The notes below the pieces were generated by a model. The model saw nothing but the letters and a program-made list of their open reading frames with translations, was not told the DNA's origin and did no database searches. The position numbers and the translations under genes are program-made. A stretch of 64,000 nt of DNA, from contig NZ_CP077800.1 of NCBI RefSeq assembly GCF_019112525.1, forward strand, positions 4,154,001 to 4,218,000. Reading direction: 5' to 3'. Origin of the DNA: Modestobacter sp. L9-4 (GTDB taxonomy: Bacteria > Actinomycetota > Actinomycetes > Mycobacteriales > Geodermatophilaceae). Shown here in pieces: positions 1-64,000 of the stretch (position 1 is the first letter of the stretch; each line of letters opens with the position of its first letter).

Positions 1-568
1 GCACGCGCGTCCCGGTGAGCACCGCGGCGCCGTCGGCGTTCATCGTGATCGGCTGGAGCGTCGAGCCGTCCAGGTCGAACAGCGGGGCGCTGGCGGCGGC
101 GAGCTCGCCGTTGACCGACACGTTGCCGAACAGGCGGGCCGGGTCACCCGGGTCGATCGTGAAGTCGGTCAGCTCGACGGTCGTGCCGCCCGCGGTCAGG
201 CTCAGGCCGCTGCCCTCGTGGAACAGGACGCCCTGCACGAAGGGGCGGTAGCCCGAGTCCTTGTCGTACAGCGTCACGGTGCCGCCGGTGATCGGGAAGC
301 TGACCGAGCCGTCGGCCAGCGTGGCGGTGCCGACCGTGCCGGGGGTCAGGCCGAGCTGCCCGAGGGCGGCGGTGAAGCCGGGGTCCAGGGCGACGGCGGA
401 GCTGCCGCCGGGGACGGCGGCGACGGTGGCGGTCGCGGCGGGGGCGCTGACCGACGAGGTGCCGGTGTCCGCGCTGGCCGAGCCGCCACAGGCGCTCAGG
501 CCGAACGCCGCGCTGACGGCGATGGCGGCGGCGAGGGAGGTGCGGGCGAGAGCCGTGGTGGTGCGCAT
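1..568 (-). CDS. Probable secreted lipoprotein (C-terminus outside window)
   Basis: The reading frame starts at ATG 568, five bases after a GAGGAG ribosome-binding site at 574-579, and runs off the left edge with about 189 codons visible. The first 25 residues form a lipoprotein signal peptide: Arg near the start, an Ala-rich hydrophobic stretch, then the lipobox LSAC followed by GG. The mature part is rich in Ala, Gly, Thr and Val and looks like a beta-rich extracytoplasmic domain. No enzyme motif is visible. I do not recognise the family, so only membrane anchoring on the outer face is inferred. Confidence 0.75.
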   Translation of the reverse strand, partial: MRTTTALARTSLAAAIAVSAAFGLSACGGSASADTGTSSVSAPAATATVAAVPGGSSAVALDPGFTAALGQLGLTPGTVGTATLADGSVSFPITGGTVTLYDKDSGYRPFVQGVLFHEGSGLSLTAGGTTVELTDFTIDPGDPARLFGNVSVNGELAAASAPLFDLDGSTLQPITMNADGAAVLTGTRV

Positions 569-722
569 GGGAACTCCTCGTGTCTGGGACCTGACGGCGC
601 CCCACCGGGTGGGCGGGACCTCGTCGATCACCAGGGGTTCGAGCCTGTGCGGCGCACCGGATGGACCCTGTCGCGACGGTCACCCGAACGGGTGGGACGG
701 CGGTCCCGACCCCGTGTCCGGC

Positions 723-1208
723 TCAGGCGCGGGACGTCGCGCCGGGCGTGGCGCGGCCCGTGCCGGCCTGGTGGGACCGGCGCCACCGCACGAGGCGGAC
801 CAGCAGGAGGACCGCGGACAGCGCGAAGAGCGCACCGGTGAGGGCCAGCCAGCGCCCGAGGTACCCCGACTGGTCCAGCCCGGTCGCCGCCCGGAAGGTG
901 CCCTCGCTGCGGCGGGTGATCTCCGGTGCCCACACGAGCAGCAGGAGCAGGGACAGGGCCGCGGGGAACCGGACGTGGCCCCACCACCAGGGCCGGGCAC
1001 CGGCGCCGCGGCCGGCCCGGTCCAGGGCCAGGTAGAGCGGTGCCAGGACCAGGTCGTGGACCAGCGCGGCACCGACCAGCCAGACGAGGACGGCGACCGG
1101 CCGGTCGCCCAGCAGCTGCCGGGCCGCGACCCCGGCGACGGCGAGAGCGGCCAGCGTGCCGGCCAGGTGCAGGGGGGAGGCGCCGTAGAGGCGGCGGAAG
1201 CGGTCCAC
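723..1208 (-). CDS. Small integral membrane protein at the end of the oxidoreductase operon
   Basis: A 161-residue protein starting at GTG 1208, only three bases after the stop of the molybdopterin oxidoreductase gene, so the two are probably co-translated. Four hydrophobic segments are visible, at roughly residues 15-33, 38-60, 80-95 and 118-140, with a basic C-terminal tail. There are no cofactor-binding histidines arranged as in a cytochrome. I do not recognise the family. Its position suggests an accessory or membrane partner of the cytochrome b/molybdopterin enzyme, which is inference from context only. Confidence 0.75.
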   Translation of the reverse strand: MDRFRRLYGASPLHLAGTLAALAVAGVAARQLLGDRPVAVLVWLVGAALVHDLVLAPLYLALDRAGRGAGARPWWWGHVRFPAALSLLLLLVWAPEITRRSEGTFRAATGLDQSGYLGRWLALTGALFALSAVLLLVRLVRWRRSHQAGTGRATPGATSRA

Positions 1209-1211
1209 GGC

Positions 1212-2561
1212 TCAGGCCTCGAAGGTCATCCGGGCGACCCACTTGGTGTTGTGCACCCCGGGGTTGGCCGGCACGATCACCCGCGCCGGGAAGCCGTGGT
1301 CGGGGGACAGGTCGGCGCCGTTCACCGTGAGGGCGAGCAGTGAGTCGCCGTCCGCGACCTGGTTGCCGCGCAGCCGGGCGGTGGCGAACGCGCCGCCCTG
1401 CTCCAGCGACTCCACGAGCACCGACGACGGAGCGGGCTGACCGGCCAGCGCGGCGAGGTCCCGCAGCCGGACGCCCGTCCACGTCTGGTCACCGGTCGAC
1501 CACCCCTCCACGCAGGCGATCGGCAGCCCCGCGGTGTGCTGGGGGAGGGCCAGCAGGTCCGCGCGCGTGAGCACCACGGGAGCACCGGCCCCGCGCAGCT
1601 CCAGCTGCCAGCCCGCCCCGGCCGCCTGCGCGTCGATGCCGGCGGCCGCGGCCGTCCGGTTGACCTGGAACCCGTTCGGGCCGGTCCCGGGGTCCCGGTT
1701 GCGGGGTGCCAGCAGCGCCGTCCTGCGCAGCGGTCCGCCGAGGCTCTGCCCGACGGTGGAGACCAGCACGACCCCCGCGCCGGCGCCGACGAGCGCGAGG
1801 ACGCCGCGGCGGGAGACGCTCGGGTGGTCCGGGGCGGGGCTGACCAGACCGTCGGCGTCCGGCGGCTCGGGGACCGTCGCCGCCGTCGGCGTCCGCAGCT
1901 CGTCGCGCAGCCGGCGGGAGCCCAGGCTGCTGCGCATGCGGCCGAACTTGAGGCACACGTGCAGCACGAAGGCGGACATGAACACCCAGCCGCCCCAGAA
2001 GTGCAGCGCGTAGAACGACCCGGGGAAGACGTACCAGTACTGGACGTTCAGCACGCCGGTGACGAACTCGAACAGCGCACCGCCCACCAGCAGGAGCAGC
2101 GAGAGCCGTTCCAGTGCCTGGGCCGGCGAGGTGACCGGTGGCCAGGTGAACAGCCGGGGCAGCACCGACCACAGCTTGCCCAGCAGGACCGGGACCAGCA
2201 CCAGCCCGAGCGTGACGTGGACGCCCTCGTTCAGCCGGAACAGCCAGGCCGGGCGCGTCGGCCAGCCGAACACGTGGCCGGCGAGCCACCCCGTCCCCGG
2301 CGTCGGGTCGTTGCCGGGCAGTCCGGGGTTGTAGGCGGTCCAGGACAGCAGGCCGGTCACGAAGACGACGGTCACCCCCACGAGGAGCACCGAGCCGAGG
2401 ACGGCGGTCAGCCAGGGGCCGCGCACCGGGCTGCGCCAGAACGGCGGGCGGAACGGACCCGGGGGCACCCGCTCACCGAGCAGGCCCACCGCGCGGCGGA
2501 ACGGCTCGGGACCGGCGACCCGGTCACCGGGCTCCTCGCGGGGGGCACCCGCGCCGGTCAT
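1212..2561 (-). CDS. Cytochrome b561-like membrane domain fused to a sulfite-oxidase-type molybdopterin domain
   Basis: A 449-residue protein. The ATG at 2561 overlaps the stop of the upstream methyltransferase gene as ATGA, which favours it over an in-frame start seven codons earlier. Residues about 50-220 hold four to five membrane helices with His residues of the cytochrome b561 type. A twin-arginine-like SRRG and a hydrophobic helix follow near residue 245. The C-terminal 170 residues match the sulfite-oxidase-fold molybdopterin family, with the candidate Mo-ligand cysteine in ACVEGWS and the end motif NPGVHNTKWV. It probably passes electrons between the quinone pool and an extracytoplasmic molybdenum site. 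The substrate is unknown. It sits in an operon with sugar-nucleotide and glycosyltransferase genes. Confidence 0.85.
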   Translation of the reverse strand: MTGAGAPREEPGDRVAGPEPFRRAVGLLGERVPPGPFRPPFWRSPVRGPWLTAVLGSVLLVGVTVVFVTGLLSWTAYNPGLPGNDPTPGTGWLAGHVFGWPTRPAWLFRLNEGVHVTLGLVLVPVLLGKLWSVLPRLFTWPPVTSPAQALERLSLLLLVGGALFEFVTGVLNVQYWYVFPGSFYALHFWGGWVFMSAFVLHVCLKFGRMRSSLGSRRLRDELRTPTAATVPEPPDADGLVSPAPDHPSVSRRGVLALVGAGAGVVLVSTVGQSLGGPLRRTALLAPRNRDPGTGPNGFQVNRTAAAAGIDAQAAGAGWQLELRGAGAPVVLTRADLLALPQHTAGLPIACVEGWSTGDQTWTGVRLRDLAALAGQPAPSSVLVESLEQGGAFATARLRGNQVADGDSLLALTVNGADLSPDHGFPARVIVPANPGVHNTKWVARMTFEA

Positions 2562-3325
2562 GCCGTCAGCGCCGCGAACCACCGGTCACCCGCCGACCAG
2601 GACTCACGCAGCACCAGCGGTGTCGCCGCGGCGGCGGCCGTCACGCCCTCGACGTCCAGGGTGGCCCACGGGAACCACGGCCCCACCTCGGTGGTGTTCT
2701 CCAGCCGGCGACGGCCCGGGCCCCGGCCGGCACCGGGCGCCTCGACCTCGACCAGGAGCTGCCCGCCCGGGACGAGGAGCTCCGCGCAGCGCGCGAACAG
2801 CCGGGCCGGGTCACCGCCGATCCCGAGGTTGCCGTCCAGCAGCACCAGCGTGCCCCACCGCACCTGGTCCGGGACCCGGCCGAAGAGGTCCGCGTACAGG
2901 GCGGCGCCGCCCCGGTCGTGGGTCATCTGCAGCGCCACGTCGTTGACGTCGATGCCGACGGCCAGCACGCCCGAGGACCGCAGTTCCGCGCTCAGCCGTC
3001 CGGGCCCGCACCCGACGTCGAGGGTGGCGCCGGTGCACCGCTCGAGGACGGTCCGGTCGGCGTCGTCGCACGGGCCCAGCCAGCGGTCCAGCGCGGCGTC
3101 GAGGGGACGGACCACGCCGTCGCCGTCGCGCACCCGCCACCCGGACTGGCGGACGCCGCGGGCCGGCAGCCGGGACAGCAGCGCCCGGCCGTACAGGTCG
3201 CCCCCACCCGGTGCGTGCGCGTGCCCGGACCCCAGCCGGTGCCCCGGCCCGCTCGGGGGGCGCCAGCCGATGGCCTCGGCCCCCTCGCGGTCGTGGGACC
3301 TCGCGGACGTCTCGCTCGCCGTCAC
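2558..3325 (-). CDS. SAM-dependent methyltransferase (class I)
   Basis: A 255-residue protein. The GTG at 3325 is chosen because AGGAG lies at 3330-3334, five bases upstream; the frame stays open further upstream but without a better start. SAM motif I is clear as LDVGCGPGRLS, followed by an acidic motif (VGIDVN) and a post-I region LLDGNLGIGGDP. This is the class I Rossmann methyltransferase fold. The target is not identifiable; position in the operon with glycosyltransferases suggests a lipid, glycan or carrier substrate. Its stop overlaps the start of the molybdopterin oxidoreductase gene by four bases. Confidence 0.85.
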   Translation of the reverse strand: MTASETSARSHDREGAEAIGWRPPSGPGHRLGSGHAHAPGGGDLYGRALLSRLPARGVRQSGWRVRDGDGVVRPLDAALDRWLGPCDDADRTVLERCTGATLDVGCGPGRLSAELRSSGVLAVGIDVNDVALQMTHDRGGAALYADLFGRVPDQVRWGTLVLLDGNLGIGGDPARLFARCAELLVPGGQLLVEVEAPGAGRGPGRRRLENTTEVGPWFPWATLDVEGVTAAAAATPLVLRESWSAGDRWFAALTA

Positions 3326-3407
3326 GTCACTCCTGTGCGGGCTGGGCCGGTGTCCCGGCAGGTCTGGTGGTGGTCGCGGTCTGCGGGGTGGTGCGGGCGC
3401 CGCGTCG

Positions 3408-4160
3408 TCAGCGCGCCGCGTCGTCCCGGTCTTCGAGGCCACCGGTCCCACCGGTCGGGTGCGGCCGGTCACCGGGGTGGCCGGGCCCCGGCACCCGGCC
3501 GAGGTCACCCAGTCCTGCCGCCACCGCGCCCACGACCCGGCGGGTGCGGCTCTCCGGCGGGCAGTCGGCGGCGACCGCCAGTGCGTCGGCGAAGTGGTCG
3601 ATGTCGGTGAGCGGCGGCAGGTCGACCACCTGCAGACCGACGTCCTCGAGTGCCGCACGGGTGAGCCGGCCGGTGTCGGCGCGGGACATGGGCACGTCGA
3701 CGAGCACCTGCGCCGCGGCGGCGCCGTGCAGCCCGAGGGCCCACCAGCCGCCGTCGGGTGCGGTGCCGAGCACGGCGGTCCCCGGGCCGCCGGCGAGCAG
3801 CGCCTCGAGGGCGTCGTGCAGCAGGACGGACGTCACCTGGGGGGTGTCCATGCCGATCAGCAGCGTCGGGAGCGGCGCGGGGGCCATCGCCGCCGCGAAG
3901 GCCGCAGCCAGCCGGGTGCCCAGGTCGCCCTCGACCTGGGGGACCACCGTGCAGCCGGTCAGGTCGAGCTCGCCGGGGGCACCGTCGAGGGCCACGACCC
4001 GTCGCTGGACGGGTGTGGCCCGCACGACGTCGAGGGTGTCGCCGACGGCGGCGGCGGCGATCGCGGCGGCCTGGCCGGGGGTGCAGGGCGGGGTCAGGCG
4101 GGTCTTGCTCCGGCCGGGTACCGGCGCCTTGGTGATGACCAGCAGCTGGGCGGCGGTCAC
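3408..4160 (-). CDS. DUF2064 / TIGR04282-type GT-A transferase
   Basis: A 250-residue protein whose GTG at 4160 overlaps the stop of the upstream GT2 gene as GTGA. It carries the family hallmarks: N-terminal LLVITKAPVPGRSKTRL (nucleotide-sugar-binding-like loop), GMDTPQ in the centre (metal-binding DxD-like position) and TAPDGGWWALGL. This family resembles MobA/GT-A nucleotidyltransferases and often sits beside DPM-synthase-like GT2 proteins, as here. The C-terminal 35 residues are Pro/Gly rich and probably disordered. The exact donor and acceptor are unknown. Confidence 0.85.
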   Translation of the reverse strand: MTAAQLLVITKAPVPGRSKTRLTPPCTPGQAAAIAAAAVGDTLDVVRATPVQRRVVALDGAPGELDLTGCTVVPQVEGDLGTRLAAAFAAAMAPAPLPTLLIGMDTPQVTSVLLHDALEALLAGGPGTAVLGTAPDGGWWALGLHGAAAAQVLVDVPMSRADTGRLTRAALEDVGLQVVDLPPLTDIDHFADALAVAADCPPESRTRRVVGAVAAGLGDLGRVPGPGHPGDRPHPTGGTGGLEDRDDAAR

Positions 4161-4834
4161 CGCGCCAGCACCCCGCTCATGTCGCGGACCGTGCGCGCGG
4201 TGCCGAGCCAGGTGCCGGTGACCTTGGACTTCCCGCCCTCGGTGCGCGGGGCGTAGGGCACGTCGAGCTCCTGCACCCGCCAGCCGGCGTCGGCAGCCCG
4301 GACGACCATCTCCAGGGGGTAGCCGAACCGGCGGTCGGTGATGCCGAGGTCGAGCAGCGCGGTGCGCCGTCCTGCCCGCATCGGGCCGAGGTCGTGCAGG
4401 CGCAGGCCGGTGCGGCGGCGCAGCAGCACGGTGAGCGCCCGGTTGGCCACCCGGGCGTGCGGCGGCCAGGCCCCGCGGGTCGTCGGGCGGCGCCGGCCCA
4501 GCACCAGGTCGGCGGTGCCGGCCTGCACCGGGCTCACCAGCCGGGGGAGGTCGGCGGGGTCCATCGAGCCGTCGGCGTCGCAGAAGCACACGTGGTCGGC
4601 GGTGGCCGCCTCCAGGCCGGCGTGCGCGGCTGCGCCGAAACCGCGCTGCGGGACCGGGACGACGGTGGCGCCCAGCGCGGCGGCCACGTCCGGCGAGCCG
4701 TCGGTCGACCCGTTGTCGGCGACGATCGCGCGGTAGCCGGCCGGCAGGCGGGAGAGGACCCAGGGGAGGGCCGCTGCCTCGTCCAGGCAGGGCAGGACGA
4801 CGTCCACCGGAGCCGGGCCCTGCTGCCCGGTCAC
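4157..4834 (-). CDS. Family 2 glycosyltransferase, dolichol-phosphate-mannose-synthase-like
   Basis: A 225-residue protein starting at GTG 4834, which overlaps the upstream epimerase stop by four bases. It has the GT2 core: VVLPCLDEAAALPWVL at the N-terminus, VADNGSTDGS, and the metal-binding acidic motif CDADGSMD near residue 95. No C-terminal membrane helices are present, so it is the short soluble form of the DPM1-like type. It probably transfers a sugar from a nucleotide donor to a polyprenyl phosphate at the inner membrane face. The GT-C enzyme encoded divergently at 6015 could use such a lipid-linked sugar. Confidence 0.88.
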   Translation of the reverse strand: MTGQQGPAPVDVVLPCLDEAAALPWVLSRLPAGYRAIVADNGSTDGSPDVAAALGATVVPVPQRGFGAAAHAGLEAATADHVCFCDADGSMDPADLPRLVSPVQAGTADLVLGRRRPTTRGAWPPHARVANRALTVLLRRRTGLRLHDLGPMRAGRRTALLDLGITDRRFGYPLEMVVRAADAGWRVQELDVPYAPRTEGGKSKVTGTWLGTARTVRDMSGVLAR

Positions 4835-5889
4835 GGCGCCGGCCGCAGCGGGGCGGTCGCGAACTCGCGCACCCCGTCCTCGAAGGTCACCTGTGCGCGG
4901 AAGCCGAGCTCGTCGGCGGCGCGCTGCGGACTGGCGACGACGTGGCGCACGTCGCCGATCCGGTACTGCCCGGTGACCACCGGGGCGGGGCCGCCGAACG
5001 CCTCGGCCAGCGCGGTCGCCATCTCACCGATCGTGTGCGGGCTGCCGGAGGCGACGTTGTGGGCGCGCAGCGTGCCGGCCGCCGGTCCGGCCTCCAGGGC
5101 CCGCAGGTTCGCCTGCGCCACGTCGCGGACGTGCACGAAGTCCCGCTGCTGGCGCCCGTCCTCGAACACGCGCGGGGCCCGCCCGGCCTCCAGGGCGCTG
5201 CGGAAGACCGCGGCCACGCCCGAGTAGGGGGTGTCGCGGGGCATCCGTGGCCCGTAGACGTTGTGGTACCGCAGCGCGACGGCGGTGCCGCCGCCGGTGG
5301 CCGCCCAGGCGGCGGCGAGGTGCTCCTGGGCGAGCTTGGTCGCGGCGTAGGTGTTGCGCGGGTCGAGCGCGGCGTCCTCGGTCACCTCGCCCCAGCTCAG
5401 CGCGCGGCCGCAGACCGGGCACGGCGGGTCGAACCGGCCGGCGTCGAGCTCGGTGCGGGAGCGCGGCGCCGCGGGGACGACACCGTGCTCGGCGCAGACG
5501 TAGCGGCCCTCGCCGTAGACCACCATCGAGCTGGCCAGCACCAACCGGCCGGTGCCCGCGCGGTCCATCGCGGCCAGCAGCACGCCGGTGCCCAGGACGT
5601 TGATGCCGGCGTACTCCGGCATGTCCTGCACGTCGACGCCGAGGCCGACCATCGCCGCCTGGTGGCACACGGCGTCCACCCCGGCGAGCGCCGCGTCGAC
5701 GGTGGCCGGGTCGCGGACGTCGCCGACCACCAGGTCGACGTCCTCGGTGCCCGGCGGCCGCCCGGGGTACCGGGGGTGGACGGCGGGCAGGAGGGCGTCG
5801 AGGACGCGGACGTCGTGGCCGGCGCCGAGCAGCGCGGACACCACGGCACCACCGATGAAGCCGGCGCCGCCGGTCACGAGAACACGCAC
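4831..5889 (-). CDS. NAD-dependent epimerase/dehydratase (extended SDR) with a cysteine-containing insertion
   Basis: A 352-residue extended SDR starting at GTG 5889. The Rossmann motif is VTGGAGFIGGAVV, the catalytic lysine motif is TYAATK, and YHNVYGPRMP is the sugar-nucleotide-binding loop typical of UDP-glucose 4-epimerase and dTDP-glucose 4,6-dehydratase relatives. Between the SSMVVYG strand and the active site there is an insertion with CAEHG and then CPVCG, a possible small zinc ribbon. It is the first gene of the leftward operon and probably supplies a modified nucleotide sugar to the downstream transferases. The product sugar cannot be assigned. Confidence 0.88.
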   Translation of the reverse strand: MRVLVTGGAGFIGGAVVSALLGAGHDVRVLDALLPAVHPRYPGRPPGTEDVDLVVGDVRDPATVDAALAGVDAVCHQAAMVGLGVDVQDMPEYAGINVLGTGVLLAAMDRAGTGRLVLASSMVVYGEGRYVCAEHGVVPAAPRSRTELDAGRFDPPCPVCGRALSWGEVTEDAALDPRNTYAATKLAQEHLAAAWAATGGGTAVALRYHNVYGPRMPRDTPYSGVAAVFRSALEAGRAPRVFEDGRQQRDFVHVRDVAQANLRALEAGPAAGTLRAHNVASGSPHTIGEMATALAEAFGGPAPVVTGQYRIGDVRHVVASPQRAADELGFRAQVTFEDGVREFATAPLRPAP

Positions 5890-6002
5890 GCGGCGGGACG
5901 CTACGTGCTCGTCCTGGGGGCTGCCCGACGGCGCGCCACCGGACGCCCCGGAGGGTGAGCGCCACCTCGTGGGGTCGACCCGGGAGGACGGCCTCTCTCC
6001 GC

Positions 6003-6008
6003 TAGCGT
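6003..6008 (+). promoter_or_regulatory. -10 element of a leaderless promoter for the GT87 gene
   Basis: TAGCGT ends six bases before GTG 6015, so transcription would start at the start codon itself. The 125-bp gap between this gene and the divergent epimerase operon must hold promoters for both directions. Confidence 0.55.
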
Positions 6009-6014
6009 CGCCGC

Positions 6015-7493
6015 GTGAACCACGCCCGCAGGTGGTGGGTGCTCGGCACGCTGACCGGCGCGGCCGCGCTCGTGCCGGCCCACCTGACCAGCACGCTGCC
6101 GCCGATCAACCGCGACTCCTGGGCGCCGGGCCGGCGGCACGAGGTCCTCGTGCAGGTGTTCGTGGACCTGGGCGTGTGGTGGCTGCTGTTCGCGGTCACC
6201 GCCTTCGCGCTGCTGCACGCCCCCCGGCGGCTGGCGGTGGTCACCGCGCTGGTGCTCGGTGCCGCGGCCGGCATCGCCGCGATGGCGCACACCGCGGTGC
6301 TGTCCGACGACCTCTACCGGTACGCCTGGGACGGGCGGGTGCAGGTGTCCGGCACGAACCCCTACCGGTACGCGCCCAGCGACCCGGCCCTGGCCCCGCA
6401 GCGGGACCCCTGGCTGTGGCCGTCGGCCGCCGAGTGCGCGGAGCGGGGCAAGGACGTCCCCTGCACGCGGATCAACCGCCCGGACGTGCGCACCATCTAC
6501 CCGCCCGGGGCGCAGGTCTGGTTCGTGCTCGGGCGCCTCGTGCTGCCCGTGGCGGCCCGCGACCTCGGCTGGGAGGTGCTGGGCCTGCTGGTGGCCACCG
6601 CCACGGGCGTGCTGATCGCCTGGGTGCTGCACCGCACCGGCCGCGACCCGCGGTGGGTCGTGCTCTGGGCGTGCTGCCCGGCGGTGCCGCTGGAGGCGGT
6701 GCAGAACGCGCACGTCGACTCCCTCGCCGCCCTGCTGGTGGCGGGCACCGCGGCCGTCCTGCTCACCGCGCGGGGTGCGCCCGACCGGTCCGGACCCGAG
6801 CTCAGCCGGCGGCGCACCGTCGCGGCGGCCGGGCTCCTCGCCGCCGCCGGGCTGGTGAAGCTGTACCCGTTCGTCCTGCTGCCGGCGCTCTTCCGGCGGC
6901 ACCGCCCGCTGGCGTGGCTGGTCGTCGGGGTGCTGACCCTGGGCGCCTACCTGCCCTACGTGCTCGGCGTGGGCGGCGGCGTCCTCGGCTACCTGCGCGG
7001 CTACCTGCAGGAGCAGGGGTACGACGAGGGCGGGCGGTTCGCGCTCCTGGCACTCACCGGGCTGACCGGGACGCCGGTGAAGGTGCTGGCCTACGCGATC
7101 GTGGCCGGCGTCCTGCTGCTGGCGCTGCTGCGGCGGCTCGGGCCACCGCTGCCGGCCGCGCTGACCGTCTTCGTCACCCTGCTGCTGGTCGCGACCCCCG
7201 GCGAGGCCTGGTACGAGCTGGTGCTGCTCGTGCTCATCGCGCTCACCGGCCGGTGGCAGTGGTGCCTGGTCGTCGTCGCCGACCACACCCGCTACCTCAT
7301 CGCGATCCTCGGGGCCCCGAACGACCCCGTCACCCGCGGGGGCTACGCACTGGCCCTGGTCGTCGGGGTGGGGGTCACCGTGCAGCAGCACCTGGCCGAC
7401 CGGAGGCAGCCGGCAGCCGGGACGGACGGGACGCCGGCGCCCGTGCCGGCCGCCGCCCCTGCGCCGGGCGACCCGCCCGGCCGACCGACCTGA
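6015..7493 (+). CDS. GT87/DUF2029-type polyprenyl-phosphate-sugar-dependent mannosyltransferase
   Basis: A 492-residue polytopic protein with about ten to twelve hydrophobic segments. The key motif is SDDLYRYAWDGRV near residue 97, with NPYRYAP after it. This acidic extracytoplasmic loop is characteristic of GT-C enzymes of the GT87/DUF2029 group, which use polyprenyl-phosphomannose. PPGAQVWFVLGR and VKLYPFVLLPALFRR fit the same family. GTG 6015 follows a TAGCGT -10 element by six bases, so it is probably leaderless. The last 45 residues are Pro/Ala rich and are partly encoded by the first unit of the downstream hairpin repeat array, suggesting the repeat has invaded or grown from the gene end. 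Likely role: transfer of mannose outside the membrane to a lipoglycan or protein. Confidence 0.85.
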   Translation: MNHARRWWVLGTLTGAAALVPAHLTSTLPPINRDSWAPGRRHEVLVQVFVDLGVWWLLFAVTAFALLHAPRRLAVVTALVLGAAAGIAAMAHTAVLSDDLYRYAWDGRVQVSGTNPYRYAPSDPALAPQRDPWLWPSAAECAERGKDVPCTRINRPDVRTIYPPGAQVWFVLGRLVLPVAARDLGWEVLGLLVATATGVLIAWVLHRTGRDPRWVVLWACCPAVPLEAVQNAHVDSLAALLVAGTAAVLLTARGAPDRSGPELSRRRTVAAAGLLAAAGLVKLYPFVLLPALFRRHRPLAWLVVGVLTLGAYLPYVLGVGGGVLGYLRGYLQEQGYDEGGRFALLALTGLTGTPVKVLAYAIVAGVLLLALLRRLGPPLPAALTVFVTLLLVATPGEAWYELVLLVLIALTGRWQWCLVVVADHTRYLIAILGAPNDPVTRGGYALALVVGVGVTVQQHLADRRQPAAGTDGTPAPVPAAAPAPGDPPGRPT

Positions 7494-7697
7494 CCGGCCG
7501 CCGCCCCAGCGCCGGGCGACCCGCCCGACCTGACCGGCCGCTCCTACGCCGGGCGACCCGCCCGGCCGGCCTGACCTGCCGCCGCTCCTGCGCCGGGCGA
7601 CCCGCCCGGTCGGCCTGACCTGCCGCCGCTCCTGCGCCGGGCGACCCGCCCGGTCGGCCTGACCTGCCGCCGCTCCTGCGCCGGGCGACCCGCCCGG
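7464..7697 (+). repeat. Array of six GC-rich hairpin repeats, 44-bp core period
   Basis: Six copies of CCGGGCG-ACC-CGCCCGG start at 7464, 7512, 7549, 7593, 7637 and 7681. Each is a 7-bp perfect inverted repeat around a 3-base loop; the second has one mismatch at its outer edge. The last four copies are spaced exactly 44 bp apart with nearly identical filler (CTGACCTGCCGCCGCTCCTG). The first copy lies within the last codons of the mannosyltransferase gene. It could act as a transcript terminator or 3'-end stabiliser, as REP-like elements do. There is no variable spacer of CRISPR type. Confidence 0.9.
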
Positions 7698-8127
7698 CCG
7701 GCCGATCTCACCGGCAACCGTTCCTCTGCCGGACGGTCGGCCTGACCGGCCGCCGTCCGTGCCCGGCACCCGGGGGCGCCGTCCCGGAAGGACGAGATCG
7801 GGCTGGTGGTGGCCTCGCGACCGGGATGACCACGCCCAGCCCGAGGTGATCACCCTCGGACGCCGGTCAGGTGGCCCGGCGCACCGGACCCTGCGGGGGG
7901 TCACCGACCCCGGGGGGCACGGCCCACGACGGTGATCGGCTCCCACGGGTACTACTGGTTGCGGGTCGTCGCCGAGGACAGCCACCCACTGCTCTGACCG
8001 TGCGGCCCCGGCGGACCACGGAGGGTCACTCCGCGCCGCGACACCACCGGCCCCGCGCGCCACACCCCGCCGCCTCCCGGTCCCGTCGGAGGGTGCACCT
8101 AGCGTCTGACCCGAGGTGATCACAGAC
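7698..8127. other. Non-coding interval with two copies of a 14-bp element
   Basis: No credible gene was found here; open frames lack ribosome-binding sites and have composition unlike neighbours. The 14-bp sequence CCCGAGGTGATCAC occurs at 7840-7853 and again at 8110-8123. The second copy supplies the ribosome-binding site of the gene at 8128. The first contains the 10-bp palindrome GGTGATCACC. TAGCGT at 8100-8105 is a likely -10 element. Confidence 0.6.
8100..8105 (+). promoter_or_regulatory. -10 element for the gene at 8128
   Basis: TAGCGT predicts a transcription start near 8112 and a short leader of about 16 bases that contains AGGTGA as ribosome-binding site. Confidence 0.45.
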
Positions 8128-8778
8128 ATGAGTGACGAGCAGGACGTGGCAGCGGCCGGACGGGTCGACCAGGCGCGACCGGAGACCGGGGCGACCGCCG
8201 TGGTGCCCGGCCAGCGCACCGAGGCCCACCCGGTGACCCCGCCGACCGAGCCGGCGACGGAGCACCTGACCCAGCCCGGGGTGCCGATGGTCGGACCGCG
8301 ACAGCACGAGACGGCGGCCCCTGCGGCCACCGACCCGGTGCCCGCGGAACCGGTCGGTCAGGAAGCTGCGCCGGGGCACCAGCCGACGACGCCGGTGGAG
8401 GCGCGTCCGCGCCCGCGGCCGCGGATGCCGCGCCCGGAGACGATGATCCGGATGGGGCCCTGGGCGCCGGTCGCGGGTGCTGCGATCGGGTTGCTGCTGG
8501 GCCTGCTCGTGGTGGCGTTCCTCGCCTCGTCCGCCGAGACCTTCGACCAGCGGATGGCGCTGGTGTTCGTCGTCCTGGGGCTGTCGCTGCTCGGCGCCGG
8601 CGGCACGCTGCTGGCCGACGAGGTGCGGCTGCTGCGCCGCGGCACCCAGGCCGTCGAGGCCCGCTCGGCCAACGCCGGGATGATCGCCGGGCTGCTCAAC
8701 GGGCTCACCCCCGCGCGGCTGCTGATCACCGCGAGCGCCTTCTCGCTGCTGCTCAGCGCCTACGTCACGACCAACTGA
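8128..8778 (+). CDS. Membrane protein with a Pro/Thr-rich cytoplasmic tail
   Basis: A 216-residue protein. ATG 8128 is preferred over the in-frame GTG at 8116 because AGGTGA sits eight bases upstream. Residues 1-105 are low-complexity and rich in Pro, Ala, Thr and Glu, then basic (RPRPRPRMPRP). Residues about 112-135, 145-162 and 195-212 are hydrophobic helices. No catalytic motif is visible and the family is not recognised. It converges with the ANTAR gene, with a strong hairpin between. Confidence 0.7.
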   Translation: MSDEQDVAAAGRVDQARPETGATAVVPGQRTEAHPVTPPTEPATEHLTQPGVPMVGPRQHETAAPAATDPVPAEPVGQEAAPGHQPTTPVEARPRPRPRMPRPETMIRMGPWAPVAGAAIGLLLGLLVVAFLASSAETFDQRMALVFVVLGLSLLGAGGTLLADEVRLLRRGTQAVEARSANAGMIAGLLNGLTPARLLITASAFSLLLSAYVTTN

Positions 8779-8817
8779 GCGTCACGACCGACTGAGCGTC
8801 ACCACCGACCGACCACC

Positions 8818-8851
8818 GGCCCGGCCGGCAACCCTGGGTGCCGGCCGGGCC
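8818..8851. terminator. Bidirectional hairpin terminator
   Basis: GGCCCGGCCGGCA and TGCCGGCCGGGCC form a perfect 13-bp stem around an 8-base loop, between the convergent genes ending at 8778 and 8857. There is no T-run, as is common in high-GC actinobacteria. Confidence 0.75.
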
Positions 8852-8856
8852 GCGGG

Positions 8857-9600
8857 TCACTCGCGGTCGGGGGTGCGCAGCTCGTCGAGGTCCAGCCGCC
8901 CGGCGACCAGGTCGTCGGCGACGTCGTCCACCACCCGGCCGGTCGCGAAGGCGTGCGCCTTGAGCACGGCCAGGGCGTCGGCGGTGTCCAGGTCGAAGCC
9001 CACGTTGACCATGCCGGTGGCCTGCCAGACCCGGGCCCGGCGCAGCGCGTCGGGGCCGTCCCACCAGCCGCGGCGGCCCTCCTCGACGGGGGCACCCAGG
9101 GCGGCGGCGACCATCGCCCGGGTCATCGCGATGGTCACGTCGGCGACGTCCTCACGGTCGGTCGCCGGCAGCTGGTCGGCGTTGCGCACGTAGAGGTCCA
9201 GCACGACCAGCGGACCCAGCGGCGGCAGCAGCGGCACCGACAGCACCGCGTGGAACTTCGTCTTCCCGACCAGCGCCTCGTGCAGCTCGGGCCAGTTGCG
9301 CGCGATGGCGGCCTCGTCGAAGGCGATGACCACGCCGTCGTCGTGCGCCCGCAGCGCGGGGCCGTCGCCGTGGGTGAACTGCAGCCGCTCGGCCTGCGAG
9401 GCGGTCGCGTCACTGGCGCCGATCGGCGTCCGGTGCCCGTCCATGTCGTGGATGCTCAGGCCCGCGCCGTCCACCGGCAGTGCGGCCACGGCAGCCCGGG
9501 CCAGCCGGACGGCGAGCATCTCCGGGCCGCGGAGCTCCGGCGGCGGCAGCTTGTCCAGCTCCGCCAGGAAGCGCTGTGCTGCCGGACCCGGCTCGGTCAT
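8857..9600 (-). CDS. GAF-ANTAR domain transcription antitermination regulator
   Basis: A 247-residue protein. ATG 9600 follows GGAGGAACCAG, a good ribosome-binding site. Residues about 20-165 form a GAF sensor domain (LSIHDMDGHRTPIGASD, VLSVPLLPPLGPLVVLDLY). Residues about 180-240 form an ANTAR RNA-binding three-helix bundle (RRARVWQATGMVNVGFDLD...DALAVLKAHAF). Such proteins bind dual hexaloop RNA hairpins and prevent termination. The GAF ligand is unknown; there is no phospho-acceptor receiver domain. No obvious target leader was identified nearby. Confidence 0.88.
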   Translation of the reverse strand: MTEPGPAAQRFLAELDKLPPPELRGPEMLAVRLARAAVAALPVDGAGLSIHDMDGHRTPIGASDATASQAERLQFTHGDGPALRAHDDGVVIAFDEAAIARNWPELHEALVGKTKFHAVLSVPLLPPLGPLVVLDLYVRNADQLPATDREDVADVTIAMTRAMVAAALGAPVEEGRRGWWDGPDALRRARVWQATGMVNVGFDLDTADALAVLKAHAFATGRVVDDVADDLVAGRLDLDELRTPDRE

Positions 9601-9665
9601 CTGGTTCCTCCGTCGTCGTCACGCCCGGCGGTGCCGGGGCGAACTGCCCTGCACACTCTGCCCGG

Positions 9666-10433
9666 TCAGCCGAAGGCGTCCAGCCCCAGGTGCACCGCGA
9701 GGCCCAGGCCGGCCACCGCGATGACCCGGCGCAGCAGCAGCTGCGGCACCACCCGGGCCACCCGTGGGCCCAGCCGGCCACCGGCCAGGCAGCCGATCGC
9801 CAGCGGCAGCACCGCGGACCAGTCGACGTCGGCGAAGAAGACGTAGCCCAGCGCGGCCACCGAGTTCGCCACGCCCAGCACCGAGTTCTTCAGCGCGTTG
9901 CCCTGCGGCAGGCCCACGTCCATGACCAGCAGGAAGGTGGCGAGCATCAGGACCCCGGCGGCCGCGCCGAAGTAGCCGCCGTAGATCGAGATGCCGAAGG
10001 TGCCCAGCACCACGCCCCAGTGGTCGCGGTGCTGGTGCCCGGTCCGGGCGCCCTCGGCGGCCAGCTCCCGGGGGGAGCGCTGCACCAGGATCGCCGCGGA
10101 GGCCGCGGCGATCAGGACGGGCACCAGCTTCTCGAACGCCGAGGAGGGCGTGAGCAGCAGCAGCACCGCGCCCACGGCCCCGCCGGCCAGCCCGGCGGCG
10201 CACAGCCGCACCAGCCGGCGGCGCTGGCCGACGAGCTCGGGCCGGGAGGCGCTGACGGAGCCGACGCTGTTGAACACCAGGGCCACGGTGTTGGTCACGT
10301 TCGCCGACAGCGGCGGGATGCCGGTGGCCAGCAGCGCGGGGTAGCTGATCAGCGAGGCCAGCCCGGCGACGCTGCCCACCAGCCCCGCCCCGAGCCCGGC
10401 GAGCACGAGCAGGAGGAACTCACCGACGTTCAC
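9666..10433 (-). CDS. TauE/SafE family sulfite/sulfonate exporter-like permease (second of pair)
   Basis: A 255-residue polytopic protein with seven to eight membrane helices. GTG 10433 overlaps the stop of the upstream paralogue as GTGA. Family features are the N-terminal GxGAGLVGSVAG with NVTNTVALVFNSVG and the second-half repeat GISIYGGYFGAAAGVLML followed by NALKNSVLG. TauE/SafE proteins export sulfite, sulfoacetate or similar organic anions. It is probably co-expressed with the paralogue, perhaps as a heteromer. Substrate unknown. Confidence 0.85.
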   Translation of the reverse strand: MNVGEFLLLVLAGLGAGLVGSVAGLASLISYPALLATGIPPLSANVTNTVALVFNSVGSVSASRPELVGQRRRLVRLCAAGLAGGAVGAVLLLLTPSSAFEKLVPVLIAAASAAILVQRSPRELAAEGARTGHQHRDHWGVVLGTFGISIYGGYFGAAAGVLMLATFLLVMDVGLPQGNALKNSVLGVANSVAALGYVFFADVDWSAVLPLAIGCLAGGRLGPRVARVVPQLLLRRVIAVAGLGLAVHLGLDAFG

Positions 10434-11203
10434 CGGCGCACCAGCACGACGATCGCGACCAGGCCCAGGACGACGATCCCGGTCCGCAGCACCGGCGCGG
10501 GCAGCCGGCGTCCGAAGGTCGACCCGAGGTGCCCGCCGACCAGCGAGCCGGCGGCGACCAGCCCGGCCGCCCGCCAGTCGACCCGGTCGGAGGCCACCAG
10601 CACGTAGGCGAGGGCGGCGACGGCGTTGACGCCGAGGGTCAGCACGTTCTTGATCGCGTTGAGCCGCTGGAGCGGTTCGCGCAGCAGCAGTCCGAACAGC
10701 CCGACCTGCAGCACGCCCTGGCTGGCGGCGAAGTAGCCGCCGTAGGTGCCGGTGGCGTACGCCCCGGCGACCAGGCCGGCCAGCCGCGCGCCGCGGACGC
10801 CGTCCGGTCCACCGCCCGGCCGGGTGCGCAGCCGCCGCTGCAGCGCCGGCTGGACGGCGACCAGCGCCACGGCCAGACCGACCAGCCCCGGCACGATCGC
10901 CTCGAACGCCGACGCCGGCAGGTGCAGCAGCAGGAACGCCCCGGTGAGGGCGCCGAGCACCGAGGCCGGCAGCAGCCGCAGCAGCAGCCCGCGCTGCCCG
11001 GCGAGCTCGCGCCGGTAGCCGATCGCGCCGGTCAGGTTGCCGGGCACGAGCCCCAGGGAGTTGGAGACGGTCGCGGTCACCGGCGGCAGCCCGACGGCCA
11101 GCAGCACCGGGAAGGTCACCAGCGTGCCCGAGCCGACGACGGCGTTGATGCCGCCCGCGGCCAGCCCCGCCGCGGCCACCGCGACCATCTCCCACGCCGT
11201 CAT
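10430..11203 (-). CDS. TauE/SafE family sulfite/sulfonate exporter-like permease (first of pair)
   Basis: A 257-residue polytopic protein starting at ATG 11203. It shows the duplicated TauE/SafE half motifs: NAVVGSGTLVTFPVLLAVG with NSLGLVPGNL, then TYGGYFAASQGVLQVGL with LNAIKNVLT. It is clearly a paralogue of the following gene, in the same order and overlapping it by four bases. The pair probably arose by tandem duplication or was acquired as a two-gene unit. Confidence 0.85.
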   Translation of the reverse strand: MTAWEMVAVAAAGLAAGGINAVVGSGTLVTFPVLLAVGLPPVTATVSNSLGLVPGNLTGAIGYRRELAGQRGLLLRLLPASVLGALTGAFLLLHLPASAFEAIVPGLVGLAVALVAVQPALQRRLRTRPGGGPDGVRGARLAGLVAGAYATGTYGGYFAASQGVLQVGLFGLLLREPLQRLNAIKNVLTLGVNAVAALAYVLVASDRVDWRAAGLVAAGSLVGGHLGSTFGRRLPAPVLRTGIVVLGLVAIVVLVRR

Positions 11204-11346
11204 GCCCGCATCTCCGCGAGGGTGTCACAGCCCCCGGGACCGCCCGACGGACAGCCGTCGGCACACCGCTCAGCAGGTGCGGAACGGGGCGAGCGGTCCG
11301 CGGAGACGCCCCGGTCGTCCGTCCGGGCCGGTCAGGACGCCCCGGG

Positions 11347-13653
11347 TCAGGCGGGCGCGAGCTCCCCGGCGGAGGACCGGCGGCGGTTGTCGACCAGCCA
11401 GGTGGAGAAGTCCCCGATCGGGGCCGGCGGGAGGTACAGGTAGCCCTGCAGCGAGCCGATGCCGGCGCGCTCGAGGAACTGCTGCTGCTCGACCGACTCC
11501 ACGCCCTCGGCGACGGTCTCCAGGCCGAGTCGGTCGGCCATCTGCACGATCGCCTCGACCACCGCCTGGTCGGCGGCCTGGGTCAGCACGCCGGCGACGA
11601 ACGAGCGGTCGATCTTGACGATGCCGATCGGCAGGCTGCGCAGCGTGGTGAGCGCGGAGTAGCCGGTGCCGAAGTCGTCCAGCGCGATGCCCACGCCCAG
11701 GGCGACCAGCGCGTCGAGGGTGGCCGAGACGACGGGGGAGTCCAGCACCGTGGTCTCGGTGACCTCGACGACCAGCTGACCCGGCGCCAGGCCGGCCGCG
11801 GCCAGCGACTCGCGCACCAGCTCCACGAACCGGGGGTGCGCCAGCTGGGTGGGGGAGGCGTTGACGTGTACGGCGACCGGGCTGCCGGACCGCGACCAGG
11901 CGGCGGCGTCGGCGCACGCCTGCCGGACGACGTACTCGCCCAGCGGCACGATCGCCCCGGTGTCCTCGGCCAGCGGCAGGAACGCGTCCGGCGTCAGCAG
12001 CCCGCGGGTGGGGTGCGCCCAGCGGACGAGCGCCTCCACGGCGGTGCAGCTGCCGTCGGCGGAGGAGACCACCGGCTGGTAGGCGAGCACGAGCTGGCCG
12101 TCGTCCACCGCGGCGCGCAGCTCGGCCTCGGCGCTGGCGGCGTCCTCCAGCTGCAGCAGTCCGGGGTGGAAGAACTGCACCCGGTTCTTGCCCGCGGCCT
12201 TGGCCGCGTACATCGCGACGTCGGCCTGGTGCACGATGAGCGTCTCGTTGAGGCCGGGTTGCACGCGGGTGGCCCCGATGCTCGCGCCGATCCGGGCCAG
12301 TCCCTCGGGCAGCTCCACGGGGGTGGAGATCATCTCCACGATCCGCTGGCCGATCCCGCGGGCCTCGGCCTCGCCGGCGCCGCGCAGCAGGACGGCGAAC
12401 TCGTCCCCGCCGAGCCGGGCGCACAGGTCCTCGGCGCGCAGGGTGCCGGTGAGCTCGCAGCCCAGGTGGGCCAGCAGCCGGTCGCCGGAGAGGTGGCCGA
12501 GCGAGTCGTTGACGACCTTGAAGTCGTCGAGGTCGAGGAAGAGCACCCAGGACTCGGAGTCCGGGTCGGCGAGCGCGGCGTTCATGGCGCCGGAGAAGGC
12601 CGTCCGGTTGGCCAGGCCGGTGAGCCGGTCCGTCAGCGCCTGGGCCTGCAGCTCGCGGTGGGCGCTGCTGGTGCGCAGGGCGAGGGCGACCTGGTTGAGC
12701 ATCGACTGGACGGCGAGCAGGGCGTCGCGCGGCACGGTGGGGTACCCGCCGAGCAACATGCAGTTCGCCGGCTCGTCCGGCATGGGCACGACCAGCCACT
12801 CACCGCGGATGCCGGAGCTGAACACGAGGGCGGCGGGCGGCTCCACCGCCTGCGGCACCGACAGGTCGGCCTCCGCGGGGACCATGGCGGCGGAGAGGCT
12901 GACGGGCGGGCGGAGGAACTCCCCGGCGGTGCCCTGGACCAGCAGGGTGTCGCCCTCGCGGTGCAGCACGGCCGCCCGCAGACCCGGCGTCGCGGCGCAG
13001 ACCGCCTCGGCGGTGGACCACGCCGTCCGCAGGATCTCCGAGCGGTCGGTGACGCCGAGCAGCTGCCCGCCGAGGGCGGCCAGCGCGGTGTCGCGGGACT
13101 GGGTGGACTCCCGCTCGAACAGCCCCACCGCCAGGTGGCGGACGACGAAGACGGTCAGCAGCAGCACCGGCAGGTTGCCCAGGACGGCGGAGGACGCCAG
13201 CTGCGCCCCGTGCCCGGGGACCAGGGTCCACACCGGCAGCGCGGCGCTCAGGGCGAGGCAGACGCCGATCCCGTAGCCGACGATGCGCCGGGTGTCGCCG
13301 TAGACGGCCCGGTACCAGACGGCGGGGAAGGCGACCCCGAGGGCGAGCACCGGTCGCGGGCAGGCAGCGGCGAACAGGACCAGGGCCGCCATGTCCGCGA
13401 GGTCGGCGGCCAGGGGGGCCCGCCGCCGGCGGTAGCGGTGCAGCCAGGAGGTCAGGAAGGTGACGGCGGCGACCGCGGCCAGCAGGAACGACCAGCCGGT
13501 GACGTCGCCGGACAGGACGGTGAGGCTGGTGAGGCCGACGGCGGCGATGCTGCTGACGCAGAACAGCCACCGGGTGTGCTCCACCAGCTCGGCGGGCGGG
13601 TGGAGGCGCGTGAGGGCAGCACGCAGCAGCGGTGCGACGCGTGGGGTGCTCAT
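11347..13653 (-). CDS. Membrane-bound GGDEF-EAL c-di-GMP enzyme
   Basis: A 768-residue protein. Residues 1-180 contain about six hydrophobic helices of a MASE-like membrane sensor. A GAF-like region spans about 190-325. The GGDEF domain (about 340-500) has an intact RLGGDEF active site and an RxxD inhibitory site (RAED) five residues before it. The EAL domain (about 515-755) has AVEALVRW, HVNASP, ETTVLDS, LDDFGTGYSA, VKIDRSF and AEGVES, so all metal-binding and catalytic residues appear present. It could both make and break c-di-GMP at the membrane. The ATG at 13653 is the natural start; the upstream 177 bp hold its promoter. Confidence 0.93.
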   Translation of the reverse strand: MSTPRVAPLLRAALTRLHPPAELVEHTRWLFCVSSIAAVGLTSLTVLSGDVTGWSFLLAAVAAVTFLTSWLHRYRRRRAPLAADLADMAALVLFAAACPRPVLALGVAFPAVWYRAVYGDTRRIVGYGIGVCLALSAALPVWTLVPGHGAQLASSAVLGNLPVLLLTVFVVRHLAVGLFERESTQSRDTALAALGGQLLGVTDRSEILRTAWSTAEAVCAATPGLRAAVLHREGDTLLVQGTAGEFLRPPVSLSAAMVPAEADLSVPQAVEPPAALVFSSGIRGEWLVVPMPDEPANCMLLGGYPTVPRDALLAVQSMLNQVALALRTSSAHRELQAQALTDRLTGLANRTAFSGAMNAALADPDSESWVLFLDLDDFKVVNDSLGHLSGDRLLAHLGCELTGTLRAEDLCARLGGDEFAVLLRGAGEAEARGIGQRIVEMISTPVELPEGLARIGASIGATRVQPGLNETLIVHQADVAMYAAKAAGKNRVQFFHPGLLQLEDAASAEAELRAAVDDGQLVLAYQPVVSSADGSCTAVEALVRWAHPTRGLLTPDAFLPLAEDTGAIVPLGEYVVRQACADAAAWSRSGSPVAVHVNASPTQLAHPRFVELVRESLAAAGLAPGQLVVEVTETTVLDSPVVSATLDALVALGVGIALDDFGTGYSALTTLRSLPIGIVKIDRSFVAGVLTQAADQAVVEAIVQMADRLGLETVAEGVESVEQQQFLERAGIGSLQGYLYLPPAPIGDFSTWLVDNRRRSSAGELAPA

Positions 13654-13830
13654 CTGGATGGTCCGTCCTCAGCTGGCGGAGGGGACGTCGTGGTCGCGAC
13701 GTCGGGCCTCATGCCAGGTGCATCGTCAGCGGACGATCCCGTCTTGATCACCCCGAGGGGGCAGTCCACTGCGAGGTGGCTCACATACGGGTGCTCGACA
13801 GGGCGCCGCTGGGCCGGGCAGGCTCGGGAG

Positions 13831-14370
13831 GTGTCACGCAGCGCGCCCTCCTACCGCTTCTCCTCCACGTGGCGGGTCGCCGGCACCGTCGCCGAGGTGC
13901 AGGCGGTGCTCAGCGACCCGGGCACGCTCACCCGCTGGTGGCCGTCGGTCTACTCCGCCGTCGTGCCCGTGGCCGAGGGGCGGCCGGACGGCGTGGGCCG
14001 CAGCGTGCGGCTCGCCACCCAGGGGTGGCTGCCGTACACGCTGGACTGGACGCTGACGATCACCGAGCCGCCGACCGAGCGGGGCTCCGCCCTGTCCGCG
14101 GTCGGTGACCTGGTCGGTGCCGGTCGCTGGACGTTCGCCCAGGACGGCCCCGAGGTCGTCATCGACTACGACTGGCAGGTGGCCGCGACCAAGCCGGTGA
14201 TCGCCCGGTTGAGCTGGCTGCTGCGCCCGGTGTTCGCCGCCAACCACGAGTGGGCGATGGCCCGTGGCGAGGAGAGCCTGGCCCTGGAGCTCCGCCGCCG
14301 CCGGGACCCCGCCGCCGCCGTCCCGCCCCCGCCCGGCCCGACCTTCCCCCGCCTCCACCGGCCCCGCTGA
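13831..14370 (+). CDS. SRPBCC (START/Bet v1-like) superfamily protein
   Basis: About 179 residues from GTG 13831. The start is uncertain: GGGAGG directly abuts it, and an in-frame ATG at 13711 would add a 40-residue tail of poor quality. Features typical of polyketide-cyclase/dehydrase-like SRPBCC proteins are visible: SSTWRVAGTVAEVQAVLSDP near the start, LTRWWPSVYS, a central beta-sheet, and a long C-terminal helix. It probably binds a hydrophobic ligand. The C-terminus is Pro/Arg rich. It diverges from the GGDEF-EAL gene. Confidence 0.75.
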   Translation: MSRSAPSYRFSSTWRVAGTVAEVQAVLSDPGTLTRWWPSVYSAVVPVAEGRPDGVGRSVRLATQGWLPYTLDWTLTITEPPTERGSALSAVGDLVGAGRWTFAQDGPEVVIDYDWQVAATKPVIARLSWLLRPVFAANHEWAMARGEESLALELRRRRDPAAAVPPPPGPTFPRLHRPR

Positions 14371-14382
14371 CCCCGGCCCTGG

Positions 14383-14433
14383 CCCTCCTGCAGGGGCCCG
14401 CGCCGAGCTCGCGAGGCGTGGGGGGCAGGAGGG
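14383..14433. terminator. Hairpin between convergent genes
   Basis: CCCTCCTGC (14383-14391) and GCAGGAGGG (14425-14433) pair across a 33-base loop that can fold further; TCCTTCGTTC follows on the + strand. It lies between the convergent SRPBCC and helicase genes. Confidence 0.5.
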
Positions 14434-14441
14434 TCCTTCGT

Positions 14442-17063
14442 TCAGTCCTTGCGGCCGGCGTCCACGACGCGCAGGACCAGCACGCCCTCCTCGTCGGAGG
14501 CGTCCAGGTCGATCTCGGCGTCGAAGCCCCAGTCGTGGTCGCCGGCCGGGTCGTCGAGGATCTGCCGCACCTGCCACAGCCGCGGGTCGGTCTTGTCGAC
14601 GATCAGCAGCGCCGGGCCGCGGGCGTCGCCGCCGGTGTTGAGCTCGCCGTGCTCGGCGAAGTAGGCCTGCACGACCTCACCCCACCGGTCGGCGTCCCAG
14701 CCGGAGGCCGCGTCGAGCTCGCCGAGGTCGTACCAGCGGCGCCGGGCGATGAGGTCGACGCGGCGGAAGAGGGAGTTGCGGACCATCGCGGTGAACGCCC
14801 GCTCGTTGCCGCTGAGCGGGCGCGGCCGGGCCGGCACCGACACCGGGGCGTCGAGCGGGCCGGAGGGGTTGGTCAGCTCCTCCCACTCGTCCAGCAGCGA
14901 GGAGTCGACCTGGCGCACGAGCTCGCCCAGCCACTCGACGATGTCGGTGACCTCCTCGGTGCGGGCGTCGGCCGGGACGCCGGAGCGCAGCGCCTTGAAC
15001 GCATCCGACAGGTACCGCAGCACGGCGCCCTCGGAGCGGGTGAGCTGGTAGGTGTTGACCAGCTCGCGGAAGGTCATCGCCTGCTCCCACATGTCCCGCA
15101 CCACGGACTTGGGCGACAGCTGGGCGTCGGCCACCCAGGGGTTGGACGAGCGGTAGGTCTCGAACGCGTACTCGAGCAGCTCCTCCAGCGGCTTGGGGTA
15201 GGTGATCTCCTCCAGCAGCTCCATGCGCTCGTCGTACTCGATGCCCTCGGCCTTCATCTGCGCCACCGCGGCGCCCTTGGCCTTGTTCAGCTGGGCGGCG
15301 ATGATCTGCCGCGGGTCGTCCAGCGTGGCCTCGATGACCGAGACGACGTCCAGGGCGTAGGTGTCGACGCCGTTCTCGTCCGGGCCCGGGTTGAGCAGCC
15401 CGATCGCGGCCAGGGCGAACGTGGACAGGGGCTGGTTGAGCGCGAAGTCCGGCGGCAGGTCGACCGTGAGCCGGTAGCGGCGGCCGTCGGGCTCGGGCTC
15501 GGCGAGCCGCTCGATGACCCCGGCCTGCAGCAGGCCGCGGGCGATGCCGATCGCCTCGCGGACGTGCTTGCGCTGCCGTGAGCGGGGCTCGTGGTTGTCG
15601 GTGAGCAGGTGCTTCATGGCCGCGAACGGGTCACCGGGTCGAGCGAGCACGTTGAGCAGCATCCCGGTGGAGACCTTGAAGTGGCTGGTCAGCGGCTCGG
15701 GGTCGGCGTTGATCAGCCGCTGCTGGGTGGCCTCGCTCCACGGCACCATGCCCTCGGGCGCCTTGCGGCGCACCAGCTTGCGGCGCTTCTTCGGGTCGTC
15801 GGCGACCTTGGCGAACTGCTTGAGGTTCTCCACCTCGTGCTCGGGCGCCTGGACGACGACCGTGCCGGCGGTGTCGTAGCCCGCGCGTCCGGCCCGTCCG
15901 GCGATCTGGTGGAACTCGCGGGCGTTGAGCAGCCGGGTGCGCGTGCCGTCGTACTTGCTCAGGGCGGAGAACACCACGGTGCGGATCGGCACGTTGATGC
16001 CCACGCCCAGGGTGTCGGTGCCGCAGATGACCTTGAGCAGCCCGGCCTGGGCCAGCTGCTCGATCAGCCGCCGGTACTTGGGCAGCATGCCGGCGTGGTG
16101 CACGCCGATGCCGTGGCGCACCAGCCGCGACAGCGTCGTCCCGAACGCCGAGGAGAAGCGGAACCCGCCGATCATGTCGGCGATCGCGGCCTTCTCCTCC
16201 TTGGTGGAGACGTTGACGCTCATCAGCGCCTGCGCGCGCTCGAGCGCGGTGGCCTGGGTGAAGTGCACGACGTAGACCGGCGCCTGCTTCGTGCTCAGCA
16301 GCTCGTCGATCGTCTCGTGCATCGGCGTGGTCGCGTAGTAGTGCGACAGCGGCACCGGGCGCTCGGCGTTGGCGACCAGGGCGGTGGGCCGGCCGGTACG
16401 CCGGGTGAGGTCCTCGCGCAGCGTGGTGACGTCGCCGAGGGTGGCGCTCATCAGGAGGAACTGGGCGTTGGGCAGCTCGATCAGCGGCACCTGCCAGGCC
16501 CAGCCGCGGTCGGGGTCGCCGTAGAAGTGGAACTCGTCCATCACGACCAGGCCGATGTCGGCGTCGGGCCCTTCACGCAGTGCGATGTTGGCCAGCACCT
16601 CGGCGGTGCAGGCGATGATCGGTGCGTCGGCGTTGACGCTGGCGTCGCCGGTGAGCATGCCGACGTTGGCCGCGCCGAAGACCCCGCACAGGGCGAAGAA
16701 CTTCTCGCTGACCAGCGCCTTGATCGGTGCGGTGTAGAAGCTGACCCGGTCGGTCGCCAGCGCTGCGTACTGCGCGCCGGTCGCGACGAGTGACTTGCCC
16801 GAGCCGGTCGGGGTGGCCAGGACGACGTTCGCGCCGCTGACAAGCTCGATCAGCGCCTCCTCCTGCGCCGGGTAGAGCACCGTGCCCGACGCCTCGGCCC
16901 ACTCGGCGAACCGGGCGAACACGGCGTCGGGGTCGCTGCCCAGGGCCACGAGGTCGGTGAGGTCGTCGGGGTCGGCGATCAGCGGCGTGGCGCCCGGGGA
17001 GGGCAGTGCCGTGGCGGGGGAGTCGGCCGGGGTCGCGTCGGTGCCGGCGGGGGAGAGCGTCAT
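14442..17063 (-). CDS. DEAD/DEAH-box RNA helicase with C-terminal DUF3516 domain
   Basis: An 873-residue Ski2-like superfamily 2 helicase. The core motifs are all present: Walker A ATPTGSGKSLV, DEFH (motif II), MSATLGD (motif III) and HQIAGRAGRAG (motif VI). The C-terminal half corresponds to the actinobacterial DUF3516 region. This family is common in actinobacteria and is thought to act in RNA turnover or processing. ATG 17063 gives a natural N-terminus with a 25-residue low-complexity lead. No frameshift or missing motif was seen. Confidence 0.92.
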   Translation of the reverse strand: MTLSPAGTDATPADSPATALPSPGATPLIADPDDLTDLVALGSDPDAVFARFAEWAEASGTVLYPAQEEALIELVSGANVVLATPTGSGKSLVATGAQYAALATDRVSFYTAPIKALVSEKFFALCGVFGAANVGMLTGDASVNADAPIIACTAEVLANIALREGPDADIGLVVMDEFHFYGDPDRGWAWQVPLIELPNAQFLLMSATLGDVTTLREDLTRRTGRPTALVANAERPVPLSHYYATTPMHETIDELLSTKQAPVYVVHFTQATALERAQALMSVNVSTKEEKAAIADMIGGFRFSSAFGTTLSRLVRHGIGVHHAGMLPKYRRLIEQLAQAGLLKVICGTDTLGVGINVPIRTVVFSALSKYDGTRTRLLNAREFHQIAGRAGRAGYDTAGTVVVQAPEHEVENLKQFAKVADDPKKRRKLVRRKAPEGMVPWSEATQQRLINADPEPLTSHFKVSTGMLLNVLARPGDPFAAMKHLLTDNHEPRSRQRKHVREAIGIARGLLQAGVIERLAEPEPDGRRYRLTVDLPPDFALNQPLSTFALAAIGLLNPGPDENGVDTYALDVVSVIEATLDDPRQIIAAQLNKAKGAAVAQMKAEGIEYDERMELLEEITYPKPLEELLEYAFETYRSSNPWVADAQLSPKSVVRDMWEQAMTFRELVNTYQLTRSEGAVLRYLSDAFKALRSGVPADARTEEVTDIVEWLGELVRQVDSSLLDEWEELTNPSGPLDAPVSVPARPRPLSGNERAFTAMVRNSLFRRVDLIARRRWYDLGELDAASGWDADRWGEVVQAYFAEHGELNTGGDARGPALLIVDKTDPRLWQVRQILDDPAGDHDWGFDAEIDLDASDEEGVLVLRVVDAGRKD

Positions 17064-17226
17064 CGTGCCCTCCAGCGTGCCCGATGCCCGTGACGTTCCC
17101 GCGCCGGGCCGCGGGCCGGCAGGTCACCCGATCGGGTCACGAGTCGGTCTCAGCGGGTCGGTGCGTGCATGAAGAGGCGAACAGTGGGACATTAGGTGAA
17201 CGGAAGGTTAACGAGAGGTGGATGTC

Positions 17227-17376
17227 ATGCGTGAGAACCTGTGCCCCGAGCTCAAGTGGGTCCCCGTGGTCGACGGTGCCGGACGGCGTCGTCTCGAGAT
17301 GCGCTGGGACGCACCGGTCAGTTCCGTCGTCCCGATGCGCAGCAGCGTGCGCGTGGCGGCGTCCCGCGCGGCCTGA
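17227..17376 (+). CDS. Small 49-residue protein of unknown function
   Basis: A short frame starting at ATG 17227 (or GTG 17218) with an AGAGGTGG ribosome-binding site 8-14 bases upstream. It encodes 49 residues beginning MRENLCPELKWVPVVDGAG and containing RRRLEMRWDAP. It has codon bias like its neighbours, its own upstream intergenic region, and a large hairpin terminator downstream at 17422-17475. Those three facts support a real small gene rather than a chance frame. It is basic with no membrane helix. Function unknown. Confidence 0.6.
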   Translation: MRENLCPELKWVPVVDGAGRRRLEMRWDAPVSSVVPMRSSVRVAASRAA

Positions 17377-17421
17377 CGGACACCCCACCGGCACCCGGTG
17401 GGACGGCAGCAGATCCGACCG

Positions 17422-17475
17422 GCGACCCGGGAGGAGACGAGGCGCGGCACGCCTCCTCGTCACCTCCCGGGTCGC
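17422..17475 (+). terminator. Strong hairpin terminator after the small gene
   Basis: GCGACCCGGGAGG-A-GACGAGG pairs with CCTCGTC-A-CCTCCCGGGTCGC, a 20-bp stem with one A/A mismatch and a 12-base loop region. No T-run follows. It separates the small gene from the SDR gene. Confidence 0.75.
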
Positions 17476-17650
17476 TGGCCGTCCGGGGCCGGACGTGCGG
17501 CGTCCGCCGGCTCGACGGACCCGTCTCGGGTTCGCCACGGCGACGCCCGGGTAGGCCGACGGCGGAGCGGCACCGGGCCGGCGCACCACGAGCCGGCCGC
17601 GTGAGAAGAGCGCCCGGAGTGCCGCCGCCCGTGCCCGCAGGAGGAACACC

Positions 17651-18508
17651 GTGTCGTCGCCCCGCCCCGAGTCCCAGCCCGAGCAGCAGCAGACCCCGCC
17701 CGGCGTCCTCGCCGAGATGACCCCGAAGCCCGACCACGGCGAGGAGAGCTACGTCGGTTCCGGCAAGCTCACCGGCAAGCGGGCCGTCATCACCGGCGGC
17801 GACAGCGGCATCGGCCGCGCCGTCGCGATCGCCTTCGCCCGTGAGGGCGCCGACGTCCTCATCTCCTACCTCAGCGAGCACGAGGACGCACAGGACACCG
17901 CGAGGTACGTCGAGCAGGCCGGCCGCAAGTGCGTCCTGGTGCCCGGCGACCTGTCCGACCGCGCGCACGCCAAGACGATCATCCCGAAGGCGGTCGAGGA
18001 GCTCGGCGGCATCGACATCCTGGTCAACAACGCCGCGTTCCAGATGAGCCACGACACCCTGGACGAGATCAGCGACGACGAGTGGGACCACACCGTGGCC
18101 ACCAACCTCACCGCGATGTTCGTCCTCTGCAAGGACGCGATCCCGCACATGGGGCCGGGTTCGGCGATCGTGAACTCCTCGTCGGTGAACTCCGACATGC
18201 CCAAGCCCACCCTGGCGCCCTACGCCATGACCAAGGCCGCCATCGCCAACTTCACCGCCAGCCTGGCGCAGATGTACGGCGACAAGGGCATCCGCGCCAA
18301 CAGCGTGGCCCCCGGACCGGTGTGGACCCCGCTCATCCCGGCGACCCTGCCCCCCGAGCAGGTGGCCAGCTTCGGCTCCGAGGTGCCGCTGGGCCGCGCC
18401 GCCCAGCCGGCCGAGCTCGCCCCGGCCTACGTGCTGCTGGCCAGCGACGAGGGCAGCTACATCTCCGGCGCCCGGCTCGCGGTCACCGGCGGGAACCCGA
18501 TCCTCTGA
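17651..18508 (+). CDS. SDR family oxidoreductase (glucose-dehydrogenase/YhdF-like)
   Basis: A 285-residue classical-fold SDR with an N-terminal extension of about 40 residues (QPEQQQTPPGVLAEMTPKPD), typical of the general-stress SDR group related to B. subtilis YhdF/YhxC. GTG 17651 follows CAGGAGGAACACC. The cofactor motif is ITGGDSGIGRAVA, NNAA is present, the catalytic Ser/Tyr/Lys appear as NSSSVNS and YAMTKAA, and the C-terminal GARLAVTGG is conserved. The physiological substrate is unknown. Its stop codon overlaps the next start as TGATG, implying coupling to the YidD-like gene. Confidence 0.87.
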   Translation: MSSPRPESQPEQQQTPPGVLAEMTPKPDHGEESYVGSGKLTGKRAVITGGDSGIGRAVAIAFAREGADVLISYLSEHEDAQDTARYVEQAGRKCVLVPGDLSDRAHAKTIIPKAVEELGGIDILVNNAAFQMSHDTLDEISDDEWDHTVATNLTAMFVLCKDAIPHMGPGSAIVNSSSVNSDMPKPTLAPYAMTKAAIANFTASLAQMYGDKGIRANSVAPGPVWTPLIPATLPPEQVASFGSEVPLGRAAQPAELAPAYVLLASDEGSYISGARLAVTGGNPIL

Positions 18509-18987
18509 TGGTCTTCGTCTGGGGCTGGGGCGGCGGCGGGCCACGTCGACGACGTGGCTACGGCCGCCCCGGCCGCGGCTACGGGTACGGCCCGCCGCCC
18601 GGCTACGGCCGCGGCTACGGCCGTGGCGGTGGCGGCGGGGGTGGCTGCCTGCGGGACCTCTTCCTGCTCAACACCGGCTGCTGCCTGGCCGAGTCGCTGG
18701 GCTGCGGGATGGACCTGGCGCTGGTCGCACCGAGCACCCTGCGCCGGGTGCGGGCGGAGAGCCCGAACGGCCGGGTCGCCGACCGGCTCATCGCCGCCGT
18801 CCGCGTCTACCAGCGCGACATCAGCCCGCGCCGGACGGCGTGCTGCCACTTCACGCCGACCTGCTCGGCCTACGCCGTCGAGGCGCTCGAGCGGCACGGT
18901 GCGCTCCGCGGCAGCTGGCTCACCGCCCGGCGGCTCGTGCGGTGCCGCCCCGGCGGCGCCCACGGTGCCGACCCGGTCCCGGCCTGA
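18508..18987 (+). CDS. yidD: YidD membrane protein insertion efficiency factor with Gly/Tyr/Arg-rich N-terminal extension
   Basis: A 159-residue protein. The C-terminal 75 residues are the YidD domain: AVRVYQRDISPRR, CCHFTPTCSAYAVEAL and a conserved RCRPGG motif. YidD assists YidC-dependent membrane insertion and is usually only 70-120 residues. Here the first 50 residues are WGWGGGGPRRRRGYGRPGRG-type low complexity, followed by a Cys-rich stretch (GGGCLRD, TGCC, GCGMD). It is not beside rpmH-rnpA-yidC as usual but coupled to an SDR gene, so it may be an accessory copy. Confidence 0.85.
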   Translation: MVFVWGWGGGGPRRRRGYGRPGRGYGYGPPPGYGRGYGRGGGGGGGCLRDLFLLNTGCCLAESLGCGMDLALVAPSTLRRVRAESPNGRVADRLIAAVRVYQRDISPRRTACCHFTPTCSAYAVEALERHGALRGSWLTARRLVRCRPGGAHGADPVPA

Positions 18988-18991
18988 GCGA

Positions 18992-19023
18992 GGCGCCTGG
19001 GACGAGCAGTCGTCTCAGGCGCC
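18992..19023. terminator. Bidirectional hairpin terminator
   Basis: GGCGCCTG-G-GACGA pairs with TCGTC-T-CAGGCGCC around a GCAG loop, a 14-bp stem including one G-U pair, between the convergent genes. It overlaps the last codons of the gene ending at 19015. Confidence 0.7.
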
Positions 19024-19821
19024 CCGCGGCCGGCGGTCCGCGGCCACGAAGGCCACCGCCAGCGCCAGCGGGGCCGCCCCCGACAGCACGGTCATGCCCA
19101 GCACGTCGCCGAGGTCGGCCGCGGCGCCGGCCGAGGCCAGCAGCGACCACCCGAGCGCGGTCATCGGCACGGTGACGACGCCGGTGCCCAGTGCGGCCCG
19201 GACCCGGGCGCCGCGCCCGTCGGCCCGGGCGAGCGCGCCGGCGAGCAGCGCGGGGACCAGCGGGACGGCGCAGCGCACCAGCAGCCCGCCGGGCCGCTCC
19301 CCGCTGCCGGCGTACGAGGTCAGCGAGAGCGTGGCGGTGAGCGAGACGACGGCGGCGCCGATCAGCACCAGCCACCACACGCGGACGGCGCCGGTGGAGT
19401 CGAGGGTGCGGTCGGGGCGCACCGCCCGGCCGGCCACCCAGACGCACAGCGCACCGCACAGCACCAGGAACGACAGCAGCGACTGCGGGACGGTGGCGAC
19501 CGCGCCGTCCACCCGCTCGGGGAGCTGCCAGGGCTGGCTGCCGAGCAGGGCCAGCAGGACGGTGAGCCCGGCGGTGAGCGCGACCAGCAGGCGGGCCCGG
19601 GTCCCGGTGACCGGCGGCGCGGCGGCCGCGTCCAGCTGCTCCGCGCGGGCCAGCAGGTCGGCGAACCGCTCGTCCTGGGCGGCGGCCGCGGCCTGCGCCT
19701 GCGCGAGCTCAACGGACACGGGCTGCTCGCTGGCGGAGTTGCCCGTGAACTCGGTGCCGGTGACCAGCTGCAGGTGGTTCGCGCTCCCGTTCGTCACCAC
19801 CGGAGCGTCACACGCAGTCAC
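19015..19821 (-). CDS. Polytopic membrane protein, paralogue of the gene at 19902
   Basis: A 268-residue protein. Residues 1-75 are soluble and rich in Ala and Gln (AQAQAAAAAQDERFADLLAR). Six hydrophobic segments follow. The C-terminal 60 residues align with those of the neighbouring protein (LGTGVVTVPMTALGWSLL against LGTAVVGVPLLALGWAIY). There are no catalytic motifs; the family is not recognised. ATG 19821 is the longest start; downstream starts are possible. Confidence 0.65.
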   Translation of the reverse strand: MTACDAPVVTNGSANHLQLVTGTEFTGNSASEQPVSVELAQAQAAAAAQDERFADLLARAEQLDAAAAPPVTGTRARLLVALTAGLTVLLALLGSQPWQLPERVDGAVATVPQSLLSFLVLCGALCVWVAGRAVRPDRTLDSTGAVRVWWLVLIGAAVVSLTATLSLTSYAGSGERPGGLLVRCAVPLVPALLAGALARADGRGARVRAALGTGVVTVPMTALGWSLLASAGAAADLGDVLGMTVLSGAAPLALAVAFVAADRRPRGA

Positions 19822-19901
19822 GGCCTCGGCGAGCCGAGCGGGTGACGAGCACCCGACCGGGCGACGCGCCCGTCACCCAGGGGGAGCCTCCGGCACCCGG
19901 G

Positions 19902-20549
19902 TCACCCGGTCGGGGTGCTGCGCGGGTTGAGCGGCACGGTGAGGGCCAACGCCACGGCCACCGGTGCGACCCCGAAGAAGGCCGTCGGCCACAGCGAGCC
20001 CAGTGCCGCGGACAGGTACCCGCCCGGCGCCGCGTAGATCGCCCATCCCAGCGCCAGCAATGGCACACCCACCACCGCCGTGCCCAGGCCGGCGCGCAGT
20101 TGGGCCTGCCGGCCGGCGGGGATGGCGGCCAGTGCGACGACCAGCGCAGGGATGAAGGTGAAGAACCCGTCGAAGACCGGGATGATCGCGCCTCCGCCCG
20201 GGTCGGCCAGGGCTGCGAAGTAGAGGTCGTTCCACCCGTGCGCGAACACGGCGACGAAGGCGAACAGCCACCACACGACCGCGACCGGCCAGGGCAGCTG
20301 CCAGGGCCGGGTCAGCGCCGCGGCGACGGCCACGCAGACGACGGCAGCGACGGCGAGCAGCACCAGCAGAGTCGTGGGCACCTCGGCCACCTGCCAGCCC
20401 GACGACGTCCGGTCCGGGCGCGGCCAGCCCCGCCCTCCGACGAGTGCGGCGGCCACCGCGAGCAGCAGAGCGGCGCCGCCCAGCAGGAGAGATTCCCGGC
20501 CGCCGGCTGCCCGCGATCGGGGCGGCGCGGGCGGCGGCGGTGGGCTCAT
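19902..20549 (-). CDS. Polytopic membrane protein, paralogue of the gene at 19015
   Basis: A 215-residue protein with six hydrophobic segments and a Pro-rich N-terminus (SPPPPPAPPRSRA). The C-terminal half shares a clear repeat of residues with the next gene downstream, indicating an old tandem duplication. Function unknown. It is transcribed away from the arfB gene, with the 70-bp gap holding both promoters. Confidence 0.65.
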   Translation of the reverse strand: MSPPPPPAPPRSRAAGGRESLLLGGAALLLAVAAALVGGRGWPRPDRTSSGWQVAEVPTTLLVLLAVAAVVCVAVAAALTRPWQLPWPVAVVWWLFAFVAVFAHGWNDLYFAALADPGGGAIIPVFDGFFTFIPALVVALAAIPAGRQAQLRAGLGTAVVGVPLLALGWAIYAAPGGYLSAALGSLWPTAFFGVAPVAVALALTVPLNPRSTPTG

Positions 20550-20620
20550 GCGCGGCAGCCTGCCAGGGCTGCGGCGGAAGTCGGTGGTCGACGCGGCCCC
20601 CGACCAGGGAGGATGGGCAC

Positions 20621-21058
20621 GTGGCTGGTGACGACGCGTTCGGTGACCTCCCGGTCGTCGGCTCGCTCGTCGTGCCGGCGTCCGCGCTGTCGTGGCGGTT
20701 CTCCCGGTCCTCGGGGCCCGGCGGGCAGGGCGTGAACACCGCCGACTCCCGGGTCGAGCTGGTCGTGTCGCCGCTCGAGCTGCCCGGGCTCACCGAGACC
20801 CAGCGTGCGCGGCTCACCGAGCGGCTGGGGCCGCGGCTGGTCGACGGCGCCCTCACCATCGCCGCCAGCGAGCACCGCCAGCAGCTGCGCAACCGGGAGG
20901 CCGCCCGGGCCCGGCTGGCCGCCGTGCTGCGCGCCGCCGTGGCCGCACCGCCACCGGCCCGCCGGAAGACCAAGCCCTCGCGGGGATCGCAGGAGCGCCG
21001 GATCAAGGCCAAGAAGGAACGCGGCCAGACCAAGCGGCTGCGCGGGTCTTGGGACTGA
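20621..21058 (+). CDS. arfB: Alternative ribosome-rescue factor / peptidyl-tRNA hydrolase ArfB
   Basis: A 145-residue protein. GTG 20621 follows AGGGAGGA at 20606-20613. The catalytic GGQ motif sits in SSGPGGQGVNTADSRVEL, and the basic C-terminal tail (KTKPSRGSQERRIKAKKERG) is the ArfB/YaeJ feature that enters the empty mRNA channel of stalled ribosomes. It lacks the large domains of RF1 and RF2. It hydrolyses peptidyl-tRNA on stalled ribosomes. Confidence 0.92.
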   Translation: MAGDDAFGDLPVVGSLVVPASALSWRFSRSSGPGGQGVNTADSRVELVVSPLELPGLTETQRARLTERLGPRLVDGALTIAASEHRQQLRNREAARARLAAVLRAAVAAPPPARRKTKPSRGSQERRIKAKKERGQTKRLRGSWD

Positions 21059-21153
21059 CGCCGAACCGCGGGCGGTAAGGAGCCCACCAGGACGCCCCAC
21101 CGGGTCACGCCCCGGGCGTCGCACAGGCGTTGGCCGCGGGCGTGCGGAGTGCG

Positions 21154-21159
21154 TACGGT
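21154..21159 (+). promoter_or_regulatory. -10 element of a leaderless promoter
   Basis: TACGGT ends six bases before GTG 21166, which supports that codon as the start of a leaderless mRNA. Confidence 0.55.
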
Positions 21160-21165
21160 CCGGCC

Positions 21166-21579
21166 GTGCCGCGGCGTGGCCTGACCAGGTGGGCCGACGC
21201 CCCGCGCCGCGTCCGGGTCGTGGCCGTGGCCGTGCTGCTGCTGGCCTACGGGACGGTGGTGCACGTCGTCCAGCTGCTGGGCGCCGGCCTCGCCCCGTAC
21301 CCGCAGCTGCCCGGCTGGCTGCGGGGGTACTTCATCGGCCTGACGGTCCTGGACCCGCTGGCCGCGGTCCTGCTGGCCTGGGCGAGGCGCAGCGGCGTCG
21401 TCCTCTCGGTGGCCGTCCTGGTCACCGATGCCGCGGCCAACGCCTGGGCGAACTGGGTGGTCGACACGAGCGCCGGCGTGACCCTCGGCCGGGTCGGCAC
21501 CGCGGTCATCACCGTCCTGGCGCTCGTCCTGCTCGCCGCCGCGGGGCCGCTCTGGCGCGCCACTGGTCCCCGCCCATGA
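21166..21579 (+). CDS. Small integral membrane protein
   Basis: A 137-residue protein. GTG 21166 is chosen because TACGGT lies six bases upstream (leaderless arrangement); an in-frame TTG at 21130 lacks support. Four hydrophobic helices are visible, at roughly residues 15-35, 55-75, 80-98 and 108-128. There is no recognised motif. Its stop overlaps the next start as ATGA, so the two small membrane proteins are probably made together. Confidence 0.65.
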   Translation: MPRRGLTRWADAPRRVRVVAVAVLLLAYGTVVHVVQLLGAGLAPYPQLPGWLRGYFIGLTVLDPLAAVLLAWARRSGVVLSVAVLVTDAAANAWANWVVDTSAGVTLGRVGTAVITVLALVLLAAAGPLWRATGPRP

Positions 21580-21899
21580 CGCCGACCTGGTGGCTGGTCC
21601 ATGCCGTCGGCCTGCTCTGCGCCGTCGGCGGGTTCGTCCTGCCGCTGCTCCGTGCGGACCGCGCACGACGGCTCACCGCTGCGAGGGCGTACGAGGGCGG
21701 GGGGCCGTGGGCGATCGCTGTGACCGTCACGGGCTGGTGCCTGCTGCTGACCGTGAGCGGCATGGCCACCGAGGGGCTGCTGCCCGCTGTCGCGGTCCCG
21801 GGCTCTGCGGTCGCCGTGAGCGTGGTCGCCTGCGCGCTGGTCGTCCGGCGGCACGACGCGCGGCTCGACCGGACCAGCGGGACCGGATCCGACCGCTGA
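21576..21899 (+). CDS. Small integral membrane protein coupled to the preceding gene
   Basis: A 107-residue protein starting at ATG 21576, which overlaps the previous stop by four bases. Three hydrophobic helices alternate with basic loops (LLRADRARRL, VVRRHDARLDR). There is no family assignment. The overlap with the preceding membrane protein gene suggests the two form a complex, which is inference. Confidence 0.65.
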   Translation: MTPTWWLVHAVGLLCAVGGFVLPLLRADRARRLTAARAYEGGGPWAIAVTVTGWCLLLTVSGMATEGLLPAVAVPGSAVAVSVVACALVVRRHDARLDRTSGTGSDR

Positions 21900-21914
21900 C
21901 CTCCCTCCCGGCCC

Positions 21915-21920
21915 TACCGT
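21915..21920 (+). promoter_or_regulatory. -10 element of a leaderless promoter
   Basis: TACCGT ends six bases before ATG 21927. Confidence 0.5.
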
Positions 21921-21926
21921 GCGGCG

Positions 21927-22253
21927 ATGGACCTCGACCAGGCGGTCGCAGCGGTGCTCGCGCTGCCGGGTGTGAGCGAGGCCGACCACCACGGGCGGCG
22001 CTCGTTCCGCGTCGGCGCCGGCAAGGTGCTGGCCACCGTCCCGGCGGACGGCGTGATGAACGTGCTGGTGGGGGAGGAGGTGGCCCGGGCGTCGTCCGCG
22101 CAGCCCGGTGTCACCCTGCTCACCTGGGGCTCGAGCACGCCCGGTGTGCGGGTGGACCTGGCCGTGGTGGAGACCGACCTGCTCGACGAGCTGCTGCACG
22201 CGGCCTGGTCCCGGCGCGCCCCGGCGTCCCTGCGGCGGCAGCTGCCCGACTGA
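21927..22253 (+). CDS. MmcQ/YjbR family protein
   Basis: A 108-residue protein with the family's CyaY-like alpha-beta layout: ALPGVSEADHHGRRSFRV at the N-terminus (where the family usually has LPG...E..HWG..SFRV), a beta-hairpin GKVLATV and a C-terminal helix ELLHAAWSRRAP. The family is often called DNA-binding on the basis of structure, but its role is unclear. ATG 21927 is preceded by TACCGT at the leaderless distance. Confidence 0.8.
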   Translation: MDLDQAVAAVLALPGVSEADHHGRRSFRVGAGKVLATVPADGVMNVLVGEEVARASSAQPGVTLLTWGSSTPGVRVDLAVVETDLLDELLHAAWSRRAPASLRRQLPD

Positions 22254-22334
22254 GCGCTCGCCGCACGGCCGTCCCGCGCACGGTGTGAGGCCGACGGAAC
22301 GCGACCTTGACGCAGGCGCAGCGGCCGGGAAACC

Positions 22335-24932
22335 GTGCCACCGCAGTCTCGTTACGTGTCCACCGCCGTCTCGTTGCCGCACCCGGTGACCGGGGTGCGC
22401 ACCACCGCCACGCACTGCCCCTACTGCTCGCTGCAGTGCGGCGTGACGATGACCGCCGGCGAACGCCCCCCGACGCTGGTGCCGGCCGACTTCCCGGTCA
22501 ACCGCGGCGGCCTGTGCTCCAAGGGCTGGTCGGCCCCCGAGCTGCTCGACCACCCGGAGCGGCTGCTGCGCCCGCTGGTGCGCGCCGTCCCCGGCGACCG
22601 CACCAGCCCGCTCGTGGAGAGCACCTGGGACGACGCCCTCGACCGCATCGTCACCGCGATCACCACCACTCAGCAGCAGCACGGCCGGGACGCCGTGGGC
22701 TGCTTCGGGGGCGGCGGGCTGACCAACGAGCAGGCCTACCAGTTCGGCAAGTTCGCCCGGGTCGCGCTGCGCACCAGCTCCATCGACTACAACGGCCGGT
22801 TCTGCATGTCCTCGGCCGCCGGGGCCGCGATCAAGGCGTTCGGTCTGGACCGCGGGATGCCGTTCCCGCTCGCCGACCTCGCCGAAGCCGACGTCGTCGT
22901 GCTGGTGGGCAGCAACCCGGCCGACACGATGCCGCCGGCGATGCAGTACTTCGACGCCGGCCGGGCGCGGGGCGCCGAGCACATCGTGATCGACCCGCGG
23001 CGCACCAACACCGCGAAGAACGCGAGCCTGCACGTGCAGCCGCTGCCGGGCACCGACCTCGCACTGGCCAACGGGTTGCTGCACATCGCGCTGGCCGAGG
23101 GCCTGGTCGACGAGCCCTACGTCGCCGCGCGCACCACCGGCTTCGACGAGGTCCGGGCGGGTGTCGCCGCCTACTGGCCCGACCGGGTGGAGCGGCTCAC
23201 CGGCGTGCCGGTCGCCCAGCAGCGCCGCATCGTCTTCGCCCTGGCCCGGGGGAAGCGGTCGATCGTGCTGAGCGCCCGGGGCGCCGAGCAGCACCGCAGC
23301 GGCACCGACACCGCACTGGCCTGGATCAACCTCGCCCTGGCCCTCGGCCTGCCCGGTCGCGAGGGCAGCGGCTGGGGCACCGTCACCGGCCAGGGCAACG
23401 GGCAGGGCGGCCGGGAGCACGGTCAGAAGGCCGACCAGCTCCCCGGCTACCGCAAGATCACCGACCCGTCGGCCCGCGCGCACGTCGCCGCCGTGTGGGG
23501 CGTGGACCCCGAGTCGATCCCCGGCCCCGGCCGCAGCGCCTTCGAGATGCTCGACGCGCTCGGCACCGACGGCGGCGTGCGGGCGATGCTCGTGCTGGCC
23601 TCCAACATCGCCGTCTCCGCCCCCGACGCCCGCCGCGTCATCAGCCGGCTCGGCGACCTGGACTTCCTCGCCGTCAGCGACTTCTTCCTCTCCGAGACCG
23701 CCGAGCTCGCTGACGTCGTCCTCCCCAGCGCCATGTGGGCGGAAGAGGAGGGCACGATGACCAACCTCGAGGGCCGGGTGGTCCGCCGCCGCCAGGCGAT
23801 GAGCGCCCCCGCCGGGGTGCGCGACGACCTGCAGCTCCTCGCCGAGCTGGCCGGCCGGCTAGGCGTAGGCCACCTGTTCAGCGGGGACGCCGGCACCGTC
23901 TTCGCCGAGCTCGGCCGGGCCAGCGCCGGGGGCGCCGCCGACTACTCCGGCATCAGCTACGACCGCATCGACGCCGAGGACGGCGTCTTCTGGCCCTGCC
24001 CCGACCCCGAGCACCCCGGCACCCCACGGCTGTTCACCGAGCGGTTCGCCACCCCCGACGGTCGGGCGAGCTTTCACCGCGTGGAGCACGTCGAGGCCCA
24101 CGAGCGGCCCGACGCGCAGTACCCCCTCGTGCTCACCACCGGCCGGGTGCTGGCCCAGTACCAGTCGGGCACCCAGACGCGCCGCAGCAAGAGCCTGCAG
24201 CTCATCGCCCCCGTACCCCGGGCCGAGCTGCACCCCGACCTGGCCCGCAGCCTCGGCGTCGCGCAGGGCGACGTCGTCGAGCTGGCCACCCGCCGCGGCC
24301 GGTCCCGGTTCACCGCCCAGGTCACCGACGCCATCCGGCCCGACGTCGTCTTCGTGCCCTTCCACTGGGGCGGCGGCGCCAGCGCCAACGCGCTCACCGA
24401 CCCCGCCCTCGACCCGACCAGCCGGATGCCGGCCTTCAAGGTCTGCGCGGTCGCGCTCACCCGCGTCGGCCCCGCTGCCGAGCGCATCCCCGCACCCGAG
24501 CCGGCCGCCCAGCCGCAGCCCGGCGCCCACGTCCCAGCCACGGCCCACACCCCGCACGCCCCGTCACGGAGGAGGACCACCAGCGTGAAGAGCACCCCGC
24601 GCTTCCTGTCCGGCGTCTACGCGATCACCGGCGAGGGGCTGGGTAAGCCCGGCCCGGTCGACCCGGCGCTGCGCTACCAGGTGCCGGAGGGGAGGACGGC
24701 GCAGGCGCTGTACTTCCGCGGCGGCAACTCCACCGACGAGCTGGTCTACCTGCTGCTGGTGCGCGACGGAGAGCCGATGCGCTGGTTCCCGATCGGGGCC
24801 AAGGGCGACTGCCACGTGCCGCTGCGCGTGGTCGAGGACCTCGACGGCGGCACTGTCGTCGAGCTGCACGCGGCGGCGCCCCTGGGCGTCACCGGCGAGA
24901 TCGTGGTCGACCTGGGACTGGTGGAGGTCTGA
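22335..24932 (+). CDS. nasC: Assimilatory nitrate reductase, molybdopterin catalytic subunit, with in-frame C-terminal extension
   Basis: An 865-residue frame from GTG 22335 (GTG 22356 is also possible). The N-terminus has the [4Fe-4S] motif CPYCSLQCG with a fourth Cys in GGLCSKGW. The molybdo-bis-MGD core is visible through YNGRFCMSSAA, GSNPADTMPPAMQYF, GQGNGQGGREHG and FFLSETAELADVVLP. The core reduces nitrate to nitrite in the cytoplasm. After about residue 710 comes a Pro/Ala linker, then an unrelated 115-residue domain starting at an internal GTG with its own strong ribosome-binding site (see the entry at 24585). The stop overlaps nirB as TGATG, so nitrate and nitrite reductases are translationally coupled. 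Confidence 0.9.
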   Translation: MPPQSRYVSTAVSLPHPVTGVRTTATHCPYCSLQCGVTMTAGERPPTLVPADFPVNRGGLCSKGWSAPELLDHPERLLRPLVRAVPGDRTSPLVESTWDDALDRIVTAITTTQQQHGRDAVGCFGGGGLTNEQAYQFGKFARVALRTSSIDYNGRFCMSSAAGAAIKAFGLDRGMPFPLADLAEADVVVLVGSNPADTMPPAMQYFDAGRARGAEHIVIDPRRTNTAKNASLHVQPLPGTDLALANGLLHIALAEGLVDEPYVAARTTGFDEVRAGVAAYWPDRVERLTGVPVAQQRRIVFALARGKRSIVLSARGAEQHRSGTDTALAWINLALALGLPGREGSGWGTVTGQGNGQGGREHGQKADQLPGYRKITDPSARAHVAAVWGVDPESIPGPGRSAFEMLDALGTDGGVRAMLVLASNIAVSAPDARRVISRLGDLDFLAVSDFFLSETAELADVVLPSAMWAEEEGTMTNLEGRVVRRRQAMSAPAGVRDDLQLLAELAGRLGVGHLFSGDAGTVFAELGRASAGGAADYSGISYDRIDAEDGVFWPCPDPEHPGTPRLFTERFATPDGRASFHRVEHVEAHERPDAQYPLVLTTGRVLAQYQSGTQTRRSKSLQLIAPVPRAELHPDLARSLGVAQGDVVELATRRGRSRFTAQVTDAIRPDVVFVPFHWGGGASANALTDPALDPTSRMPAFKVCAVALTRVGPAAERIPAPEPAAQPQPGAHVPATAHTPHAPSRRRTTSVKSTPRFLSGVYAITGEGLGKPGPVDPALRYQVPEGRTAQALYFRGGNSTDELVYLLLVRDGEPMRWFPIGAKGDCHVPLRVVEDLDGGTVVELHAAAPLGVTGEIVVDLGLVEV
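24585..24932 (+). CDS. Internal in-frame gene or domain: small nitrate-reductase-associated protein
   Basis: GGAGGAGG at 24568-24575 lies nine bases upstream of GTG 24585, inside and in the same frame as the nitrate reductase frame, with no stop between. From this GTG the product is 115 residues: KSTPRFLSGVYAITGEGLG, ALYFRGGNSTDELVYLLLVR, MRWFPIGAKGDCHVPLRVVE and EIVVDLGLVEV. The likely situation is a separate small gene that has lost, or never had, an upstream stop, so it may be made both alone and as a fusion tail. The domain looks all-beta. Function unknown. Confidence 0.6.
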   Translation: MKSTPRFLSGVYAITGEGLGKPGPVDPALRYQVPEGRTAQALYFRGGNSTDELVYLLLVRDGEPMRWFPIGAKGDCHVPLRVVEDLDGGTVVELHAAAPLGVTGEIVVDLGLVEV

Positions 24933-27472
24933 TGACTGCTGTGCTGGGTGGGCGCCCCGAGGGCGTGAGCACGCTGCACTTCGCGATGGACGAGGCCGAC
25001 GGGATCGACACCCGCCAGCGCCTGGTCGTCATCGGCAACGGCATGGCCGGCGCCCGCGTGGTCGAGGAGGTGCTCGAGCGCGGCGGCGGCGACCAGTTCG
25101 CGATCACCGTCTTCGGTGAGGAGCCGCACGGCAACTACAACCGGATCATGCTCAGCCACGTGCTGGCCGGTGAGGAGCACGAGGACGACATCGTCCTGAA
25201 CAGCCAAGACTGGTACGCCGACAACGGCGTCGCCCTGCGGGCCGGCGTCCGGGTGCTGCGAATCGACACCCACGCCAAGGTCGTCCACGCCGCCGACGGG
25301 ACGACGACGCCCTACGACCAGCTCGTCATCGCCACCGGCAGCCGCTCGTTCATCCCGCCGATGACCGGGCTGTACCGGGCCGAGGACCAGCTGCTGCCCG
25401 GCGTCTTCGGCTTCCGCACCATCGACGACACCCGCGCGATGCTCGCCGCGGCCGCCGAGCACGACAAGGCGATCGTCGTCGGCGGCGGGCTGCTCGGTCT
25501 GGAGGCCGCCCGCGGGCTCCAGGAGCACGGGCTGGCCGTCGAGGTCGTGCACGCCGGCACCCATCTGATGAACCAGCAGCTGGACCCCGACGGCGGGGCG
25601 ATCCTCAAGCAGTCCGTGGAGGCGCTGGGCATCGTCGTCCACCTGGCCACCCGCACCACCGAGGTCATCGGCCCCGACCGGGTCCGCGGCGTCGTCCTGG
25701 CCGACGGCCGGGCGATCGACGCCGACATGCTGGTGATCGCCGCCGGTATCCGGCCGGTCACCGAGGTCGCCTTGATGAGCGGCATCGAGGTCGAGCGCGG
25801 CATCGTCGTCGACGACCAGCTGCGCACCGACGACCCCGACGTCTACGCCGTGGGGGAGTGCGCGCAGCACCGCGGCGAGCTCTACGGCCTGGTCGCCCCG
25901 GTCTGGGAGCAGGCCCGGGTGCTCGCCGACCTGCTCACCGGCACCGACCCGGACGCCGCGTACCACGGCTCCCGGACGGCGACCAAGCTCAAGGTCGCCG
26001 GCGTCGACGTGGCCACGATGGGGGTCAACCGGCCCGAGCGGGACACCGACGAGTTCCTGGTCATCTCCGAGCCGCGGCGCGGGGTGCACCTGTCCGTCGT
26101 CGTCCGCGACGACAAGCTCATCGGCGCCACGCTGCTCGGGGACACCCGCAAGGTCGCCTACCTGACCCAGGCCTTCGACCGCGGGACGCCGCTGCCCGAG
26201 CAGCGGATCAAGCTGCTGGTCGACCTCTCCGACGGCGACGCCGAGGTGGGCGTGGCCGAGCTGCCGCACGACTCGCAGGTCTGCAACTGCAACGGCGTCA
26301 CCAAGGGCGCGATCTGCGAGGCGGTCGCCGGCGGCTGCGGCAGCGTCGGGTCGGTGATGGACAAGACCCGCGCGGGCAAGGGCTGCGGGTCCTGCAAGGG
26401 GCTGGTGAAGCAGATCGTCGAGTGGGCCGCCGACGGCGACGTCGTCGAGGACCCCACCGCGAGCTGGTACGTGCCCGGCATCCCGATGGCCAAGCCGGAG
26501 CTGATGACCGCGATCCGCGAGCGGGGGCTGCTCAGCCCCTCGGCCGTGTTCGCCGCGCTGGCACCCGGCGGCGCGGAGGACGCCAAGTCGAAGATGGGCC
26601 TGACGTCGCTGCTCCGGATGATCTGGGGCAAGGACGCGGTCCAGGAGAACGACGCGAAGTTCATCAACGACCGCGTGCACGGCAACATCCAGCGCGACGG
26701 CACGTTCTCCGTCGTCCCGCAGATCAAGGGCGGGGTCACCACCCCCGCGCAGCTGCGCACGATCGCCGACGTGGCCGAGAAGTACGAGGTCCCGATGGTC
26801 AAGATCACCGGTGGGCAGCGGATCGACCTGCTCGGGGTCCGCAAGGAGGACCTGCCGGCGATGTGGAACGACCTGGGCATGCCCTCGGGCTACGCGTACG
26901 GCAAGAGCTTCCGCACCGTGAAGACCTGCGTCGGCAGCGACTTCTGCCGCTTCGGCCTCGGTGACTCGACCCAGCTCGGCATCGACCTGGAGACCCGCTT
27001 CCAGGGCATCGAGAGCCCGGCGAAGATGAAGCTGGCGGTGGTCGGCTGCCCCCGCAACTGCGCCGAGGCCTACGTCAAGGACGTCGGCGTCGTCGCCGTC
27101 GGGAACGGCAAGTGGGAGGTGTACGTCGGCGGTGCCGCCGGGGCGACCATCCGCAAGGGCGACCTGCTGGCCACCGTCGACTCACCGGAGGCGGTGATCG
27201 AGCTGTCGGGCCGGTTCATGCAGTACTACCGGGAGAACGCCAACTGGCTCGAGCGCACCTACGACTTCGTGCCCCGCATCGGCCTGGAGAAGATCAAGGC
27301 CGTGCTGCTCGAGGACAGCGAGGGCATCTGCGCCGCACTCGACGAGAACATGCAGCAGTCGATCGACGCCTACACCGACCCGTGGGGCCAGGACGGCAAG
27401 GCGCCGGCCACCCCCGGTCAGTTCCGCACCGCGCTGCCGCTGGTCGAGCTGCCGCTGGTGCCGGTCCGATGA
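24932..27472 (+). CDS. nirB: NAD(P)H-dependent assimilatory nitrite reductase, large subunit
   Basis: An 846-residue protein with the full NirB layout. The FAD domain (VVIGNGMAGARVVEEVL) and NAD(P)H domain (VVGGGLLGLEAARGL) come first. A BFD-like [2Fe-2S] region follows (CNCNGVTKG...GKGCGSCKG). The C-terminal half has the siroheme/[4Fe-4S] motif with TCVGSDFC and GCPRNCAEAY. It reduces nitrite to ammonium by six electrons in the cytoplasm. ATG 24932 overlaps the upstream stop. The N-terminal 25 residues are extra to the usual start, so an internal start is possible. Confidence 0.96.
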   Translation: MTAVLGGRPEGVSTLHFAMDEADGIDTRQRLVVIGNGMAGARVVEEVLERGGGDQFAITVFGEEPHGNYNRIMLSHVLAGEEHEDDIVLNSQDWYADNGVALRAGVRVLRIDTHAKVVHAADGTTTPYDQLVIATGSRSFIPPMTGLYRAEDQLLPGVFGFRTIDDTRAMLAAAAEHDKAIVVGGGLLGLEAARGLQEHGLAVEVVHAGTHLMNQQLDPDGGAILKQSVEALGIVVHLATRTTEVIGPDRVRGVVLADGRAIDADMLVIAAGIRPVTEVALMSGIEVERGIVVDDQLRTDDPDVYAVGECAQHRGELYGLVAPVWEQARVLADLLTGTDPDAAYHGSRTATKLKVAGVDVATMGVNRPERDTDEFLVISEPRRGVHLSVVVRDDKLIGATLLGDTRKVAYLTQAFDRGTPLPEQRIKLLVDLSDGDAEVGVAELPHDSQVCNCNGVTKGAICEAVAGGCGSVGSVMDKTRAGKGCGSCKGLVKQIVEWAADGDVVEDPTASWYVPGIPMAKPELMTAIRERGLLSPSAVFAALAPGGAEDAKSKMGLTSLLRMIWGKDAVQENDAKFINDRVHGNIQRDGTFSVVPQIKGGVTTPAQLRTIADVAEKYEVPMVKITGGQRIDLLGVRKEDLPAMWNDLGMPSGYAYGKSFRTVKTCVGSDFCRFGLGDSTQLGIDLETRFQGIESPAKMKLAVVGCPRNCAEAYVKDVGVVAVGNGKWEVYVGGAAGATIRKGDLLATVDSPEAVIELSGRFMQYYRENANWLERTYDFVPRIGLEKIKAVLLEDSEGICAALDENMQQSIDAYTDPWGQDGKAPATPGQFRTALPLVELPLVPVR

Positions 27473-27828
27473 GCGTCACGCAGCGCGAGGCCGCAGGCCT
27501 GTTCGGCACCCAGGCGGTGCCGGCGGGCACCCCGCACGTCGTCGGCCGGGTCGAGGACGTGCCGCCGGGGGAGGGGCGGGCCTTCGTCGTCGACGGGGTC
27601 CAGGTCGCGGTGTTCCGGCTGCGCGACGGCTCGCTGCACGCCACCCAGGCCGCCTGCCCGCACGCCGGCGGACCACTGGCCGACGGGCAGACCGACCTGA
27701 CCGTGCTGGTCTGCCCGCTGCATCTCTACACGTTCCGCTGGACCGACGGCACCAGCCCCGGCGGCGCGGCCCCGCTGCGGGTGTACCCGGTCCACGAGGA
27801 GTCCGGACAGCTCGTCGTCACCGTCTGA
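27469..27828 (+). CDS. nirD: Nitrite reductase small subunit (Rieske-like) NirD
   Basis: A 119-residue protein whose ATG 27469 overlaps the nirB stop as ATGA. The Rieske cluster ligands are present as CPHAGGPL and CPLHLYTF, so this form should carry a [2Fe-2S] centre, whereas many NirD proteins have lost the ligands. It completes the NirBD nitrite reductase. Ends VVTV. Confidence 0.93.
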   Translation: MSVTQREAAGLFGTQAVPAGTPHVVGRVEDVPPGEGRAFVVDGVQVAVFRLRDGSLHATQAACPHAGGPLADGQTDLTVLVCPLHLYTFRWTDGTSPGGAAPLRVYPVHEESGQLVVTV

Positions 27829-27861
27829 CGCCTGTCCGAGGCCATGTCGGCCGACGCGGCT

Positions 27862-28173
27862 TCACTCGCTGATCCGGGTGAGGCCACGGCGGAGCCCGCG
27901 TCGTCCGGAGAGACGGGACGTCGCTCCGACAGGACGAACGATCGCCGTCCGCGGGCGGGTGAGGGAGGCGACGAAGTCCTCGATCGACTCCGCGGCGACG
28001 AAGCCGGCCTCGGGGTGCTCGGCGACCAGGGTGCGCGTGCGCTCGGGGGAGTAGACCGCCACCCTGTCGCCCTCGCGGCTGGCCAGGTTGCGGGCCAGTT
28101 TCGAGCCCATCACCGCCATCCCGACCACCCCGATGTCGGCTCGGGCCGTGAGGGTCTTGGCGGTGTCACTCAT
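27862..28173 (-). pseudogene. gnd: 6-phosphogluconate dehydrogenase N-terminal fragment
   Basis: The first 75 or so residues from ATG 28173 match the N-terminus of Gnd: DIGVVGMAVMGSKLARNLAS (NADP Rossmann fingerprint) and VAEHPEAGFVAAESIEDF. After PRTAIV the match stops and the remaining 25 residues are unrelated Arg-rich sequence. A full Gnd has about 480 residues, so some 85 percent is missing. This is a truncated remnant, probably left by a rearrangement, in a patch of other damaged genes. It could still express a 103-residue peptide but cannot be an active enzyme. Confidence 0.8.
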
Positions 28174-28253
28174 GCGCGTTCTCCGGTCCTTGCAGTGGAT
28201 TCGGCGTGCTCCGCACGTCGTCGGCGGTGCGCGCCGACACGTCCGGTCGCCAG

Positions 28254-28291
28254 GCCGGGTGGACCAACCCCGAGGGGCTGGTCCACCCGGC
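28254..28291. terminator. Long perfect hairpin terminator
   Basis: GCCGGGTGGACCA and TGGTCCACCCGGC form a 13-bp stem with an additional CCCC/GGGG inner stem and a GA loop. It lies 53 bp downstream of the leftward SDR pseudogene. Confidence 0.75.
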
Positions 28292-28343
28292 CCAGGATCG
28301 CGACGTCGCCTCGGCTGAGGCTGGAATGGTCGTCAGTGCCTGC

Positions 28344-29062
28344 TCAGACGAGCAGTGCGCCGCCGTCCACGGCGACGGTGGTGCCGCTCATGAAGGTCTG
28401 GGTCATGGCGTAGACGAACGCGCGGGCGACGTCCTCGACCTCGCCGACCCGCTCGACCGGGACCACGCGGGCCTGCTCGGCGAACATGGCCTGCTGCTGC
28501 TCCTGTGTCATGCCGCCCCACAGGGGGCTGCGAACGACGCCGGGCTCCACCACGTTGACGCGGATCGGGGCGAGCTCCACCGCCAGGGCCTTCGCCAGGC
28601 TGGTCGTGGCGCCGCACAGGCTGGATGCGACGGCCCAGCCGGCTCCGGGGCGCGTGCGGGCGGCTCCCGACGTGAGGGTGATGGACCCGCCGGACGGATG
28701 TGAGATACCGCCTTGCTGACTGCGTTCAGCGCGCCGAAGTAGCGGATCTGGAAGAACGCCCGCGCCTGGTCGAGGTCCAGACCGTCGACGGCCAGCAGGC
28801 TCAGGGGCTCACCGGCGGTGAACACGAGGTGGTCGAAGTCGCCCACCTGGGCGAAGAAGGCAGCGACGCTGGCCTCGTCGAGCACGTCGAGGGCATGCCC
28901 CGTCGCGCTTGCCGTCAGCTCGTTGAGCGCTGTGTCGACGCTGGACTGGCGGCTGGAGGCGATGACGACCTCGGCGCCGGCGTCGATTGCAGCGTGTGCG
29001 GTGGCAAGACCGATGCCTGACGTGCCGCCGATGATGACGACTCGCGCGTTGTTGAGAGTCAC
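28344..29062 (-). pseudogene. SDR family oxidoreductase, frameshifted
   Basis: GTG 29062 follows AGGAAAGGAAC. The N-terminal part in this frame has VVIIGGTSGIGLATAHAA and ends near ALNAVSKAVSHIRP. The expected continuation (GGSITLTSG, then a part ending SGTTVAVDGGALLV) is in another frame. The join is near 28690, where the coding strand reads CCGGCGGG but CCGGGCGGG would restore the frame: one G missing. Together the two parts make a normal SDR of about 239 residues. The catalytic tyrosine seems absent or replaced (expected YxxxK reads AVASSLCGATTSLAK), so it would be an atypical SDR even when repaired. Divergent from a LysR gene. Confidence 0.8.
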
Positions 29063-29112
29063 GATGTTCCTTTCCTGGGGACACATCGAGTCTTGCCGCG
29101 GCTCTGCTGCAA

Positions 29113-29124
29113 CGTCCAAGACCT
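29113..29124. promoter_or_regulatory. Motif shared by the SDR/LysR and hydrolase promoters (copy 1)
   Basis: CGTCCAAGACCT lies in the gap between the divergent SDR and LysR genes. The same 12 bases occur at 30817-30828 upstream of the hydrolase gene. The position suits a LysR-type operator. Confidence 0.4.
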
Positions 29125-29172
29125 CTTTCGTCGCCACTGACACCCTTTGGGTATGAGTGCGACGATGACGCG

Positions 29173-30041
29173 GTGAACGCCGACCTGGATCTCCGCAAGC
29201 TGCGCTACTTCGTCGCCGTGGCGGATGCGCTGAACTTCGGTCGAGCAGCCGAGACGCTGATGATTGCCCAGCCCGTCTTGTCCCGGCAGATCCGTGCGTT
29301 GGAGGACGAGCTCGGCGTGCAGCTCTTCCTCCGCGACACCCGCGGCACCCAGCTCACGGCCATCGGCCGGCAGCTGCGCGACGACGCCGATGCGCTGCTC
29401 GCGACGGCCACCGCCGTACGGCGCCGCGTCGCTGTGGCGGCGCGTGGGGCGGCCGTCTTCACCGTCGGCTTCATGCCGGGCTGACCGTCACCGAGGCCGT
29501 CCGCGCGTTCCAGTCCACCCACCCCGAGGTGACGGTGGAGGTGCTGCGGACCGGGTGGGAGGACCAGGTGCGGGTCCTGCACGACGGTCGCGCCGACGTC
29601 AGTTACCTGCGCAGGCCCTTCGACCGGACGGGGCTGGAGGTCGTGCCGTTGTTCGTCGAGCAACGGGTCGTGATGCTCCCCGCAGCGCATCCGCTTGCGG
29701 GATGCGATTCCGTCGAGCTGGGCGACTTCCGGCACGAGCACCTGCTGCAGGACCCAGCAGCGGTGCCGGAATGGGCCGCTGTTGGCGAGGAGCTGCGGCA
29801 ACGGCGGCCTGCCGCCGCACGGCCCAGCCGAACCGTGGAGGAGAAGCTGGAGATGGTCGCGGTCGGCAGCGGCATCGCCGTCCTGCCGCTGTCGACCGCC
29901 CGCTTCTACCGACGGCCCGACGTCGCCTACGTCCCCGTCCGCGACCTCGAGCCGAGCGAGGTCTGCTTGGCGTGGGAAGGGTCCCGATCCACCCCGCTCA
30001 TCGCCGACTTCGTCGCTGCATGCGCGGTGCCCCTGAGCTGA
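29173..30041 (+). pseudogene. LysR family transcriptional regulator, frameshifted
   Basis: GTG 29173 starts a typical LysR N-terminal helix-turn-helix: LDLRKLRYFVAVADALNFGR and LSRQIRALEDELGVQLFLRD. The frame stops at 29484 after GFMPG. The effector-binding domain continues in another frame (TVEVLRTGWEDQVRVLHDG, VVMLPAAHPLAG, VAVGSGIAVLPLST) to 30041. Inserting one C near 29481 (GGGCTGACC to GGGCCTGACC) restores PGLTVTEAVRAFQSTHPE, a normal LysR join, giving about 290 residues. Either a recent inactivation or a sequencing error. It probably regulated the divergent SDR gene. Confidence 0.85.
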
Positions 30042-30105
30042 CCCTACGGGGCAGCCGTCACTGTCGTCATCCACGCGGCGAGCGAGATGACCTGGATGGG
30101 CACGG

Positions 30106-30768
30106 TCAACCGATGGACGTGGGCCGGCGGACCTGCGCGGCGACGAAGTCAGCGAAGTCCCCCACCTCGGCACCGGCCACGTCATGGCCCAGCTGCGGAT
30201 AGACCCGCTCCGTCGTGGAGGTGTGCGGACCGGCGAAGACCGCTGTGCGGCGGACCGCCGAAGCAGGGATGACCGTGTCCCGCGGGCCGCGTCCCCAGAA
30301 CACCGGGGGCCGCAGGGCGCGCAGTTCCTTATCACCGGTCTGCCGGTCGTCGACGACGAAGCCGCCCAGTTGCACGCCATAGGCGAACTGGGTCGGGCGA
30401 TGGCGCAGCATCTGCAACACCATCGCTTCCCCCTGTGAGAACCCCATCAGCCCGACCGACCGGTATGCAGGCAGCGCATCGAACCAGTCCAAGACAGCGG
30501 CCACAGCCGCGTTGGCCACAGCAGGGCGTGGGTTCCCGATCGGGTTGCCGCTGCTGGGGAACTAGGCGTAGCCGCCCGCTTCAGCGATCGGCGCGCGGAC
30601 CGACGCGATGGTCAGCTCAGCGGGCAGGCGGTCCTGGAACGTGAACAAGTGGCGTTCGTCGTGACTCCACCCGTGCCTCATGATCAACAAGTCCTGGGCA
30701 TCACGTCCGGATGCCCTCGACCACAGCGTCGCAGTGGGATCCAGGGCCGGGTATGGAGTTGCTTGCAC
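30106..30768 (-). pseudogene. Alpha/beta hydrolase (carboxylesterase/phospholipase type) with an internal amber codon
   Basis: GTG 30768 follows AAGGAGAACACC. The frame runs as VQATPYPALDP... to AEAGGYA, then meets TAG at 30562-30564, and continues in the same frame after it: PSSGNPIGNPRPAVANAAVA, then the nucleophile motif GFSQGE and PQLGHDV with the catalytic His. Homologues have GGYxWF at this point, so the TAG is most simply a TGG (Trp) to TAG change. The catalytic Ser (GxSxG), Asp and His parts are otherwise intact. Expected length is 220 residues. Confidence 0.8.
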
Positions 30769-30816
30769 GGTGTTCTCCTTCGTCGATCTCTCCACTTTGA
30801 GATCGCAACCGCAGCC

Positions 30817-30834
30817 CGTCCAAGACCTTCTTGG
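30817..30834. promoter_or_regulatory. Motif shared by the SDR/LysR and hydrolase promoters (copy 2, palindromic)
   Basis: CGTCCAAGACCTTCTTGG contains CCAAGA-CCT-TCTTGG, a 6-bp inverted repeat with a 3-base spacer, about 50 bp upstream of the hydrolase start. Its first 12 bases repeat the site at 29113. Confidence 0.45.
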
Positions 30835-31004
30835 TCCTGGCTCATACACGATGAGCATCAGCTCGGTGGTAGGCAGCATTTCTCGGCCGGCTCGCCAAAG
30901 GTCGGCCGAAGTGGCCGCTCTCGAGGGTCTTGCCGGGCGGCCGCGGCGGCGCCCGGGAGGTCTGCCGGTGCTCTACTGGTGCACCCGACACGGAGGAGCG
31001 CGCT

Positions 31005-31631
31005 GTGCACCGGACCGGCAGCATGTCGTGGCGGTTCGAGGTGGGCACCGCCACCGCGTTGTCGGTCGCGCTGCGGTGCCGGGACGAGCTCGGGACACCC
31101 GTGCCCCCGTCACCGGACGTCCCGCCCGGGATCGCCGTCCCGGCACGGACGACGGCGCCGGACGCCGGCTTGGCCGTGGCCTGGTTGGTGTGGTGGCAGC
31201 TGCTGCTGGACCGGACGGCGGCCGGGATGCACCCCGACCGGCTGCCCGATCTCCGGCGGCACGTCCTGGTCCCCGATGCACTGGAGCTGGTGGCCGACGG
31301 CCCGCTGCGGCAGCTGGCGGCCGACGCAGCCGACCGCCACACCGCGGACGCGCGGCGCGCCTGGTCGCCGCCGGGCGACGACGTCCGGCCACCGCCGCCG
31401 CCGTTCCCCTCCTCGGTGATCCGGGACGCCGTCTTCGACACCGCGGGCCGTCACCACGTGCCCGCAGAGGACCTGTGGGGCGGTGTCCACCGGGTCCCCG
31501 GGCCGGTCGGGTGGAGCGCGGTGGTCCGGCCCGGCTGCGGGCTGATGACGGACCAGGGGGACGTCGTCGACGAGGGTGCGCAGTACCGCTTCGTCCGGGC
31601 GGTGCTCGAGTCCGGCATCCGCACCGACTGA
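31005..31631 (+). CDS. Hypothetical protein, 208 residues
   Basis: GTG 31005 follows a textbook GGAGGAG at 30992-30998 with six bases between. The protein begins VHRTGSMSWRFEVGTATALS, has no signal peptide or membrane helix, and is rich in Trp, Asp and Pro. A Pro-rich linker (PPPPPFPSS) divides it into an N-terminal helical part and a C-terminal part with HHVPAEDLWGGVHRVPG. The family is not recognised. The ribosome-binding site and codon use support a real gene. Confidence 0.6.
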   Translation: MHRTGSMSWRFEVGTATALSVALRCRDELGTPVPPSPDVPPGIAVPARTTAPDAGLAVAWLVWWQLLLDRTAAGMHPDRLPDLRRHVLVPDALELVADGPLRQLAADAADRHTADARRAWSPPGDDVRPPPPPFPSSVIRDAVFDTAGRHHVPAEDLWGGVHRVPGPVGWSAVVRPGCGLMTDQGDVVDEGAQYRFVRAVLESGIRTD

Positions 31632-31669
31632 GGACCACACCGCGGGGGCATGCCCGCCGGAGCCGCGGC

Positions 31670-32100
31670 TCACGGGTGCATGCGGGCGCCCTTCATGACC
31701 TTGTCGACGGCGTTCTTCGGGCCGTGGACGGCGAGCCCGACCAGGTCGAGGTCCGCGCCGGCCACCGCGCGGACGGCGGCCCGGTTCTGCACGTCGCCGG
31801 GGGTGCTGAACAGCTCGGCGGTGAAGACGGCGGGCGTCAGCGAGCGCTCCAGGGCCCGGGTGCGTGCGGTGCTCAGCAGCTCACCGGGCCGGCGAGCACC
31901 AGCACCGGCTGCCGGATCATCGGCAGGTAGCGGGTGCCGTCGGCGTCCTCGTAGGGCTCGCCGACCAGCTCCGTGCCGGTCGCGACGATGCCGCTGACCA
32001 GGAACGAGGTGACGTTGAGCGCCTGCCAGGGAGCGAGGTCCTCCCGCAGCAGGACGGCGATCTTGGTGGCCCAGCGGGGCAGCTCGTCGGGGGAGGTCAT
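31670..32100 (-). pseudogene. DUF2000 family protein, frameshifted
   Basis: ATG 32100 begins TSPDELPRWATKIAVLLRED, LNVTSFLVSGIV and RYLPMIRQPVLVLAG, the N-terminal part of DUF2000 (a peptidyl-tRNA-hydrolase-like fold). The frame ends at 31873, but the continuation STARTRALERSLTPAVFTAE ... HGPKNAVDKVMKGARMHP is complete in another frame. One missing G near 31884 (CCCGGT for CCCGGGT on the coding strand) explains it. The intact product would be about 143 residues. It is divergent from an AraC regulator. Confidence 0.8.
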
Positions 32101-32138
32101 GCCGCTCAGCCTCGGCCCGGAGCTCGACGTCGGTCTTG

Positions 32139-32144
32139 TACGTT
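32139..32144 (+). promoter_or_regulatory. -10 element of a leaderless promoter for the AraC gene
   Basis: TACGTT ends six bases before GTG 32151, inside the 50-bp gap shared with the divergent DUF2000 gene. Confidence 0.55.
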
Positions 32145-32150
32145 CCTGAC

Positions 32151-32939
32151 GTGGCCGAGGTCGTGGCGTGGCGGCCCGGCGTGCCGGGGCTGACCGAGGT
32201 GCTGCACGCGCACTTCACCGACCACGTCTACCCGGCGCACACCCACGAGGCGTGGACGTTGCTGCTCGTCGACGACGGCGCGGTCGCCTACGACCTGGAC
32301 CGGCACCCGCACGGCGCCACCCGCGGCCTGGTCACCCTGCTGCCGCCGGGTGTCCCGCACGACGGCCGCTCGTCCTCACCGGCGGGCTTCCGCAAGCGCG
32401 TGCTCTACCTGGAGCCGGGCACCCTCGGCGCGCAGCGGGTCGGCACGGCGGTCGACCAGCCCGGCGTCGACGACGCCGCGCTGCGCAGCCGGCTGTCGGC
32501 GCTGCACGCGGTGCTGCGCCCGGGCGGGGACGCGCTGGAGGCGGAGAGCCGGCTGGCCTTCGTGCTGGAGCGGCTGGCCCAGCACCTCGACCGCGCCGTC
32601 GTGACCGCCCCGGACGGACGGGACGACGCGCTCGCCGACCGGGTCCGCGACCTGATCGACGCCCGGGTGGCCGAGGGCCTTCCGCTGGCCGAGACCGCCG
32701 CGGCCCTCGGCGTGCACCCGACGTCGGTGGTGCGCGCGTTCACCCGCCGGCACGGGCTGCCGCCGCACCGCTACCTCACCGGCCGCCGGATCGACCTGGC
32801 CCGCCGGCTGCTGCTCGCGGGCATGCCGGCCGCGGAGGTGGCGACCGCGGCCGGGTTCGTCGACCAGTCGCACCTGACCCGGCACTTCCGCCGGATGCTG
32901 GACACGACGCCGGCTGCCTACGCCCGGTCGGGGAGCTGA
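32151..32939 (+). CDS. AraC family transcriptional regulator
   Basis: A 262-residue protein. GTG 32151 is set by TACGTT six bases upstream. The N-terminal cupin-like ligand-binding domain has HAHFTDHVYPAHTHEAWTL and LLPPGVPHDGR. The C-terminal two helix-turn-helix motifs are LAETAAALGVHPTSVVRAFT and AEVATAAGFVDQSHLTRHFR, ending TPAAYARS. It is intact, unlike the divergent DUF2000 gene with which it shares a 50-bp promoter region and which it probably controls. Confidence 0.9.
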   Translation: MAEVVAWRPGVPGLTEVLHAHFTDHVYPAHTHEAWTLLLVDDGAVAYDLDRHPHGATRGLVTLLPPGVPHDGRSSSPAGFRKRVLYLEPGTLGAQRVGTAVDQPGVDDAALRSRLSALHAVLRPGGDALEAESRLAFVLERLAQHLDRAVVTAPDGRDDALADRVRDLIDARVAEGLPLAETAAALGVHPTSVVRAFTRRHGLPPHRYLTGRRIDLARRLLLAGMPAAEVATAAGFVDQSHLTRHFRRMLDTTPAAYARSGS

Positions 32940-32960
32940 GCCGGCCGCGACCCCGAGCGG

Positions 32961-34744
32961 TCAGTCGCCGAGCGCGAGCGGCGCCGGCGTCCGGGCGAGG
33001 AGGATGCGGCCGTCGGCGGTGCGCACCTGCACCGTGGCGAGCCGGCCGGGTGGGGCGACCATGGCGACCCCGTCGTCCATCGGCCGCTCCTCGAGCAGGA
33101 CGCCGTCGGCGTCCAGCAGCCGCAGCACGTCGTCCCCGGGCGGTCCCACGACGAGCAGGCGCGACGACGGCCCGCCCAGGTCGCAGGGCAGCGCGACCGC
33201 CAGCCGGTCCAGGGGCGGGCCGGCCGGCAGCACACCGGGCGCGCACGTCCCGGCCGTCCCGTCGTCCCGGCCGTGGAGCGCGGCGACGACGACGGAGCCG
33301 GCGGGCTGCGGCACGGCGACCATGCCCACCCGCGTCGGCCGGCCGTCGCCGGCGGGCACGTCCCCGGACCACAGGACCGTCGTCCCGGAGCTGTCGGCGC
33401 GCTGACCCAGCCGGCTCAGGAGGTCGCGCCTGCGCTGGTCGAGGACCGCGTCGACCGGCGAGGGGACGGGCGCGGGCCGCAGCCCCGGCAGCGACGCGGG
33501 GCCGGGGTCGGGCTCGGCCACGACGTCGGGGGGTGCGGTGTCGAGCGGCCGCCCGTCGCGCAGGACCTTGTACCGCACCGCCGGGTGGGCACCGGGTGTC
33601 GAGCGGGGAGCGCGACGGTGGCGACCCCGCGGTCGGTGTCGGCGGAGGAGTAGGTGCGCGAGGCCGTGCCGTCCGCGCCGAGCACCGCCCGCGCGGAGAC
33701 CTGCACGCGGTCACCGGGTGCGCCCACCACCACCAGCGCGCCGCTCACCGGGGCGGTCAACGCGACCGGCACCGCGGTGTCCGGGTCGAGGTGGACCGCC
33801 TGCAGCCGCAGTTGTCCGGCCGTCGCCCGGGGCGGGCCGGCGAACCAGGCGACCGCGAAGTCCGGGGTGCCTTCCCCGCTCACCAGCAGTGCGGCGCGAC
33901 CGGCGTCGACCTCCCCGGCCCACACAACCCGGTGGTCGGTGGGCGGCGGATCGGTCGCCAGGTCGGTGGCCGACCAGGTCCGCGCCCGCAGCGCCTCGAG
34001 GAACACCGGGTCGGCGGACAGGGAGCCCCGCGGGGGGCCTGCGTAGACGTCGACCCCCGGAGCCGGGGCCGGGGTCGAGGGGTCCACGGGGCGTGGCACG
34101 AGCATGGCCACCGCCGCGACCACCCCCGCGACGAGCACGGCGGCCAGCACCTGCAGCCGGGTGCGCCGGCGGGACCGGCGGCGGGCGCCGGAGTCCTGCA
34201 CCAGCCCGGCGGCCTCGTCTCCGGCGAGCGGGGTGCGGGCGGCGAGCGCGCGCAGCCGGTCGGGCAGCGGCGTGCGGTCCGGCTCGGACGGCGGTGCGGG
34301 GGAGCCGGGCGGACGGAAGAGCGCCTCGTAGTGGTCCCGCTCGGCCCGCTGCCGCTCGTCCTGGTGCGCCAGCTCGGACCGCAGCGCGGCGACCGCCCGG
34401 TCGACCTCCGCGGCGTCCGCGACGGTGCGAGCGGCGGGCGGGTCGAGCAGGCCGCCGACGGCCAGCGTGCGGGTGCGCCGGGGCAGCGCGCGCAGCGCCG
34501 CGGTCAGCGCCTCGCTGCCCGTGGGCGGGCCCGGCGCGGGCACCGGCGGTGCCGGCCGGGGAGCGTCGTCCGGGACGCGCAGCGCCGCCCTGATGACCGC
34601 CCGCGTCGGCGAGCGGCGTCCGGCCAGGGCGTCGGACACCAGCTCCTCGGCGGCGGCGCGGTCGTCGCCGAGCAGCACGGCCAGCGGCCAGACCGCCGAG
34701 GGCCCGGGGACGTCGTCGTCCGGGCCCGGCTGGTGGGTGAGCAC
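32961..34744 (-). pseudogene. Sigma-like N-terminus / membrane / extracytoplasmic domain protein, frameshifted paralogue
   Basis: GTG 34744 follows a GGAGG site. The domain order is the same as in the intact neighbour at 34807: WPLAVLLGDDRAAAEELVSD and ALRALPRRTRTLAVGGLLD, a basic stretch, one membrane helix, then a 350-residue extracytoplasmic part with SEGTP and RPMDDGVAMVAPPGRLATVQV near the end. The frame breaks near 33605, where a run of four G (plus strand) should be five. On either side the protein aligns with the paralogue without gaps. Full length would be about 593 residues. Recent damage or a consensus error. Confidence 0.75.
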
Positions 34745-34761
34745 GTGTCCTCCGTCCCGCG

Positions 34762-34791
34762 GGCGCTCCCAGGGTGGACCACGGGAGCGCC
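34762..34791 (-). terminator. Hairpin between the tandem paralogues
   Basis: GGCGCTCCC and GGGAGCGCC form a 9-bp perfect stem with a 12-base loop, between the stop of the upstream paralogue and the start of the next. Confidence 0.55.
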
Positions 34792-34806
34792 GGCCGCGCT
34801 GCGGGC

Positions 34807-36573
34807 TCAGCCCCGCAGGTCGGCGTCCTGGAGCACCGGCGCGCTGACGGTGCCGTCCGCGGGGGTGTCGACCTCGACGCCGGTGACCAGCCCGGGGGAG
34901 GTGACCACCGCGACGCCGTCGTCCATCGCGCGGTCGTCGAGGACCTCGCCGGCGGCGTCGAGCAGCCGCACCCGGTCGGCGCCGCGGGGCGCGACGACGA
35001 GCAGCAGCGGCTCCGGCGCCCCGAACGCGCAGCGCAGCGCCACCACCCGCTGGGCGAGCGGCGGCCCCGACGGGAGGACCCCGGTGACGCACGTGCTGCT
35101 GTCGGCCTGGCCGCTGAGGTCGCGGGCGTACCCGAACGGTGCGGTCAGCACGACCGCCCCGGAGGGCTGCGGCACCGCGACGACGGCGGTGCGCACCGTG
35201 CGGGCGTCGCGTCCGGGCAGGTCGCCGGCCCACAGCACCGTCGTCCCGGAGATGTCGGCGCGCTGGCCCAGCCGGCCCAGCAGGTCCTGCAGCTGCTGGT
35301 TCACCGCGGTGTCGCCGACCGCGGGCCCCGGCGCGTTCCGCAGCCGGGGCAGCCAGGGCGGGCCGGGGTCGGACTCGGTGACGACGTCGACCGGGCCGGC
35401 CGGCAGCTCGCGGTCGGCCCGCGTGACGCGGAAGCGCACCGCGGGGGAGTCGGTGCGCGTCGACTGCTGCAGCGTCACCGCGGCCACGCCGTCGACGGTC
35501 TCGGCCGGTGACCAGCTGCGGGTCACGCTGCCGCCGGCGGTGACCTCCGGCCGCGGGGAGACCGTCACCTGGTCACCGGGGGCACCGACGACCACGAGCG
35601 CGCCGCTGACCGGCGCGGCCAGCGCCACCGGCAGCGTCCGGTCCGGGCCCAGCTGCACGGCCTGCACGCGCATCCCGCGGGGCGCGGCCCCGGGCGGGCC
35701 GGCGAACCAGGCGGCGGCGAAGTCGATGCCCTCGCCGCTGACCACGAGCGCGGCGCGGCCGCCCTCCACGTCGTCGGCCCACACGACCCGGCGGCTCGGT
35801 GGCGGGGGCTCGGTGGCCAGGTCGGTGCCGGCCCAGCTCTGGTCGCGGAGCTCGGCGAGGAAGGCGGCGTCCCCGGCGAGCGAGCCCCGGGTGGGCCCGG
35901 CGAAGACGTCGACGGGCGGGACCGGCTCCCCGGGCCACGGGACGACGCGGACCAGCGCCACCAGTCCGGCCAGCACCAGCACCGCGGCCAGCACGCGCCG
36001 CCGGGCCCGTCGCCGGTCGCGGCGCCGGTCGTCCGCGTCGTGGTCGAGCGCGGCGGCCTGCGCGTCCGAGAGCGGCGTCCGGGCGGCCAGGGCGCGCAGC
36101 CGGTCGGGCAGCGGCGTGCGGTCGGGCTCGGACGGCGGTGGCGGCGAGCCGGGTGCGCGGAAGGGGGCCTCGAAGCGCTCCCGCTCCGCCCGCTGCCGCG
36201 CGTCCTGGCGGGCGAGCTCCGCGCGCAGCGCGGCCACCGCCTCGGCGGGTGTGCCGCCGAGCGTGGAGGCGGTCGCCGGGTCCAGCAGGGAGACGACGGC
36301 CAGCGTGCGGATCGCCCGGGGGAGCGCGCGCAGGGCGTCGGTGAGCGCCTCGGCGCCCGGGTCCCGCAGCGCGGACGCCGCCGGTGGGGGAGCGGCGGCG
36401 TCGGGGGAGTCCAGCGCGGCCACCGCGACCGCCCGCCGCAGCCCGGCGGGCTCACGATGCCGCCCGGCCAGCGCAGCCGTCACCAGCGCCTCGGCGCCGG
36501 CCCGGTCGTCGGTGAGCAGCACGGCCAGGGGCCAGGGGCCGGCCGGCCCGGAGACGTCGTCGTCGATGTGCAC
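34807..36573 (-). CDS. Large single-span membrane protein with sigma-factor-like N-terminus
   Basis: A 588-residue protein starting at GTG 36573 after GGAGGGGCAC. Residues 14-40 (WPLAVLLTDDRAGAEALV) resemble region 2 of ECF sigma factors, and residues about 80-125 (ALRALPRAIRTLAVVSLLD and then EAVAALRAELA) resemble the start of region 4, but the -10-binding and helix-turn-helix residues look degenerate. A linker, a very basic segment (RRRDRRRARRR), one membrane helix (about 193-212) and a 370-residue extracytoplasmic part follow. The C-terminal part ends with DRAMDDGVAVVTSPGLVTGV. The next gene is a tandem paralogue. I infer a membrane sensor built on a sigma-like scaffold; not an assigned family. 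Confidence 0.75.
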   Translation of the reverse strand: MHIDDDVSGPAGPWPLAVLLTDDRAGAEALVTAALAGRHREPAGLRRAVAVAALDSPDAAAPPPAASALRDPGAEALTDALRALPRAIRTLAVVSLLDPATASTLGGTPAEAVAALRAELARQDARQRAERERFEAPFRAPGSPPPPSEPDRTPLPDRLRALAARTPLSDAQAAALDHDADDRRRDRRRARRRVLAAVLVLAGLVALVRVVPWPGEPVPPVDVFAGPTRGSLAGDAAFLAELRDQSWAGTDLATEPPPPSRRVVWADDVEGGRAALVVSGEGIDFAAAWFAGPPGAAPRGMRVQAVQLGPDRTLPVALAAPVSGALVVVGAPGDQVTVSPRPEVTAGGSVTRSWSPAETVDGVAAVTLQQSTRTDSPAVRFRVTRADRELPAGPVDVVTESDPGPPWLPRLRNAPGPAVGDTAVNQQLQDLLGRLGQRADISGTTVLWAGDLPGRDARTVRTAVVAVPQPSGAVVLTAPFGYARDLSGQADSSTCVTGVLPSGPPLAQRVVALRCAFGAPEPLLLVVAPRGADRVRLLDAAGEVLDDRAMDDGVAVVTSPGLVTGVEVDTPADGTVSAPVLQDADLRG

Positions 36574-36651
36574 GTGCCCCTCCGTCCTGCCGGGCCACCA
36601 GCGTCGTCCATCGACGCCGACCCTGCACGGAGGCGGTCCAGGGGAGAGGGC

Positions 36652-37446
36652 TCAGGGGGTGGCGAGGTCCAGGTCGGCCAGGGCCGCGGCCACGTCCTCC
36701 TCGCGCACGAAGTCCAGCGCCAGCAGGCGGTGCACCAGCACCCCGCGGCGGGTCAGCCGCAGGTCGGCCGGACGCAGCCGGGCGCGCACCGCGCCGGGCC
36801 GGGCGAGCGCCGGCGGCGGGTCGAGCAGGCCGGCGCGCTGCAGGTCGGTGACGTCCTCGCGGGCGCCCCACGCCCGCCAGGCGAGCGGCTCGTCGTCCAG
36901 CGACCCCAGGGGCAGCGGCGCCCGGTCGCGCCGTCCGACGGCGGCCAGGAACACCAGCTGCCGCCAGCTGCACGACTGCGCCAGCTGCAGCGCACGAGCG
37001 GCCAGCGCGGTGTCGACGTCGGGGGAGACCACGACCTCGGCGACCAGGTAGCCCAGGTGCCGCACCCGGCGCTCCTCGGTGGTGGTCCGCGCGGCCTGGA
37101 CGACGTCCTCGACCAGGCGCTCGGCGGCCGAGCGGGCCGCCGTGCTGACGGTGAAGAAGCCGTCGCCGCGCACCGCCCGCCCCTGGGCTGCGCGGGTGAC
37201 CGACAGCTCGGCGGCGAACGCGAGGACGGCGCCGGCGCGGGCGCGCTCCCAGGTCAGCGGCAACCCGGCGGCGGAGGTGGCGGCCTCGCGCAGGCAGGAG
37301 GCCAGTCGCTCGTCCAGCCGCACGGCGCTGCCCTCGGGGTCGAAGAGCAGCCCCGCGACGGCGCGGGTCATCGAGCCGGCGACCAGCTCACCGGTCTCGA
37401 CCAGGTCGCGGCCGGGGGCGCGCTCGTTCCCACGGGAGTCCCTCAC
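36652..37446 (-). CDS. Hypothetical mostly helical protein, possible winged-helix C-terminus
   Basis: About 264 residues from GTG 37446; an in-frame later ATG (MTRAVAGLLF) is possible. The protein is Ala/Arg/Leu rich and mainly helical with no membrane segment. Near the C-terminus, DVTDLQRAGLLDPPP followed by DLRLTRRGVLVHRLLAL looks like a winged-helix arrangement. It lies upstream of, and in the same direction as, the two sigma-like membrane proteins with only a 78-bp gap, so it may belong with them. No family recognised. Confidence 0.6.
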   Translation of the reverse strand: MRDSRGNERAPGRDLVETGELVAGSMTRAVAGLLFDPEGSAVRLDERLASCLREAATSAAGLPLTWERARAGAVLAFAAELSVTRAAQGRAVRGDGFFTVSTAARSAAERLVEDVVQAARTTTEERRVRHLGYLVAEVVVSPDVDTALAARALQLAQSCSWRQLVFLAAVGRRDRAPLPLGSLDDEPLAWRAWGAREDVTDLQRAGLLDPPPALARPGAVRARLRPADLRLTRRGVLVHRLLALDFVREEDVAAALADLDLATP

Positions 37447-37531
37447 GCGGTGATCATGGCGCGGCCGGGGCGGGAACGCACCCGGCCACCGGCGGCCCTC
37501 ACCACAGCGGGGCAGGGGCGGTGAGCACAAC

Positions 37532-37558
37532 GGAACACGAGGTCACCGCTGCGGCAAC
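37532..37558. promoter_or_regulatory. GlnR-box-like site upstream of narK
   Basis: GGAAC (37532-37536), GTCAC (37542-37546) and GCAAC (37554-37558) match GlnR half-site types. The two outer half-sites are exactly 22 bp apart, as in canonical repeats, but the middle one is shifted by one base. The site ends 33 bp before narK. Confidence 0.35.
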
Positions 37559-37591
37559 GGCGAGGCCATACCGACCCGCCACCGTTCCGTC

Positions 37592-38977
37592 ATGGCCAGC
37601 TCCGTCACCGAGACCACCGCTCCGACGACCCCGCACCAGCCCGGCCGCCTCGGTGGCCGCTGGATCGATGACTGGCGCCCCGAAGACCCCGACTTCTGGG
37701 AGTCCACCGGCAAGGGCGTCGCCCGCCGCAACCTGTTCTTCTCCGTCTTCTCCGAGCACATCGGTTTCTCCATCTGGAGCCTGTGGTCGGTGATGGTGCT
37801 GTTCCTGCCCGAGCCGGTGTTCGGCATCGACCCGGCCGGGAAGTTCTTGCTCACCACCCTGCCCACCGCGCTGGGCGCCTTCGTCCGGCTGCCCTACACC
37901 TTCGCCGTCGCCAAGTTCGGCGGCCGCAACTGGACGATCTTCAGCGCCGCCCTGCTGCTGGTGCCGACCATCGCCACCGCGATCGTGCTCGAGCCGGGCG
38001 TCTCCTTCGGCACGCTGCTGTTCGTCTCCTGCCTCGCCGGCGTCGGCGGTGGCAACTTCGCCAGCTCCATGACCAACATCAACGCCTTCTACCCGACCCG
38101 GCTCAAGGGCTGGGCGCTCGGGCTCAACGCCGGCGGCGGCAACCTCGGCGTCCCGGTGATCCAGCTGGTGGGCCTGCTGGTGCTGGCCACCGCAGGCGCC
38201 GACAGCCCGCGGGTCGTGCTCTATGTCTACCTGCCCTTCATCGTGCTCGCCGCGGTGGGCGCCGCACTGGTGATGGACAACCTGACCTCGGCGCGCAACC
38301 AGCCCCGGGCGATGCGCGAGGTCGCCCGCGAGCCGCACACCTGGATCATGTCCTTCCTCTACATCGGCACCTTCGGCTCCTTCATCGGCTTCGGGTTCGC
38401 CTTCGGCCAGGTGCTGCAGAACCAGTTCCACGACGACTTCGCCACCCCGCTGGCGGCCGCGCAGCTCACCTGGCTCGGCCCGCTGCTCGGTTCGCTCATC
38501 CGCCCCCTCGGCGGCTCGCTGGCCGACCGCTTCGGCGGCGCCCGGATCACCTTCTGCACCTTCATCGCCATGGCGGCCGGTGCCACGGTGGTGCTGATGG
38601 CCAGCAAGCAGCAGTCGCTGCCGCTGTTCCTCGTCGGGTTCGTGGCGCTGTTCGTCCTCAGCGGCCTCGGCAACGGCTCGACCTACAAGATGATCCCGGC
38701 GATCTTCCGGGCCAAGGCCATGGACGCCGTGGCCGCCGGGGGCGACACGGTCGCAGCCGACCGGCTGGCGCTGCGCCGGTCCGGGGCGCTGATCGGCATC
38801 GCCGGCGCGGTCGGTGCCTTCGGCGGGGTGCTGGTCAACCTGGCCTTCCGCCAGTCGTTCCTGGAGACGAAGACCGGCGACAGCGCCTACCTCGCGTTCA
38901 TCGCCTTCTACGCCGTCTGCGTCGTCGTCACCTGGGCGGTCTACCTGCGTCCGGGCAACCGGCTCGCCGGGGTCTGA
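37592..38977 (+). CDS. narK: Nitrate/nitrite transporter, NarK/NasA type MFS
   Basis: A 461-residue MFS protein with twelve predicted helices. The nitrate signature motifs are both recognisable: GVGGGNFASSMTNINAFYP with KGWALGLNAGGGNLGVP in the first half and FVLSGLGNGSTYKMIP in the second. It would import nitrate (with protons or by nitrite exchange) to feed the nitrate reductase encoded 13 kb upstream. ATG 37592 is the natural start. It is followed by a 16-bp-stem terminator, so it is transcribed alone. Confidence 0.93.
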   Translation: MASSVTETTAPTTPHQPGRLGGRWIDDWRPEDPDFWESTGKGVARRNLFFSVFSEHIGFSIWSLWSVMVLFLPEPVFGIDPAGKFLLTTLPTALGAFVRLPYTFAVAKFGGRNWTIFSAALLLVPTIATAIVLEPGVSFGTLLFVSCLAGVGGGNFASSMTNINAFYPTRLKGWALGLNAGGGNLGVPVIQLVGLLVLATAGADSPRVVLYVYLPFIVLAAVGAALVMDNLTSARNQPRAMREVAREPHTWIMSFLYIGTFGSFIGFGFAFGQVLQNQFHDDFATPLAAAQLTWLGPLLGSLIRPLGGSLADRFGGARITFCTFIAMAAGATVVLMASKQQSLPLFLVGFVALFVLSGLGNGSTYKMIPAIFRAKAMDAVAAGGDTVAADRLALRRSGALIGIAGAVGAFGGVLVNLAFRQSFLETKTGDSAYLAFIAFYAVCVVVTWAVYLRPGNRLAGV

Positions 38978-38986
38978 GGCCCGGGG

Positions 38987-39023
38987 ACGGCGGGCGGGGC
39001 GCGGTCGGCGCCCCGCCCGCCGT
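38987..39023 (+). terminator. Strong hairpin terminator after narK
   Basis: ACGGCGGGCGGGGCGC and GCGCCCCGCCCGCCGT form a perfect 16-bp stem with a GGTCG loop; GCGTTGT follows. Confidence 0.85.
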
Positions 39024-39128
39024 GCGTTGTAGGCGCGTTCCCGCGGCCGCACGGTGGTCCCCGGCCGCGGTGCGGTGCGCGTCCCGCGCCGGTCACGCCG
39101 GCGAACGGAGGCCGTCATCCGGGCTCCC

Positions 39129-39134
39129 TAGGGT
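39129..39134 (+). promoter_or_regulatory. Probable -10 element for cynS
   Basis: TAGGGT predicts a start near 39141 and a leader of about 54 bases before cynS. Confidence 0.35.
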
Positions 39135-39194
39135 CGGGTCACCGGGACGCACAGCCACCGCACAGCGTCCCGTCCACCCACCACGAGGAGCTCG

Positions 39195-39644
39195 ATGTCC
39201 CCGATCCTCACCAGGTCCGACGCCGCCGACCTGGTGGTCGCCGCCCGGATCAGGCACGGCCTGTCCTGGTCGCAGATCGCCGACCGGATCGGCGCACCGC
39301 TGGTCTGGTGCACCGCCGCCCTGCTCGGCCAGCACCCGATGAGCCGCGAGCAGGCCGAGGGGGTCTGCACGCTGCTGGAGCTCGACGAGACCGTGGCCGA
39401 GAGCCTGCAGCTGCAGCCGTCCCGCGGCTCGGACCCGGCCCTGCTCACCGACCCCACGGTCTACCGGCTTATGGAGGCCATGTCGGTCTACGGCCCGGCC
39501 CTCAAGGCGCTCATCCACGAGGAGTTCGGCGACGGGATCATGAGCGCGATCAACTTCAAGATCGACATCGCCCGCCGCCCGGACCCCGACGGCGATCGCG
39601 TCGTCATCACCCTCGACGGGAAGTTCCTCGACTACCGCTGGTGA
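39195..39644 (+). CDS. cynS: Cyanate hydratase (cyanase)
   Basis: A 149-residue protein, the usual cyanase length. ATG 39195 follows GAGGAG. The N-terminal helix-turn-helix-like domain (LSWSQIADRIGAPLVWCTAA) is followed by the catalytic domain with YRLMEAMSVYGPALKALIHE and FGDGIMSAINFKIDI, which carry the Arg, Glu and Ser of the active site. It converts cyanate plus bicarbonate to ammonia and CO2 in a decamer. Together with the following FNT channel it is likely a nitrogen-scavenging unit. Confidence 0.97.
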   Translation: MSPILTRSDAADLVVAARIRHGLSWSQIADRIGAPLVWCTAALLGQHPMSREQAEGVCTLLELDETVAESLQLQPSRGSDPALLTDPTVYRLMEAMSVYGPALKALIHEEFGDGIMSAINFKIDIARRPDPDGDRVVITLDGKFLDYRW

Positions 39645-39695
39645 CCCCCGCACGTACCCACACGACCCCCCTGCACCCGCCAGTCGAGGAGCCCC

Positions 39696-40565
39696 ATGTC
39701 CTACGTGATGCCCAAGGACTTCGTGACCAAGATGATCGACGCCGGTGAGGCGAAGGTCTTCATGGCCACCCGCGACACCCTGATCCGGGCCTTCATGGCC
39801 GGCGCGGTCCTCGCGCTGGCCGCGGCCTTCGCGGTCACCGTCACCGTGCAGACCGGGCAGGCCCTCGTCGGCGCTCTGCTCTTCCCGGTCGGCTTCTCCC
39901 TGCTCTACCTGCTCGGGTTCGACCTGCTCACCGGCGTCTTCACGCTGGTGCCGCTGGCGCTGATCGACAAGCGCAAGGGCGTCACCGTGCGCGGCATGCT
40001 GCGCAACTGGGGCCTGGTGTTCACCGGCAACTTCGCCGGCGCCCTGGTCGTCGCGGTGATGATGGCGGTGATCTTCACCTACGCCTTCTCCGTGCCGCCG
40101 AACGAGATCGGGGAGCGGATCGGGTCGATCGGCGAGGCCCGCACGGTCGGGTACGCCGATCACGGCGCGGCCGGGATGCTGACGCTGTTCCTGCGCGGGG
40201 TGCTGTGCAACTGGATGGTCTCCACCGGGGTCGTCGCGGCGATGCTGTCCACCTCGGTGTCCGGGAAGGTCATCGCGATGTGGATGCCGATCCTGCTGTT
40301 CTTCTACATGGGCTTCGAGCACTCGGTCGTGAACATGTACCTGTTCCCGTCCGGGCTGATGCTCGGTGGCGACTTCTCGATCGGTGACTACCTGGTCTGG
40401 AACGAGGTCCCGACCGTGCTGGGCAACCTGGTCGGCGGCCTGGCCTTCGTCGGGCTCACCCTCTACGCCACCCACGCCCGCACCGCCGCCAGTCGCCGGC
40501 CGGCCGACACCGCAGCCGTCGAGCCCGTCCCGGCGCCGCGGGAGGAGACCGTGTCCGTCGGCTGA
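39696..40565 (+). CDS. Formate/nitrite transporter (FNT) family channel
   Basis: A 289-residue protein with six to seven membrane helices and the FNT layout: a short N-terminal amphipathic helix, AVLALAAAFAVTVTV, a central re-entrant region GNFAGALVVAVMMAV, LCNWMVSTGVVAAML and a final MWMPILLFFYMGFEHSVVNMY (shown in two parts in the protein). ATG 39696 follows GAGGAG-like sequence 51 bp after cynS, so the two probably share a transcript. FNT proteins pass formate, nitrite or hydrosulfide; here nitrite is likely and cyanate or bicarbonate are possible. Not a CynX-type transporter. Confidence 0.9.
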   Translation: MSYVMPKDFVTKMIDAGEAKVFMATRDTLIRAFMAGAVLALAAAFAVTVTVQTGQALVGALLFPVGFSLLYLLGFDLLTGVFTLVPLALIDKRKGVTVRGMLRNWGLVFTGNFAGALVVAVMMAVIFTYAFSVPPNEIGERIGSIGEARTVGYADHGAAGMLTLFLRGVLCNWMVSTGVVAAMLSTSVSGKVIAMWMPILLFFYMGFEHSVVNMYLFPSGLMLGGDFSIGDYLVWNEVPTVLGNLVGGLAFVGLTLYATHARTAASRRPADTAAVEPVPAPREETVSVG

Positions 40566-40578
40566 ACCTGTCCGTCCG

Positions 40579-40618
40579 CCGGGGCGGTCGCCCACCTCCG
40601 GGTGGGTGACCGCCCCGG
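40579..40618. terminator. Bidirectional hairpin terminator
   Basis: CCGGGGCGGTC-G-CCCACC pairs with GGTGGG-T-GACCGCCCCGG, an 18-bp stem including one G-U pair, with a short TCCG loop, between the convergent FNT and nnaR genes. Confidence 0.85.
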
Positions 40619-40641
40619 TGCCGTCCCCGGCGGGCGGTCGT

Positions 40642-41790
40642 TCAGACGGCCAGGCGGTAGCCGCGCTTGACGACCGTCTCGACCACCGGGGCGCCGAGCG
40701 CCGCGCGCAGCCGGGTGACCGCCATCTCCACCGCGTGCGCGTCGCCGCCACCGGAGAGCTCGCCGAGCAGGTCGGGGCGGGAGACCACCACGCCGGGACG
40801 GCGGGCGAGCGCACGCAACACCGCCATCGGGCCCGGCGGCAGCTCGACCAGCCGCCCGTCGAGCACCGCGGCGTGCCCGCGCACCTGCAGGGTGTGCGCG
40901 CCGCAGGTGAGCACCGGGTGCCGCGCGGGCAGGTCGGAGACCACGGAGCGGGCCAGCGCCCCCAGCCGGGCCCGCTCCGGCTGCACCGTGCGGATGCCGG
41001 CGGCCTCGAGCGGGGCGGCGGTCACCTGCCCCACGGCCACCGCGAGCACGGCGTCGGCGAAGGCGGCGAGCACCCCGGCCCGCACACCCTCCTCGCCGGC
41101 GACCTGCAGCAGGCTCGCCGCGGCCGGGGCGCTGGTGAAGGTGACCGCGTCGACCCCGCGGGCGGCGATCGCCACGACCAGCCGGCGCAGCGGGGCGGTG
41201 TCCTCGGGCAGCACCCACCGGTAGACCGGGACGGTCAGCACGTCGGCGCCGGCCGCGCGCAGCCCGGACACCAGGTCGGGCAGCGGGTCACCGTGCAGCT
41301 GGACGGCGATCCGGCGTCCCTGGATCGGCCCCTCGGCGCCCGACAGCAGGTGCGCGAGCACCTCCGCGGAGTTCTCCGACTCCGGCGACCAGGCGTCGAC
41401 CAGGCCCGCGCCGCGGATCGCCCCCCGCGCCTTCGGGCCGCGGGCCAGCACCCGCGAGCCGAGCAGGTGCTCCCGCAGCGGGAGGTCCCAGGCCTCGGCT
41501 GCCTCCAGCCAGCCGCGGAAGCCCACGCCGGTGGTGGCGACCACCAGGTCGACCGGCTCGGCCAGGACCTCGCGGGTGGCGGCCACCAGCTCGGCGTCGT
41601 CGGACAGCGGCACGATGCGGATCGCCGGGGCGTGGACGACCCGTGCGCCGCGGCGGTCCAGCAGCGCGCCGAGCTCCTCGCTGCGCCGGGCCGCGGTGAC
41701 CGCGACGGTGTAGCCGGCCAGCGGCAGCAGCTCCAGGGGGGCGGCTGCGCCGGAGCTCTCCGCCTCGGGGGCGAGCGCGGGGTCGGTCAC
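40642..41790 (-). CDS. nnaR: NnaR-type regulator: uroporphyrinogen-III synthase-like domain fused to winged helix
   Basis: About 382 residues from GTG 41790 (GGAGGG lies just upstream). Residues about 25-270 form a HemD-like fold (GYTVAVTAARRSEELGALL, VTFTSAPAAASLLQVAGEE). Residues about 285-380 form an OmpR-type winged helix ending with VVETVVKRGYRLAV. This domain pair is that of NnaR, which works with GlnR on nitrate and nitrite assimilation genes in Mycobacterium and Streptomyces. Its place beside narK-cynS-FNT supports the same role here. It may still bind a tetrapyrrole or nitrite-related ligand; enzymatic HemD activity is unlikely. Confidence 0.85.
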   Translation of the reverse strand: MTDPALAPEAESSGAAAPLELLPLAGYTVAVTAARRSEELGALLDRRGARVVHAPAIRIVPLSDDAELVAATREVLAEPVDLVVATTGVGFRGWLEAAEAWDLPLREHLLGSRVLARGPKARGAIRGAGLVDAWSPESENSAEVLAHLLSGAEGPIQGRRIAVQLHGDPLPDLVSGLRAAGADVLTVPVYRWVLPEDTAPLRRLVVAIAARGVDAVTFTSAPAAASLLQVAGEEGVRAGVLAAFADAVLAVAVGQVTAAPLEAAGIRTVQPERARLGALARSVVSDLPARHPVLTCGAHTLQVRGHAAVLDGRLVELPPGPMAVLRALARRPGVVVSRPDLLGELSGGGDAHAVEMAVTRLRAALGAPVVETVVKRGYRLAV

Positions 41791-41883
41791 CCCTCCATGG
41801 TGCGGCCTCGGTGTTCCAACCGTGTGACGCACCAGCGGCGGCCACCGCTGCACGGGCGGTGCCGGGGCGTGCACGATGGTGGC

Positions 41884-42381
41884 GTGCCCCCGACCCCGCC
41901 GCCCCCGGTCTCCGCCGTCCCGCGCCGGTTGCGGCTGATCACGGCGCTGGCCGCCGCCGGCCTGGTCGTCGTGATGAGCGTGGTGGCCGTGCTGCTCAAG
42001 AGCTCCACCACCGGCGTCGTGTCCTTCCACACCTCCGACCAGGTGGCCATGGTCGGGCTGGGCCTGGCGATGGCGGCCGGCGTCCTGATGGTGGGGCGGT
42101 CGCGGGTGGACGCGGACGCCGACGGCATCCGGGTGCGCAACGTCGTTATCAACCACGAGGTGCCGTGGGCGGCGGTGCGGGCGGTGCGCTTCGACCAGCA
42201 CTCACCGTGGGCCACGCTGATGCTCACCAACGACGACGAGCTGGCCGTCTCCGCCGTCCAGGCCGCGGACGGCGCGCGTGCGCTGGCCGCGGTGCGCGGG
42301 CTGCGCGCCCTGCTCGGCGACCACCAGGCCCGGGCGGCCGCTGCCGCCCCGCCCAAGGAGGACCTGCTCTACCCCGACTGA
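41884..42381 (+). CDS. PH-domain-like membrane protein
   Basis: A 165-residue protein from GTG 41884. It has two hydrophobic helices (about 20-40 and 55-72), then a bacterial PH-like beta domain: VDADADGIRVRNVVINHEVP, WAAVRAVRFDQHSPWATLML and LAVSAVQAADGARAL. This is the usual actinobacterial PH domain (bPH2/YdbT-like) arrangement in a small membrane protein. Role unknown. It is immediately upstream of the infC promoter, which lies just after its stop. Confidence 0.8.
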   Translation: MPPTPPPPVSAVPRRLRLITALAAAGLVVVMSVVAVLLKSSTTGVVSFHTSDQVAMVGLGLAMAAGVLMVGRSRVDADADGIRVRNVVINHEVPWAAVRAVRFDQHSPWATLMLTNDDELAVSAVQAADGARALAAVRGLRALLGDHQARAAAAAPPKEDLLYPD

Positions 42382-42401
42382 GGTCCGCCGCGGGCCCGGG
42401 A

Positions 42402-42431
42402 ATGACGCAGCGGGGGCCCGCGCTGTACAGT
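42402..42431 (+). promoter_or_regulatory. infC operon promoter
   Basis: ATGACG (42402-42407) and TACAGT (42426-42431) form a -35/-10 pair with an 18-base spacer. Transcription should begin near 42438, about 275 bases before infC. Confidence 0.55.
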
Positions 42432-42437
42432 GGGCAG

Positions 42438-42711
42438 GCCTCCCCGGAGGCGTGTGAACCACCCGGTGGTCACGATCGCGAGATCGAGGCCACCGACCAA
42501 AGAGGAGCCCGCTCCCACCTGGTGCCGTCAAGGCGCTCAGGTCCCCGGAAGGCGACCGGCGTGTCCGGTCGTCGCCGTGACCGCACCCTCGACGAGGGTG
42601 CCGGTCCGGCAGTCGGCGAGTGGGCCCTGTGAGCGATCAGCTCACGGGGCCTTCTGTCGTCCATGCCCCGGGACGGGTGCGGCTCCTCCCCGCAGCAGCA
42701 GAGGAGAGGCC
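42438..42711 (+). ncRNA. Structured 5' leader of infC-rpmI-rplT, possible attenuator
   Basis: The 330-base stretch between the preceding gene and infC holds no convincing gene but folds strongly. Hairpins are visible at 42551-42575 (GGCGACCGG with CCGGTCGTCGCC) and 42583-42601 (GCACCCTC with GAGGGTGC), followed by a terminator-like hairpin at 42623-42657. After that comes a clean stretch with the infC ribosome-binding site. Ribosomal-protein L20 or IF3 autoregulation through such leaders is known in other bacteria; here it is inferred from structure. Confidence 0.55.
42623..42657 (+). terminator. Attenuator-like hairpin in the infC leader
   Basis: GGCCCTGTGAGC and GCTCACGGGGCC pair into a 12-bp stem with a GATCA loop, followed by TTCTGTCGT. 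It lies about 55 bases before infC and 185 bases after the predicted transcript start, the position of an attenuator. Confidence 0.65.
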
Positions 42712-43344
42712 ATCACCGAGCCCCGCATCAACGACCGTATCCGCGTCCCCGAGGTCCGCCTGGTGGGACCCGAGGGCGAGCAGGTCGGCATCGTGTCGAT
42801 CGGCGAGGCGCTGCGGCTGGCGCAGGACAGCGAGCTCGACCTCGTCGAGGTCGCGCCCATGGCGCGCCCGCCCGTCGCCAAGCTCATGGACTACGGCAAG
42901 TTCAAGTACGAAGCCGCGCAGAAGGCCCGCGAGGCCCGGCGGAACCAGGCGCTCACCGTCATCAAGGAGATGCGGCTGCGCCTGAAGATCGACCCGCACG
43001 ACTACGAGACCAAGAAGGGCCACGTCGAGCGCTTCCTCAAGGGCGGCGACAAGGTCAAGATCACCGTGATGTTCCGCGGTCGCGAGCAGTCCCGCCCCGA
43101 GATGGGCTACAAGCTGCTCCAGCGACTGGCCGGGGACGTGTCCGACCTGGGGATCGTGGAGTCGAACCCCAAGCAGGACGGCCGCAACATGGTCATGGTG
43201 ATCGCTCCGCACCGGAACCAGGTGGCCTCCGACGCCGTCCGGCGCACCGCGAAGGCGGAGAAGCACGCAGCGTCGGAGCCGCAGGCCCCGGCCGCGCAGG
43301 CTCCCGCTGAGCAGGCCCCGGCAGAGCAGGCCCCTCCGGCCTGA
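42712..43344 (+). CDS. infC: Translation initiation factor IF-3 with an ATC start codon
   Basis: About 210 residues. The conserved N-terminus [19 protein letters not shown] begins right after ATC 42712, which follows GAGGAG at 42701-42706 by five bases. No ATG, GTG or TTG lies at a suitable place; the next in-frame GTG upstream (near 42598) would be read through the hairpin. IF3 in E. coli also uses a rare start (AUU) so that IF3 can repress its own translation. The core ([59 protein letters not shown]) is intact; the C-terminal tail is a low-complexity Ala/Pro/Glu/Gln repeat. Confidence 0.93.
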
Positions 43345-43392
43345 GCCGGACGGCCCGCAGCACCGACCTGCACCACGCACCACCGAGACCGC

Positions 43393-43426
43393 CCGCGCCC
43401 GGGGGCACCAGCTGCCCCCGGCGCGG
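43393..43426 (+). promoter_or_regulatory. Hairpin between infC and rpmI
   Basis: CCGCGCCCGGGGGCA pairs with TGCCCCCGGCGCGG around CCAGC with one bulged C. It could adjust rpmI-rplT expression relative to infC. Confidence 0.45.
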
Positions 43427-43449
43427 ACATCCACGAACAGGACGAGGAC

Positions 43450-43644
43450 ATGCCGAAGAACAAGACCCACAAGGGCGCCGCCAAGCGGATCCGCGTCACG
43501 GGCACCGGGAAGCTGGTGGCCGAGCACACGAACAACCAGCACAAGTTCGAGCACAAGTCTGGCTCCCGGAAGCGGCGGATCTCCGGCACGGCTGAGCTGA
43601 ACCCTGCTGACACCAGCCGGATGAAGAAGCTCCTCGGCATCTGA
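43450..43644 (+). CDS. rpmI: 50S ribosomal protein L35
   Basis: A 64-residue protein with the standard L35 sequence: PKNKTHKGAAKRIRVTGTGK and the basic SGSRKRRISG region, ending MKKLLGI. ATG 43450 follows GAGGAC. It is the middle gene of the conserved infC-rpmI-rplT operon, with 105 bp before and 39 bp after. Confidence 0.97.
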   Translation: MPKNKTHKGAAKRIRVTGTGKLVAEHTNNQHKFEHKSGSRKRRISGTAELNPADTSRMKKLLGI

Positions 43645-43683
43645 TCCCGCCCCCCTCCCGAACGAGCAGACAGGAGCTTCCAC

Positions 43684-44088
43684 GTGGCACGCGTGAAGCG
43701 GGCGGTCAACGCCCAGAAGAAGCGTCGTACGACCCTCGAGGCAGCCAGTGGGTACCGCGGCCAGCGGTCCCGGCTGTACCGCAAGGCCAAGGAGCAGATC
43801 CTCCACTCCGCGACCTACAACTACCGCGACCGCAAGGTCCGCAAGGGTGACTTCCGCAAGCTGTGGATCACCCGCATCAACGCCGCGGCGCGGCAGAACG
43901 ACATGACCTACAACCGGTTCATGCAGGGCCTGAAGCTGGCCGGCATCGAGCTGGACCGCAAGGTGCTGGCCGAGCTCGCCGTCAACGAGCCCGCCACCTT
44001 CACCTCGCTGGTGGCCTCGGCCCGCGCCGCACTGCTGGCGAACCCGCAGGCGACCGGCGCGGCACAGGCCGACCCCGCCGCTGCCTGA
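43684..44088 (+). CDS. rplT: 50S ribosomal protein L20
   Basis: A 134-residue protein from GTG 43684 after CAGGAG. The L20 sequence [48 protein letters not shown] and [20 protein letters not shown] is intact, with a C-terminal Ala-rich tail about 15 residues longer than usual. L20 binds 23S rRNA early in assembly and represses its own operon in some bacteria. A very strong terminator follows. Confidence 0.97.
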
Positions 44089-44106
44089 GCAGTACCCCGC
44101 ACCACC

Positions 44107-44159
44107 CAGCGACGCCGTCGCCGGTGGGTCCTCGAGACCTCCCGGCGACGGCGTCGCTG
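44107..44159 (+). terminator. Very strong terminator after rplT
   Basis: CAGCGACGCCGTCGCCGG and CCGGCGACGGCGTCGCTG form a perfect 18-bp stem; the 17-base loop can itself pair in part. TCTGTC follows. It separates the ribosomal operon from the methyltransferase gene, which begins 30 bases later. Confidence 0.88.
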
Positions 44160-44189
44160 TCTGTCCGGCCCGACCATGAGAGGAACCTC

Positions 44190-44984
44190 GTGCCCGACCT
44201 CCTGACCGAGCGCTCCGCGCGGGTCGTCGCCGCCCGCAAGCTCACCCGCCGCAGTGGCCGGGACGACGCCGGGGCCTTCCTCGCCGAGGGCCGCCAGGCG
44301 GTCAGCGAGGCCCTCGCCGAGCCGGGCGCCGTGCGCGAGGTCCTCGCCACCGAGGCAGCGGCCGCCACGCACCGCGACCTGCTGGCCACCACCGACGTCC
44401 CGGTGCGGCTGGTGACGGACAAGGCCGCGGCCGTGCTGTCGGAGACGGTCACCCCGCAGGGCCTGGTCGCCGTCTGCGCGCTGCGCGACGTCCCCGCGCA
44501 GCGGCTGGTCACCGACCCGCCGCGGCTGTCCGTGGCGCTGGCCGAGCTGAACGACCCGGGCAACGCCGGCACCGTGCTGCGCACCGCCGACGCCTGCGGT
44601 GCCGGCGCGGTCGTCTTCGGGGCCGGCTCGGCCGACCCCTACAACGGCAAGGTCGTGCGCAGCAGCGCCGGGAGCCTCTGGCACGTCGACGTGGTGCGCA
44701 GCGCGCCGCTGCCCGGACTCATCGCCGAGCTGCAGGCCGCCGGGGTGACCGTGCTGGCCGCCGACGGCGGGGGAGAGGTGGCCCTGGACGCCGCCGAAGG
44801 CGACGGGCTGCTGGCCGGGCCGGTGCTGTGGTTGTTCGGGAACGAGGCGCGGGGGCTGGACCCCGCCCTCGCCGCGGCCGCCGATGCCCGCGTCCGCATC
44901 CCGATGCGCGGCCGGGCGGAGAGCCTCAACCTCTCGGTGGCCGCCGCGATCTGTCTCTACGCCACCCAGCTCGCCCAGGGGTGA
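44190..44984 (+). CDS. TrmH/SpoU family RNA 2'-O-methyltransferase
   Basis: A 264-residue protein from GTG 44190, after AGAGGA. The N-terminal substrate-binding domain (LTRRSGRDDAGAFLAEGRQA) precedes the knotted SPOUT domain with motif 1 ELNDPGNAGTVLRTADACGA, motif 2 LWLFGNEARGLD and motif 3 IPMRGRAESLNLSVAAAICL. It methylates a ribose 2'-OH in rRNA or tRNA. The location after rplT and before pheST is the standard actinobacterial place for this rRNA methyltransferase. Confidence 0.92.
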   Translation: MPDLLTERSARVVAARKLTRRSGRDDAGAFLAEGRQAVSEALAEPGAVREVLATEAAAATHRDLLATTDVPVRLVTDKAAAVLSETVTPQGLVAVCALRDVPAQRLVTDPPRLSVALAELNDPGNAGTVLRTADACGAGAVVFGAGSADPYNGKVVRSSAGSLWHVDVVRSAPLPGLIAELQAAGVTVLAADGGGEVALDAAEGDGLLAGPVLWLFGNEARGLDPALAAAADARVRIPMRGRAESLNLSVAAAICLYATQLAQG

Positions 44985-44985
44985 A

Positions 44986-45026
44986 CGGAGTGCGGGCGCG
45001 CAGGAGACCTGCACGCCCGCACTCCG
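44986..45026. terminator. Bidirectional hairpin terminator
   Basis: CGGAGTGCGGGCG-C-GCAGG pairs with CCTGC-A-CGCCCGCACTCCG around AGA, an 18-bp stem with one mismatch, filling the gap between two convergent genes. Confidence 0.85.
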
Positions 45027-45027
45027 C

Positions 45028-47280
45028 TCAGCGGTCGGCGGGGTGCTTGCCGGCGTACATCCGGGCGTCGGCGCGGTGCAGCAGCGGGCCGAACTCGTCG
45101 CCGTCCTCGGGGTGCACGGCCACGCCGATGCTCACCCGCACGGTCACCTCGCTGCCGGCCAGCTCGACCGGGTGGGTGAGCGCGGCGCGGAGGTCGTCGG
45201 CGACCCGCTCGGCCTCGACCCGGGCGGTCGCGGCGTCCAGACCCAGCAGGCCGACCAGGAACTCGTCGCCCCCGAGGCGGGCCAGCAGGTCACCGCGGCG
45301 CAGCCGGGCACGCAACCGGTCGGCGACGGTCTGCAGGAGCTCGTCGCCGGCGGCGTGACCGAAGGCGTCGTTGACCGCCTTGAAGCCGTCGAGGTCGAGG
45401 AACAGCAGCGCGACGGCGCCCCCGTCGAGGCGGGCCTGCCACAGGGCGGTCTCCATCCGCTCCTCCAGCCGGCGGCGGTTGGGCAGGCCGGTGAGCGGGT
45501 CGGTGTAGGCCAGCTCCTCGATCCGGGCCAGGTGCTGGCGGGTGCGGTCCCGCTCGGTGAGCAGCTCGCGCTCGGCCGTCACCCGGGTGGTGACGTCGTT
45601 CTGCACGCCGATGTACTGCACCACGACCCCGCGGGCGTCGTGCACGGGCGCCAGGTGGATCTCGTTCCACCACGGCTCGCGCTGCGGGCCGCGGTGGTTG
45701 AGCAGGGTCGCGCGGAACTCCTGGCCGGCGTTGATGGCCGAGCGCATCCGGGTGATCACGGCCGGGTCGGTGTCCGGGCCCTGCAGGAAGCGGCAGTTGC
45801 GGCCCAGCACCTGGGCGGCCGACTGCCCCGCGAGGGACTCGAACGCGGCGTTGACGTAGATGAGCGGCTGGTCGGGCGCGGTCATGTCGGTGATGGCGAC
45901 GCCGCTGGTGGTGGCGGCCAGGGCGCGCAGCAGCAGCGGCTCGTCCGGTGAGGGGCCGACCAGCGTCGAGTGCGCCAGCGCGGCGATGACCTCCGGTGTG
46001 GGGGCCGTGGTCTCGGGCTCCGGCGGTGCGGGCTGGGCGGCGACCCGGGCGACGAGGGAGATCCCCGCCAGCTCCACGGTGGTCCGCTCGTAGGTCAGGG
46101 CGTACTCGTACCGGCGCTGGGCGTCCGGGCCGCTGTCACCGAGGTCGCGGGCCAGCAGGGCCGCGCTGAAGTGGGGGCTCAGGACGACGACGTCCCACTC
46201 GCCGCGCACCGGGTCGTCGGGGTGCAGGTGCGCGCCGCGCAGGCCCGGCACCGGCTCCACGGGCAGGTCGGCACCGAGGGCGCAGACGAAGCCGGTGCGG
46301 GCGACGAGGTCGCGGTAGCGCAGCGTGGTGGCCGGGGTGAAGTGCCGGGCCTCCTGGAAGGTGGAGGCCACGACGCAGGTCTCGCCCAGCCGCATGGCCT
46401 GCCGCTCGAGGTGCTTGCTCAGCTCGATGAGCAGGGCCTTCGGCGCCACGCGCAGCTCGGTGCCGGCGGGCAGGCAGCCGAACGGGGAGCCGTGCACGTC
46501 GGCGTCCAGGGGGATCGCCTTGGGCAGCTTGAGCGCGGCGACCTCGCGGTCGGTCACCGCGGTGGGCCCCGGCCGGCCGAAGTGCCAGCCCTGCCCGAGG
46601 CTCGCGCCCAGCGCCATGGCCATGGCCAGGTGGGCCTCGTCCTCGATGCCCTCGGCGAGCACCAGGGCGCCGGTGCGCTCGGCGTAGCCGTTGACCGCGT
46701 TCATGATCTCCGCGACCGCCGGGCCGGGGCGCTGCTGCACGAGCTTCAGGTCCAGCTTCACGACGTCCGGGCGGAGCAGGGGCATGAAGGCCAGCGACAT
46801 CGACTCCGCGCCGACGTCGTCCAGGGCGATGCCCCAGCCGACCTCGCGGACCCGTTCGACGGCCCGCAGCAGGTCCGCCGGGCGGGTGGCCAGCGCGCGC
46901 TCGGTGATCTCCACGACCACCCGCAGCCCGGCGGGCGCGGTCGTGGCGATCGCCAGCAGGTCCTCCAGCGGCGCGGACTCCAGCACCTCGGGCTCGACGT
47001 TGACGAAGACGGTCAGCGGGGGGCCCAGCCGTGCGGCCACTGCGCCCCGCAGGGCCGCGGAGCGGCAGAGGGCGTCGAGCTCGGCCAGCCGGCCGGCGGT
47101 CCGGGCGGCGGCGAACAGCGCGTCCGGGGTGTGCAGCGGTCCCTGGGGGCCGCGGGCCAGCGCCTCGTAGGCGACGATGCGTCCGGTGCCCAGCTCGACG
47201 ATCGGCTGGTAGACGCTGTGGACGGCGCCGGTGCGCAGGACGTCGTCGAGCGATGAGGTGGGGGTGGCGATCGAGGTCAC
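45028..47280 (-). CDS. EAL-DICT-LOV-GGDEF c-di-GMP enzyme, probable blue-light sensor
   Basis: About 750 residues from GTG 47280. Domain order: EAL (about 15-240; AYEALARG, VNVEPE, EITERAL, LDDVGAES, VKLDLK, AEGIED); DICT (about 275-410; ALLIELSKHLERQAMRLGET, EWDVVVLSPHFSAALL); LOV-type PAS (about 465-570); GGDEF (about 590-745; RLGGDEF with inhibitory-site RRGD five residues before). The LOV part has the photoactive-cysteine motif GRNCRFLQGPDTD plus LLNHRG, WWNEIHL and YIGVQNDV, which supply the flavin-contact Asn, Asn and Gln. The EAL loop is DDVGAES rather than DDFGTGY, so hydrolase activity is uncertain. Divergent from pheS. Confidence 0.92.
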   Translation of the reverse strand: MTSIATPTSSLDDVLRTGAVHSVYQPIVELGTGRIVAYEALARGPQGPLHTPDALFAAARTAGRLAELDALCRSAALRGAVAARLGPPLTVFVNVEPEVLESAPLEDLLAIATTAPAGLRVVVEITERALATRPADLLRAVERVREVGWGIALDDVGAESMSLAFMPLLRPDVVKLDLKLVQQRPGPAVAEIMNAVNGYAERTGALVLAEGIEDEAHLAMAMALGASLGQGWHFGRPGPTAVTDREVAALKLPKAIPLDADVHGSPFGCLPAGTELRVAPKALLIELSKHLERQAMRLGETCVVASTFQEARHFTPATTLRYRDLVARTGFVCALGADLPVEPVPGLRGAHLHPDDPVRGEWDVVVLSPHFSAALLARDLGDSGPDAQRRYEYALTYERTTVELAGISLVARVAAQPAPPEPETTAPTPEVIAALAHSTLVGPSPDEPLLLRALAATTSGVAITDMTAPDQPLIYVNAAFESLAGQSAAQVLGRNCRFLQGPDTDPAVITRMRSAINAGQEFRATLLNHRGPQREPWWNEIHLAPVHDARGVVVQYIGVQNDVTTRVTAERELLTERDRTRQHLARIEELAYTDPLTGLPNRRRLEERMETALWQARLDGGAVALLFLDLDGFKAVNDAFGHAAGDELLQTVADRLRARLRRGDLLARLGGDEFLVGLLGLDAATARVEAERVADDLRAALTHPVELAGSEVTVRVSIGVAVHPEDGDEFGPLLHRADARMYAGKHPADR

Positions 47281-47390
47281 GTGAGCCCATCGGCACGTCC
47301 GGGCCCCACCTGGGTGTCCGCGCGGGTCCCGCCACCCCAACGGGTGATCGGAACCCGGGCGCGCGGGGAGTCCTCCGCCCGGCAGAATGA

Positions 47391-50923
<3,533 letters not shown>

Positions 50924-50959
50924 GGGAGGGCCCGTTCCCCCGACGCCCCGGGCGAGCCC

Positions 50960-51790
50960 GTGACCGGGGCCGGGGGTGACCGGGGGACGACCCTCGCCGG
51001 CACGGTCGCGCTGGTCACCGGGGCCTCGGCCGGCATCGGCCGGTACCTGGTGCAGGGGTTGGCCGAGCGCGGCGCGACCGTGGCCGGCCTCGCCCGCTCC
51101 GGGGACCGGCTGACCGCCGCGATGAACGAGGTCGCCGGGGCGACGGGTGCCCGCACGCTGGCCGTGGCCGCCGACGTCACCGACCCCGACGCGGTGCAGG
51201 CCGCGGTCACCCAGGTGGTCGCCGAGCTCGGTCCGGTCACGCTGCTGGTCAACAACGCCGGGCTGATCGACGCCGCCGAGGTGCCGCTGTGGGAGGCCGA
51301 CCCCGACCAGTGGTGGGCGGTGGTCGAGAGCCAGGTGCGCGGGCCGTTCCTGCTCGCCCGCGCCGTCGTGCCCGGGATGGTCGCCGCCGGTGGCGGTCGG
51401 GTGATCGGGCTGGGCAGCGGGCTCGGCACGCGGGGGAGCGACGTCTACAGCGCCTACTCGGCCGGCAAGACCGCCCAGATGCGGATCACCGAGGGCATCG
51501 ACCTGGCCGGGGCCACGCACGGCGTGCGCGCGTTCGACCTGGCGCCGGGCGTCATCGACACGGCGATGACGCGGGCGATGCCGATGCACGACGGCCGCAC
51601 CGACTGGACCCGGCCCGAGGACGTCGTCGCCCTCGCGGTGGCGATCGCGGCCGGTGAGCTCGACCAGTGGTCGGGTCGCTTCCTGCGCGCCGGTGCCGAC
51701 GACCTGGACACGCTGCGCCGCACGACCCCCGAGGACGCTGCCCGCCGACTACGGCTGCGCCCGTACGGGGACGCCGACCCGATCGGTTGA
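50960..51790 (+). CDS. SDR family oxidoreductase
   Basis: A 276-residue classical SDR from GTG 50960. The cofactor motif is VTGASAGIGRYLVQ, with NNAG, a serine in GLGSGLGTRGSD and the active-site YSAYSAGK. The C-terminal 30 residues after the cofactor loop (PGVIDTAM) include DTLRRTTPEDAARRLRLRPY. Substrate unknown. It converges with the diacylglycerol-kinase-like gene with only 18 bp between, too short for a terminator. Confidence 0.85.
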   Translation: MTGAGGDRGTTLAGTVALVTGASAGIGRYLVQGLAERGATVAGLARSGDRLTAAMNEVAGATGARTLAVAADVTDPDAVQAAVTQVVAELGPVTLLVNNAGLIDAAEVPLWEADPDQWWAVVESQVRGPFLLARAVVPGMVAAGGGRVIGLGSGLGTRGSDVYSAYSAGKTAQMRITEGIDLAGATHGVRAFDLAPGVIDTAMTRAMPMHDGRTDWTRPEDVVALAVAIAAGELDQWSGRFLRAGADDLDTLRRTTPEDAARRLRLRPYGDADPIG

Positions 51791-51808
51791 GCCCCCCGGC
51801 GGCCCCGC

Positions 51809-52690
51809 TCAGACGAGGGTGGCCAGGGCCCCCGGGGCGATGTCCACGGCGACCTCGGTGCCGGCGGTCAGCTCCACCAGCTCGCCGTCCAGCTGCAGCG
51901 GCATGGGGGCGAGCGCGGTGAAGGCGTAGTGCGTGGCGCTGGGCTGCGGACCCAGCCCGCGGGTCGCCGCGCGCAGGGCCGTGGCCAGCACCCGCAGCTT
52001 CCCGGTGTGCCGCTGGGTGACCACCTCGAAGCGGCCGTCGTCAGGGGCGGCGCCCTCGGTGAGCGTCGCGTACTTGGCCATCTGGGAGATGTTGGCGAAG
52101 ACCAGGCTGTCGATGGTCCGCCGCTGCCCGTCCTCGAGCCGGACGGGGAAGGGGCGGAAGCGGGCGAATCCGCGCACGACCGCGACGATCTCCCGCCACG
52201 AGCCCTTGCCGCCCTGCTCCAGGTCGACGGCGACCACGGGGGTGAGCCCGACGCCGATGTAGGAGTGCGCGTACCGGGTCCGGGCGGTGGGGCCGGAGCC
52301 GAGGGTGAGCCGCAGCAGGTCGATGCGCCGGACGTCACCGGCCACGATCGCGTCGGCCAGGTGGTGCTCCCGGGTGGTGCGGCGGTGGTCGTTGGCGTTG
52401 CCGGCGGCCCGGACGGCGCACACGACCCGGTCGTTGCCGGACTGCACGGCGCCGTCGACGACCTCGTTGTAGCCACCGTCGCCGCTGACCGAGACGATCA
52501 GCGGGCTGCCGGTGGCCGCCACCTCACGGGCGATCTCCCGGGCGTGGCCGGCGTGCTCGGTGGGGCGCAGCTGGACCGGCGCCGCCGGCAGCCGCCGGGC
52601 CAGCTCGGCGCGCAGCTCCTCGGCCGACCGGGGCGCGTCGCCGGTGCTGTGCGGGTTGAAGACGATCACGATCCGGTCGAACGGGCTCAC
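51809..52690 (-). CDS. Diacylglycerol kinase / lipid kinase family protein
   Basis: A 293-residue protein from GTG 52690. The N-terminal nucleotide-binding domain shows IVFNPHSTGDAP and the variant signature SVSGDGGYNEVVDG where most members have GGDGTxNEV. GNANDHRR follows where others have GTGNDFAR. The C-terminal beta domain has MPLQLDGELVELTAG. It would phosphorylate diacylglycerol or a related lipid, or bind without phosphorylating. The substitution of the first Gly and the Thr in the signature deserves note. Confidence 0.82.
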   Translation of the reverse strand: MSPFDRIVIVFNPHSTGDAPRSAEELRAELARRLPAAPVQLRPTEHAGHAREIAREVAATGSPLIVSVSGDGGYNEVVDGAVQSGNDRVVCAVRAAGNANDHRRTTREHHLADAIVAGDVRRIDLLRLTLGSGPTARTRYAHSYIGVGLTPVVAVDLEQGGKGSWREIVAVVRGFARFRPFPVRLEDGQRRTIDSLVFANISQMAKYATLTEGAAPDDGRFEVVTQRHTGKLRVLATALRAATRGLGPQPSATHYAFTALAPMPLQLDGELVELTAGTEVAVDIAPGALATLV

Positions 52691-52780
52691 GGGGACGTCT
52701 CCTGGGACTGCGGTCGGCGCGCGGAGCGGGCGGCAGGACGCCGGAGATCCTGCCCGCTGCAGCGCCGGCGCGCGCGCCGG

Positions 52781-53095
52781 TCAGGAGACGGCGGCGAAGA
52801 GCCTCTCGACCCCGGCGATCTGGACCATCCGCTGCACGGTGTGCGAGGCGCGCCGCAGCTCCGGTACCTGGCCCGACCGGCGGGTGCCCTCGGTGGCCCG
52901 CAGCAGCAGCCGCAGCCCCGGCACGTCGAGGAACGTGGCGGCGGACAGGTCGACGGCCACCGCGGACCGCCGGCGATCGGGGACGGCGTCGTAGGCGTCG
53001 ACGACCAGCCAGTCGACCTCGCCGCGCAGCCGGAGCACCGGCCCGCCGACCTCCTCGACCAGGTCGATCCCGCCGGGCAGCTCGGTGGTCTGCAT
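52781..53095 (-). CDS. STAS domain protein (anti-anti-sigma factor-like), phospho-serine site missing
   Basis: A 104-residue single STAS domain from ATG 53095 after GGGGAGGAG. It has the beta-alpha order of SpoIIAA/RsbV proteins: GGPVLRLRGEVDWLVVDAY and AVAVDLSAATFLDVPGLRLL. The usual phosphorylation motif DSxG reads DVPG, so serine phosphorylation by an anti-sigma kinase seems impossible at that position. No anti-sigma kinase gene is adjacent. Possibly it acts constitutively or in another partner system. Confidence 0.8.
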   Translation of the reverse strand: MQTTELPGGIDLVEEVGGPVLRLRGEVDWLVVDAYDAVPDRRRSAVAVDLSAATFLDVPGLRLLLRATEGTRRSGQVPELRRASHTVQRMVQIAGVERLFAAVS

Positions 53096-53199
53096 GGTTC
53101 TCCTCCCCGGGCCGGCTCCGTCAGCCGCCTCGGGGACACCCTGCCCGGGGGGTCTGACAGAACCGCTGCCCGTTGCCTGCCGACTGGCTGGGGGCCGGT

Positions 53200-55005
53200 T
53201 CAGCGGGCGATCGAGCCGAACAGGGTGACCAGCCGGTCGGCGTGCGCGTCGAAGGTGTGCCGCTCGCGCGCCGCCAGCGCCGCCCGGCCGCCCGCCCGGG
53301 TGGCCAGCTCCCCGGCCAGGACGTCGGCCACGCCGTCGGCGGAGTCGTAGAACAGGCCGGTGCCGTCCTCGCGCAGCACCCGGGCCACCGAGACCAGCTG
53401 CCCGGGGTGGTCCGGCTGCAGCAGCGGCAGCCCCGCGGCCAGGCAGACCGGCAGCCGGGCGGGGGAGTTGAGGTCGTCCCAGCTGGCCCGGCGCAGCTCG
53501 CCGCCGTTGTCGCTGGGCAGGCGGTGCAGCCAGCCGGCGTCGTAGCGGGACAGCTCGCGCACCCAGTCCTCCGGCCCCACCGCGGGGTGCACGTGCACGT
53601 GGTCGGGTGCGGTCGCCAGCGCCTCGTCCAGCCACCCGGTCCACGACCCGGTCGGCCCCGGCGCCCGCACCCGCCCGTACAGGTGCGTGTGCACCCCGCG
53701 CCGGGCCAGCTCGACCAGCCAGTCGGCGTCCAGCCCGGCCGGGCGGCCGACGACCACGGTGTGCGGCTGACCGTCGGCGTCGGACAGCTTCGGCGACAAC
53801 GGTGCGTCGAGCCAGTCGCGCTTGGGCAGGTCGCCGTCCAGCACGCCGAGCCGCGCCGGGTCGACCCGGCCGCGCAGCGCGCCGGCGAACCAGTCGCGCT
53901 CCTCCTCGGTGGCCAGCAGGCAGGCGTCGGCGCCGGTGACCAGGTCGGCCAGCAGCGGCCACTCCCCGCGCACCATGCTGCGCTGCGGGGCCTCCTTGAA
54001 GTGCCAGACGAACGGGACGTCGGGGAACGCGGCGCGCACCGCGTGCGCGAACGGCACGGCCCGCCAGTTCAGCTGTGCCCAGACGACGTCGGGTGCCAGT
54101 GCGGCGACGCCGTCGCGCCAGGTGTCGCGGTCGAGGTCGGGCACGTGCCCGAAGGGCAGCGGCCCGACCGTGGAGTCGCCCAGCCCGTCGGTGGTCCACA
54201 GCCCGGTGAGCCGGTGCCCGCGCTCGCGCAGCGCCAGCACCCGCTCCGGGTTGAACGCCAGCTCGCCGACCAGCAGCACCGACAGCCCGTCGGGCTCGGG
54301 GTACGCGCGGTCGCGGAACCGGGCGTATCGGGCGACCTCGTCGACCTCACCGCTGTCGGTGGAGGCGAACCGCAGTGGCTGCGCGACCCGGTAGCGGCTG
54401 CGGAAGACGTTGAGCCCGCCGTCGCTGGACTCCCGGACAGCCCGAGACCGCTGCCCGGCGTGCCGGGTCCAGGTGCAGGTCACCCGGCCGGTGTCCCCCG
54501 TCGTGCCGCGGCCGGTGACGCGGTGCCAGAACAGCCGGTCGAGGTCGTCGGCCTCCAGCTCCGCGCGCTCGGTCCACCGGTCCGCCGTCCGGCGGTGGGC
54601 GACCTGCACGAGCTGGGCGTACGGGGTGCCGGCGGGCTCGGTGAGGGCGCTGCGGGCGAGCACGACGTCCGGGCCGGCCAGGCACGCCAGCAGGGCGGTG
54701 AGGTGGTCGGTGGCCCAGACGTCGTCGGCCGGCAGGTACGCGACCACCGGTGCGGCGGTGGCGTCCAGGCCGGTGTTGAGCGCAGCCCCCAGGCCCCGGT
54801 TCCGCGGGTGGGTGAGCAGCCGGACGCGCGGGTCGGCCAGCGCCTCCACCGCGGCGGCGACCGCCGCCGGGTCGGGGGAGCCGTCGTCGACGACGACGGC
54901 CTCCCAGTCGGTCACCTGCTGGGCGAGCAGCCCGTCGAGCGCGCGGGGCAGCCACGCCGACTGGTCGTGCACCGGGACCAGGACGGCGACCCGCGTGCCG
55001 GTCAC
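53200..55005 (-). CDS. Bifunctional glycosyltransferase, GT2 fused to GT-B (GT4-like)
   Basis: About 601 residues from GTG 55005, which overlaps the upstream gene's stop as GTGA. Residues 1-210 form a GT2 (GT-A) domain: VAVLVPVHDQSAWLPRALDG, VVVDDGSPDP and the acidic LPADDVW. From about 260 to the end is a GT-B domain with VLLVGELAFNPERVLALRER, PDVVWAQLNWRAVPF and the C-terminal HRLPSDNGGELRRASWDDLN region. It probably adds two sugars in turn. It belongs to a cell-surface glycan cluster with the three other transferases here. Confidence 0.82.
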   Translation of the reverse strand: MTGTRVAVLVPVHDQSAWLPRALDGLLAQQVTDWEAVVVDDGSPDPAAVAAAVEALADPRVRLLTHPRNRGLGAALNTGLDATAAPVVAYLPADDVWATDHLTALLACLAGPDVVLARSALTEPAGTPYAQLVQVAHRRTADRWTERAELEADDLDRLFWHRVTGRGTTGDTGRVTCTWTRHAGQRSRAVRESSDGGLNVFRSRYRVAQPLRFASTDSGEVDEVARYARFRDRAYPEPDGLSVLLVGELAFNPERVLALRERGHRLTGLWTTDGLGDSTVGPLPFGHVPDLDRDTWRDGVAALAPDVVWAQLNWRAVPFAHAVRAAFPDVPFVWHFKEAPQRSMVRGEWPLLADLVTGADACLLATEEERDWFAGALRGRVDPARLGVLDGDLPKRDWLDAPLSPKLSDADGQPHTVVVGRPAGLDADWLVELARRGVHTHLYGRVRAPGPTGSWTGWLDEALATAPDHVHVHPAVGPEDWVRELSRYDAGWLHRLPSDNGGELRRASWDDLNSPARLPVCLAAGLPLLQPDHPGQLVSVARVLREDGTGLFYDSADGVADVLAGELATRAGGRAALAARERHTFDAHADRLVTLFGSIAR

Positions 55006-56204
55006 GCCGGGACGGTCAGCGCCGGCTCGCCGCCCCGCACCTGCCGGTAGACGTCCGCGACCCGGGTGGACAGGTGCGGCCACGAGTAGTCCCGCGACCG
55101 CTCCCGGGCGCCCGCCGCGAGCCGGGCGCGCAGCTCCCGGTCGGCGACGAGCCGGTCCAGGGCGGCGGTGAGGGCGGGCACGTCACCGGGCGGGACGAGC
55201 AGGCCGGTCTCGCCGTGCCGCACCACCTCGGGGATGCCGCCGACGTCGCTGGCGACCACCGGCAGGCCGGCGACCATCGCCTCGACCAGCACCGACCCCA
55301 TCTCCTCGTAGGCCGAGGGGAGCACCAGCAGGTCCAGCGACGCCAGCACCCCGGGGACGGCGGAGTGCTCCACGAAGCCGCTCGTGCTGATCCGGTCGGC
55401 GGCCGGGCTGGCGCGGATGAGGGCGTGCACGCGGTCGCGCTCAGGTCCGTCGCCCACCACGACCAGGTCGGCCTCCTCCCGCATCGCGCCGAAGGCGGTG
55501 ACCAGCAGGTCGGCCCGCTTCTGTGCGGCCAGCCGGCCCACGTAGCCGATCCGCGGCCGGTCGTGCGCGGCCGTGCCCGGTGCACGCTCGAACAGGGTCG
55601 GCTCGAAGCCGGAGGGGATGACGTTGATCCGCCCGGCCGGGACGCCGTCGGCCCGCAGCGCGGCCGCCGTCCGCTCGGTGAGGACGACGACGGCGTCGGC
55701 CCGGCGCAGCGTGCTGCGCTCGATCAGCCCGCCGACGGCCCGCACCATCCGCGCGTGCAGCGAGTGCGCGGTGAGCGTGTGCCCGACGCTGCAGTGCACC
55801 GTGACGACGAGTGGGCAGCGGTGCCGCCGGGCGGCGAGCCGGGCCAGCACCAGGGTGGCGAGGTCCTCGCCCTGGTGGCCGTGCACGACGTCGACGGGGG
55901 CCGCACCGCGGGAGAGCGCGCGGGGGAGCGCGGCCAGTGCCCACAGCTGCCGGGCCCGGCGGGTGCGCACCCCCGTGCGGTGCACGAGCGCGCCGGCGCC
56001 CTGGCCGGTGGACCGGCGCGGCCCGCCCAGCCGCGAGGTGAGCACGGTCTGCGAGTGGCCCTGCGCGTCCAGGCAGCGGGTCAGCGCCGCGGTGTGGTTC
56101 TGCATCCCGCCGATCGGGTCGAACCGGGCGGTGCGGGCGTCCAGCCCGGCACCGTCGGCTGCTGCCGGCGGCTCGAAGACACTGCACAACCGCAGGACGT
56201 GCAC
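55002..56204 (-). CDS. Family 4 glycosyltransferase
   Basis: A 400-residue GT-B protein from GTG 56204 after GGAGG. The N-terminus VHVLRLCSVFEPP and DPIGGMQNHTAAL fit the acceptor domain with a Gly-rich loop. The C-terminal donor-binding domain has RPRIGYVGRLAAQKRADLLV and the E-x7-E motif in SAYEEMGSVLVEAMVAGLPV. It retains the anomeric configuration, using an NDP-sugar. Overlaps the next gene by four bases. Confidence 0.9.
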   Translation of the reverse strand: MHVLRLCSVFEPPAAADGAGLDARTARFDPIGGMQNHTAALTRCLDAQGHSQTVLTSRLGGPRRSTGQGAGALVHRTGVRTRRARQLWALAALPRALSRGAAPVDVVHGHQGEDLATLVLARLAARRHRCPLVVTVHCSVGHTLTAHSLHARMVRAVGGLIERSTLRRADAVVVLTERTAAALRADGVPAGRINVIPSGFEPTLFERAPGTAAHDRPRIGYVGRLAAQKRADLLVTAFGAMREEADLVVVGDGPERDRVHALIRASPAADRISTSGFVEHSAVPGVLASLDLLVLPSAYEEMGSVLVEAMVAGLPVVASDVGGIPEVVRHGETGLLVPPGDVPALTAALDRLVADRELRARLAAGARERSRDYSWPHLSTRVADVYRQVRGGEPALTVPA

Positions 56205-56334
56205 CCTGCCACCTCCGCGTCCGACGACCGTCGGCTGCGGTCGGTTGTGCGCAGTAGAGCACGTCCACCCGCCGCGGCGCCCGGTGCGCGGGCCCGGTGA
56301 GCGGGGTGCCCGGGCGCCGGGCAGGATGCCCTGC

Positions 56335-57399
56335 GTGCCGCTCCCGCTCGCCGACCCCGCCGTCCGCCGGGTCGCCCTCGTGCGGCTGCGGGTCGGCCTG
56401 GGTGACCTGCTCTGCTCGGCGCCGGCGCTGCGCCGGCTCCGCGAGCACCGCCCCGACCTGCACGTCACCCTCATCACCTGGCCGGAGATGGCCGGGGTGG
56501 TCGAGCGCTACGCCGACGACGTCGACGAGCTGCTGCCCTTCCCCGGTGCCGAGGGCATCCCCGAGCGGACGCCGGACCCCGCGGGCTGGGCGCCGTTCCT
56601 CGCCGCCGCGCACGAGCGGGACTTCGACCTGGCGCTGCAGGTCTACGGCGACCGGCCGCCGGCCAACCGGGTGACCGCCTCGCTGGGGGCGCGCATCGTG
56701 GGCGGGTTCGCCCCGACCGGCTGGGACCCGCCGGCGGGCACCGAGGCGACCCACCTGCGCTACCCGCTGGACCTGCACGAGGCGCAGCGGCACCTGCGGC
56801 TGTTCGAGCACCTCGGGCTGCCGGCCGGTCCGCCGCCGGCGATGCACTTCCCGCTCACCGCCGCCGACCGCGCCGAGCACGCCGCCACCCTGGCCGCCAC
56901 GGGTCTGACGCCCGGCCGCTACGTCGTCCTGCACCCGGGCGCCTCCGCGCCGACTCGCCAGTGGCCCACCGAGCGGTACGCCGCGGTCGGGGACGCGCTC
57001 GCCGCCGACGGCTGGGACGTCGTCCTCACCGGGGTGCCCGGCGAGCGGGGGATCAGCGCCACGGTGCGGGAGCGGATGCGGGCGCCGGTCACCGACCTGA
57101 CGGGTGCGACGAGCCTGGGCGGGCTGGCCGCGCTGCTGGCCGACAGCGCCGTGCTGATCGGCAACGACACCGGGTCCGCGCACCTGGCCGTCGCCGTCGG
57201 AGCCGCCAGCGTCACCGTGTTCCTGCCCGGGGACCCCGTCCGCTGGGCGCACACCGGGCCGCGGCAGCGGGCGGTGGTGGCCGACGTGCCCTGCGCACCG
57301 TGCCCGCACCTGGTCTGCCCGATCGACTTCCGCTGCGCCGCCTCGGTGCGGGTGGCCGCCGTCGTGGCCGCGGCCCGCGAGCTGGTGGACGTCCGGTGA
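56335..57399 (+). CDS. Family 9 glycosyltransferase (heptosyltransferase-like)
   Basis: About 354 residues from GTG 56335 (ATG 56326 is also possible; CAGGAT at 56322-56327 is a -10-like element). GT9 hallmarks are VRLRVGLGDLLCSAPALRRL at the N-terminus, VLHPGASAPTRQWP and the C-terminal LIGNDTGSAHLAVAVGAASV. It ends with PCAPCPHLVCPIDFRC, a Cys cluster seen in this family. Probably transfers heptose or a related sugar for a surface glycan. It is divergent from the GT4 gene and overlaps the next gene as GTGA. Confidence 0.88.
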   Translation: MPLPLADPAVRRVALVRLRVGLGDLLCSAPALRRLREHRPDLHVTLITWPEMAGVVERYADDVDELLPFPGAEGIPERTPDPAGWAPFLAAAHERDFDLALQVYGDRPPANRVTASLGARIVGGFAPTGWDPPAGTEATHLRYPLDLHEAQRHLRLFEHLGLPAGPPPAMHFPLTAADRAEHAATLAATGLTPGRYVVLHPGASAPTRQWPTERYAAVGDALAADGWDVVLTGVPGERGISATVRERMRAPVTDLTGATSLGGLAALLADSAVLIGNDTGSAHLAVAVGAASVTVFLPGDPVRWAHTGPRQRAVVADVPCAPCPHLVCPIDFRCAASVRVAAVVAAARELVDVR

Positions 57400-58445
57400 G
57401 CCGCCGCATCAGCCTGGTCGCCGACTCCGACGCCTGGGGCGGGGCCGAGGTGTACCTGACCCACCTGCTGCAGAACGCCGCCGACTCGGGTTGGACGGCG
57501 TCGCTGGTGGTCGCCGAGCCGGTGGCCGACGGGTTCGCCCGGCGCCTGCCCGGGATCCCGACCACCGTCGTCCCGCTGGTCCGGCACCGCAGCGACGCCC
57601 CGGAGGTGCGGGCCGCGCTTGCCGCCCAGCAGCCCGACGCCGTCCTGGTCAACCTGGTCGACCCCGGCTCGAACGCCGCCGCGGTCACCGCCGCGCTGGC
57701 CACCGCGCCCACCGCCGGCGTGCTGCACCTGCCCGGCGACACCGGCACCGGTGCGCAGCGGAGTGCGCTGGCCGACCTCTACGGCCGGCTCGGCCTGGTG
57801 CTGGGCACCTGCGAGGACGCCCGCGAGCAGGTGGTCACCGAGCTGGGCGTCGCCCGCGAGCGCACCGGCGTCGTCCCCAACGGCGTGCACCTGCCGGCGG
57901 TCGCCACCGGGCCGGCCGGGCACACACCGCCGCGGATCGGTGCGTTCGGGCGGCTGACCGCGCAGAAGGGCTTCGACCTGCTGCTCGGTGCGGTGCGCCG
58001 GCTGGTCGCCGAGGACCGCGAGCTGGACGTCGTCATCGGCGGGCACGGACGGGACGCCGACCGGCTGCGGGAGCTGGCCGCCGGGCTGCCGGTGAGGTTC
58101 ACCGGCTTCGTCGACGACGCGCCCGCGTTCCTCGCCGACGTCGACCTCTTCGCCCTGTCCTCCCGCCGGGAGGCGTTGCCGCTGGTACTGCTGGAGGCGA
58201 TGGCGGCCGGGCTGCCGTGCGTCACCACCGCCGTCGGAGACGTGGTCGGGGCGGTGGGGGAGGACGCGGTCGTCGTCCCGGTCGGGGACGAGGTGGCGAT
58301 GGCCGCCGCGCTCGGTGCGCTGCTGGACGACGCCGACCGGCGGGCCGACCTCGGTGCGCGGGCCCGGGAGCGCGCCGTCCGGGAGATGGGCGCACCCCTG
58401 ATGGCCCGCCGGACGTTCGCGCTCCTGGACCGCCTCGTCGGCTGA
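57396..58445 (+). CDS. Family 4 glycosyltransferase
   Basis: A 349-residue GT-B protein whose GTG 57396 overlaps the GT9 stop. The N-terminus SRRISLVADSDAWGGAEVYL has the Gly-rich acceptor loop; the donor domain has PRIGAFGRLTAQKGFDLLLG and SSRREALPLVLLEAMAAGLP with both family Glu residues. It is the last of four transferases in the 53.2-58.4 kb cluster. Confidence 0.9.
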   Translation: MSRRISLVADSDAWGGAEVYLTHLLQNAADSGWTASLVVAEPVADGFARRLPGIPTTVVPLVRHRSDAPEVRAALAAQQPDAVLVNLVDPGSNAAAVTAALATAPTAGVLHLPGDTGTGAQRSALADLYGRLGLVLGTCEDAREQVVTELGVARERTGVVPNGVHLPAVATGPAGHTPPRIGAFGRLTAQKGFDLLLGAVRRLVAEDRELDVVIGGHGRDADRLRELAAGLPVRFTGFVDDAPAFLADVDLFALSSRREALPLVLLEAMAAGLPCVTTAVGDVVGAVGEDAVVVPVGDEVAMAAALGALLDDADRRADLGARARERAVREMGAPLMARRTFALLDRLVG

Positions 58446-58530
58446 GTCGCCGGGCGGCTGGGCGTGGCCTGTGACGATCGGGCCGAGCCGGACATGTGTC
58501 GGACGTGATCTCGACGCAGGGGCCGCCCCG

Positions 58531-59079
58531 ATGACCAGCCCACCCGGAGCAGACGACCACTTCGCCACCGTCTACCGCACCTCCGGCACGGCGGTGCTGG
58601 GCTACGCGCTGCGCCGGTGTGCCTCCCGCGAGGACGCGCTGGACGTCGTGGCCGAGACCTTCGCGACCGCCTGGCGACGCCGCGCCGACCTGCCGGCCGA
58701 CCCGGCCGAGGCGCGCCCGTGGCTGTTCGGCATCGCCCGGCACTGCCTGGCCAACAGCACCCGCAGCGCCGCCCGGACGGGCCGCCTCGGCAGTCGGCTC
58801 GCGGGTTCGTTCGTGCCCGACGCGGTGCCCGACCCGGCGGTGCTGCACGAGCAGTCGGTGGCCGCCCGGCGGATGCGCGACGCGCTCGCCGAGCTCTCCG
58901 CCGAGGACCGGGAGCTGGTGACCCTCATCGCCTGGGAGGGCCTGATTCCGGCCGGGGCCGCCGCCGTCCTCGGCCTCACCACCGGCGCGGCCCGCACCCG
59001 GCTGTACCGCGCCCGCACCCGGCTGAGGACCGTCCTCGCCGCCACCGCCGACGCAGAGGAGACCGACCATGCTCGCTGA
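58531..59079 (+). CDS. ECF-type RNA polymerase sigma factor
   Basis: A 182-residue protein from ATG 58531 after CAGGGG. Region 2 is clear (VLGYALRRCASREDALDVVA, TFATAWRR), with ARPWLFGIARHCLANSTR ahead of region 4 (LAELSAEDRELVTLIAWEGL, AAVLGLTTGAARTRLYRART). The 11-base overlap with the next gene, which encodes a membrane protein, is typical of a sigma/anti-sigma pair. No cognate promoter motif could be assigned. Confidence 0.93.
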   Translation: MTSPPGADDHFATVYRTSGTAVLGYALRRCASREDALDVVAETFATAWRRRADLPADPAEARPWLFGIARHCLANSTRSAARTGRLGSRLAGSFVPDAVPDPAVLHEQSVAARRMRDALAELSAEDRELVTLIAWEGLIPAGAAAVLGLTTGAARTRLYRARTRLRTVLAATADAEETDHAR

Positions 59080-60358
59080 CCGGGAACTGGACGCGCTCCT
59101 CGACGCCGGCGCCGCCGTGCGGGACGTCGACCTGCCGCCGCTGCCCGAGGACTTCCTGCACGTGCTGCAGACCTCCGACCGGGACGACGCACCGGCGTCG
59201 GTGCTCGCCGCCCGGCAGCTGGTCTCCGACGCCCACGAGGCGCGGACCACCCCGCGACGCCGGCGGCCCTCCCGCCGCGTCGCCGTGCGTGCCGGCGCGG
59301 CCGTGCTCGCCCTCGCAGCGGCGTGGACCACGGCGGTCGTGATCGCACCGGAGGAGGGTCGTGCCCCGGAGGTGCCGACCGCGCAGCCGCCCGTCGTCGA
59401 GGCGCCGGTGCCCGCGCCGCTCCCGACGCCCGCGGAGCCCATCGACCCGCCGGGTGGGCTGTCGCTGGTCGCCGCCGAGGCCGTCACCTTCCCGTGGTCA
59501 CTCGACCCCGCCCCGGTGGGCCTGGCCGTGCAGCTGACCCAGGTCGGCGGCCCCACGCCGTTCGGGGAGCAGCCCCCCGGCTGGATCGCCGAGTACCGCT
59601 CGGCGGACGAACCCGGCTTCACGTTCACGGTCAGCCAGACCGACCCCCGCGACCTCGGCCCCGGGAACGGCTCGTCGCCGCCGACCGGCGTCGTGGAGAG
59701 CAGGACGGTGACGGTGGCCGGGACACCGGCCGACGCCCGGCGGATCGTGCGGGACGCGCCGGACTGCGAGCCGGTCCCCGGCCGGCTGGACCGGACGGAG
59801 CCCCCCGCGCAGGTCTGCTCCGACACCCTCGCCGAGCTGGTCTGGCACCGTCCCGACGGTCGCTGGCTGCAGGTCTGGGGCGAGGGTGACACCTACGGGC
59901 GGGTCGACGCCGTGGTGGCGGTGGCCCAGTCGGTCGTCGAGCGGCCCCAGCCGGTGGCGGTCCAGGTGGGCCTGGCCCCGGAGGGCTGGACGGTGGCCAG
60001 CTACGAGTCCGGCAGCAACCTGACGCTGGTCGACGACGCGACTCCCAGCTTCCGCAACCAGGTCAACGTCAGCATGTGGGGCCGGTGGGACACCGACCAC
60101 ACCGTGCCCGGGTACCTGCAGTACCTGGCCCAGGGCGAGCCGGTGGAGGCGGTGACCGTCCAGGGGCGGCCCGCCGAGCTGGCCTCGGTGCCCGACCCGT
60201 TGACCGGTCCCGGCTTCCCGGACGAGCCTGAGCCGGCGCGGACGTGGTACGTCATGGGCCAGGTGCCGGGTGGTCCGGTCTTCCTCCTGCAGGCCCCGGA
60301 CACCCTGTCCCGCGAGGACGTGCTGGCGGTCGCCGAACAGGTCACCTACGAGCCCTGA
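59069..60358 (+). CDS. Single-span membrane protein, probable regulatory partner of the ECF sigma factor
   Basis: A 429-residue protein; ATG 59069 overlaps the sigma gene by 11 bases. About 65 cytoplasmic residues (LADRELDALLDAGAAVRDVD) precede one membrane helix (AVLALAAAWTTAVVIA) and a 340-residue extracytoplasmic, mostly beta region with several Cys (CEPVP, VCSDTL) that could form a disulfide. The anti-sigma role is inferred from the operon; there is no zinc-binding HxxxCxxC motif. Confidence 0.75.
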   Translation: MLADRELDALLDAGAAVRDVDLPPLPEDFLHVLQTSDRDDAPASVLAARQLVSDAHEARTTPRRRRPSRRVAVRAGAAVLALAAAWTTAVVIAPEEGRAPEVPTAQPPVVEAPVPAPLPTPAEPIDPPGGLSLVAAEAVTFPWSLDPAPVGLAVQLTQVGGPTPFGEQPPGWIAEYRSADEPGFTFTVSQTDPRDLGPGNGSSPPTGVVESRTVTVAGTPADARRIVRDAPDCEPVPGRLDRTEPPAQVCSDTLAELVWHRPDGRWLQVWGEGDTYGRVDAVVAVAQSVVERPQPVAVQVGLAPEGWTVASYESGSNLTLVDDATPSFRNQVNVSMWGRWDTDHTVPGYLQYLAQGEPVEAVTVQGRPAELASVPDPLTGPGFPDEPEPARTWYVMGQVPGGPVFLLQAPDTLSREDVLAVAEQVTYEP

Positions 60359-62606
<2,248 letters not shown>

Positions 62607-62610
<4 letters not shown>

Positions 62611-63794
62611 CCAGCGGGATGAGCAACGACGAGATGAGCGCGGACGTGAGCAGCGCCCAGGACCCCACCCCGCCGGACGTCGCCCCGGACGAGACGGCAC
62701 CGGACGAGACGGCACCGGACGAGACGGCACCGGACGAGACGGCACCGGACGGGACGGCACCGGACGGGACGGCACCGGGCGAGACAGCACCGGAGGGGAC
62801 GCCGGCCGGGCCCGCGCAGGACCCCACGCCCCCGGACGTCGCCCCCGACGAGGCGCCGCCCCGGCGGATCGGCACCCACCGGGTGATGCGGGTCAACGAC
62901 CCCGCCGGCGACGCGGCCAAGGTCGCCGTCCTCACCGGGGCGCTGCCCTGGCTGCGGGAGTTCCACGGCAACGTCGTGGTGGTCAAGTACGGCGGCCACG
63001 CGATGGTCGACGAGGAGTGCCGCCGCGCGTTCGCCGAGGACATGGTCTTCCTGCGGACCTGCGGCATCCTGCCCGTCGTCGTGCACGGCGGCGGCCCGCA
63101 GATCAGCTCGATGCTCAACCGGCTGGGCATCAGCAGCGAGTTCCGCGGGGGCCTGCGGGTCACCACCGAGGAGACCATCGACGTCGTCCGGATGGTGCTC
63201 ACCGGGCAGGTGGGCCCGGAGGTCGTCGGCCTGATCAACTCCCACGGCCCGCTGGCCGTCGGGCTGTCCGGTGAGGACGGCGGGCTGTTCACCGCCGAGC
63301 GCACCGCCGCCGTCGTCGACGGCGAGCCGGTCGACGTCGGGCTGGTCGGGGACGTCGTGGCCGTCGACCCGGCGCCGGTCACCGCGCTGCTGGAGGCCGG
63401 GCACATCCCGGTCGTGGCCACCGTGGCGCCCGACGCCTCGGGCCAGGTGCACAACGTCAACGCCGACACCGCCGCCGCCGCGCTGGCCGTGGCGCTGGGC
63501 GCGGTCAAGCTCGTCGTCCTCACCGACGTCGAGGGCCTCTACGCCAACTGGCCCGACCGGGACTCCCTGGTCGAGCAGATCGACGCCCGCGAGCTGGCCG
63601 GGATCCTGCCCGACCTGGACGCCGGGATGATCCCGAAGATGGCCGCCTGCCTGCGGGCGGTCGAGGGCGGGGTGAAGCGGGCGACCGTCGTCGACGGCCG
63701 GCTGCCGCACGCCCTGCTGCTGGAGATGTTCACCACCGAGGGCACCGGGACGATGGTCGTCCCGGCCGACACAGACGGGGAGGCGACAGCATGA
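62607..63794 (+). CDS. argB: Acetylglutamate kinase with a repetitive acidic N-terminal extension
   Basis: A 395-residue frame from GTG 62607, which overlaps argJ as GTGA. The kinase proper begins near residue 95 and is intact: [20 protein letters not shown] (first Gly-rich loop after), [26 protein letters not shown] and [20 protein letters not shown]. ArgB is usually about 300 residues; the extra 95 are mostly [10 protein letters not shown] repeats flanked by two copies of [13 protein letters not shown]. In-frame ATG codons at 62619, 62634 and 62886 offer shorter alternatives; the last would exclude the whole extension but has no good ribosome-binding site. Confidence 0.94.
62656..62852 (+). 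repeat. Coding 15-bp tandem repeat in argB with flanking 36-bp direct repeats
   Basis: Eight units of the form CGGACGAGACGGCAC run from 62686 to 62805; the first four are identical and later ones drift. A near-identical segment (CAGGACCCCAC and CCGGACGTCGCCCC) flanks it on both sides at 62658-62693 and 62818-62852. The 15-bp period keeps the reading frame. Confidence 0.92.
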
Positions 63795-64000
63795 CGACGC
63801 ACACCGAGGAGCTGGCCACCCGCTGGTCGGCCGTGATGATGGGCAACTACAAGACCCCGCCCGTGGCCCTGGCCCGCGGCGCCGGCGCCAGCGTCTGGGA
63901 CGTCGACGGCCGGGAGTACACCGACCTGCTCGGCGGGATCGCCACCACGATCCTGGGCCACGCCCACCCGGCGGTCGTGCACGCGATCACCGCGCAGGCG
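63791..64000 (+). CDS. argD: Acetylornithine aminotransferase (N-terminal part; runs off the window)
   Basis: ATG 63791 overlaps the argB stop as ATGA. The visible 70 residues, [40 protein letters not shown] and [11 protein letters not shown], are those of class III aminotransferases of the ArgD type. The PLP lysine lies beyond the window. It makes acetylornithine. Confidence 0.93.

Follow-up and report, generated by a model that had tools for sequence, protein, structure and literature searches.

Background

Blue-light control of c-di-GMP synthesis has been described for LadC, in which the linker between LOV and GGDEF is measured from the Asp of a D(I/V)(T/S) motif to the Leu of a DxLT motif and falls into two classes, of 35 and 21 residues, with blue-light activation of more than 10,000-fold in the former and about 15-fold in the latter, as set out in passages of PMC10396304. 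Two phosphodiesterases provide further points of comparison in portions of a 2022 review (PMC8846402), namely SL2, which responds to blue light, and RmcA, whose LOV-like domain lacks the Cys. The same portions include LOV in the Pfam family PAS_9 and call DICT a putative sensory domain without discernible purpose. For EAL domains, sections of PMC12943098 and PMC2994820 give the consensus of loop 6 as DFG(T/A)GYSS and describe the loop as required for activity, and in PMC2994820 the second glycine of the loop is described as making a stabilising hydrogen bond to a glutamate.

The protein considered here, from the actinobacterium Modestobacter sp. L9-4, which is a bacterium of soil and rock, joins EAL, DICT, LOV and GGDEF in that order. 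No description of this architecture was found in the literature searched, which was mostly open-access, and an earlier description is possible; the architecture is little studied and made of known parts.

The gene and its domains

The window analysed is a stretch of 64,000 nucleotides of the Modestobacter chromosome (NZ_CP077800.1, positions 4,154,001 to 4,218,000), and the gene lies at 45028..47280 on its minus strand, with a GTG start at 47280, a stop ending at 45028 and 750 codons for amino acids without an internal stop. A Pfam scan recovers all four domains above their cut-offs: EAL at residues 11-237 (46570..47250, minus strand; E 4.7e-40), DICT (PF10069) with a match at 278-379 (E 2.6e-12, 47.2 bits against a cut-off of 23.8), PAS_9 at 466-564 (E 1.8e-15) within a LOV domain spanning residues 451-568 (45577..45930, minus strand), and GGDEF at 591-746 (45043..45510, minus strand; E 3.9e-43, together with a structure match). 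The NCBIfam blue-light family of YtvA also aligns with residues 449-640 (E 8.1e-35), at 120.5 bits and thus below its own cut-off of 250. The highest mean Kyte-Doolittle hydropathy over 19 residues is 1.48, with no evident transmembrane stretch, and the protein is apparently soluble, so that the preliminary description of four domains in one soluble chain agrees with the domain searches. The full-length structural model is weak (pLDDT 70.9, pTM 0.34), and a structure search with it listed only GGDEF-containing chains, which is uninformative on EAL or DICT.

Two plus-strand genes, both named by eye, flank the locus: a TrmH/SpoU-type rRNA methyltransferase gene at 44181..44984 (start approximate), which is convergent with it, and pheS at 47397..48464, which is divergent, with 116 bp between the two starts. 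An Rfam scan of 42000-51500 gave no match above thresholds. This setting, with the gene on the opposite strand between TrmH and pheS, recurs in seven of eight loci of the family Geodermatophilaceae (L066-L073, one genome each; the exception is L069) and in none of 12 loci from outside it (L074-L085), and its retention within the family speaks for vertical descent there. An origin of the open reading frame in misassembly or chance is rejected, given the conserved site and the presence of all four Pfam domains in each of the 120 homologs listed.

Proposed mechanism

The domains, the catalytic residues, the linker length and the conservation, all read from the sequence, are best taken as those of a two-module bifunctional c-di-GMP enzyme, in which a DICT-linked phosphodiesterase is joined to a light-activated cyclase, and we consider this reading reasonably probable. 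The C-terminal LOV-helix-GGDEF module would be a blue-light-activated diguanylate cyclase in the manner of long-linker LadC: blue light would produce a flavin-Cys496 adduct, the LOV domains of a putative dimer would rearrange, and a coiled coil of 35 residues would bring two GGDEF domains into productive register. The N-terminal EAL-DICT module would degrade c-di-GMP as a phosphodiesterase, with DICT setting its output, probably by way of a small ligand or a partner, and the net effect would be to favour degradation in the dark and synthesis in blue light. Among relatives the modules occur separately or permuted, as EAL-DICT alone, as EAL-DICT-LOV and as LOV-GGDEF-EAL-DICT.

Distribution and relatives

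A protein search gave 3758 matches, of which 120 were listed, one being the query; identity to it among the remaining 119 is 67-91%, across at least 96% of the length. The GG(D/E)EF motif is present in all 120, and the closest named homologs among the matches listed come from Modestobacter, then Blastococcus and Geodermatophilus. At the level of genomes, DICT is found in 88 of 112 Geodermatophilaceae, and 120 family matches, when read, resolve into 121 ORFs: 94 EAL-DICT-LOV-GGDEF, 13 EAL-DICT-LOV, six EAL-DICT-GGDEF, four EAL-DICT (two cut by contig ends and one the half of a split gene), two DICT-LOV-GGDEF and two DICT. The tally takes in 120 of 123 matches to DICT; the remaining three lie in L068, L072 and L073, which were set aside together with the rest of the synteny loci, and L072 holds an EAL-DICT-GGDEF ORF. 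In the two DICT-LOV-GGDEF cases (L131, L174) the EAL is encoded in a different frame, and L164 and L165 likewise have parts out of frame with the rest; these frame-split ORFs are either split genes or sequencing errors. Some genomes carry an extra copy near the intact gene (L068, L086, L106, L157), and the extra copies in L086, L106 and L157 have no recognised LOV and a changed GGDEF motif.

Across the class, DICT occurs in 36 of 296 genomes, the present one included. The 29 DICT loci of the class outside the family comprise six EAL-DICT-LOV-GGDEF, seven EAL-DICT, one DICT-GGDEF, 11 DICT without a partner recognised by the queries used and four not recognised. A third set, of named organisms, was selected with an EAL-DICT profile and overlaps the family and class genome sets; it is capped, with 79 loci retained out of 367 confirmed and 83 ORFs. 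Outside the family it holds 16 EAL-DICT-LOV-GGDEF, 27 EAL-DICT, one EAL-DICT-LOV, one GGDEF-EAL-DICT and three LOV-GGDEF-EAL-DICT ORFs, the 16 being from Cellulomonas, Pseudokineococcus, Kineococcus, Motilibacter, Quadrisphaera and two MAG records. Among these 16, the LOV Cys is absent in two (L200, L206) and GG(D/E)EF in three (L175, L191, L200). The two Kineococcus proteins without the Cys have also lost other flavin contacts (GRSARHLD), and in L206 the GGDEF motif is intact. The three permuted ORFs (L202, L212, L228), from Solirubrobacterales/Solirubrobacteraceae, show an odd GxxCSxLQG motif and linkers of 21, 14 and 21 residues, respectively. Two records labelled "Candidatus Melainabacteria" (L220, L242) hold actinobacterial-type EAL-DICT proteins, perhaps through an error of binning or naming. 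Since every locus was reached by way of DICT or EAL-DICT, the counts describe proteins that have kept DICT.

The full order EAL-DICT-LOV-GGDEF is thus present in many Geodermatophilaceae and in other actinobacterial genera. It had been thought that an EAL placed first and combined with DICT was unusual; this does not hold, since 13 of the 29 class loci outside the family are EAL-DICT or EAL-DICT-LOV-GGDEF and the EAL-DICT profile search recovered this pairing from 21 named genera. An EAL with DICT after it is the usual order in actinobacteria.

The genome of the strain itself has 35 matches to GGDEF, 28 to EAL, two to DICT and one to PilZ, as well as four to the LOV of this protein, itself included. 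Two of the other LOV proteins (L256, L257) are, by eye, LOV-GAF-SpoIIE phosphatase-like. The second DICT protein, L001 (G000:C1:2267800-2271800), is an EAL-DICT-LOV form with no GGDEF and with the LOV Cys and the EAL residues intact. Within the family this form makes up one clade found only in Modestobacter (12 of 12 tips). Four other Modestobacter paralogs of this kind (L104, L110, L142, L154) end in a tail of about (S/T)x(D/E)SPGARRA, noted by eye and absent in L001.

The LOV-GGDEF linker and the cyclase

The GGDEF domain has the residues expected of an active cyclase, that is, the GG(D/E)EF motif at 670-674 together with D629, N637 and D638, and the inhibitory RxxD site, RRGD at 661-664, lies five residues upstream of the motif; the two motifs are encoded at 45259..45300 (minus strand), both intact, as the preliminary description had them. 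The linker, from Asp562 (DVT) to Leu596 (DPLT), is encoded at 45493..45597 (minus strand) and is 35 residues long, the length of long-linker LadC, a class that switches almost from off to on, and it is predicted in the model as a single helix over 564-591. In 100 EAL-DICT-LOV-GGDEF ORFs the corresponding linker is 35 residues in 84 and 21 in 16, with no other length, whereas the upstream joints in the same ORFs range over 29-40 residues (EAL-DICT) and 46-78 (DICT-LOV); in the overlapping named set it is 35 in 43, 21 in one and unmeasurable in one. In a tree built from EAL-DICT only, which left out ORFs that do not start with EAL-DICT or have fewer than 330 residues across it, the 15 short-linker tips form one clade (support 0.95), so that the difference in length goes back to a single change, retained afterwards, rather than to many independent events. 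A linker length fixed in this way is good evidence for coupling of LOV to GGDEF by an in-register helix, and against such coupling at the upstream joints.

Cyclase output is not needed everywhere, because GGDEF is absent from a 12-tip clade of the tree (support 0.992) and the GG(D/E)EF motif is changed in 14 of the 96 LOV-GGDEF ORFs of the family and cut off in one, the other 81, this one among them, having it intact. The tree used a stricter pattern for the motif, which flagged 16 ORFs against 15 in the motif count, one of these having no letters there. In eleven relatives (L091, L097, L102, L113, L117, L121, L122, L129, L130, L132, L138) RDSF or HDSF replaces GGDEF while the EAL, the LOV and the 35-residue linker are retained, and they are perhaps light-linked phosphodiesterases.

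These losses bear on the strongest alternative, that the main target of light is the EAL phosphodiesterase, on the model of SL2, and that GGDEF relays or senses GTP and contributes minor synthesis. The GGDEF-less clade is the Modestobacter EAL-DICT-LOV group, whose 12 tips fall together and whose adduct Cys is kept in all 13 family ORFs of this form, so that a light receptor there could act only on EAL-DICT or in trans, and the ORFs with a changed GGDEF motif form a further group with LOV and EAL kept. In the present protein, however, the GGDEF and its inhibitory site are intact, and an exact LOV-GGDEF linker beside a variable DICT-LOV joint points to tight coupling of LOV to GGDEF and loose coupling of LOV to EAL. 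We regard this alternative as doubtful, and prefer light activation of the cyclase beside a DICT-linked phosphodiesterase.

The EAL domain and its loop 6

For the phosphodiesterase half of the two-module reading, alignment to RocR (3sy8) identifies a catalytic set of E39, N94, E124, E127, D154, D155, K175, E210, E213 and Q230, and the metal, substrate and base residues are all present. This protein retains every one of the 13 EAL residues checked, and so do 89 of the 94 family ORFs with its domain order. Of the five exceptions, one (L170) carries Ala at D177, and in the other four (L032, L133, L144, L165) letters are missing because the ORF is cut, split or poorly aligned. All 13 residues are likewise kept in 11 of the 13 family EAL-DICT-LOV ORFs, of the remainder L164 being split and L110 having its catalytic-base glutamate replaced by Ala, which makes L110 a candidate receptor form. 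Outside the family all 13 are kept in six of six four-domain ORFs and in four of seven EAL-DICT ORFs, the EAL of the other three (L056, L062, L064) being clearly degenerate. Retention is the rule in the strain's own genome, where 27 of the 28 EAL matches were read (two of the 28 rows being the same gene) and 25 of these keep all 13 residues.

The EAL is also the best conserved domain, with a mean identity of 75% against 66-67% for DICT, LOV and GGDEF. It is retained in the 12-tip clade without GGDEF, in the ORFs with a changed GGDEF motif, and in a six-tip clade without LOV (support 0.994), all six members of which have a changed GGDEF motif as well. This persistence in the face of lost or changed GGDEF or LOV domains speaks against a cyclase with a vestigial EAL, among loci that were all found through DICT. 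A degenerate EAL can thus be dismissed here as far as the catalytic residues go, a judgement that does not extend to loop 6.

Loop 6, encoded at 46801..46821 (minus strand), reads DDVGAES at residues 154-160, as first reported. The family form is DVGA(E/D)xxSL, here DVGAESMS, which departs from the published consensus, and an acidic residue stands at the position of the second glycine (159). Glu or Asp occupies that position in 93 of the 94 family four-domain ORFs, and in the strain's own genome an acidic residue is found there in only two of the 27 EALs read, both of them DICT proteins; the variant is a mark of EAL-DICT proteins. The glutamate to which the glycine bonds would, by position, be the equivalent of E127. 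With the catalytic residues kept and the loop-6 glycine replaced, phosphodiesterase activity is likely, not certain.

The altered loop is the basis of a second alternative, in which the EAL is a non-cleaving c-di-GMP sensor and the protein a light-driven cyclase with feedback through the EAL and the inhibitory site. The activity-critical role ascribed to loop 6, the acidic residue at the second glycine in this clade, found in the strain's own genome in the two DICT proteins only, and the loss of catalytic residues in some EAL-DICT relatives (L056, L062, L064, L110) are consistent with such a sensor. A pure c-di-GMP receptor EAL is, on the other hand, not expected to keep the full catalytic residue set, and that set is kept here and in nearly all family members of the same order, which makes the sensor unlikely. 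Much the same evidence divides the earlier proposal of a light-switched synthase with a modified EAL: a LOV that looks competent, cyclase and inhibitory motifs that are both intact, the modified loop and the 35-residue linker all support it. Reading the protein chiefly as a synthase with its EAL set aside is not supported, given an EAL that keeps 13 of 13 residues, is conserved better than any other domain and survives without GGDEF, and on the preferred reading a light-switched synthase would be half of the protein.

The LOV domain

The LOV residues anticipated in the preliminary description for blue-light photochemistry are present: the adduct-forming Cys496 lies in GRNCRFLQ (codon at 45793..45795, minus strand), with N528, N539 and Q560 at what we take, from known LOV structures, to be flavin-contact positions. 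None of the 94 family EAL-DICT-LOV-GGDEF ORFs departs from N495, C496, R497, Q500, N528, N539 or Q560, and the LOV looks photochemically competent. That it instead senses redox state or merely dimerises, with no light switch in the cell, is improbable, because the Cys loss in L200 and L206 and the precedent of RmcA are set against the Cys in every full-order and EAL-DICT-LOV family ORF and the motif GxNCRx(L/M)Q in 119 of the 120 homologs listed.

The DICT domain

The DICT region, folded alone over residues 263-425 (46006..46494, minus strand), gives a model that resembles the TrmB sugar-binding and phospholipase D folds, at 8% identity and as a likeness of fold only. The HKD motif (HxKx4D) is missing from the region, as from all 146 DICT ORFs, and the domain may have a catalytically empty phospholipase-D/TrmB-like fold. 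A DICT profile searched against solved structures gave a best E of 0.25, with no sequence link, and Pfam at E up to 10 with six proteins returned only DICT, plus one CHASE6_C match (E 0.29) in one protein.

The model allows a tentative extension of the two-module reading, in which two signals act on two opposing and separable enzymes. DICT, as a dead phospholipase-D fold and TrmB-like ligand sensor, would gate the EAL through the acidic loop 6, LOV would gate the cyclase through the fixed-length coiled coil, and c-di-GMP would report light against a metabolite. If this extension is true, DICT gains both a fold and a role, and the hint of a fold makes ligand searches practical. The wider reading would extend the light-linked c-di-GMP enzymes by a family from actinobacteria, one with natural variants suited to dissection (intact, GGDEF-less, LOV-less, broken-GGDEF and short-linker), among which L001 is a natural single-activity partner for tests. 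A photocycle and opposing activities in one chain would provide a clean test of a second messenger set by light, and possibly an optogenetic tool.

Comparison with known systems

Like SL2 of Synechococcus elongatus, which was compared by description only, the Modestobacter protein holds LOV, GGDEF and EAL in one chain; it differs in the order of the domains, which is LOV-GGDEF-EAL in SL2 according to portions of PMC8846402, and in the presence of DICT. With the EAL-DICT proteins of Actinoplanes, Dactylosporangium, Actinomycetospora and others it shares the EAL-DICT pair and, in most, the acidic loop 6, whereas those proteins lack LOV and GGDEF in the same ORF. The closest likeness of the C-terminal half is to MsLadC (PDB 8c05), which has a LOV domain with the Cys motif, a 35-residue linker and a GGDEF domain, and which aligns without gaps through the linker. 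MsLadC differs in consisting of LOV-GGDEF only, and its caging or interface pair D44-R174 corresponds to S487 and L618 here in an alignment made by eye. The K140V change of MsLadC, which passages of PMC12805367 describe as raising activity in vivo and deviating in vitro, falls at a position that would, through the ungapped alignment, be Leu584. Because EAL and DICT precede its LOV, the protein is not classed as a LadC, and it may work like one.
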